DNA from: Gemmataceae bacterium
GTDB lineage: Bacteria; Planctomycetota; Planctomycetia; Gemmatales; Gemmataceae
Direction of reading: 5' to 3'
Length of the DNA stretch: 33,257 nt
NCBI GenBank assembly: GCA_019694755.1
Contig: JAIBBI010000046.1
Span: forward strand, 1-33,257
Both the position numbers and the translations under genes were made by a program. The notes under the pieces are model-generated. The model did no database searches, had not been told where the DNA came from, and was given only the letters and a program-made list of their open reading frames with translations. Below are positions 1-33,257 of the stretch, piece after piece. Numbering within the stretch: position 1 is the stretch's first letter; each line of letters opens with the position of its first letter.

Positions 1-269
1 TGACGATGTCGGCCGGCCTGCTGACCACGCCCGGTGGCTCCCTCGACGGTAACGCCGATGGCACGGGCGGCGACGACGCGACTTTCGACCTGCACCGGCT
101 CTACGGCGACGCGACCGGCGACCGGCAGGTCGACGCCGCCGACTTCCTTGCGTTCCGCCTCGCCTACCTCGGCGTCAACCTGGCCACCTACGACTACGAC
201 GGCGATGGCGTCGTCAACTCGAACGACTTCCTCCAATTCCGCACACGCTTTCTCACGGTCTTCGTGTGA
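1..269 (+). CDS. C-terminal part of a surface protein with dockerin-like Ca-binding repeats (5' end outside window)
   Basis: The reading frame is open to the left edge, so only the last ~89 residues are present. The visible part has a Gly/Asp-rich linker (LDGNADGTGGDD), then two EF-hand-like loops of dockerin type, GDATGDRQVDAADF and YDGDGVVNSNDF, each followed by a short helix ending FR. The same arrangement closes the proteins at 357-6134 (minus) and 12789-15842 (plus), so this is probably the tail of a related secreted protein. In this family the loops bind calcium. A role in anchoring or sorting at the cell surface is inference. It converges on the giant minus-strand gene with an 87-bp gap in which no clear terminator hairpin is seen. 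Its last 186 bp recur at 6478-6663. Confidence 0.8.
   Translation, partial: TMSAGLLTTPGGSLDGNADGTGGDDATFDLHRLYGDATGDRQVDAADFLAFRLAYLGVNLATYDYDGDGVVNSNDFLQFRTRFLTVFV
84..269 (+). repeat. 186-bp direct repeat, copy 1 (dockerin-like gene end)
   Basis: These 186 bases recur at 6478-6663 in the same orientation and at the same length. I count five mismatches, all at third codon positions and all synonymous. The two copies flank the oppositely oriented 5.8-kb surface-protein gene. The copies diverge right after the stop codon and upstream of the Phe-Asp-Leu-His codons. Confidence 0.95.
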
Positions 270-356
270 AGCATGTCGGATACAAGAACGGAGTCATTTC
301 ACTATTCACTGGCCCGCAAGGGACCCGATCGCGACGCGGAATACCAGAACGACACC

Positions 357-3300
357 TTAAATGGTCTTCAGGAAGTTGAGGCGGAAGGCGAGGAAGTCGG
401 AGCTGCTGACGGTGCCGCTGTTGTCGAAGTCGAACGTCGGGTTGGGCGACAGGAATGCCAGGCGGAAGGCGAGGAAGTCGCTCGAGGTGACCTGCCCGTT
501 GCCGTCCGCGTCGCCGAGCAAGCGGAACAGACGGGGCGCGGTCGCCGGGTTGCCGACCAGCGTGTAGTCGTCGCCCCCGGTGCCGTTGCCGTCGCCATCG
601 AGACCGTCGCCGTTCAACTGACTGGCCAGAATGCCCAGAGTGTACCGGCCGTCCGCCAGCGATCCGAACTGCGTGGGTCCGCCGGTGAAGGTAATGGTCG
701 CGGTCGTGCCCGTCGGGTCCATCGCCACGGCCAGGTCGACCGTTGCGTTGTCGCTCTGCCGCCGGAGTGTGAAGGCGTCGGCCGGCGAACCGGCGAACGT
801 CACCGGGGCCTCGAAGGTGACGACCAACTGCCGCACCGTCGATCGCTGATTGGTCCCGTCGCCGACGACGACCGACGCGACCCGGGCGGCCGGTTGAGTC
901 TCATACGCACCGATGTCGACGGTCGGCCCGGAGAGGCGGGGTTGGCCGCGCTGATCGGTGGTCAGCCCGCCGGAATTACTGCCGGCGTTGATCAGCGGGC
1001 TGCCGGGCAGCGGCCGCATGGTCAGCGTCCGACCGCCATTGTTCTTCAGGGCGTCCAGCATCGGGTCGATGGGGGAGGAGGCCGTGCCGATCAGGTTGCC
1101 CGGGCCGAACGTCATGTTGGTGCCCGGGTCGTTCACGCCGATGAAGTTGTTCGCGCCCGATACCGGGATCAGGCCGATCGTCGCGAGATCCGACAGGGGC
1201 AGCTTCGAGGGGATCGCAGAGTTGCCGGCAATGACCGTGCTCTCGAGTTGCAGCGTCGCGGGTCCGGCCGAATTCACGACGCCGAGCCCGCCCGAATCGA
1301 CCGCGGAATTGCCGACGATAGTGCTGTTGCGGATCGTCATCGCGGTGCCACCCGGGCCCGCGACCGACAGGATGCCGCCACCGCTGCCGTGAGTGGTGTT
1401 GCCGGCAAAGATCGTGGTATTCGACGCGATGGTGGTGTTCTCGATCAGAGTGGGCGACACTTGATAAAGAAACATACCGCCGCCGCCGATCGCGGGCTGG
1501 GCGGTGGCCGCGCTGTTGCCGGTGATGCTGCTGGATCGGACGACGAGAGTCCCGTTCTGTACCCAAATGCCACCGGCCCTCTCACCCGCTCGGTTGTCTT
1601 GCACGACCGAGTTCGTCAGGACGACGTTGAGGTTTTGTAGCGCGAGCCCGCCCCCCGCACTCGTCGCAGTATTGTTGAGAATCAGGCAGTTGCTGATGGT
1701 GAGGGTCCTGGCCGGGACAAACAACTGGAAGATTCCGAACGCACTGCCGAATACGCCGGTATTGAATGTCGCGGTACAGTCGTCGATGACTGCGTCGGAC
1801 AGGAGATTGAAGGCCGTCAGTCCACCGGGATTGTTCGAGCCACACGTGTTGCCGGTGATCAGGCTGGATTCCAGGATCAGGGACCGCTCGACGTAGATGC
1901 CGCCGGACGCAAAATCGCAGGTATTGGAGCTGACTTCGCTCCGTCGCACGACGAGCCCGGCCTGCGTGAAGACGCCCCCGCCGAACGACGACGCGCGGTT
2001 GCCGGCGATGCGGGTATCGAGGATCGTGATCGGGGTCGTAAGCAGGAAGTCGCCTCCGATTCCCCCGCCCTGGCTCGCCGAGTTATTGCTGACGACGCAG
2101 CGGTCGATCGTGACGGTGCCCGAGCGCACGTAAATGCCTCCGCCGACCTCAACGGTCGCGCTGCCGCGCGTTATCGTCAGGCCGCGAATGGTGACCGGAG
2201 AAGCCGGTGCGGCGTCGACGGCCAGCACACGGCTCTTGAGGTCGCCGTCGATCGTCGCACGAGCCGCACCGGGTCCATCGACCACGACGGCGTCGGCAAT
2301 CGAAAGCGGCCCCGATGTCAGTGTGATCGTCCGCGGGACGGCGAAGAACACCGGGTCGAACGTCACCGACTGCGCGCCGGCCACGGTATTGGCCTCGTCG
2401 AGCGCCCGGCGGAGCGACCCCGGGCCGGCATTGGCGGCGTTGGTCACCACGAGCGATTGGACCTCGGTCGCGCCGATTTCGATACTGCCGACCACGCGGT
2501 CGAACCCGCGCTGGTCGGTCGTCAGGCCGTCCGGGTTCGAGCCGCTGCCGATCAGCGGGCTGGTGACGGCCGGCATCATCGTCGACGTCGGCCCGCCGTT
2601 GTCCCGTAGCGGCCCCAACTGCGGGTCGAGTCCGAGCAACGCGAGACTCGCACCGGAGAACACCGGCGTATCTATCCCCGACGCACTGCCGAGCAGGCAA
2701 TCGGCCAGACTCGTCGGCACCTGAGAAGAAATGTCCGGGCCGACCGGCGAACTGTTGTTCGAAATCACCGTGCTGGCCAGTGAAATGGCGGACGTCCCGA
2801 ACGTACCGCTCCGCAAGATGCCGCCGCCCTCCGTTGTCGCGGTGTTGTTGACGATGGTGCAATTCTGAATCGACAGAGTCCCGGTGAAGAACGTCACCAG
2901 GCAGATGCCACCGCCGAGGGTGGCGGCCGAGTTGCCCGCAATGGTGCTGTTGCGGATGATCGCGGGACTGGCAAACGTGTTCTCGAGTTGAATGCCTCCG
3001 CCGTTGCCGGAGATCGCCTTGTTGCCCGATACGGTACACGATTCGACGAGCAGCGATTCGAGTACGCCGAAGCCGCCAATGAGATTGGCCGTGTTGCCCG
3101 CGACCGTCGACCGGATCACGACCGCGCCGCCGATGCCGACGAAGCCGCCGCCAATGGTCGCGACGTTGTTCGCGACCCGCGAGTCGATCACGGTCAGCAG
3201 GCCGCCCGCCTCGACGGCAATCGCCCCGCCCAGGTTGCTCGCCGAGTTCTGCGTCAACACGCAACCCTGCAGCGTGAGGTTCTCGCCGACAGACAGGACG

Positions 3301-6134
3301 GCCCCGCCGTTACCCGTGGCTTTGCCCCGCGTCAGCGTCACTCCTTCGATCGTGACATCGATCAGGCCAGGCCCGCCGATGTTGAAGATCCGACTCTGCA
3401 GGTTCGCGTCGATGGTGACCAGATCGGATCCCGGCCCGTCGATCGTCACCAGTTCGTTGACGGCCATTTCGCCCGTCGTGAGCAGGATCGTCTTCGCCGT
3501 GGCAAAGACGTTGGTGTCGAAGCCGATGGTCTGCGCGCCGGGCAGTGCATTCGCGTCGAGAATCGCCTGCCGCAGGCTGTCCGGCCCGGCGTCGTTGGTG
3601 TTGCGGACGAGCAGGTCGGTGGCCCGCTCGACCGCGCCGATGTCCACGAATAGATTCCAGACCCGCGGTGATTCCCGCTGATCCAGTGAGATCGTCGGCG
3701 TCGGGTTGACCCCGACATCCAGGAGCGGGCTGAATTTGCCCGGCAACATCGTGAGCGTCGCGCCGCCGTTGTCGGCGAGTGGCCCCAGCAGCAGGTTCGC
3801 GAACGGGCCGACGACGTTGCCGCCGAGGTCCGTCGTTCCCACGGCATTCTGAAACGCCGAGGCCTTCACTGTGACCGGGACGCCGACCGTGCTGATGTCG
3901 TCGGCTCCGTTGCCGGCGACGATGGTGCTTTCGATAGCGACACTCGCGCCAGCACCGGACAGTACCGCGACACCGCCCGAGGAATTCGTGGCAATCGTGC
4001 TGTTCTGAATCGCCAGGCTACCGGTGAGGCCGGCGAGGGCGACGCCCCCGCCCGGGCCACCGGCCGAGTTGCCCGCGATCGTACTGATGCGAATGTTCGT
4101 ACCGCTGATCGGCCCGTCGAGGTGCAACCCGCCTCCCGCGCCGACCGCCTGATTGCCGGAAACGGTGCTGGCGTAGAGCAGCGTGGCCGCACCGACCGAC
4201 GCGATGCCGCCCCCATCAGCGGCCGCGGAGTTGTTGACGATCGTCGATGCGGCCACCGGCGCGTACGTCGCGCCGGTGATGAACAGGCCGCCCCCGGTGT
4301 TCGCCGAGTTACCCGCGACGCGCGTGCCGGAGATGTTCAGCTCACCCGCGCCGGCAAAGTGAATGCCCCCGCCCGACCCGCCGGCGACGTTGTCGAGAAC
4401 GTAGCTGACGGCGAGGGACACCTTGTGCCCGCCGGCCGAGGTGACGGCGATACCGCCACCGTCGCCGCTCGCCGAGTTGGCTGATATCTCGCAGGTGGCC
4501 AGCGACAGATTTTCATCATCGACCAGGATGCCGCCCCCGGAGCCGACCACCTGACCGCCGGTGATCCGCAGGTTGAACATCGCGATACTGGTCCCGGCCG
4601 AGGCGCCGGTGGTGTCGAAAACCCGATGGCCGGCCAGCGTGTTCTTGATCGTCGTGAAACTCGGGTTGTCGCTGCGCAGGTCCAGATCATCGGTGATCGC
4701 GAGCGTGCCCGTCGTGAGAGTGATGGTCTGATCGGTTCCGAACAGGGCCGGATCGAACGTGATCGTGCTGGGCGAGTTCGCGCCGCCGATGCGGTCGGTG
4801 TTCGCGTCGGCGATCCACTGGCGCAGCGAGCCCGGGCCGGTATCGGAGGTGTTGATCACCGCCGCGGTCACGGGCGCTTCGACCGCGCCGATATCGGCCG
4901 CTAAGCCCCAGACCCGGGTCACGCCGCGGATGTCGGTGGTGAGATTTCCCGAGTTGCTGCCCGCATCGATCAGCGGGCTGTCGTTGGCGGGCCGGTAGGT
5001 GTCGAACGGCCCGCCGTTGTTCGTCAGCGGCCCCAACTTGAGCTGGCCGAACGTGGCGACGACGTTGTTCACCGAGTTGGTGATTCCCATCGCCTGCGAG
5101 TAGGCCGACTTCGTCACATTCAGCGTACCCGTCGTGTTTCGGATGTCGGCATTGCCGGTCGCCGAATTCCCGCTGATCAGCGTACCATCGACGGCGACCG
5201 TGCCGCCGTAGATCTGATCCATGGACAATCCGCCGGCGACGACGGCCGAGTTGCCGGTCAGGGTGCAGTTCTGGATCGCCAGTTGGCTCGTGCCGAGGTA
5301 GACGGCGACGCCGCCGCCCAGAGCGGCGGCCGTGTTGCCAGATACGATCGAGCCGCGAATGACGCCGCCGCCGAGCGATCCCTGGAAGGCCAGCCCGCCG
5401 CCATTGGCCGCCTTGTTGTTGAGGATTCGCGACGCCGTCATCGTGAGCTTGCTGGCATCCAGATCGATCCCGCCGCCGCTGCCGGACGCCTGATTGCTCT
5501 GGAACAGGCAGGAATCCAGCGACACGGTCGACGACACGGCCGCGATCGCGCCGCCGACGCCCGTCGCCGCCTTGTTCCCGCTGAAGGTCGAATTCAAGAC
5601 CGTCAGTTGGCCAGTTGACGTGGTGAAGATGGCCCCGCCCCGGCCCGCGCCGGCCAGGTTGTTTGTGAACCGACAGTTGGTGATCGTCAGTAATTCGCCG
5701 TCGTTGCGAATCGCCCCGCCACCGCCGAAGCTGGCGTTGCCGTTGCTCAGCACAAGTTCGTCGATCGACACGTCCAGCAACGATCCGCCGTCAAAGACGG
5801 TGAACAACCGCGAGCCGCTGCCGCTGATTGTGATGTCGAGTGCGCTCGGGCCGTCGATCGACAGCGAGCCGGTGATGACAATCTCGCTGCCGAGGGCGAT
5901 CGTGCCGCCGCCGGGGATGGCGAAATTGATCGTGTCGGCACCGACGCCGTTGCTGTTGGCGTCGATCACGGCCTGCCGCAACGACCCCGCGATGGCCAGA
6001 TCGCTAAGATTGCTGACCGTGAAGGTCGCGGGCACCTCGCGCGACTCCAGTCGTTGCAGGCCGATCCGCGGCCGGCGATGCGAGCGGGATCGCGCAGGAC
6101 CGGACAGCCACCGACGCAGGAGTAGACGAATCAT
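357..6134 (-). CDS. Giant secreted beta-helix surface protein with four choice-of-anchor-Q-like modules and a dockerin-like C-terminus
   Basis: A 1925-residue protein if the ATG at 6134 (MIRLLLRRW) is used. The frame continues 37 codons further upstream, but that stretch does not look like a secretory N-terminus. A basic N-terminus is followed by RLESREVPA, a variant of the planctomycete 'LEDR-VPA' motif near the start of large surface proteins. Four modules follow, beginning near residues 45, 425, 840 and 1228. Each opens with a GPGSLRQAI-DAN-like signature, continues with short Gly/Asn/Ser-rich strands typical of a right-handed parallel beta-helix, and closes with an NGGPT-TM-P..SPLI-GSN..GLTTDQRG..R..DIGA-E block (choice-of-anchor Q type). 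An Ig-like domain (about 1745-1860) and a dockerin-like pair of Ca-binding loops end the protein. It is probably extracellular, and the ligand is unknown. No Shine-Dalgarno is visible before the chosen start. Confidence 0.85.
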   Translation of the reverse strand: MIRLLLRRWLSGPARSRSHRRPRIGLQRLESREVPATFTVSNLSDLAIAGSLRQAVIDANSNGVGADTINFAIPGGGTIALGSEIVITGSLSIDGPSALDITISGSGSRLFTVFDGGSLLDVSIDELVLSNGNASFGGGGAIRNDGELLTITNCRFTNNLAGAGRGGAIFTTSTGQLTVLNSTFSGNKAATGVGGAIAAVSSTVSLDSCLFQSNQASGSGGGIDLDASKLTMTASRILNNKAANGGGLAFQGSLGGGVIRGSIVSGNTAAALGGGVAVYLGTSQLAIQNCTLTGNSAVVAGGLSMDQIYGGTVAVDGTLISGNSATGNADIRNTTGTLNVTKSAYSQAMGITNSVNNVVATFGQLKLGPLTNNGGPFDTYRPANDSPLIDAGSNSGNLTTDIRGVTRVWGLAADIGAVEAPVTAAVINTSDTGPGSLRQWIADANTDRIGGANSPSTITFDPALFGTDQTITLTTGTLAITDDLDLRSDNPSFTTIKNTLAGHRVFDTTGASAGTSIAMFNLRITGGQVVGSGGGILVDDENLSLATCEISANSASGDGGGIAVTSAGGHKVSLAVSYVLDNVAGGSGGGIHFAGAGELNISGTRVAGNSANTGGGLFITGATYAPVAASTIVNNSAAADGGGIASVGAATLLYASTVSGNQAVGAGGGLHLDGPISGTNIRISTIAGNSAGGPGGGVALAGLTGSLAIQNSTIATNSSGGVAVLSGAGASVAIESTIVAGNGADDISTVGVPVTVKASAFQNAVGTTDLGGNVVGPFANLLLGPLADNGGATLTMLPGKFSPLLDVGVNPTPTISLDQRESPRVWNLFVDIGAVERATDLLVRNTNDAGPDSLRQAILDANALPGAQTIGFDTNVFATAKTILLTTGEMAVNELVTIDGPGSDLVTIDANLQSRIFNIGGPGLIDVTIEGVTLTRGKATGNGGAVLSVGENLTLQGCVLTQNSASNLGGAIAVEAGGLLTVIDSRVANNVATIGGGFVGIGGAVVIRSTVAGNTANLIGGFGVLESLLVESCTVSGNKAISGNGGGIQLENTFASPAIIRNSTIAGNSAATLGGGICLVTFFTGTLSIQNCTIVNNTATTEGGGILRSGTFGTSAISLASTVISNNSSPVGPDISSQVPTSLADCLLGSASGIDTPVFSGASLALLGLDPQLGPLRDNGGPTSTMMPAVTSPLIGSGSNPDGLTTDQRGFDRVVGSIEIGATEVQSLVVTNAANAGPGSLRRALDEANTVAGAQSVTFDPVFFAVPRTITLTSGPLSIADAVVVDGPGAARATIDGDLKSRVLAVDAAPASPVTIRGLTITRGSATVEVGGGIYVRSGTVTIDRCVVSNNSASQGGGIGGDFLLTTPITILDTRIAGNRASSFGGGVFTQAGLVVRRSEVSSNTCDFASGGIYVERSLILESSLITGNTCGSNNPGGLTAFNLLSDAVIDDCTATFNTGVFGSAFGIFQLFVPARTLTISNCLILNNTATSAGGGLALQNLNVVLTNSVVQDNRAGERAGGIWVQNGTLVVRSSSITGNSAATAQPAIGGGGMFLYQVSPTLIENTTIASNTTIFAGNTTHGSGGGILSVAGPGGTAMTIRNSTIVGNSAVDSGGLGVVNSAGPATLQLESTVIAGNSAIPSKLPLSDLATIGLIPVSGANNFIGVNDPGTNMTFGPGNLIGTASSPIDPMLDALKNNGGRTLTMRPLPGSPLINAGSNSGGLTTDQRGQPRLSGPTVDIGAYETQPAARVASVVVGDGTNQRSTVRQLVVTFEAPVTFAGSPADAFTLRRQSDNATVDLAVAMDPTGTTATITFTGGPTQFGSLADGRYTLGILASQLNGDGLDGDGNGTGGDDYTLVGNPATAPRLFRLLGDADGNGQVTSSDFLAFRLAFLSPNPTFDFDNSGTVSSSDFLAFRLNFLKTI

Positions 6135-6290
6135 GGTTGGGGGCCCAGGGAGGTGGGAAATCGGAGGGCAGGGATCGTCGAGCCGACGCCCGGGCAAACC
6201 GACGCCGCAGAGCCCGGATACCACTAATTGCCGCCCGTCGGACAAACTGAGACAGCCGACCGGAAAAAATCTGAAGGTGGGCCGGCCAGC

Positions 6291-6470
6291 GGGATCATTC
6301 TACTACTCGCCGTCCCGCGAAAGCAGTGCGGAACATCACAATGACTCCTTTACGCGCCCCCACTCAAGTCGACTTCGGGGGTCTGCCGCGCCAGCGGAAT
6401 CAGCCCCGCACAAGGCGACCCCCGATGTCTAACGCGCCGCACCACGGCGACAACAAAGTAGATTGACCTT
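6291..6470. repeat. Inverted pair of AAAGTAGAATGACCCC-family repeats
   Basis: The left end (6292-6306) reads GGATCATTCTACTAC and continues into CGCCGTCCCGCG. The right end (6454-6468) reads CAAAGTAGATTGACC. They are in inverted orientation, like the two ends of the RAYT unit at 9824-10561, and the left one also shares the CCGTCCC extension with that unit. About 150 bp of non-coding sequence lies between them. This may be a transposase-less derivative of the same kind of element (inference). Copies are imperfect. Confidence 0.5.
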
Positions 6471-6663
6471 GTTGTTCTTCGACCTGCACCGGCTCTACGG
6501 CGACGCGACCGGCGACCGGCAGGTCGACGCCGCCGACTTCCTTGCGTTCCGCCTCGCCTACCTCGGCGTCAACCTGGCCACCTACGACTACGACGGCGAC
6601 GGCGTCGTCAACTCGAACGACTTCCTCCAATTCCGTACGCGCTTCCTCACGGTGTTCGTGTGA
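6463..6663 (+). pseudogene. Truncated duplicate of a dockerin-like gene end
   Basis: A 66-codon frame that could begin at a TTG inside the repeat end at 6454-6468. From 6478 on it repeats the last 61 codons of the gene at the left edge of the window, with only five synonymous differences. It has no upstream passenger domain or signal peptide, so it is best read as the 3' remnant of a duplicated surface-protein gene. The fact that all differences are silent means the copy was under coding constraint until recently, or is being homogenised by gene conversion. A free-standing small dockerin-like protein is possible but less likely, because export would need a signal sequence that is not present. 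Confidence 0.7.
6478..6663 (+). repeat. 186-bp direct repeat, copy 2
   Basis: Second copy of the repeat at 84-269, in the same orientation, with five synonymous mismatches. Recombination between the copies would delete the whole giant gene between them. Confidence 0.95.
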
Positions 6664-6706
6664 CAGCCGGCCGGCCCGCGCGAGCCGCATTCGGGCGGCG
6701 CGGACG

Positions 6707-6712
6707 TAGAAT
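6707..6712 (+). promoter_or_regulatory. Possible -10 promoter element (TAGAAT)
   Basis: TAGAAT lies 31 bp before the preferred GTG start of the acetyltransferase and 16 bp before its GAGGAG ribosome site. Similar TAGACT hexamers precede the sulfatase and the first GH25 gene. No convincing -35 element is visible. The sequence also resembles the core of the AAAGTAGAATGACCCC repeat, so the promoter reading is tentative. Confidence 0.35.
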
Positions 6713-6743
6713 GGCTCCGAGGCCGGATGAGGAGCGTGTCGAC

Positions 6744-7217
6744 GTGACAGTTGCCGAGCGAGTTGTGCTTCGTGCGATCCGGCCGGACGACCTGCCGCGA
6801 ATGTTCGACTTGCAAAGCGACCCGGAATCCAACCGCGTGGCGGTCACGATTCCGCGAACTCGTGAGGCTTTCGACGCACTTTGGGCTAAGGCGCTCGCCG
6901 ACCCGGACTGCTGCGCGAAAGCAATACTCGTGGGCGTGGAGTTCGCCGGTTTCATTTCCTGCTTCGTGATGGACGGCGAGGATCACGTCGGCTACTGGAT
7001 CGCCCGTGAATCCTGGGGCAAAGGGATCGCCAGCCGGGCCTTGCAGCTCCTGCTGAGGGAAGTCACCCGACGTCCACTGATCGCCACGGCCGCCACGAGC
7101 AATCTTGCGTCTCTCCGGGTCCTTCAGAAGTGCGGCTTCATCGTCGAACGGGTTCACCTCTCACCCGCGAGCGAGCGATACCCCGAAAGCGAGGTCGCGG
7201 TACACGCCTTAAGGTGA
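6744..7217 (+). CDS. GNAT family N-acetyltransferase (RimJ/RimL-like)
   Basis: The 157-residue product transfers an acetyl group from acetyl-CoA to an amine; the substrate is unknown. The N-terminus RVVLRAIRPDDLPRMFDLQ matches the usual start of the Acetyltransf_3 group. The middle VGYWIARESWGKGIASRAL carries the acetyl-CoA binding motif (here W-GKGIASRAL), and the end ATSNLASLRVLQKCGF is the family's 'N..S.rvl.K.GF' block. I prefer the GTG at 6744 because GAGGAG (6729-6734) sits nine bases upstream and the family motif begins at once. An in-frame ATG at 6711 lies inside a possible -10 box. The gene starts 80 bp after the truncated surface-gene fragment and converges on the DUF1080-like gene. 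Confidence in the family is high; the start is less certain. Confidence 0.85.
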   Translation: MTVAERVVLRAIRPDDLPRMFDLQSDPESNRVAVTIPRTREAFDALWAKALADPDCCAKAILVGVEFAGFISCFVMDGEDHVGYWIARESWGKGIASRALQLLLREVTRRPLIATAATSNLASLRVLQKCGFIVERVHLSPASERYPESEVAVHALR

Positions 7218-7255
7218 TCATCTACTTTTTTGGCATCGCCGCCGGGGGACCAACA

Positions 7256-7903
7256 TCACTTCACAACCGGCGTAACCCGCAGGTCGTCGAACGCGGTCCG
7301 GGCGTCGGCTTTGGTCCACAGGCCGACCCGGCCCGCATTCGGCAGCGTGGAATCCTTCGCCTCGAACATCTTCTTGCCATCGAGCGAGCACACGATGGCG
7401 TCGCCGACGTGGCGGACCGTGATCGTGTGCCATTCCTCCATCGGCACCTTGAGCCCTTCCCTGGTGGCGATCTGCGTCCGCTTGCCGGCTACGACGTGGT
7501 ACAGTCGAAAGTTGTCTTCGAGCGGGTTCATCCGGGCGACGTAGTAGTTGTCGGCATCGATGTACCGCCAGAGCACGCCGCCGCCCTGATCGATCTCGCC
7601 GCGGAGCGCCTTGAAGGCGACGTGGATCTCGAGGTCCGCGAGTTTCGGCTCGTCGGCCACGCAGAGATTGAACATCGCACTCGGCCCGACGGCGACCTGG
7701 GCGAGCGCGTTCGGCCCCTTCGCGCCGACCTTGTCGATCACGATCTTCCAGACGCTGCCCTCGCCCTTGCCGGTCTTCGCGGCCGTCCAGCCACGCGGCA
7801 GTTGCCCGGGCGTCGCGTCCTCGAAGTCCCACGTGCGCGGCTTGGCCTCGTCGCCCGCCAGGACCAGCGGGGCGGCTAGAAGGATGACGACGAGCGCTCG
7901 CAT
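7256..7903 (-). CDS. Secreted DUF1080-like (concanavalin-fold) protein
   Basis: A 215-residue protein with a clear signal peptide (MRALVVILLAAPLVLAG). The mature part begins RTWDFEDATPGQLPRGW and contains GGGVLWRYIDADNYYVARMNP, EEWHTITVRHVGDAIVCSLDG and AGRVGLWTKADARTAFDDLRV. These are typical of the 3-keto-disaccharide hydrolase / family-16-like domain (DUF1080) abundant in planctomycetes. A role in polysaccharide breakdown or binding outside the cytoplasm is inferred from the family; no substrate can be read from the sequence. It lies 10 bp downstream of the small Cys-rich gene on the same strand, so the two are probably co-transcribed. It converges with the acetyltransferase. Confidence 0.8.
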   Translation of the reverse strand: MRALVVILLAAPLVLAGDEAKPRTWDFEDATPGQLPRGWTAAKTGKGEGSVWKIVIDKVGAKGPNALAQVAVGPSAMFNLCVADEPKLADLEIHVAFKALRGEIDQGGGVLWRYIDADNYYVARMNPLEDNFRLYHVVAGKRTQIATREGLKVPMEEWHTITVRHVGDAIVCSLDGKKMFEAKDSTLPNAGRVGLWTKADARTAFDDLRVTPVVK

Positions 7904-7913
7904 GACGCGCCTC

Positions 7914-8114
7914 CTACTCCGGTTGATCGACTGTTGATTCGGGCTTATCCGCCTGCTGGTACTCGGAGCACCGCGCCACGGGCTGGGGCGGGTACTTGGG
8001 CCAGTCGTCCCGGGCGAGGCCGACCTGGCACAGGAGAAACCGCGACCCCCGCCCCGAGGTGACCTCGCGCAGGTGCCGGCAGGTTTCGCAAAGGCTGGCC
8101 GGTATCGGTGTCAT
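7914..8114 (-). CDS. Small Cys-rich conserved hypothetical protein
   Basis: A 66-residue protein starting MTPIPASLCETCRHLREV. It carries a CETC pair (Cys9, Cys12), then a lone Cys in FLLCQ and another in ARCSEY, which is the spacing of a small zinc-binding knuckle. Segments such as KYPPQPVARC suggest a conserved planctomycete family, but I cannot name it. It ends 10 bp before the DUF1080-like gene and probably forms an operon with it. No signal peptide is present, so it is likely cytoplasmic. The function is unknown. Confidence 0.7.
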   Translation of the reverse strand: MTPIPASLCETCRHLREVTSGRGSRFLLCQVGLARDDWPKYPPQPVARCSEYQQADKPESTVDQPE

Positions 8115-8371
8115 TTAGACAACAAGCAGAAAGCGGACCTGGTTGTTGAAGCGAACTCCGAAGATTCTACCGGCCACCAGAACGGCGGGAATCGCCAGAC
8201 GCGACTTTGCGGGCCTGCGCGCGCCGCTCAAACAACAGGGTCGAGGGACAGTGCGCCCAGGGTCCCGGCAGGAATCTTCTCTAGACCGGCCAATCGTCTC
8301 AGGTTATTCGCTTCCTCGGCCGACCCCGTTACCGAATGACGGGACCGGGCCGCGATTCGGGAGTTGACAGG
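8115..8371. other. Intergenic region between divergent genes
   Basis: About 257 bp between the divergently transcribed small Cys-rich gene and the TAXI-like gene. It should hold promoters for both. I see no convincing -10/-35 pair, repeat or RNA gene here. The frames that cross it look non-coding. Confidence 0.5.
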
Positions 8372-9811
8372 ATGTTGAGTTCGTTCCGTTCATGGCTCCA
8401 GGGCCGAACCCTTGCACTTCTTTGTTGCGCTGGTTTTGCGGCTCTGGGACTCGGACTATCGGCGTACTACTGGGTCGCGTGGGGAACGCCGGCCTTGCGA
8501 ATGAGCGCCGGGCCGGTCTCGACGCGTCGTCACGCGATTGCCGAATATCTCCGCGAGAAGGCGGTCAGGAATCAGCTCGCCATCGACCTTGTGCCGAATG
8601 CCGGTTCCGAGGAGTGTCTGGAGCAACTGAAAGCCGGCCGATTGGACGTTGCACTGGTCAACAACGGGGTTGTCGTACCGGATCGCAAGAAAGTCACGGT
8701 TCTGGCCGCGCTCCAACCGGAGGTCGTGCACGTACTGGTCCGCCGTGAACTGTCCGGGGATACACGCCTCGCCCAGCGTATTCAGGGAAAGCGGGTGAAC
8801 CTCGGCGAGAAGGGGAGCACCGATTGGCTACTCGCCCGGGAGTTGCTCGCCTTCGGCCGGCTGAAACTGCCTTCACCGGAGAGTAAGGGCGACATCATCC
8901 CGACGGAGCTGGGAAAAGCCGAACTTGCGGAAAGGGCCCGCGCGATCCTGCGGGCCGATGCGGCACACAAGCAAGCGCTGATCGACGAACTGCCCGACTG
9001 TCTGGTGCTCGTGGTCTCGCTTCCTTCGACGGTCGTCCAGCTTCTGGTCGAGGCGGCCGACTACCGGATCGAACCCCTGCCGGGCGCACGGGCCTTTCTG
9101 ATGGACAACCTGCGGGAGGGCAACGCGAAGTCGACGATCATCGACCGCGAGTTCCTCGAGCCGGCGGTCGTGCCGGCCAACTGCTACTTCACCCAGCAGG
9201 CCCTTCCGGCCGCCGACTGCGAGACGATCGGACTGCGGTTGCTGGTGGTCGCTCGCAAAGGGGCGCCGGACCGGGCCATTGCCCCGCTGATGCGGTCGCT
9301 CTACGAGAGTGAATTCACCCACGTGACCAAGCCCAAATCGCCGCGCGACGTCGCCACACCGTACGCCCTGCACACGGCCGCCGTCGCTTATCTGGACCGG
9401 GACAAGCCGCTGCCGATCAAGGAATTCATGAACTGGATCAGCCAGGGTCTCAGCGTGTTCGGTGCGTTTACCGCCGGGGCCCTTTCGCTCTACGGCCTCT
9501 TGCGCTGGAAGAAGGTCCGCAAGCCGGCCGACTACTTCGGAGAGATCCGCCGGGTGGAACAACTCGCCAAGCTCGGGGCGCAGAGGTCGGACGCAGGACA
9601 ACCAGGCGAAGACCCGGCCGAGTGTCTCATGAAACTGCGGGAGGAACTGATCGAGGACATCTGCGAGGGCCGGATCAAGGGCGATCAAGTCATCGCGAAC
9701 ATACTCCTGCTCCTGAAAGACACGCGAAACAGTCTGCCAAAGCGCGAGACAGCGAACGAACACTTACCGTCCCTGCTGCTGCATCAGCGATCAACCGCCA
9801 ACGCGGCCTGA
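8372..9811 (+). CDS. Membrane-anchored TAXI-type solute-binding protein
   Basis: A 479-residue protein from the ATG at 8372. An upstream in-frame ATG at 8336 adds 12 residues without a better signal. An N-terminal membrane segment (about residues 16-36, LALLCCAGFAALGLGLSAYY) is followed by a periplasmic-binding fold with TAXI features: SAGPVSTRRHAIAEYL, LKAGRLDVALVNNG, and GKRVNLGEKGSTDWLLARELL. A second membrane segment (LSVFGAFTAGALSLYGLLRW) leads to a charged cytoplasmic tail of about 100 residues. TAXI proteins normally deliver solutes to TRAP transporters, but no TRAP permease gene lies nearby. The second membrane segment and the tail are unusual for a free binding protein, which suggests a tethered sensor (inference). 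Confidence 0.75.
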   Translation: MLSSFRSWLQGRTLALLCCAGFAALGLGLSAYYWVAWGTPALRMSAGPVSTRRHAIAEYLREKAVRNQLAIDLVPNAGSEECLEQLKAGRLDVALVNNGVVVPDRKKVTVLAALQPEVVHVLVRRELSGDTRLAQRIQGKRVNLGEKGSTDWLLARELLAFGRLKLPSPESKGDIIPTELGKAELAERARAILRADAAHKQALIDELPDCLVLVVSLPSTVVQLLVEAADYRIEPLPGARAFLMDNLREGNAKSTIIDREFLEPAVVPANCYFTQQALPAADCETIGLRLLVVARKGAPDRAIAPLMRSLYESEFTHVTKPKSPRDVATPYALHTAAVAYLDRDKPLPIKEFMNWISQGLSVFGAFTAGALSLYGLLRWKKVRKPADYFGEIRRVEQLAKLGAQRSDAGQPGEDPAECLMKLREELIEDICEGRIKGDQVIANILLLLKDTRNSLPKRETANEHLPSLLLHQRSTANAA

Positions 9812-9823
9812 CGGGTGCGTTAA

Positions 9824-10561
9824 GGGGTCATTCTACTTTCCGTCCCCCGCGCGGCTGCCTACCATTCCCGCATGGCACGTACAGCACGAGCGTCGGCGGG
9901 CGGGGTGTGTTACCACGTCATCAATCGCGGCAACGCCCGGGCGGAGGTGTTTCACACTGCCGACGACTATGCCGCGTTCGTCCGCCTGCTCCGCGAAGCC
10001 GACGAACGGCTGCCGATCCGGTTGATCGGATACTGCCTGATGCCCAATCACTTCCACCTCGTCGTCTGGCCGCGGGCTGACGGCGACCTGAGCCGGTGGA
10101 TGCAGTGGCTCATGACCAGCCACGTCCGCCGGTACCACCGCGTGTACGAGTCCAGCGGGCACATCTGGCAGGGCCGGTTCAAGGCGTTCCCGATCCAGGC
10201 CGACGAGCACCTGCTGTCCGTGCTGCGGTACGTGGAGAGCAACCCGATCCGCGCCCGCGGCCTGCGCGTCCGCCGGGCGGAGAACTGGCTGTGGTCGTCG
10301 GCATCGAAAAAGCCGGCCGCCGACGGCCCGGACCTCTCGCCCGGCCCCACGCCCCGGCCCGCCAAATGGTCAGCTTTGCTTAACGACGGGCAGGACGACG
10401 CGACGCTGTCGGCCCTCCGGCAGAGCGTGAACCGCGGCACGCCGTTCGGCAGCGATCGCTGGAAAAAGAGCACGGCGAAGCGACTCGGTCTGGACTCGAC
10501 CATGCGGCCGCGCGGCCGGCCGCGGACCCGGCACGAAGGGACGGGAAAGTAGAATGAACCC
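9824..10561. mobile_element. RAYT transposase unit bounded by inverted repeats
   Basis: The left end 9824-9846 reads GGGGTCATTCTACTTTCC then GTCCC. The right end 10538-10561 is its inverted counterpart, GGGACGGGAAAGTAGAATG then AACCC, with about two substitutions and one indel over 24 bases. The 738-bp unit contains only the tyrosine transposase. Its right end carries the transposase stop codon and the ATG of the next gene. Related single copies occur at 11195-11214 and 16562-16581. Confidence 0.75.
9872..10552 (+). CDS. REP-associated tyrosine transposase (RAYT, Y1/HUH family)
   Basis: A 226-residue single-strand DNA transposase of the Y1_Tnp superfamily. The start GGVCYHVINRGNARAEVF is typical of the family. 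The metal-binding HUH pair is MPNHFHLVV (His60, His62), and the catalytic tyrosine is Tyr120 in LRYVESNPIRA, after GHIWQGRFKAF. The length and all core motifs are intact, so the enzyme may be active. RAYTs in other bacteria act on GTAG/GGAG-preceded REP hairpins; such hairpins occur here at 12669-12692, 15854-16001 and 24790-24813. Whether this enzyme uses those or the AAAGTAGAATG repeats that bound it is not settled by the sequence. The stop TAG lies within the right inverted repeat, followed one base later by the ATG of the acetyltransferase gene. Confidence 0.92.
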   Translation: MARTARASAGGVCYHVINRGNARAEVFHTADDYAAFVRLLREADERLPIRLIGYCLMPNHFHLVVWPRADGDLSRWMQWLMTSHVRRYHRVYESSGHIWQGRFKAFPIQADEHLLSVLRYVESNPIRARGLRVRRAENWLWSSASKKPAADGPDLSPGPTPRPAKWSALLNDGQDDATLSALRQSVNRGTPFGSDRWKKSTAKRLGLDSTMRPRGRPRTRHEGTGK

Positions 10562-11191
10562 GTTTCCATCGACCGACGAGCCGTACCCGCTGCCGGGCTT
10601 TCCGCAGGTGGGCTTCCTGAAGCCGCTGGTCAGGAACCCCAATATCGTGGTCGGCGACTACACCTATTACGACGATCCGGACGGCCCCGAGCATTTCGAG
10701 TCGCGGTGCGTCCTGTACCACTTTCCTTTCGTCGGTGACAAGCTGGTGATCGGCAAATACTGTGCCCTCGCCCGGGGTGTGCGCTTCATCATGAACGGGG
10801 CGAACCACAAGATCAGCGGCTTCTCGACGTTCCCGTTCTACATCTTCGGGCACGGCTGGGAGGCGGTGATGCCGCAACCCGACGAGTTGCCGTACAAGGG
10901 CGACACGGTGGTCTGCAACGACGTGTGGCTGGGCTACGAATCGCTCGTCATGCCCGGCGTCCGCATCGGCGACGGAGCGATCGTCGCGAGTCGATCGGTC
11001 GTGGTCGGCGACGTACCGGCCTACGCCGTCGTCGGCGGTAACCCGGCCGGGTCGTCCGGCAGCGATTCCCGGACGAGGTCGTCGCCGAACTGCTCGCGAT
11101 CCGCTGGTGGGACTGGCCGGCCGACAAGGTCACGCGAAACCTGCCGGCCATCGTGGGTGCCGACCTGACCCGCTTGCGCGATGCGGTCTGA
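10554..11191 (+). pseudogene. Vat/CatB-like hexapeptide O-acetyltransferase, frameshifted near its 3' end
   Basis: The first 164 or so codons give a very well conserved left-handed beta-helix acetyltransferase of the Vat (streptogramin A) type: LPGFPQVGFLKPLV, NIVVGDYTYYDDP, FIMNGANHKISGFSTFPF, VVCNDVWLGYESLVMPG, then AYAVVGGNPA. At about 11048-11052 the frame breaks and runs to a stop at 11168. One frame over, translation continues as VVRQRFPDEVVAELLAIRWW then DWPADKV..., the expected C-terminus, ending at 11189-11191. A single missing base, most simply a C in GGCC-GGGTCG, accounts for this. It is either a true recent inactivation or a sequencing error. The ATG lies in the right end of the RAYT unit. 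Whether it once inactivated an antibiotic or acted on a sugar cannot be told. Confidence 0.88.
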
Positions 11192-11194
11192 CGC

Positions 11195-11214
11195 AATCAA
11201 AGTAGAATGTCCCC
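11195..11214 (+). repeat. AAAGTAGAATGACCCC-family repeat, single copy
   Basis: AATCAAAGTAGAATGTCCCC lies between the frameshifted acetyltransferase and the Old Yellow Enzyme gene. It shares 19 of 20 bases with the copy at 16562-16581 and resembles both RAYT ends. It could also act as a -10 element (TAGAAT) for the downstream gene, whose start is 32 bp away. Confidence 0.65.
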
Positions 11215-11239
11215 ATTGAAGCGACCTATTGGAGCGAGC

Positions 11240-12325
11240 ATGGCGAGTCTGTTTCAGGAATACCGGCTGAAGGATGTGACGCTGCGGAACCGCATCGCGG
11301 TCTCGCCGATGTGTCAGTATTCGTCGGACGACGGCTTTCCGAACGACTGGCACTTCGTTCACCTCTGCTCGCGCGCCGTCGGTGGCGCGGGGCTCGTCAT
11401 CGTCGAGGCGACGGCCGTGTCGCCGGAGGGCCGAATCAGCCCGGCCGACAGCGGCATCTATCACGATGCCCATGTCGAGCCGTTCGCCCGCATCGTCCGG
11501 TTCATGAAGCAGCACGGCGCGGCCGCCGGCATCCAGTTGGCGCACGCCGGCCGGAAGGCCAGCGCGAACAAGCCGTGGGAGGGCGACGACCACATCGATA
11601 CCGACAAGGGCGGCTGGGAAACCATCGCGCCGTCGGCCATCCCGTTCGGCGGCACCCTGCCGAAGACGCCGCGCGCGATGACCGTGCAGGACATCGCCCG
11701 AGTCCGCGACGACTTCGTGTCCTCGGCGAAGCGGGCGCGGGCCGCGGGCTTCGAGTGGCTCGAGTTGCACTTCGCCCACGGCTACCTGGCCCACGAGTTC
11801 TACTCGCCGCTCTCCAACCACCGGACAGACAACTACGGCGGCAGCTTCGACAACCGCATCCGATTCCTGATGGAGACGTTCACCGCCGTGCGCAAGGTCT
11901 GGCCCGAGCGGCTGCCGCTGACCGCGCGACTCTCCGTCACCGACTGGGTGGCTGGCGGCGTGACGGTCGAGGAGTCCGTCGAACTCGCGCGTCGCCTGAA
12001 GGCGGAAGGGCTCGACCTGCTCGACGTGAGCCACGGGTTCAACACGCCCGATATCTCGAAGATTCCGTGGGCCCCCGGATTCATGATCCCGATCACGGGT
12101 CGCATCCGCAAAGAGGCGGGCGTGGCGACGGCCGCGGGCTGGATGATCACCGAGCCCAAGCAGGCCGACGACGCCATCCGCGACGAACACGCGGATATCG
12201 TCATGCTCGCCCGCGAACTGCTCCGCGACCCCTACTGGCCCTACCACGCGGCCGAGGCGCTGGGAGTGGAAGGTGCGTCCAACATCCTGCCGGTGCAATA
12301 CGCGCGGTCAGTGAGGCGGCGGTGA
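11240..12325 (+). CDS. Old Yellow Enzyme family NADPH:flavin oxidoreductase (YqjM/NamA-like)
   Basis: A 361-residue FMN enzyme that reduces activated C=C bonds of alpha,beta-unsaturated carbonyls with NADPH. It has the short 'thermophilic-like' YqjM layout: an N-terminal SLFQEYRLKDVTLRNRIAVS with Cys25 and Tyr27 in PMCQYS, QLAHAGRKAS (His102), and the active-site block LHFAHGYLAHEFYSPLSNHR with His177, His180 and Tyr182. The C-terminus NILPVQYARSVRRR is also typical. The ATG at 11240 is preferred over 11207, because GGAG (11231-11234) precedes it and homologous sequence starts here; the earlier ATG is inside a dispersed repeat. It converges on the antitoxin-like gene. Confidence 0.92.
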   Translation: MASLFQEYRLKDVTLRNRIAVSPMCQYSSDDGFPNDWHFVHLCSRAVGGAGLVIVEATAVSPEGRISPADSGIYHDAHVEPFARIVRFMKQHGAAAGIQLAHAGRKASANKPWEGDDHIDTDKGGWETIAPSAIPFGGTLPKTPRAMTVQDIARVRDDFVSSAKRARAAGFEWLELHFAHGYLAHEFYSPLSNHRTDNYGGSFDNRIRFLMETFTAVRKVWPERLPLTARLSVTDWVAGGVTVEESVELARRLKAEGLDLLDVSHGFNTPDISKIPWAPGFMIPITGRIRKEAGVATAAGWMITEPKQADDAIRDEHADIVMLARELLRDPYWPYHAAEALGVEGASNILPVQYARSVRRR

Positions 12326-12361
12326 TCGGCGGACGAATTCTGGGTGGATTAACTCGCTATA

Positions 12362-12375
12362 GGACGGATCCGTCC
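12362..12375. terminator. Palindrome between convergent genes, possible terminator
   Basis: GGACGGATCCGTCC is a perfect 14-bp palindrome in the 53-bp gap between the ends of the Old Yellow Enzyme and antitoxin-like genes. It could form a short stem with a GATC loop, but no T-run follows, so intrinsic termination is only a guess. Confidence 0.25.
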
Positions 12376-12378
12376 GGC

Positions 12379-12603
12379 TCACGGTCCCGCCCTCAGTGAG
12401 GCGAGCACGTCCCGCCATGGTCGGCCTTCCCCCGGACTGGCCTCGGCGTCGGCACGCCGCTTCGCCAGTTCCACCAGGTGCCACTCCGGCACGTCCTGCG
12501 GCGAGACCGCCTCCGGGAGGCTGTCCCAAATCTGATCAATCAACTCGAGGCGCTCCCGGACGCTGAGTTGGTCAATTCCAAACGATGTGAGCGAATGCGC
12601 CAT
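12379..12603 (-). CDS. Addiction-module antitoxin-like protein (TIGR02574-like), no toxin partner visible
   Basis: A 74-residue protein from the ATG at 12603. The sequence LSVRERLELIDQIWDSLPEA followed by PEWHLVELAKRRADAEASPG then RPWRDVLASL matches the 'putative addiction module component' family that pairs with RelE/ParE toxins. Such antitoxins normally precede the toxin with a few bases' spacing. Here the downstream side runs straight into the convergent Old Yellow Enzyme gene after 53 bp, so there is no room for a toxin. It is therefore an orphan, perhaps a relic of a lost pair or an antitoxin acting on a toxin elsewhere. An upstream extension of the frame exists but does not look like the family. 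Confidence 0.8.
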   Translation of the reverse strand: MAHSLTSFGIDQLSVRERLELIDQIWDSLPEAVSPQDVPEWHLVELAKRRADAEASPGEGRPWRDVLASLRAGP

Positions 12604-12668
12604 GGTCCAATCTCCGTGAACGAGACCCTGCTTCCAATGTAGCAGACCGGGTTGCGGCGTTGCGATTG

Positions 12669-12692
12669 CCGTACTCTGGCGAATACGGCTAC
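12669..12692 (-). repeat. REP hairpin with GTAG head (minus orientation)
   Basis: Read on the minus strand, GTAG is followed by CCGTATTCGCCAGAGTACGG, an 8-bp stem (one G-T pair) with a GCCA loop. It has the same head, stem length and loop as the copies at 15854-16001 and 24790-24813. It sits in the intergenic space upstream of the surface-protein gene at 12789. Confidence 0.85.
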
Positions 12693-12788
12693 GAGAATAG
12701 CAGGAACACATTTTTCGCAACAGATCGGCCGACCGGGACGCATTGATACCGGCAGCGTCGCCCCAATCCCGCCCGGGAGTGCCCGATC

Positions 12789-15700
12789 ATGGCCCGCCGA
12801 AACCGCCTGTCCCGCCCGTCCGCCATGCTCCTGGACGATCGCATCGTCCCCGCCGTCATGAGCTGGACAGGCGGGCCGCTCGGCCTCGGCACCAACTGGT
12901 TCGATGCCGGCAACTGGGATATCGTGGGCACGGTCCCCGTGCAGCACGCCGTGCCGGGCTTGGGCGACGACGCCATCCTCAGCGCGGAAAACCCCGGCGG
13001 ACCTTCGACGGTGTTCGTGAATGGGGCGGCCGGCGTCCGCTCGCTGAATCTGGTCCGCAACCTGAGCATCACCGGCTCATTCACCATGGGTGGCGGGCTT
13101 TTCAATTATGGCCACTATCAACTCAACGGAGGCACCCTCGACATCCTCAACGGGTCAAGTTTGCAAAACCTGACGATCACCGGCTCCGACACGCAGACGA
13201 TTGAGGCCGGCCGGACCGTCAGCCTGTATGCCACGTCGATCAGCCTCCCGCTCACCAACTACGGCACGGTCGTCTCGCCATTCATCGACTCCATCTCCGG
13301 ATTCACGATCAAATCGACCATGACCAACGCCCCGTCCGGTACGGTCTGGATGCAGGGCGGGACGGCCCTCATCGAGGGCAAATTCACGAATCAGGGACTG
13401 CTGCGGCTCGAAGCCACGGCCGGCGTCGGCCCGACCCACGAAATCTCCTTCGGTATGAGTTCCGATTCGTCCAACGCCGCCGGCGCGACCATCCTCGCCC
13501 AGCCCGGAACGGGTGGCCGCCGCAAGCTCGACATCCGCAGCGATGCGACGTTTACAAACTCCGGCGCGATTCAGACCAGCGGCATCGACCTTTCGATCGC
13601 GTCCGGCTCACTGAACCCGACCTTCGTCAACACCGGTGCGCTGAACATCGGCACGGGAACGACCCTGGTCAACGGCTACTTCATGAACATCGATTACCAG
13701 GGCGGGCCGGTCTCGGGCGGCGGCACGTGGGACTGGTCCGGCCAATCTACCAAGGTGAAACTCACCGCCAATCTGACCAACGCCAACTTCGACATCAAAC
13801 TGAATTCGGGCACGATCATCAACGGCCCCGCAACGCTGACCAACGCCGCCGGGCGGACGATCTCCGGACCCGCGCCGACGCTCAACGCCCCCGTCGTCAA
13901 TCAAGCCGGGGCGATCTGGCAAGTGCTTGCCGGCCCGACGCAGGTCAACGGAACGTTTACCAATAGCGGTACGATCGAGTTGACCAGTGTCGTAAATTCC
14001 GATTCCACGCTCGACCTGCATTCCCTGCTGACCAACCTCCCGGGCGGCGTGGTGAGAAGCCTCGCCGGGGCGGGCGGCAACCGCACGATCCGCCTGTTCG
14101 ACGGCACCACGTTCGACAACCAGGGCACCCTTTCCGTCGACACCGTCAACCTGTCGATCACCTCCGGCAACAGCCCGGCCCCGACCTTCAAAACCAGCGG
14201 CACGCTCTCCATCAGCCCCGGCAGAACGCTCTCCACCGGTTATTTCATGAACGTCGACTACGGGGGCGGCACCACCACCGGTGGCGGCACCTGGTCGGTG
14301 GGTTCGTCATTCACCACGCTTACTTTGAATGCCAACCTCACCGTCAGTGGCATCGTACTGTCACTCGTTTCGGGCCTGACCGCCAACGGTACCGGTCAAC
14401 TTGTCATCGCTGCGGGCGGGATCGTGTCGACGACGGGCACAACGCTTAATGTCCCGGTCGTCAATTCCGGGACCTTTCTGCAAACGCAAGGCTACACGAA
14501 GTGCGGGGCCTTCACCAATCTCGCCGGCGCGACTTTGTCGCTCCAGCATAAACTGAACAGCGGCGTCGACACCGAAGTAAATGGCACCATTTCCAATAGT
14601 GGCACGATCACATTTTCCGGCCCGAGCGCGGGTGCGCCGGGATACACGAATCTCCATCTGTACGGGGGTTTCGTCAATCTGCCGGGCGGTGTTGTCACCA
14701 CGAGCGCGAGCGCGACCGGCGCGGAGATCCGCTCTTATTCCGGAACGGGCTTCGACAATCAGGGCCTGATCACACTCGCCGGGGCGAACTTCCGGTTCCG
14801 TAACTTCGGCGCGCCCGCGTTTCAAAACTCCGGCCGGATCACTGTCCCCGCCGGCAACACCTTCACCTGCGAGGCGCCGATCGTCAACTCCGGCACCGGG
14901 CAGATCACCGGGGCCGGTAGCGTCGTCGGCGCGGTCTCCGGCACCGGCACGCTCAGCCCCGGGGCGTCACCCGGACTGCTGACCGTCACCGGTAACGTCA
15001 GCCTCGGCGGCCTCGCCGTCGAATTGAACGGCACGACGGCCGGGAGCCAGTACGACCAACTTGTCGTCAACGGCACCGTGACGCTCAGCGGGCCACTCAC
15101 TCGCGGGCTCGGCTTCCCGGCCAAGGTCGGCGACGTCTTCCGCATCATCGACAACGACGGCAGCGATACGATCACCGGCACCTTCACCGGCCTGGCCGAG
15201 GGCGCGACCGTCTCGTTTCTCGGCGGAGCGACGGCCGGCATCAGCTACAAAGGCGGCACGGGCAATGATGTCACGCTGACGATGCTCACCGTACCCACCC
15301 TGACGGCCCCGAAGATCACCGGCATCCAGGTCAACGACGGCTCGGCCCAGCGGTCGCGAGTCACGTCGGTCACCGTCAACTTCGACAGCCTGGTGAACGT
15401 ACCGTTCGACCCGGCCAGCGCGTTTACGCTGGTCCGTCAATCCGACGGGCTGCCGGTCGCGCTCCAAGCCGTGTACAACCAGGGCACGACGACGAAAGCG
15501 ACTCTGACGTTTACCGGCGGCGCGGTCGATGCCGGCTCGCTGGCCGACGGCCGGTATACGCTGACCGCGCTTGCGAGTCAGCTCAATAACCCGGGCGGCA
15601 GCCTCGACGGCGACGCCAACGGAATCGCCGGCGATGACTACACGCTGGTCGGCAACACAACCAACAAGCTCTTCCGGCTCTACGGCGATGCCGACGGCTC

Positions 15701-15842
15701 GGGGCAGGTCGACTCGAGTGACTTCCTCGCGTTCCGCCTGGCGTTCCTGTCGGCGAGCCCGGCGTTCGATGCCGACGGCTCGGGCCAGGTGGACTCGAGC
15801 GACTTCCTCCGCTTCCGGTTGAACTTCCTGAAGACGGTGTGA
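12789..15842 (+). CDS. Large secreted beta-rich surface protein with autotransporter-like repeats and dockerin-like C-terminus
   Basis: A 1017-residue protein. GGGAG (12775-12779) lies nine bases before the ATG. The N-terminus AMLLDDRIVPAVMSWTGG is a variant of the planctomycete 'LEDR-VPA' motif. The long middle part consists of imperfect repeats such as FTNSGTI..., FDNQGTL..., LPGGVVRS and FMN(I/V)DYxGG, the look of a stacked beta-helix passenger. SGTGTLSPGASPGLLTVTGN then QYDQLVVNGTVTL (about 720-765) is the usual closing block of autotransporter-like passengers. From residue ~838 an Ig-like domain follows, then two dockerin-like loops (GDADGSGQVDSSDF and DADGSGQVDSSDF). No beta-barrel is present, so it is not a classical autotransporter. 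The ligand is unknown. Confidence 0.85.
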   Translation: MARRNRLSRPSAMLLDDRIVPAVMSWTGGPLGLGTNWFDAGNWDIVGTVPVQHAVPGLGDDAILSAENPGGPSTVFVNGAAGVRSLNLVRNLSITGSFTMGGGLFNYGHYQLNGGTLDILNGSSLQNLTITGSDTQTIEAGRTVSLYATSISLPLTNYGTVVSPFIDSISGFTIKSTMTNAPSGTVWMQGGTALIEGKFTNQGLLRLEATAGVGPTHEISFGMSSDSSNAAGATILAQPGTGGRRKLDIRSDATFTNSGAIQTSGIDLSIASGSLNPTFVNTGALNIGTGTTLVNGYFMNIDYQGGPVSGGGTWDWSGQSTKVKLTANLTNANFDIKLNSGTIINGPATLTNAAGRTISGPAPTLNAPVVNQAGAIWQVLAGPTQVNGTFTNSGTIELTSVVNSDSTLDLHSLLTNLPGGVVRSLAGAGGNRTIRLFDGTTFDNQGTLSVDTVNLSITSGNSPAPTFKTSGTLSISPGRTLSTGYFMNVDYGGGTTTGGGTWSVGSSFTTLTLNANLTVSGIVLSLVSGLTANGTGQLVIAAGGIVSTTGTTLNVPVVNSGTFLQTQGYTKCGAFTNLAGATLSLQHKLNSGVDTEVNGTISNSGTITFSGPSAGAPGYTNLHLYGGFVNLPGGVVTTSASATGAEIRSYSGTGFDNQGLITLAGANFRFRNFGAPAFQNSGRITVPAGNTFTCEAPIVNSGTGQITGAGSVVGAVSGTGTLSPGASPGLLTVTGNVSLGGLAVELNGTTAGSQYDQLVVNGTVTLSGPLTRGLGFPAKVGDVFRIIDNDGSDTITGTFTGLAEGATVSFLGGATAGISYKGGTGNDVTLTMLTVPTLTAPKITGIQVNDGSAQRSRVTSVTVNFDSLVNVPFDPASAFTLVRQSDGLPVALQAVYNQGTTTKATLTFTGGAVDAGSLADGRYTLTALASQLNNPGGSLDGDANGIAGDDYTLVGNTTNKLFRLYGDADGSGQVDSSDFLAFRLAFLSASPAFDADGSGQVDSSDFLRFRLNFLKTV

Positions 15843-15853
15843 AGAACAACGTC

Positions 15854-16001
15854 GTAGCGGCATTCGCCAGAATGCCGATGAGCCCGCGCTCGCTGAATCC
15901 CGCAGGCCGTAGTCTGGCAGAACCGTAGCGGCATTCGCCAGAATGCCGATCAGCCCACGCTCGCTGAATCCCGCAGGCCGTAGTCTGGCGAATACGGCTA
16001 C
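15854..16001. repeat. REPIN: tandem GTAG hairpins and an inverted partner
   Basis: GTAG plus CGGCATTCGCCAGAATGCCG (perfect 8-bp stem, GCCA loop) occurs at 15854-15877 and again at 15925-15948, in a 71-bp tandem unit with identical intervening sequence apart from two substitutions. At 15978-16001 the inverted partner reads CCGTAGTCTGGCGAATACGG then CTAC. The second unit and this partner form a classical REPIN: two REPs facing each other with a 29-bp spacer. The first unit holds only a damaged version of the partner (15907-15928). The right end overlaps the stop codon of the DUF6194 gene. Confidence 0.88.
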
Positions 16002-16408
16002 GACGACGCCTCGCCCTGCTTGCGGTGCTGGCGCATATCTGTCTGATGTGCCTCGGCGAGCAACTGCTTTACCGTCTCCATCGTGGCCGGGCCCGGGTTC
16101 AGCACGCAGACCCAGTACATCTTGCCGTAGACCGGGTGCGGCATCAGGCGGTCGAGCGCGGTATAGTCGTGTTCCGCCGGGCCGGGGAACAACTCCGCAA
16201 ACCGCTGCTTGCTGACGCCGATGTTCAGCCGGTAAACGCCCGGCCGGTTGAGGTCCGACACCTGATCGTGGGCGTCGCTGGTCACGAGCGTGGCAAACGG
16301 GAACATCTTCTCCGGGTCGGTGAAGAAGTAGCTGTCGCCCGCCGCGTCGGTGACGCCGATGTCGGGAAACGTGGTCACGATGTACTCGCGGATCGCCGAC
16401 TCGTTCAT
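15998..16408 (-). CDS. DUF6194 family protein
   Basis: A 136-residue protein from the ATG at 16408, with GGGAGG eight bases upstream. The frame extends further upstream but that part is arginine-rich shadow sequence. The sequence DSYFFTDPEKMFPFATLVTS, RPGVYRLNIGVSKQRFAELF, DYTALDRLMPHPVYGKMYWV and CVLNPG are strong signatures of DUF6194, a small soluble domain of unknown function. The last residues (RKQGEASS) end at a TAG that is the GTAG head of the inverted REP at 15978-16001, so the repeat defines the protein's C-terminus. It is divergent from the sulfatase gene. Confidence 0.88.
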   Translation of the reverse strand: MNESAIREYIVTTFPDIGVTDAAGDSYFFTDPEKMFPFATLVTSDAHDQVSDLNRPGVYRLNIGVSKQRFAELFPGPAEHDYTALDRLMPHPVYGKMYWVCVLNPGPATMETVKQLLAEAHQTDMRQHRKQGEASS

Positions 16409-16561
16409 CCACAAGCCCTCCCCGGCCAGACAAGCCGATCTCCGGCGCGACGGGGCGTTGCCGGGCACTCCGGTCAACCTACACGCCCCGCGGATCAGGT
16501 GCAGCGCAGATTTCCGCGGCTGCCGCCCCGCAACGGCCCGGTCGCCCGCGGCTGAGGGGCG

Positions 16562-16581
16562 AATCAAAGTAGAATGACCCC
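16562..16581 (+). repeat. AAAGTAGAATGACCCC-family repeat, single copy
   Basis: AATCAAAGTAGAATGACCCC, followed by a T6 run, lies between the divergent DUF6194 and sulfatase genes. It differs at one of 20 bases from the copy at 11195-11214. Confidence 0.7.
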
Positions 16582-16612
16582 TTTTTTGGTGGAGCACCGA
16601 CTGCCCGGGGGA

Positions 16613-16618
16613 TAGACT
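16613..16618 (+). promoter_or_regulatory. Possible -10 element (TAGACT) of the sulfatase gene
   Basis: GATAGACTAT sits about 60 bp upstream of the sulfatase start. An identical TAGACT precedes the GH25 operon at 29710. The preceding -35 region is not clear. Confidence 0.35.
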
Positions 16619-16677
16619 ATCACCGCCGCCGGCCCGGGCGGCGGGTCGATGTGTCAAACAGTCCGGGGGTCGCGGTG

Positions 16678-18294
16678 ATGACAGCAGCAATCCGGCTCAT
16701 GATCCCGTTCGCCCTGCTTCTGCTGGCCGCCCCGGTGGCGTCGCTCGCCGCCGACCCGGGCAAGCCGAACATCCTCCTGATTGTCGCGGACGACATGGGC
16801 TTTTCGGATGCCGCCTGTTATGGTGGCGAGATCGCGACTCCCCATCTCGACCTGCTGGCGAAGAACGGCATCCGGTTTACTCAGTTCTACAACACGTCCC
16901 GCTGCTGGCCTTCGCGCGCCGCCATCCTCACGGGCTATTACGCACAACAGGTCCGTCGCGATGCCGTGCCCGGCGTGAAGAGTGGCGCGCAGGGCGCCCG
17001 GCCGGTATGGGCACGGCTCCTCCCGGAACTGCTGAAGCCGTGCGGGTATCGCTCCTATCATTCGGGCAAATGGCACGTCGACGGAAAGCCCCTGCAAAAC
17101 GGGTTCGATCATTCCTACAGCCTGAATGACCACGACCGACACTTTTCCCCCCGCCAGCACACAGAAGACGACAAGCCCCTTCCTCCGGTCCCCATCCAGA
17201 CGGGTTACTACTCGACCACCGCCATCGCCGACCATGCCATCAAATGCCTGAAAGAACACGCCGAGCGTTACCCGCACCAGCCGTTTCTGGAGTACCTCGC
17301 CTTCACGGCGCCGCACTTTCCGCTCCAGGCCTCCGCCCATGACATCGCTCCCTACCGCCAGACTTACCGTCCGGGCTGGGATGTCCTTCGCGAGGCCCGG
17401 TGGCGGCGCCTGAGGGAATTGAACATCGGCGGCACTTCGCTCGCCGCCATCGAGCGCGATATCGGTCCGCCCTACGCTTTTGCCGACGCCATGAAGAAAC
17501 TCGGCCCCCACGAACTCAACCGGCCCACGGCCTGGTCGGATCTCAACGCCGAACAGAAGGAGTTTCAATCAAACAAGATGGCGGTTCATGCCGCCATGGT
17601 GGACCGGATGGACCGCGAGATCGGCCGGGTGCTGGCTCAGATCCGAACCATGGGAGCCTGGGACAACACCCTTGTTTTCTTCCTTTCCGACAACGGCGCG
17701 AGCGCCGAGATCATGGTCCGCGGCGACGGGCATGATCCCCACGCCGAATGTGGCACGGGCGCGACATTTCTCAGTATCGGTCCGGGCTGGTCAAGTCTCG
17801 CCAATACACCATTTCGCCGCCACAAGACCTGGGTCCATGAAGGCGGCATCGCCACACCACTGATCGTTCATTGGCCGCAAGGCATCGCCGCCCGCGGGGA
17901 AACTCGGCACACCCCCGGGCATGTGATCGACATCGTGCCGACCATCCTCGATGCGGCCGGGTGCAAACCCGTCGCGACATGGCACGTCCAACCCGTCCCG
18001 CCCGCGCCCGGTAAAAGTCTGCTACCGTTGTTCGCCAAGGACGGCTCCGTCCCCCGCGACTCGCTCTGGTGGCTGCACGAGGGCAATCGCGCCCTCCGGG
18101 TCGGTGACTGGAAGATCGTCGCGGCCGGCAAAGACAGCCCGTGGGAGTTGTACGATCTGAGCAGCGATCGCTCGGAATCCAGGAACCTCGCCCGGGAGAA
18201 GCCGGACAAAGTACGTGAACTGGCTGCCCTCTGGACGAAGCAGTTCCAGGAATACACCGCACTGGCCACGAAGGACATCCCGGCCGGTAAATGA
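16678..18294 (+). CDS. Secreted FGly-dependent sulfatase (arylsulfatase family)
   Basis: A 538-residue hydrolase of sulfate esters, probably from sulfated polysaccharides. A signal peptide (IRLMIPFALLLLAAPVASLA) leads into PNILLIVADDMGFSDAACYG, whose Asp38-Asp39 ligate calcium. The active-site motif is CWPSRAAILTG with Cys76, the residue converted to formylglycine by a maturase not seen in this window. Later blocks HSGKWH, FLEYLAFTAPHFPL and NTLVFFLSDNGAS are also typical, and the ending WELYDLSSDRSESRNLA is the usual sulfatase C-terminus. I chose 16678 (MTAAIRLM) over 16651 because the signal peptide then starts cleanly. The gene stands alone and the substrate cannot be read from the sequence. 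Confidence 0.93.
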   Translation: MTAAIRLMIPFALLLLAAPVASLAADPGKPNILLIVADDMGFSDAACYGGEIATPHLDLLAKNGIRFTQFYNTSRCWPSRAAILTGYYAQQVRRDAVPGVKSGAQGARPVWARLLPELLKPCGYRSYHSGKWHVDGKPLQNGFDHSYSLNDHDRHFSPRQHTEDDKPLPPVPIQTGYYSTTAIADHAIKCLKEHAERYPHQPFLEYLAFTAPHFPLQASAHDIAPYRQTYRPGWDVLREARWRRLRELNIGGTSLAAIERDIGPPYAFADAMKKLGPHELNRPTAWSDLNAEQKEFQSNKMAVHAAMVDRMDREIGRVLAQIRTMGAWDNTLVFFLSDNGASAEIMVRGDGHDPHAECGTGATFLSIGPGWSSLANTPFRRHKTWVHEGGIATPLIVHWPQGIAARGETRHTPGHVIDIVPTILDAAGCKPVATWHVQPVPPAPGKSLLPLFAKDGSVPRDSLWWLHEGNRALRVGDWKIVAAGKDSPWELYDLSSDRSESRNLAREKPDKVRELAALWTKQFQEYTALATKDIPAGK

Positions 18295-18442
18295 CGGTGT
18301 CCATCTCCCGCCCGTTTCGCCCGCACAGCTCGCCGGCCCGTGTGGCCACGGGGCCCCGCGTCAACGCTGGCGGGCAGGACGCCCACCCGGCGTCGGCCAC
18401 CCCGGGTCGGTCGGGTAGCCCCGCCACAGGTCGACAGCCTCC

Positions 18443-18637
18443 TCACGCCGTGAACGCCAGCGAGTCGACGGCGCAGAACTCGGCCATCTCCGGCCGGGCC
18501 GGCTGACACGACTCGCGGGTGATCTCCGCGGCCATCTGCTTGCTCAGCCACAGTACCCGGCCGATGTCCCGCAACAGGGCGCGGACTTCGGCTTCCTGGC
18601 GACGGGTGATGGTGCGGGTGTTTTTGACAGTCTTCAT
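18443..18637 (-). CDS. Small hypothetical protein
   Basis: A 64-residue frame from the ATG at 18637 (MKTVKNTRTITRRQEAEVRA), followed by a helical stretch LLRDIGRVLWLSKQMAAEIT and a tail ending in AVDSLAFTA. It is basic at the N-terminus and has no signal peptide. Similar short helical proteins are common in planctomycetes, but I do not recognise a named family. It is convergent with the sulfatase (148-bp gap). It could be spurious, although its composition is protein-like and it lies in otherwise empty sequence. Confidence 0.5.
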   Translation of the reverse strand: MKTVKNTRTITRRQEAEVRALLRDIGRVLWLSKQMAAEITRESCQPARPEMAEFCAVDSLAFTA

Positions 18638-18993
18638 GATCGGCCCCTGTATGGTGTGTGATGCGGACACGGGATTACCATTCGCACGCCGCATGCCACA
18701 CCGGGCCGGATTCCGCGGATAGTTCGCAAGTCGCTATCGCAGCACGAGTTAAATCGGAAGCCCCGCGGCCCGCCCCCGGCCGGCTTTTGTACCCGCGATT
18801 GCACAAGCTACAACTTGAGAGAATTCTTGCGAAATGGCGAATTTCCCTACCACGCAGCCCTACAATCGCCACCCCATTACCCGCGCCGCGCAGCGGAGCG
18901 CTGCAACAATCCAAATCGTAACGCAAACAACCGTTAGCCGCGACGCGCAGCGGAGCGCTGCATCCATCCGCGTCGTGACCCCAACACTCCCCC
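18638..18993. repeat. Non-coding region with two GCAGCG-hairpin repeats
   Basis: GCGCAGCGGAGCGCTGC occurs at 18888-18904 and again at 18945-18961, 57 bp apart. Each folds as GCAGCG-GAG-CGCTGC with flanking similarity (CCGCG.CGCGCAG). It lies just beyond the 3' end of the HNH gene, so it may act as a transcription barrier or belong to another dispersed palindrome family. Nothing else recognisable is seen in this 356-bp stretch. Confidence 0.6.
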
Positions 18994-19812
18994 TCACGCC
19001 ACAAACACCCGCTCGCGGTGATACCGCAGCGCCGCCGGGTCCGGCGCAAACCGCCTGGGCAACTCCAGCGGCCGGCCTTCAATCTCCAGGAGCGAACACG
19101 TCAGCTCGGCCGACCGCGACCGCTCCCGCAGCGACGCCGACACCAGCACCCGCCCGGCGTCGTCGACTCCGATCAGCCCGCGGTCGAACGCCCGGTCGAG
19201 CAGCGCGTTGAGTGCGAGGCCGTTGGTCGGGTCGGCCCGGCGTTTCTCCGATTCGCTCCAGGGAATGATGTGCGACGCCACCAGAAGTTCCGGCACCGCC
19301 AACCCGGTGATCGCACACCGCCCCTCGTACGACGCCAGCACCGCCCCGCGGAAAAACGATTGCAGCCGACGGACGCGCACCGTACTCTCCCGGTCCGACG
19401 GACCCGCGGGCCCGGCGAGTCCGGTCGCGGCATCGCCGATGCCGAACCGCTCGGCCGCCTCCTCCGCCTGCTCGGCCAGCCGGCTCGCATCGTCGGCGAA
19501 CTCCTGCCAGATGTCGCGGTCGCCCCGGCTGACGTTGCCCAGGCCCTGCTGCGGCAGTTGCGGATCGAGGGCCGCGAAGTTGCTGGCCTTCATCGCCAGT
19601 GCCCCGGGCGACCGCCCGATCTTCGCCGCCAGCGCGACAATCTCCGGGTTCGTCCCATGAAGCCGCCCGAACGGCGTCCGCATGTACAGCCGCAACGCCA
19701 TCAACAACTGATCGCGGGTACATTCATCAACCGCACCGCGGGCGCGGAGGGCACACCGACTCACGACATCGGCGCCAAGCGAGAATTTTGGCACCTGCCG
19801 CGGGAAACTCAA
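18994..19812 (-). CDS. HNH endonuclease-like protein (HNH_2 type), coupled to the DUF2075 helicase gene
   Basis: A 272-residue protein. The N-terminal part [20 protein letters not shown] followed by [20 protein letters not shown] then ASNFAALDP resembles the helix-turn-helix-like region found before HNH_2 domains. The nuclease core is [10 protein letters not shown] (Cys166), ASHIIPW (His181), [20 protein letters not shown] (Asn197). In the family pattern as I recall it, a histidine stands in ALHDRAFD, but here Leu205 replaces it, so the metal site may be damaged. The start is probably the TTG at 19812, which overlaps the TGA of the upstream helicase gene by four bases. A later GTG in the N-terminal stretch cannot be excluded. 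The pair is probably translated together. Confidence 0.8.
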
Positions 19813-21791
19813 CCGATCATCGGAATCCCGACGCTGGCGAGGTAGTCAAACGTCTGGTCGTAATACTCGTGCCTACGTGTGGGATCTGAATCGGCTCCTT
19901 TCGGAACAACGATGACCATTCCCTGGCGGGCACGAGTGAGCAGCACGCGATAGGCGTTCTTGAGATACGTCTTTCGTTCCGGCTTCCTGATCTGGTTCCA
20001 TCGGTCTCCGCAGAACGACCAGTGCTGCCATTCTCCGGGGCTATAGCGGAAGTCGGCGTCCCATGTCACGCACGTCCAATCGAGTTCCAGTCCCTGTACT
20101 AAGAACTCCGAAGCCACGTCCTCCAGGTAGTAAGAGGATCGAACATCTTCTTTTCCGTCCAAGAACCAGTGAATCGGATCGACCGGCGATCGGACATCGA
20201 TGGCATGGGGCTTCAATCGCTGAGCTTGCGACGACACGACAATACCGTATCGTTCAGTACCGCGAGCCTTGTTTCGCAACCAACTCTTGGCAACCGGCAT
20301 ATCGCGACTCAGCACGATGGGGTAGTTGCGATCAATCGTCTTCCATGTTCGCCGGGCCTCCTCAAGTTCCTGATCGAGCAGTTGCTTCACGAGGAGCGAG
20401 ACTTTTTCCGCCCGGAACGAGCGCATCGAGACGCCGAGGTGCAACTCGTCGCGGACAAAACAGTTGGGTAGTTGCTTCGCCATATCGAGCGATTGGCCCG
20501 CGGCATACTCGCTGTCCGTCATCTTGGATGAGAGGTAAACGTGCCAATGCGGATACGCCCTTGTCAGTGACTCAATCCACTCGCCAATGCCGGCCTCGCC
20601 CGTGTTGATTTCTTGGCCACCGCCGACAAGGCAAACGATGACGGCCCAATCAGCATGGCGGTCCATGCACGAGATAAGAAACTCCGGCTCTGACAGGTCA
20701 AAGTCTGCAACACCCTTCTTTCGACTCATGAAAGAGGCGGTCTGCCCCTTGTTCCAGGCCCTCTGAGCCTCATCGAAAAGCACGACGTGCTCTATCGGAG
20801 CACCGGAACTGACCAAGCAATCGTCCCGGAAGTGGTGAACATTTTGTACGAAGGCCTTCACTTCGCTGAGGGCTTTGGCCTTGGTCAGTCGAGTTCCATT
20901 CTCCTTCTGACGTCGAACACGGTCACGTGCCAGGGCTTCTCGCAGGATCGCCACCAGCGGTCCGTTCCCAGAAAGGAAGACGCTGTATAGCTCCGAGTCC
21001 TTGTCGATGTGTTGCGTAGCGATGTTCAAACCGACCAGTGTCTTGCCGGCGCCGGGAACTCCGGTCACGAAACAGATCGACTTGTGCCCAGCCGAGCGTG
21101 ATCGCTCGATCACTTCGGAAATCGCGTCCGAGGTTTGTGTCAGATTGATCGCCCCGGCATCGCTCCTTGAAATCTCAGAGACAGAGTGACCACCGTAAAG
21201 GGCGATTGCGGCTTCGATGATGGTCGGTGTCGGGCAATATCGCCCGGCTTCCCATTTAGAGGCATCGATTTCAACGTCGGCAACAAACTCCAAGACCTTT
21301 TCAATCACTTCGGGAAGCATGCCCTCGCCACAGGAGATTGGCCCCAGAAGTTTGTCGTTCAGCGGCGTGGTCGTGACAGCGAACGTGGAGGAAGGCGCCT
21401 TCGTAGCGATGAGTACCGGTGCAATGCTACAGTTGTGGCTGGTCTCGTGAAAGTTCTTGAGATCCAGTGCGTAGTCCGTGACCTGATCGACCGCATGGGC
21501 CGGGAAGTCCTTTTCGCCAACTTTGAACTCGAGAACGAAAATCACCGCGCCGAGAAGAAGCACGACATCGATTCGCTTCCCGAGCCGCGGTATCGAATAC
21601 TCGAAGTACACTCTACCGCGGTCCCGGTACGGCCCCAGCACTTCCTTGAGAATCCGAATCTGACCTGACCATGCACGAGTCTGAGTCGTCTCAACGGAAA
21701 ACTCCGAACCGCTCGTTAGGATTCCGACGATCTCATCTTCGGACCTTTCAAGAAACGTCGCAATCGAGTCGGAGTAATAGGCGCGTTTCAT
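19809..21791 (-). CDS. PD-(D/E)XK nuclease-like plus DUF2075 helicase/ATPase protein
   Basis: A 660-residue protein from the ATG at 21791. The first ~120 residues hold RIDVVLL (Asp75) and VFVLEFKVG (Glu88, Lys90), the D...ExK pattern of a restriction-like nuclease fold. The rest is a DUF2075 superfamily 1 ATPase: Walker A GVPGAGKT (244-251), Walker [13 protein letters not shown] (335-346), [12 protein letters not shown] (561-572) and [17 protein letters not shown] (612-628), the last two corresponding to helicase motifs V and VI. It probably acts on nucleic acid, coupling ATP hydrolysis to cleavage or remodelling (inference). Codon use is visibly less GC-rich than in neighbouring housekeeping genes, which suggests transfer. 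The HNH gene follows with a four-base overlap. Confidence 0.88.
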
Positions 21792-21902
21792 TCTGCGATC
21801 CCGGGCCGGGTCCACGTTTGATATGCGTGGATACGACCTGGTGTAGCGATGCCGATGAACTCGGCGAGACGGGCCACTAGCCATTCACCGCCTGCGGTTT
21901 TG

Positions 21903-22055
21903 TTACTCCGTGTCTCCCGTGATCAGCGCCATGTATCTCGAATACGCGTATACGCGGTCGCGCTGCCGGCCGGATGTCTCCGAGAGTATCTCGACCCGGC
22001 AAAGCGACTCGATGGCCTTGGTCGCTGTGGGCTTCGTCGTCTTGAGCAAATCCAA
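21903..22055 (-). pseudogene. C-terminal remnant of a Fic family protein
   Basis: Read on the minus strand, LDLLKTTKPTATKAIESLCR followed by VEILSETSGRQRDRVYAYSR then YMALITGDTE and TAA is the winged-helix tail that closes many Fic (AMP-transferase) proteins. The frame is cut upstream by stop codons exactly where the 385-bp repeat begins (22057). The Fic core motif HPFxxGNGR is absent, so this is a dead fragment. The break at the repeat boundary suggests the gene was truncated by insertion of, or recombination at, that repeat. Confidence 0.7.
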
Positions 22056-22056
22056 G

Positions 22057-22440
22057 GGCAAGAAAAGGGGTCAGGTTAGATTCCGTCGCCTGTTCGACCA
22101 TAGGCTGACGGATCGACAGACACTTGATGCGGGGCATGAGGCGGGGTCCGGATGCCGTGGGGAAGCCGACCGGGGGCTCTGGTTGACGATAGGAGCGGGC
22201 GCGGCCGGCAGGATTCGGTGTGCCCTCCGGGCCCAGGTCAGTTGGAGTCGCCGCGTACCCCGGCCTTCAGCCGGGGCTAAGCTCGGTGTGCCCTTCGGGC
22301 CCGCGAAGCACCCGTGGCTCGGCAGGAGCCGGGCACAAGAAGGAAACGCTCCACGTCGCCCGGAGCAGATGCGTGACCGCCGGCGCGATTGGATGTAGGA
22401 TTCATTTTGCCGGAGTTGCCAGAGACGACTTTCAACGTTG
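22057..22440. repeat. 385-bp direct repeat, copy 1
   Basis: Begins GGCAAGAAAAGGGGTCAGG and ends at ACGTTG. It matches 23511-23897 in the same orientation at roughly 90 percent by eye. It contains a perfect hairpin CCCCGGC-CTTCA-GCCGGGG (22258-22276), a second hairpin around GGCAGGAGCC, and on the minus strand a short frame MPRIKCLSIRQPMVEQATES that resembles the start of an ASCH-domain protein. A diverged partial third copy lies at about 24698-24782. Confidence 0.88.
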
Positions 22441-22492
22441 GGGACGGCTGGGTGGCCGGCCACCAAAACAGTAAGAGGAGGTCAAACAAAGC

Positions 22493-23293
22493 ATGTTTGA
22501 GTGGCTCGAAGAAGAGATGGCCCGGATCAAGACCCGGAAGTTTCATCTTGTGGACGGTCCAGCACCTGCCGAACTTCGGCAAGCGGTGGAGTCGTGTAAG
22601 CTTCCACTGCCTCCGTCATACAAGGAATTTGTATTGCGGTTCGGCAATGCTGAGTTGTATCGGTACAGTACGAATTACTATGTAACGATATTTGCTGGGC
22701 CTCGAGAGGCAGAGAACTTGGATGGTGAAGCATTTGTCCAATTTGGGCGAACTTGGACATCGTATGCCTATTTTCGGGAGTCACTTCTAGTACAGAGCAA
22801 AGAATCGCCAGTGTTTGAATCGTTTCAGAATGGTATGCGAAAGACTGCGGATGGCTTTGACGAATGGTTGAAGACGAAAAGTATAGCGGCACGAAAGCGA
22901 TTTAAGAAGGTAGAATGGGAGGCCATCGAAGCAGGCCCGACTCCCTTCACCGATCATGAACGTGCCGTCGTGGCGGCCCGGAAGCAGTTTCGATGGCGTG
23001 TTGTCGGCGTCGCCCCGAATGAAGACCTGCGCTTCGAGATTCACAATGGATCGGCCATGACACTGCCATACTTGTCGGTTGGCATCCGTGGAAAAATGCG
23101 CCCGCCAAAGACCGGGCCGCTGGAAGGTGGCGGCTATCTTCCGACAGTTTCGATCCATCCGGGCGAAACCAGATTGCTCGAATACGATTGTTACAAGCAA
23201 TTTATTGCTCCCGAAGACACGGAAGTATTTGAATTGCCTGAACCGGGACCGGAAGACCGGGAGCAGTATTGGGAATTTAAATCGTCGGCCTGA
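22493..23293 (+). CDS. SUKH-like (SMI1/KNR4 family) protein, possible immunity protein
   Basis: A 266-residue protein with a strong ribosome site (AGGAGG, about 11 bases before the ATG). Residues ~20-60 contain ELRQAVESCKLPLPPSYKEF then VLRFGNAELYR, the characteristic SUKH block that begins with an L-P-SY--F motif. The C-terminal third (YLSVGIRGKMRPP, LPTVSIHPGETRLLEYDCYK) looks like an added beta domain that I do not recognise. Many SUKH proteins neutralise toxins of polymorphic toxin systems. No toxin gene is present here; the gene lies between two 385-bp repeats, so a toxin may have been lost or never co-inherited. Base composition is visibly lower in GC than the surroundings, consistent with horizontal transfer. 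Confidence 0.7.
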   Translation: MFEWLEEEMARIKTRKFHLVDGPAPAELRQAVESCKLPLPPSYKEFVLRFGNAELYRYSTNYYVTIFAGPREAENLDGEAFVQFGRTWTSYAYFRESLLVQSKESPVFESFQNGMRKTADGFDEWLKTKSIAARKRFKKVEWEAIEAGPTPFTDHERAVVAARKQFRWRVVGVAPNEDLRFEIHNGSAMTLPYLSVGIRGKMRPPKTGPLEGGGYLPTVSIHPGETRLLEYDCYKQFIAPEDTEVFELPEPGPEDREQYWEFKSSA

Positions 23294-23510
23294 TCGCTGA
23301 CGGGAATGAAAGGCTTGCTTCAGCGCTCAGCCAATTCGTTCAGTCGAGACAGTTCCACAAGATATTCGGTATCAGTCGGACCGCCCCGAGGAACACGGCA
23401 TCCCCCATACCGCTGGTCCACTCCTGACAGAATTATTTAGCCCCGTTTCCACGCTGAGCGAGGCGAAGAAATGGGGTCGGGTTAGCCTTTTCGAAGTAGA
23501 ATCGGGATCA
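23294..23510. other. Non-coding gap with GGGGTCGGGTTAG repeat ends
   Basis: About 217 bp. It contains GGGGTCGGGTTAG at 23473, repeated at about 23521 inside the second 385-bp repeat, plus GAAGTAGAATCGGG at 23493 resembling the RAYT-end repeat. On the minus strand a short open stretch ending at 23320 reads protein-like (TEYLVELSRLNELAER), but it is too short to name. Confidence 0.4.
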
Positions 23511-23897
23511 GGCAAGAAAAGGGGTCGGGTTAGATTCCGTCGCCTGCTCGACCATGGGCTGACGGATGGACAGGCACTTGATGCGGGGTATGAGGCGAGT
23601 TCCGGATGCCGTGGGGAGGCCGACCGGGGGCTTCGGTTGACGATAGCAGTTGCGGCCCGCGGCGGCAGGATTCGGTATGCCCTCCGGGCCCGTGGAAGTT
23701 GGAGTCGCCCCGCACCCCGGCCTTCAGCCGGGGCTAAGCTCGGTGTGCCCTCCGGGCCCGCGAAGCACCCGTGGCCCGGCAGGAGCCGGGCACAAGAAGG
23801 AAACGCTCCACGTCGCCCGGAGCAGATGCGTGACCGCCGGCGCGAATGGATGTAGGATTCATTTTGCCGGAGTTGCCAGAGACGACTTCCAGCGTTG
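23511..23897. repeat. 385-bp direct repeat, copy 2
   Basis: Second copy of the repeat at 22057-22440, in the same orientation, with scattered substitutions and small indels. The hairpin CCCCGGC-CTTCA-GCCGGGG is conserved (23715-23733). In this copy the ATG of the ASCH-like minus-strand stretch has become ATA. It ends eight bases before the GTG start of the DUF3800 gene. Confidence 0.88.
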
Positions 23898-23904
23898 CGC
23901 CGAT

Positions 23905-24547
23905 GTGAGTGCCCGGAACATGCTGATTTTTGTGGACGAGTCCGGAGATACAGGATTCAAGTTTGAAAAGGGGTCGACGGATTACTTTGTGGTGACTGCG
24001 GTACTGTTCGAAGAGCCTGCCCACGCCGAGTCTTGTGCCGCGGCAATTCACTCCGTCAGGCGATCACTGAGGCTTGGTTCCAAGTCTGAGTTCAAGTTCA
24101 ACAAGGCGAATCACCGCTTCCGCATGGCGTTTTTTCGAGGCGATCCGCCCGGAGCGATTCCGGTATCACTCATTCGCGCTCAACAAACGCAAGACGGTCG
24201 GCCAGGGATTCCGGCACAAGGACTCTGCGTACAAGGCCCCCATCCGGTTTCTTTTTGAGAACATAAGACACGATCTGCCCGGTGCGACGGTTTGGTTCGA
24301 CCGCTGCGGAGACCGCGGGTTCGCAGACAACCTGAAGAACTATCTCATGAAGCGTTTGAGGGATAAAACGGGGAAGAGCCCGTTCCGGAAGATCAAGTCG
24401 GTCACATCGCACAGCAATGTGTTGATTCAAATGGCAGACATGGTCTGCGGTGCAGTAGCCTGCTCATTGAAGCCGGAGCGAACAGACGCGGCAGATTACC
24501 GAAACGCAATCAAAAGCCACGAAGTGCGGCTTCGGGTATGGCCGTAA
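23905..24547 (+). pseudogene. DUF3800 protein gene with a frameshift in a T6 run
   Basis: The first frame gives MLIFVDESGDTGFKFEKGST followed by DYFVVTAVLFEE, the typical N-terminus of DUF3800 (RNase H-like fold, 'DESGD.G'). It continues to FKFNKANHRFRMAFF and then loses similarity. The next frame takes over as FFEAIRPERFRYHSFALNKR, includes VWFDRCGDRGFADNLKNYL, and ends with VTSHSNVLIQMADMVCGAVA, the conserved 'QMADMVCGA' block. The switch falls on six Ts at 24130-24135; five Ts would restore one continuous frame of about 210 residues. This is either a real inactivation, a slippage site or a homopolymer sequencing error. The start may be the GTG at 23905 or the ATG at 23920. DUF3800 genes often lie in defence islands. 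Confidence 0.85.
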
Positions 24548-24789
24548 AAAAACCCGTCAGCCTATCCCCTTGCGGGGCACGCGCACCATACGGTGACAGT
24601 TCGGCTGGCAGGTCAATTGTGTTGAAATCATACTCGATTCACGTGCCCCGGTCAACTTTCACCGGTGGCCACACCCCCCGACCCACGCTGCGGAGCCGCA
24701 AAGTGCCCGTGTCCCGGCAGGAGCCGGGCACGGGGAGAGAGCCCACCACCTCGCCAGTTGCAGATGCGTGCCCGCCAGCGCTGGTCCAT

Positions 24790-24813
24790 CGGCATTCTGG
24801 CGAATGCCGCTAC
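24790..24813 (-). repeat. REP hairpin with GTAG head (minus orientation)
   Basis: On the minus strand GTAG is followed by CGGCATTCGCCAGAATGCCG, identical to the two plus-strand copies near 15.9 kb. Confidence 0.88.
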
Positions 24814-24966
24814 GAAGACGGCCTCCGTCCCCTGCCAAAACGGCAGTTTTCCCGATTCCCGATTCGCGGCTCCCGACTCCCGATATCGCCGCAACCGTCC
24901 GCCCGGCCACATCTTAAGTGCCCGCGCATCACCGTGATCCACCCGGTGAAACGAAACGGGTGTGTG

Positions 24967-24986
24967 TGAAATGAAATGAAATGAAA
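24967..24986 (+). repeat. (TGAAA)4 microsatellite
   Basis: Four perfect tandem copies of TGAAA lie 19 bp beyond the stop codon of dnaN. Slippage could change the copy number. No coding role is seen. Confidence 0.85.
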
Positions 24987-25005
24987 CGCTTCCGGGCCGG
25001 CCGGG

Positions 25006-26109
25006 TCAGCTCAGCGGCATGACCAGGTACTGGTAGTTCGGGCCGTTGCGGAAGAGGGCCGGGCGGGTGCCGTCGGTCATCTCCAGCGTCAGCGGGTCGT
25101 CCACTTCCAGGATCTTCAACAGGTCGATCACGTACACCGGGTCGAAGTTGATGTCGATCTTTGCCCCGTCGTACTCGATCGGGATCTCGACCTTCGACCT
25201 GCCCGTCGCCGCCCCCTGGGCCTGCAGCGTCAGCTTGCCCGCGGCAAACTGGAACATCACCCGCTTGCTCTCGTCGTCGGTCATGATCGCCGCCTGGCGC
25301 ACCGCGCTCAGCATCGGGCCGACCGCCAGCGGAATCTTCACGGCCGACTTCTTCGGCAGGATGTCCTTGTACGGCGGATACCGGCCCTCCACGAGCCGGG
25401 TATACACCAGGGCCCGGGCCGTCTGAAACAACGCCTCGTTCTGCCGGAGGCTCACCTTCACCAGCTCCGAGTCGTCGACCAGGTTCCGCTCCAGCAGGCT
25501 CATGGCCTTCGAGGGGACGAGGTGCTGGCCGCCCTTGGTGTCGTGCCCGCCGACCTCGTGGGCCTCGCCGGTGATCACGGCAAGCCGCTTGCTGTCGGTG
25601 GCCACCAGCTTGGCCGTGCTGCCCTCCAGCTCCCAGAGCACGCCCGTCATCGCGTAGCGGGTGCTCTCCTTGGCCGCGGCGAACACCGTCTTGCGGATCA
25701 TCGTCCGCAGCACGCCGGCCGTGATCTCGTGGTACTTCTTGTCGGCCTGGTCCGGCACGTCGGGAAACGCCGACGGGTCTTCGGAGGCCATCTCGAACTC
25801 GGTGCTGTGCCCGGTCACCATGACCCGCTCGGCATCGGCCTCGATGGTCAGGCGGTCGTCGGTGGATTCCCGGAGAATCGAGAGCAGCCGGCTGGCGGGT
25901 AGAATGGCGTCGCCCGGCTTCAACACCTTGGGGCTGCGGACCTCGAGGCGGATGCCCTGCTCCAGGTCCGTGGCCATCAGCGTGCACCGGTCGCCCTGGG
26001 CCACGGCCTTGATGTGCCGGAGGATCGGCTTCACGTCTTTCGAGGCGACGGCCGCGGCGACGAGCTGGCAATCCTGCAGGAGGGCTTCGCGTTCACAATC
26101 GAGTTTCAT
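25006..26109 (-). CDS. dnaN: DNA polymerase III beta subunit (sliding clamp)
   Basis: A 367-residue protein, the normal length for DnaN. It forms the ring-shaped clamp that tethers DNA polymerase III to DNA. Recognisable blocks are MKLDCEREALLQDCQLVAAA, LMATDLEQGIRLEV, LWELEGSTAKLVATDSKRLA, VEGRYPPYKDILPKKS and the C-terminus NYQYLVMPLS, equivalent to the usual YVVMPMR-like end. The ATG at 26109 is preferred over the long upstream extension because the family N-terminus starts there and GGAG lies about ten bases upstream. dnaA and recF are not adjacent, so the classical dnaA-dnaN-recF order is not kept here. Confidence 0.96.
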   Translation of the reverse strand: MKLDCEREALLQDCQLVAAAVASKDVKPILRHIKAVAQGDRCTLMATDLEQGIRLEVRSPKVLKPGDAILPASRLLSILRESTDDRLTIEADAERVMVTGHSTEFEMASEDPSAFPDVPDQADKKYHEITAGVLRTMIRKTVFAAAKESTRYAMTGVLWELEGSTAKLVATDSKRLAVITGEAHEVGGHDTKGGQHLVPSKAMSLLERNLVDDSELVKVSLRQNEALFQTARALVYTRLVEGRYPPYKDILPKKSAVKIPLAVGPMLSAVRQAAIMTDDESKRVMFQFAAGKLTLQAQGAATGRSKVEIPIEYDGAKIDINFDPVYVIDLLKILEVDDPLTLEMTDGTRPALFRNGPNYQYLVMPLS

Positions 26110-26503
26110 GGCCCTGCTCTCCGTACTTCTTCTCTGAACTAAGAAGGAAGTATTTAAATAAGGTGGAGGTAATATCAGGGGAACGAAATCCCGCTGATAA
26201 CCTCCGGGCGGCCCGGCCGAGGCACCGGCCCGGCAACGGGTTAAGGCGATCCGCACGCCGTTGGCCGACTGTCAATAACCCGTCGTTCACCGGCGGGTTA
26301 CGCTGTCGGCGGATCGGTCGCTTTTTCGCCGACCCGACGATCGATGATTCCGTCGACAGCCGTCGACACGATATCAACAGCCCATCGTCGATGCTTTCGA
26401 CGAAGGACCAACACCGGTCGGCGGCCCGAAGCGCGCAATCTTGCCCAGAGCGAGTAGTTTACCGAAATTGACCGAGCCGCACAGACAGTCACGAGGGCGT
26501 CGG
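26110..26503. promoter_or_regulatory. Divergent intergenic region upstream of dnaN and the GYF gene
   Basis: About 394 bp without a gene. It contains an AT-rich palindrome TATTTAAATA (26151-26160) about 40 bp before dnaN, the best candidate for its promoter, and an inverted repeat GTCGAC-AGCC-GTCGAC (26353-26368). I found no good DnaA box (TTATNCACA) on either strand, so an origin is not supported. Confidence 0.4.
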
Positions 26504-27361
26504 ATGGCGAAGTGGTACATCGACAGGTCGGGCACGGTGTCGGGTCCGGTGCGGTCGTCGCAGCTTCGGAAGATGGCCGCCGCGGGCGAGTTGTTGCCCG
26601 AACACCTGGTGCGCAAAGACGAGACCGGCCGCTGGTGCCGGGCGGCGAGCGTGGGCGGCCTGTTCCCGTCGAAGGCCCCGGCCGACACCGGCCCGGACTT
26701 CGCATTCCTCGAATCGGCCACCGACGAGCCGACCGGCGACGGCGGCATGTTCGACTTCAGCAAGTTGACAGAGCCGGCCCCGCGCGACGTGAGTCATCCC
26801 ACACCGCCGCCGAAGGAGAAACCCCAGGCCCACCGCCCGGGCGAAGACGACGACCGCGTGCCGCTCAATCAGAGCGCGGACCCGACCGAAAACGCCGGCC
26901 CGGGCACCGACCGGATCAAGCTCGACGACATCGAATTCCGGACCGTCTCCACGATCAAGGTCGACGACGGCGAAGTAACCCGGGCGATTCCCGCGCCGTC
27001 GATTCATGGGGTGATGCCGCAGTCACTGACCTCGGGCGACACGCTCACCGGCATCGCGGCGACGACCGGCAGCCACGGCGTGAAACCCACCGGCGGCATG
27101 ACCACGCTGGCGTTCATGCCGCACTCGCTGCTGGCGCGGACCGTGCGCTCGGTGGGGTCGGTGGCCGAGGTGTTCCTGCCGCTGGGCAAGATCGACTCGG
27201 CCGTGATCATCGACGGCACGCTGGGCGAGTTGCCGAGCAAGTTGTTGACAGTCTCCGCGGGGCGGACGCAGGTCACGCTGGCGATCGCGGGCGACGCGGA
27301 GCCGGCCCGGGTGTTCGTGCTGCGGCTGATGCAGCGGATCGCCGGCAGCCAGGACTCCTAA
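26504..27361 (+). CDS. GYF_2 domain protein
   Basis: A 285-residue protein. The N-terminal 55 residues, KWYIDRSGTVSGPVRSSQLR followed by KMAAAGELLPEHLVRKDETG then RW, are a GYF_2 domain (the W-Y...G..GP....L...G.....V...G...W pattern), thought to bind peptides. A long acidic, proline-rich linker follows (about 65-165). The C-terminal ~100 residues (LAFMPHSLLARTVRSVGSVA, KIDSAVIIDGTLGEL, TQVTLAIAGDAEPARVFVLR) look like a compact beta/alpha domain that I do not recognise. There is no membrane segment. The ATG at 26504 is preferred: GAGG lies about nine bases upstream and the domain begins at once. It is divergent from dnaN. Confidence 0.75.
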   Translation: MAKWYIDRSGTVSGPVRSSQLRKMAAAGELLPEHLVRKDETGRWCRAASVGGLFPSKAPADTGPDFAFLESATDEPTGDGGMFDFSKLTEPAPRDVSHPTPPPKEKPQAHRPGEDDDRVPLNQSADPTENAGPGTDRIKLDDIEFRTVSTIKVDDGEVTRAIPAPSIHGVMPQSLTSGDTLTGIAATTGSHGVKPTGGMTTLAFMPHSLLARTVRSVGSVAEVFLPLGKIDSAVIIDGTLGELPSKLLTVSAGRTQVTLAIAGDAEPARVFVLRLMQRIAGSQDS

Positions 27362-27396
27362 AACTCTCACTACGCAGGCTGGGTAAACCTGCACGA

Positions 27397-27417
27397 CGAC
27401 GGCCCGCCCCGCCGTCG
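27397..27417 (+). terminator. Hairpin between the GYF gene and the redoxin fusion gene
   Basis: CGACGGC-CCGCCCC-GCCGTCG gives a 7-bp stem, and a smaller stem GCAGG...CCTGC lies at 27374-27392. No T-run follows, so termination is only possible, not shown. Confidence 0.3.
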
Positions 27418-27434
27418 CCGCGAGGGCGTGTTTC

Positions 27435-29279
27435 ATGAAGAGAATGCTGACGATCATCGCCGGGCTGCTCCTGGCCGGCGCGAGCCCGGCGGCCGAAATC
27501 CCGCTGACCGGCCTCGACGGCGCGGCCAGGACCCTATCGCAGGTGAAGGGCGAGAAGGCGACGGTGGTCGTGACGATGGCGTTCGACTGCCCGATCGCGG
27601 TGGGCTACGCCGCCGACCTCGCCGCAATGGCGAAGGAGTTCGGGCCGCGGGGCGTCGCATTCGTCGGCGTCTGCCCGACGCAGGACCCGCCGGCGACGCT
27701 GAGCAAGCAGGCGGCCGACTTCAAGCTCGGCTTCCCGATCTACCGCGACGCCGACGCGAAGACGGCTGACGCTCTGGGGGCGACCATCACGCCCGAAGCG
27801 TTCGTCTTCGACAGTGATCTGAAGCTGAAATACCGCGGCCGGATCGATGACAGCTACGTCGCCCGGCTCAAGCGTGCCGCGGCGACCACCCGGCACGACC
27901 TGAAAGACGCGATCGAAGCGACGCTCGCCGGCAAACCGATCGCAGAACCCACGACGACGGCCATCGGCTGCCCCGTCGAACGGCCCTCGACCGCGGCAGC
28001 CACCGGCGCGGTGACGTATCACCGCGACGTCGCACCGCTCCTGGCAAAGCACTGCGTGAGCTGCCACCGACCCGGCGAGGTCGGCCCGTTCTCGCTGCTG
28101 ACCTACCAACAGGCGAAGAAGTGGGCCGGCGACATCAAGGAATACACGGCCACAAAGCAGATGCCGCCCTGGTTGCCGCAAGCCGGCGTCGCGATGCAGG
28201 GCGAGCGTCGCATGACCGACAAGGAGATCGCAACCCTGGCCGCGTGGGTCGATGCAGGTTCCCCGGAAGGACCGAAGACGGAGGCGCCGGCGATCGCCGC
28301 GCCGGTCGAAGGTTGGGCTCGCGGCAAGCCGGACCTGATCCTCGAAGCATCGGACGTGTTCCAGGTGGGCCCGACCGGCCGCGACGTGTTCCGCGTGTTC
28401 GTCATCCCGACGAAGCTGACGGAAGACAAGTGGGTGGTGGGATACGAAGTCCGCCCGGGTAACACGAAGGTCGTCCATCACACGCTGCACTTCTTCGACA
28501 CCACGGGGTCGGGCCGCGGGCTGGAAACGAAGTCGCAGGCCAAGCAGGACCCGCTCGCCGCGGACCGCGGGCCCGGCTACTCGGTGGGCATGGGCGTCGG
28601 CTTCTTCCCGCCGGTCTTCCGCTTGGGCGACAAGCCGAAGTTCGGCGGCCTGGGCGGCTACGCGCCGGGGCAGGGCCCTCAAATGCTGCCCGAAGGTACT
28701 GGCTGGTATCTCCCGGCCGGCAGCGACTTCCTGCTCCAGGTCCACTACCACCGCACGGGCAAGGCCGAGTCAGACCGCACGCAGGTCGGCCTGTACTTCG
28801 CGAAGAAGCCGGTGGAACAGCCCTGGCAGACCGTCGTCGTGCCGGGCATGAAGCCGTTCGAAAAGATCGCCGCCAACGACGCGCACCACGCGTCGAAGGG
28901 CACGATCTACCTGCACCACGACGCGGTGCTGCACAACGTCCTGCCGCACATGCACCTGCTCGGCAAGAGCGTGAAAGTGTCGCTGACGTTACCCGGCGGC
29001 GAACCGCAGACGATCATCGAGATCCCGGCCTGGGACTACAACTGGCAGGAGACGTACTGGTTCGCAAAGCCGATCGCTGCCCCGGCCGGCAGCCGGATCG
29101 ATGTCGAGGCGGTCTTCGACAACAGCAGCACCAACCCGAACAACCCGTCGATGCCGCCGAAGGACGTGTTCCAGGGCGAGCAGACGACCAACGAAATGCT
29201 CTTCGCGTTTCTCGGCGCAACGAGCCAGGCGAAACCCTGGCAACTGATCCGCTTCCGCCCGCTGCCTCCGGGGAAGTGA
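27435..29279 (+). CDS. Redoxin - cytochrome c - copper ascorbate-dependent monooxygenase-like fusion protein
   Basis: A 614-residue exported protein (signal peptide MKRMLTIIAGLLLAGASPAA). Domain 1 (about 21-170) is a thioredoxin/AhpC-like redoxin with MAFDCPIAV, where only Cys52 is present at the site that often holds two cysteines. Domain 2 (about 193-275) has a heme-c site CVSCH (207-211) with the pattern YHRDVAPLLAKHCVSCHRPG then EVGPFSL and a likely axial Met in KQMPPW. Domain 3 (about 295-614) resembles the copper type II ascorbate-dependent monooxygenase fold with VVHHTLHFF (His348-His349), LQVHYH (His437, His439) and LPHMHLLGK (His505, His507). Such fusions occur in planctomycetes and acidobacteria; the substrate is unknown. 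It is followed 20 bp later by the VOC gene. Confidence 0.88.
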   Translation: MKRMLTIIAGLLLAGASPAAEIPLTGLDGAARTLSQVKGEKATVVVTMAFDCPIAVGYAADLAAMAKEFGPRGVAFVGVCPTQDPPATLSKQAADFKLGFPIYRDADAKTADALGATITPEAFVFDSDLKLKYRGRIDDSYVARLKRAAATTRHDLKDAIEATLAGKPIAEPTTTAIGCPVERPSTAAATGAVTYHRDVAPLLAKHCVSCHRPGEVGPFSLLTYQQAKKWAGDIKEYTATKQMPPWLPQAGVAMQGERRMTDKEIATLAAWVDAGSPEGPKTEAPAIAAPVEGWARGKPDLILEASDVFQVGPTGRDVFRVFVIPTKLTEDKWVVGYEVRPGNTKVVHHTLHFFDTTGSGRGLETKSQAKQDPLAADRGPGYSVGMGVGFFPPVFRLGDKPKFGGLGGYAPGQGPQMLPEGTGWYLPAGSDFLLQVHYHRTGKAESDRTQVGLYFAKKPVEQPWQTVVVPGMKPFEKIAANDAHHASKGTIYLHHDAVLHNVLPHMHLLGKSVKVSLTLPGGEPQTIIEIPAWDYNWQETYWFAKPIAAPAGSRIDVEAVFDNSSTNPNNPSMPPKDVFQGEQTTNEMLFAFLGATSQAKPWQLIRFRPLPPGK

Positions 29280-29299
29280 GGCGAATTCAGGAATCCGCC

Positions 29300-29671
29300 A
29301 TGCCCCAACTCTACTCCGTCACCCCGCGAATCTCGGTCGGCGATCTCGAGCGTTCGATCGCATTTTACCGCGACCTACTCGGGTTCCGGGTCGGGGCGGT
29401 GTTTCCGCCGGAGAGCCCGACATTTGCGTTACTCGAGGGCGGCCGGGTCGCGCTCCAGCTTTCGATGGAGCAACCGCCAGGCACCACGACGATCTACTTC
29501 GAGGTCGACGACGCGGCGGCGTGGCATGAGTTGCTGAAGAATCGCGTGCCGATCGCCTGGGGCCCCGAGGTGTACTTCTACCAGCGGCGCGAGTTCGCCG
29601 TCATGGACCCGGACGGGCACATGATCATTCTGTCGTCGGAAACGACCGACCCGCCGACCTGCCGGGAATGA
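29300..29671 (+). CDS. VOC family protein (glyoxalase/bleomycin-resistance fold)
   Basis: A 123-residue protein from the ATG at 29300. TPRISVGDLERSIAFYRDLL then GFRVG is the classic first beta-alpha-beta unit; TTTIYFEVDDAAAWHELLKN and REFAVMDPDGHMIILSSE close the second unit with the metal-ligand Glu region. The reaction or ligand cannot be told, since the fold includes lyases, dioxygenases and drug-binding proteins. It lies 20 bp after the redoxin-copper fusion and may share its transcript. Confidence 0.88.
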   Translation: MPQLYSVTPRISVGDLERSIAFYRDLLGFRVGAVFPPESPTFALLEGGRVALQLSMEQPPGTTTIYFEVDDAAAWHELLKNRVPIAWGPEVYFYQRREFAVMDPDGHMIILSSETTDPPTCRE

Positions 29672-29709
29672 CGCGGGGGCTTCTACTTCCCCGGCCGCGG
29701 CCCGCGTGG

Positions 29710-29715
29710 TAGACT
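29710..29715 (+). promoter_or_regulatory. Possible -10 element (TAGACT) of the GH25 operon
   Basis: GGTAGACT ends six bases before the ATG at 29722. If it is the -10 box, transcription would start at or next to the start codon, giving a leaderless mRNA. No Shine-Dalgarno is seen before this gene, which fits. Confidence 0.4.
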
Positions 29716-29721
29716 TCCTAC

Positions 29722-30438
29722 ATGGTGAATCGACGGGAATTCCTGCGAACGACGGCCGGGCTGGCCGCCGCGGTCACGCTGCCGGGCGTCGCCGCCGCGC
29801 AAGGCACCGTCACCGAAGGCATCGACGTATCCAACTACCAGGGCACAATCAACTGGGCGAGCGTGGCGGCAGACACGACTGCCAACGTCAAGTTTGCCAT
29901 CTGCAAGTGTACCGAAGGGCTCACCTTCACCGACGCGAAGTTCGCGACCAACTGGGCCGCCATCAAGGCGAACAACCTGATCCGCGGCGCGTACCACTAC
30001 GCCCGCTTTCAGAATGATCCCATCGCCGAGTGCAGGTTTTTCGTCAGCACCATGAAGCCGTCGAGTGGCGACCTGCCGCCCGTGGTCGATGTCGAGGCCA
30101 CCGGCAACAGTGGCTTCACGGGCACGCAGATCAAGAACTGGCTCCAGCGGTTCTGCGCGGAGCTGAAGAAGAAGACCGGCCGGCCCGGCATCATCTACAC
30201 CGGCTACTACTACTGGCGCGATAGCGCGGGCAACTCGCCGAACAACTGGGGTTTCCCGCTCTGGCACGCCCAGTATTCATCGAGTCCGACGCTCGGAAAC
30301 AGCTACCTGGCATGGCCGGGCGGCTGGACGTTCTGGCAATACACATCATCGGGCACCGTCGCCGGCATCAGCGGCGCGGTCGACCGCGACCAGTTTAACG
30401 GTTCCCTGGCGACCCTCAACGGGCTGCGACTCCCATGA
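29722..30438 (+). CDS. GH25 lysozyme-like protein with a Tat-type signal (copy 1)
   Basis: A 238-residue exported protein. The N-terminus NRREFLRTTAGLAAAVTLPG has a twin-arginine RRxFLR motif followed by a hydrophobic stretch and an AAA cleavage site. The catalytic domain is a GH25 muramidase-like barrel: GIDVSNYQGTINW (Asp35), KFAICKCTEGLTF, IRGAYHYARF, LPPVVDVEATG (Asp123, Glu125), GIIYTGYYYW, LWHAQY and FWQYTSSG...VDRDQFNG. All the expected acidic residues are present. GH25 enzymes cleave the MurNAc-GlcNAc bond of peptidoglycan. Its stop overlaps the start of copy 2 by four bases (ATGA), so the two are translationally coupled. Confidence 0.9.
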   Translation: MVNRREFLRTTAGLAAAVTLPGVAAAQGTVTEGIDVSNYQGTINWASVAADTTANVKFAICKCTEGLTFTDAKFATNWAAIKANNLIRGAYHYARFQNDPIAECRFFVSTMKPSSGDLPPVVDVEATGNSGFTGTQIKNWLQRFCAELKKKTGRPGIIYTGYYYWRDSAGNSPNNWGFPLWHAQYSSSPTLGNSYLAWPGGWTFWQYTSSGTVAGISGAVDRDQFNGSLATLNGLRLP

Positions 30439-31142
30439 CCGACCGCCGCGAGTTTCTGACCGGCTGCGTGACGCTCGCGGCCGCCGCCGCCACCGGCAGT
30501 GTCGCCATCGGGCAGGGCACCGTCACCGAAGGCATCGACGTATCCCACTGGCAGGGCACGATCAACTGGCCGTCGGTCGCCGCCGCGGGCATCAAGTTCG
30601 CGTTCTGCAAATGCTCCGAAGGCACGACCTACGTCGACCCGAAGTTCTCGACCAACTGGCCGGCCATCAAGGCCAACAACATCATCCGCGGGGCGTACCA
30701 CTTCGCCCGGTTCATGAACGACCCGATCGCCGAATGCCGGCATTTCGTCAGCACGCTCAAGCCGGTGAGCGGCGACCTGCCGCCCGTCGTGGATGTCGAG
30801 GCCCGGGACAACGCGGGCTTCACCGGCACCCACATCAAGAATTGGCTCCAGCGATTCTGTGCCGAGTTGAAGAAGAAGACCGGCCGGCCGGGCATCATCT
30901 ACACCGGCTTCTATTATTGGCGTGACGAGGCGGGCAACTCGCCGAACAACTGGGGCTTCCCGCTCTGGCACGCCCAGTATGCCGCCAGCCCGACCCTCGG
31001 CGACAGCTACCTCGCCTGGCCCAACGGCTGGAGCTTCTGGCAGTACACCAGTACCGGCAGCGTCAGCGGTATCACGGGAAACGTCGACCGCGATCAGTTC
31101 CGGGGCACACTCGCCGCGCTCGACGGCTGGCGCATCCCATGA
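30435..31142 (+). CDS. GH25 lysozyme-like protein with a Tat-type signal (copy 2)
   Basis: A 235-residue paralogue of the preceding gene, closely similar over the whole length. It also begins with a twin-arginine motif (DRREFLTG) and keeps Asp35 (GIDVSHWQG), Asp120 and Glu122 (PPVVDVEARD) and the final FWQYTSTG...VDRDQFRG. Two residues are missing after WPSVAA relative to copy 1. The start overlaps the end of copy 1 by four bases, and its own stop overlaps the DUF1559 start by four bases. A tandem duplication inside an operon is the simplest origin. Retained catalytic residues in both suggest both are functional, perhaps on different substrates or at different times. Confidence 0.9.
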   Translation: MTDRREFLTGCVTLAAAAATGSVAIGQGTVTEGIDVSHWQGTINWPSVAAAGIKFAFCKCSEGTTYVDPKFSTNWPAIKANNIIRGAYHFARFMNDPIAECRHFVSTLKPVSGDLPPVVDVEARDNAGFTGTHIKNWLQRFCAELKKKTGRPGIIYTGFYYWRDEAGNSPNNWGFPLWHAQYAASPTLGDSYLAWPNGWSFWQYTSTGSVSGITGNVDRDQFRGTLAALDGWRIP

Positions 31143-31963
31143 CCCGGCGCGGTTTCAGCCTCGTCGAACTTCTCGTCGTCATCGGTATCGTCGCCCTGCT
31201 GATCGGCCTCACGCTGCCGGCCATCCAGAAACTCCGTACGTCGGCCCATCGGTCGAACTGTCTCAACAATCTGCACAATCAGGCAGTCGCGGTGCAATCC
31301 TACGAAGCGACGCAGGGTCGGCTGCCGCCGGGCGCGGTCTTTGGGCCGTTCGACGCGCTCGCCGTGCCGGACACCGTCAGCCACGGCCTATACGTCTGCC
31401 TGCTCGGCTACATCGACTCCGGCGCGAAGGCAGCCGACTACCGCTGGGACGTCAGCTATTTCGACGACGCCAATCAGGCCATCGTCCGCGAGCGGATCGG
31501 AGTTCTGCTCTGCCCAGGTTCCGCGCCGGACCCGGTGTGCGTCTTCGCCCGGGACGCGACCGACACACCGGTCCGCTGGGGCGGCGGCTGCAATTACGGC
31601 GCGATCGCCCCCTCCGCTATTCTGGCCGACATCGGCTGGGCCGAGCCCGAGACGAATTTCACCGGCGCGTTGCCGGCCAACGGCACCAGCCGGACCAGCG
31701 ACATCAAGGACGGCGCGGCCTTCACCATCCTGCTCGCCGAGCAGGGCGACCGCGGGGCGGCCTGGGCCAGCACAACGACTCTCGCCGGGGCCCGCGAGAT
31801 TTTCCGCGGCGGACCTAGCGGCGGCGGGGCGCATCCCGGCGGGTTCTGCGTCGTCATGGCCGACGGCTCGGCCCGGTTCCTCGCGTGGACGATCCGCCCA
31901 CAAGTATTCGCGGCCCTGTGTACGCGCGCCGGCGGCGAGTCGATCTCGGCCGACGAATTCTGA
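31139..31963 (+). CDS. DUF1559 protein with type IV pilin-like N-terminus
   Basis: A 274-residue protein of the planctomycete-specific DUF1559 (SBP_bac_10) group. TRRGFSLVELLVVIGIVALL and IGLTLPAIQKLR form a prepilin-type leader and hydrophobic helix, which would be cut by a prepilin peptidase before Phe6. SNCLNNLHNQAVAVQSYEAT then QGRLPPG and the closing HPGGFCVVMADGSARFLAW are standard family blocks. The ATG overlaps the upstream GH25 stop (ATGA), so it is the third gene of that operon. These proteins are thought to be surface or pseudopilus components; linkage to two lysozyme-like proteins hints at a shared envelope-related job (inference). Confidence 0.92.
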   Translation: MTRRGFSLVELLVVIGIVALLIGLTLPAIQKLRTSAHRSNCLNNLHNQAVAVQSYEATQGRLPPGAVFGPFDALAVPDTVSHGLYVCLLGYIDSGAKAADYRWDVSYFDDANQAIVRERIGVLLCPGSAPDPVCVFARDATDTPVRWGGGCNYGAIAPSAILADIGWAEPETNFTGALPANGTSRTSDIKDGAAFTILLAEQGDRGAAWASTTTLAGAREIFRGGPSGGGAHPGGFCVVMADGSARFLAWTIRPQVFAALCTRAGGESISADEF

Positions 31964-32022
31964 TCGCGATTTCATAACACAATCTCGAAGCCACGCCCCA
32001 TTCCCTTCATGAGACCATCCGC

Positions 32023-32664
32023 ATGGCCGTCGTTCCCGCAAGTAACGTTCTCGATCAGCTTCGCTGGCGATACGCCGTCAAGAAGTTCGACTCGTCGAAG
32101 AAGATCCCGGCCGAAACATGGGCCGCGCTCGAGCACGCGATCGTGCTGTCGCCCTCGTCGTACGGATTGCAGCTTTGGAAGTTCGTGGTGATTACCGACC
32201 CCGCACTCCGCGAAAAGCTCAAGGCCGTGTCGTGGGGCCAAACCCAGATCACCGACGCGTCGCACCTCGTCGTGTTCTGCGGGCGGACCGGCGTCACCGA
32301 GGCCGATCTCGACAGGCACATCGGCCGCATGGCCCAGGTCCGCGGCGTGAGCGCGGACTCACTCGCCGACTACAAGAAGATGATGATGGGCACCACGCGC
32401 GCGGGCTTTCCCGCGGTCGAATGGACCGCCCGCCAGGCGTACATCGCGCTCGGCGTCTTCCTGACCTCGGCGGCCCTGCTCGGCGTCGACGCCTGCCCGA
32501 TGGAAGGCTTCGAGAACGAGAAGTACGACGTGATCCTCGGGCTGAAGGAGCAGGGTTACGCCTCGGCCGTGGTCGCGACCGCCGGCTATCGCGCCACCGA
32601 CGACAAATACGCGGAGGCGGCCAAGGTCCGCTTCGACGTCAACGACGTAATCGACCGGCGTTGA
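32023..32664 (+). CDS. Nitroreductase family NAD(P)H-dependent oxidoreductase
   Basis: A 213-residue FMN enzyme that reduces nitro compounds or quinones with NAD(P)H. Family blocks are LRWRYAVKKFDSSKKIP, LSPSSYGLQLWKFVVIT (the FMN-binding 'S.QPW' region, here SYGLQLW), ALREKLK, QAYIALGVFLTSAALLGVDA then CPMEGFE, and ASAVVATAGYRATDDKYA. The length is normal for the NfsB/YdgI branch. It starts 59 bp after the DUF1559 gene and has no clear partner; it is probably independent. Confidence 0.9.
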   Translation: MAVVPASNVLDQLRWRYAVKKFDSSKKIPAETWAALEHAIVLSPSSYGLQLWKFVVITDPALREKLKAVSWGQTQITDASHLVVFCGRTGVTEADLDRHIGRMAQVRGVSADSLADYKKMMMGTTRAGFPAVEWTARQAYIALGVFLTSAALLGVDACPMEGFENEKYDVILGLKEQGYASAVVATAGYRATDDKYAEAAKVRFDVNDVIDRR

Positions 32665-32686
32665 GAGTCCATTCGGGAGATTCGCC

Positions 32687-33238
32687 ATGCCCCGCCGTCG
32701 GGAGGAGTCGTCGAACCTGCCGGCCATCACCTGGCAGGTGGTCGGCGGCCTGATGTTCGTGGAGTTCATCGCGCTCGCCGCCATCGCCGGCGTGATCTTC
32801 CTCGCGCTGTCGGCCGCGAGTCCCAACCACAACGACATTGCCGACAGCGTCCGCCGGGAACTCGAAGGCCAGGTGGCCGGGTGGAATCGCGGCGACCTGC
32901 CGCGATTCCTGGAGAGCTACTGGGCCGACGACCGGCTGACGTTCTACTCGGGCGGCGACGTGACCACGGGATGGAACCAGACCCGCGACCGCTACGAGAA
33001 GCGGTATCGCGGCGAAGGCAAGGAGATGGGCAAGCTGACGTTCGAATCGCCGGAAGTGGTCGTGATCGGCCCCAACGACGCGCTGGCGCGGGGACGGTAC
33101 ACCGTCGTATTCACCAAGGGCGAGCCACAGGTCGGGTTATATTCGGTCCTGATGCGGAAGGTCGGCGGGAAGTGGCGCATCGTCCACGATCACACGTCGA
33201 CGGCGGATCCGCCCAAGCCCGCGAAGAAGAGTGAGTGA
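32687..33238 (+). CDS. Membrane-anchored SnoaL-like (NTF2-fold) protein
   Basis: A 183-residue protein with a short basic N-terminus and one membrane segment (about 20-45, GLMFVEFIALAAIAGVIFLA). The remaining part, VAGWNRGDLPRFLESYWADD, LTFYSGGDVTTGWNQTRDRY, DALARGRYTVVFTKG and GKWRIVHDHTS, is an NTF2-like cone of the DUF4440/SnoaL type. In this fold the pocket binds small molecules, sometimes with catalysis; no specific ligand can be read. It lies 22 bp after the nitroreductase and is probably co-transcribed. The stop is at 33236-33238, 19 bp before the window ends. Confidence 0.8.
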   Translation: MPRRREESSNLPAITWQVVGGLMFVEFIALAAIAGVIFLALSAASPNHNDIADSVRRELEGQVAGWNRGDLPRFLESYWADDRLTFYSGGDVTTGWNQTRDRYEKRYRGEGKEMGKLTFESPEVVVIGPNDALARGRYTVVFTKGEPQVGLYSVLMRKVGGKWRIVHDHTSTADPPKPAKKSE

Positions 33239-33257
33239 AAACGAAAACGGCGGGCCC

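Follow-up and report, generated by a model that had tools for sequence, protein, structure and literature searches.

A PDC-S41 nuclease-helicase, a catalogued phage-defence candidate, beside a probably uncoupled HNH gene in a Gemmataceae genome

The stretch of Gemmataceae DNA analysed here (33,257 nucleotides; the window) is one contig of a 5.6 Mb genome and carries, side by side on the minus strand, genes for a nuclease-helicase and for an HNH protein. An earlier note on this DNA read the two as one translational unit with the pattern of an anti-phage system, which raises the question of whether a motor and two nucleases form a defence module at this locus. The HNH neighbour itself is real, with a clear HNH_2 domain (Table 1). 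However, the two genes are no new two-gene system, and the HNH gene is a separate gene found only occasionally beside the helicase.

The nuclease-helicase gene is an open frame of 660 codons on the minus strand, with its ATG at 21791 and its stop at 19809. Its start methionine coincides in the alignment with that of complete homologues, confirming the 660-residue protein read by the note, and a longer ORF of 691 codons was rejected as the protein because complete homologues align from the methionine of ATG 21791. The product matches the PADLOC profile PDLC05014 (PDC-S41) at E 4.1e-288 with 955 bits over profile positions 1-652 of 657, which identifies it, by profile, as a predicted member of an already catalogued family of phage-defence candidates; the earlier remark that no named system could be matched was thus wrong for the helicase. 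A full-text literature search found no paper that mentions PDC-S41 by name, no paper on defence with DUF2075 and no phage phenotype for PDC-S41, and we know of none.

Table 1. Positions and supporting evidence of the features around the nuclease-helicase and HNH genes
Feature	Position	Strand	Basis
HNH protein, start uncertain (coordinates for GTG 19764; the claimed overlap needs TTG 19812)	18994..19764	-	PADLOC PDLC04132
HNH_2 domain (PF13391)	19162..19317	-	Pfam E 8.8e-14
Dispersed-repeat fragment between helicase stop and HNH core	19739..19776	-	inverted relative to copies 22195-22459 and 23652-23916
PDC-S41 nuclease-helicase, 660 aa, intact	19809..21791	-	PADLOC PDLC05014 and 35 homologue loci
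SLFN group 3 (ex-DUF2075) SF1B helicase domain, residues 237-630	19902..21083	-	Pfam PF09848 E 1.2e-81; fold matches SLFN11/14, Dda, RecD2, Pif1
Walker A G244VPGAGKT251	21039..21062	-	34-sequence alignment, all residues invariant except A248 (nearly invariant)
N-terminal PD-(D/E)XK nuclease domain, residues 1-185	21237..21791	-	alignment of 34, AF2 model, PDB fold matches
Fic-like C-terminal winged-helix stretch upstream of helicase	21885..22060	-	translation read by eye
Repeat copy upstream of helicase, pieces 22057-22195 and 22195-22459	22057..22459	+	repeat comparison

The N-terminal D..ExK nuclease-like domain proposed by the note is supported by structure prediction. The AlphaFold (AF2) model of residues 1-185 has a pLDDT of 95 and a core of helix, three strands, helix and strand, and its PDB fold matches, in lists that leave room for families absent from them, are mainly PD-(D/E)XK enzymes, including Can2 (Z 9.4, rmsd 4.3, 147 aligned; the Can2 and Cdn1 matches together span Z 9.4 to 8.1), McrC (Z 8.0, rmsd 4.3, 134 aligned), EndoMS (Z 7.8, rmsd 4.1, 99 aligned), Hjc (Z 6.5, rmsd 2.7, 92 aligned) and NucC (Z 6.1). 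In an alignment of 34 sequences (the window protein and 33 relatives with 47-68% identity), E64, R73, D75, E88-F-K90 (the E88-x-K90 motif), Q103 and D106-Y107 are invariant in all 34. Because Can2-like nucleases are also able to cut RNA, the substrate could be RNA instead of DNA.

The DUF2075 helicase named in the note also stands, with the Schlafen group 3 domain scoring 275 bits against a PF09848 cut-off of 24. In the same 34 sequences, Walker A (244-251) is invariant except for A248, which is nearly so, and Walker B (D340-E-A-Q343) is invariant throughout. The model of the whole protein (pLDDT 84) has SLFN11 and SLFN14 as its top Foldseek matches and also resembles SF1B helicases of the RecD2/Dda/Pif1 kind, and the helicase fold matches include DSH9 (Z 17.3), SLFN11 (Z 16.9), Dda (Z 15.9) and RecD2 (Z 13.6); a helicase-profile search of PDB sequences gave no match.

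The HNH protein matches PADLOC PDLC04132 at E 4.5e-81, with the match beginning at its residue 28, and the HNH core residues are intact. Its relatives begin 5 to ~10 residues ahead of a W-T-R-D/E motif (WTRDQLL), and relatives with longer ORFs have an internal methionine at that same place. In the window, the codon for the motif tryptophan reads cysteine and the nearby start codon is absent; the only in-frame starts further upstream are of the GTG or TTG type and lie in the interval between the motif and the helicase stop. The four-base overlap claimed by the note exists as ORF geometry, but it rests on TTG 19812, ~25 codons upstream of where the relatives start, and is therefore an unlikely, probably fortuitous start. 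The same interval holds a fragment of a dispersed repeat, of which a 21-bp piece, TCGGTGTGCCCTCCGCGCCCG, has 7 copies in the genome, 5 of them on this contig, against zero genome matches for the reversed control pattern. Translational coupling is rejected on the grounds of the homologue starts and this repeat fragment, and a scan of 18500-22500 found no promoter.

The base composition changes at the same place, with GC content rising from 56% to 71% at the interval between the genes. The helicase gene (56% GC, GC3 66%) fits the lower-GC island in which the note had placed both genes, whereas the HNH gene (71%, GC3 87%) resembles the remaining contig. The HNH gene has an altered 5' end and may still yield its protein, and the simplest history would be the insertion or rearrangement of a lower-GC cassette beside a resident HNH gene, replacing its 5' end. 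The dispersed repeat reaches ~400 bp, its two long copies are 90-92% alike, and pieces of it recur on three further contigs, which favours the island being part of this genome. Repeat copies at 22057-22459, 23511-23916 and 24688-24781 flank a SUKH-like gene.

The Fic, SUKH and DUF3800 remnants mentioned in the note hold only in part. The DUF3800 gene (23650-24547) is indeed split by a frame change, with profile positions 1-51 in one frame and 62-146 in another, and its second half weakly matches PADLOC PDC-M04A. The SUKH ORF, by contrast, is intact, its profile match being weak (E 5e-4, below the curated cut-off), and the Fic-like stretch was recognized by eye only, a domain search of the genome having turned up no Fic domain. 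A gene for the DNA polymerase III beta subunit (sliding clamp; 25006-26256) adjoins the island. Elsewhere in the window, two adjacent and very similar genes (29722-31142) have products resembling, by eye, secreted GH25-type lysozymes, and the product of 9872-10552 resembles, also by eye, a REP-associated Y1 transposase with the motif PNHFHLV.

Beyond this genome, a profile search detects PDC-S41 in 48 of 392 Planctomycetota genomes (12%), and homologues occur in Chloroflexota, Nitrospirota, Bacteroidota, Pseudomonadota, Bacillota, Omnitrophota and further phyla. A tree of 49 sequences requires 12 changes of the planctomycete label, at least 7 of them forced by starred branches; therefore, the gene moves between phyla. 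Near-identical helicases sit on terminal branches of 0.02 and 0.03. In so widespread a family, the pairing of a PD-(D/E)XK nuclease with a Schlafen-type helicase offers a candidate mechanism.

Taken together, the helicase gene probably encodes a self-sufficient, mobile, ATP-driven DNA restriction factor (PDC-S41), with the HNH gene separate, uncoupled and unneeded for its function. We favour this reading because the PD-(D/E)XK and SF1B domains are intact, both active sites are strictly conserved, the distribution is patchy and mixed, and there is no common partner. The helicase part would load on DNA that is single-stranded or contains junctions, for example intermediates of phage replication or linear molecules entering the cell; ATP-driven movement or unwinding would feed a strand to the attached nuclease, which would nick or degrade it in a manner similar to the reported action of Nhi. 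The HNH protein would be a separate restriction-type endonuclease that adjoined the helicase once the lower-GC cassette had been inserted or rearranged between dispersed repeats, without translational coupling and dispensable for helicase function. Activity against phage is what we infer from the PADLOC profile, the restriction-modification neighbours, mobility and enzyme type, on which the defence assignment rests. The anti-phage pattern seen by the note thus survives for the nuclease-helicase, through its PDC-S41 match, its patchy, phylum-mixing spread and two relatives in or beside R-M/Mza clusters, but not for the HNH pair.

Other gene neighbourhoods bear on where such a factor might obtain its specificity. 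The immediate neighbours of PDC-S41 fall into 62 Pfam families downstream and 69 upstream. A common partner gene was rejected, as only low-frequency recurrences were seen, including MazG-like (3), NUDIX (3) and Fic (3) genes, methyltransferases and a second Schlafen helicase (L041, L045). In these two Omnitrophota loci (L041:920-3672, L045:5203-7967), PDC-S41 is preceded by a small and a large gene; the small one of L045 is MazG-like, and the large one of L045, 33 bp from PDC-S41, encodes the second helicase of Schlafen group 3, which also has a Peptidase_S24 domain. Compared with a crude control of random genes from the same genomes, PADLOC families show no excess near the helicase (61 near PDC-S41, 76 in the control), a comparison of little use because PD-T4-6 kinase-type models make up most of the control. 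Across the 48 genomes with PDC-S41, none of ~79 Fic matches lies within 2.5 kb of the helicase (nearest, 2.9 kb), and 5 of 27 C5 methylase matches do, against 0.04 expected. Together with the HNH_2 proximity described below, this methylase proximity indicates that PDC-S41 tends toward restriction-type genes without a fixed partner.

This tendency could mean that the helicase is the motor of modification-sensing restriction, with specificity supplied by exchangeable C5 methylases, Mza or HNH genes. One relative lies within a run of Vsr, C5 methylase, PDC-S41, DUF4420 and AIPR genes (G220; L110:3945-11104), possibly an R-M/Mza variant that contains PDC-S41; in another genome (G045), PDC-S41 follows a C5 methylase and faces MutL-like (an MzaB match) and Z1 genes; and a third genome (G142) retains a decayed remnant. 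Comparable operons, in which MORC or paraMORC genes accompany an SF2 helicase, an RE-fold nuclease, a cytosine methylase and Vsr, have been described (PMC2292703). However, the window's own genome has no C5 methylase match in a profile search, the linkage occurs in only 5 of the 48 genomes, and of two near-identical helicases one stands alone (L109/G326) and the other lies beside methylase and Mza-type genes (L110), which makes this explanation rather unlikely. A broader version holds that PDC-S41 is an exchangeable restriction motor with basal activity alone that repeatedly recruits HNH_2 or C5 methylase/Mza partners, the window pair being a snapshot of one such association; this, too, we regard as a tentative idea with a low chance of being right.

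Cooperation between the two neighbours themselves, in which the motor would deliver DNA to two nucleases, seems less plausible still. The genes share a strand and their ORFs abut without a gap. However, the single translational unit of the note does not recur: none of 35 homologue loci from genome_contigs holds an orthologue of the window HNH, and in 63 of 66 loci with a readable 3' neighbour (~95%) no HNH_2 gene lies directly downstream, the exceptions being L025, L120 and L128. No other surveyed relative has a same-orientation helicase-HNH arrangement with the window subfamily, and one has it convergent (G319). Among the 392 genomes, the window HNH subfamily occurs in 33, PDC-S41 in 48 and both in 5, against 4.0 expected, so the co-occurrence that the note had suggested checking gives no sign of fixed linkage. 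Proximity of HNH_2 genes in general, on the other hand, exceeds chance. The 48 PDC-S41 genomes hold 22 HNH_2 matches, 4 of which lie within 2.5 kb of PDC-S41: that of the window, that of G319 (same subfamily, convergent), that of G386 (another subfamily, downstream on the same strand) and that of G144 (upstream). With the window left out, 3 of 21 remain where 0.03 would be expected; a uniform model, which takes no account of the clustering of defence genes, gives a binomial p of ~5e-6. An unrelated HNH gene also follows the helicase by 4 bp in L025, and in G386/L120 another follows it closely on the same strand.

These cases argue against a fixed PDC-S41 and HNH system, as they mix subfamilies and strands instead of conserving adjacency and orientation, and on the helicase tree L025, L120 and the window, which carry such genes, do not group together. 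A fixed helicase-HNH operon is accordingly rejected by the neighbourhood surveys of homologue loci. The enrichment of HNH_2 genes at varied positions and orientations is more readily explained by shared defence islands than by a fixed pair, and it leaves some room for a functional link; with the overlap start also unlikely, we consider cooperation at this locus improbable. We consider it equally improbable that the protein serves the host or a mobile element in repair or recombination, as a RecD2/Dna2-like nuclease-helicase with no defence role: its helicase fold resembles RecD2, UvrD and Pif1, and several relatives have housekeeping neighbours (dnaE-like in L123/L163, pheT-like in L117), but the gene occurs in only a small share of the sampled genomes, is horizontally mixed, and is rare in phage and plasmid records (1/50,697 and 4/72,556) and on viral contigs (3 loci). 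Recognizing that the two neighbours do not form the unit they seem to form avoids a false system name.

Among known systems, the closest likeness of the window protein is to PADLOC PDC-S41, a single-gene phage-defence candidate that it matches over its full length and from which nothing examined sets it apart, the family being itself a prediction. Nhi of staphylococci, a single-gene nuclease-helicase (PMC12904381), likewise joins nuclease and helicase in one polypeptide and is proposed to act on phage DNA; it appears to be the nearest functional precedent, yet another family by profile, since the match to the Nhi profile is confined to the Walker A region (residues 248-303 of the 691-residue ORF, E 2.1e-5). 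The Mza/MORC R-M operons resemble the gene sets in or beside which the relatives in G220 and G045 lie, but no MutL-like, Z1, DUF4420, AIPR or C5 methylase protein is present among the window proteins scanned. The HNH protein shares HNH domain homology with HNH_2 restriction endonucleases (PDB 6yex 'HNH endonuclease'; ScoMcrA-type), from which it differs in the altered 5' end of its gene, and it scores 49 bits against a cut-off of 180 for the phosphorothioate-dependent HNH REase model (NF045808). Finally, Schlafen group 3 proteins (SLFN11, SLFN14) have a homologous PF09848 helicase and head the whole-model fold matches, but where they carry the Schlafen core RNase domain, of which no profile appears among the Pfam matches of the window protein, the latter has an N-terminal domain that is PD-(D/E)XK by motif and fold. 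A Schlafen-type helicase tied to a different nuclease fold in a bacterial enzyme bears on the origin of the antiviral Schlafens.
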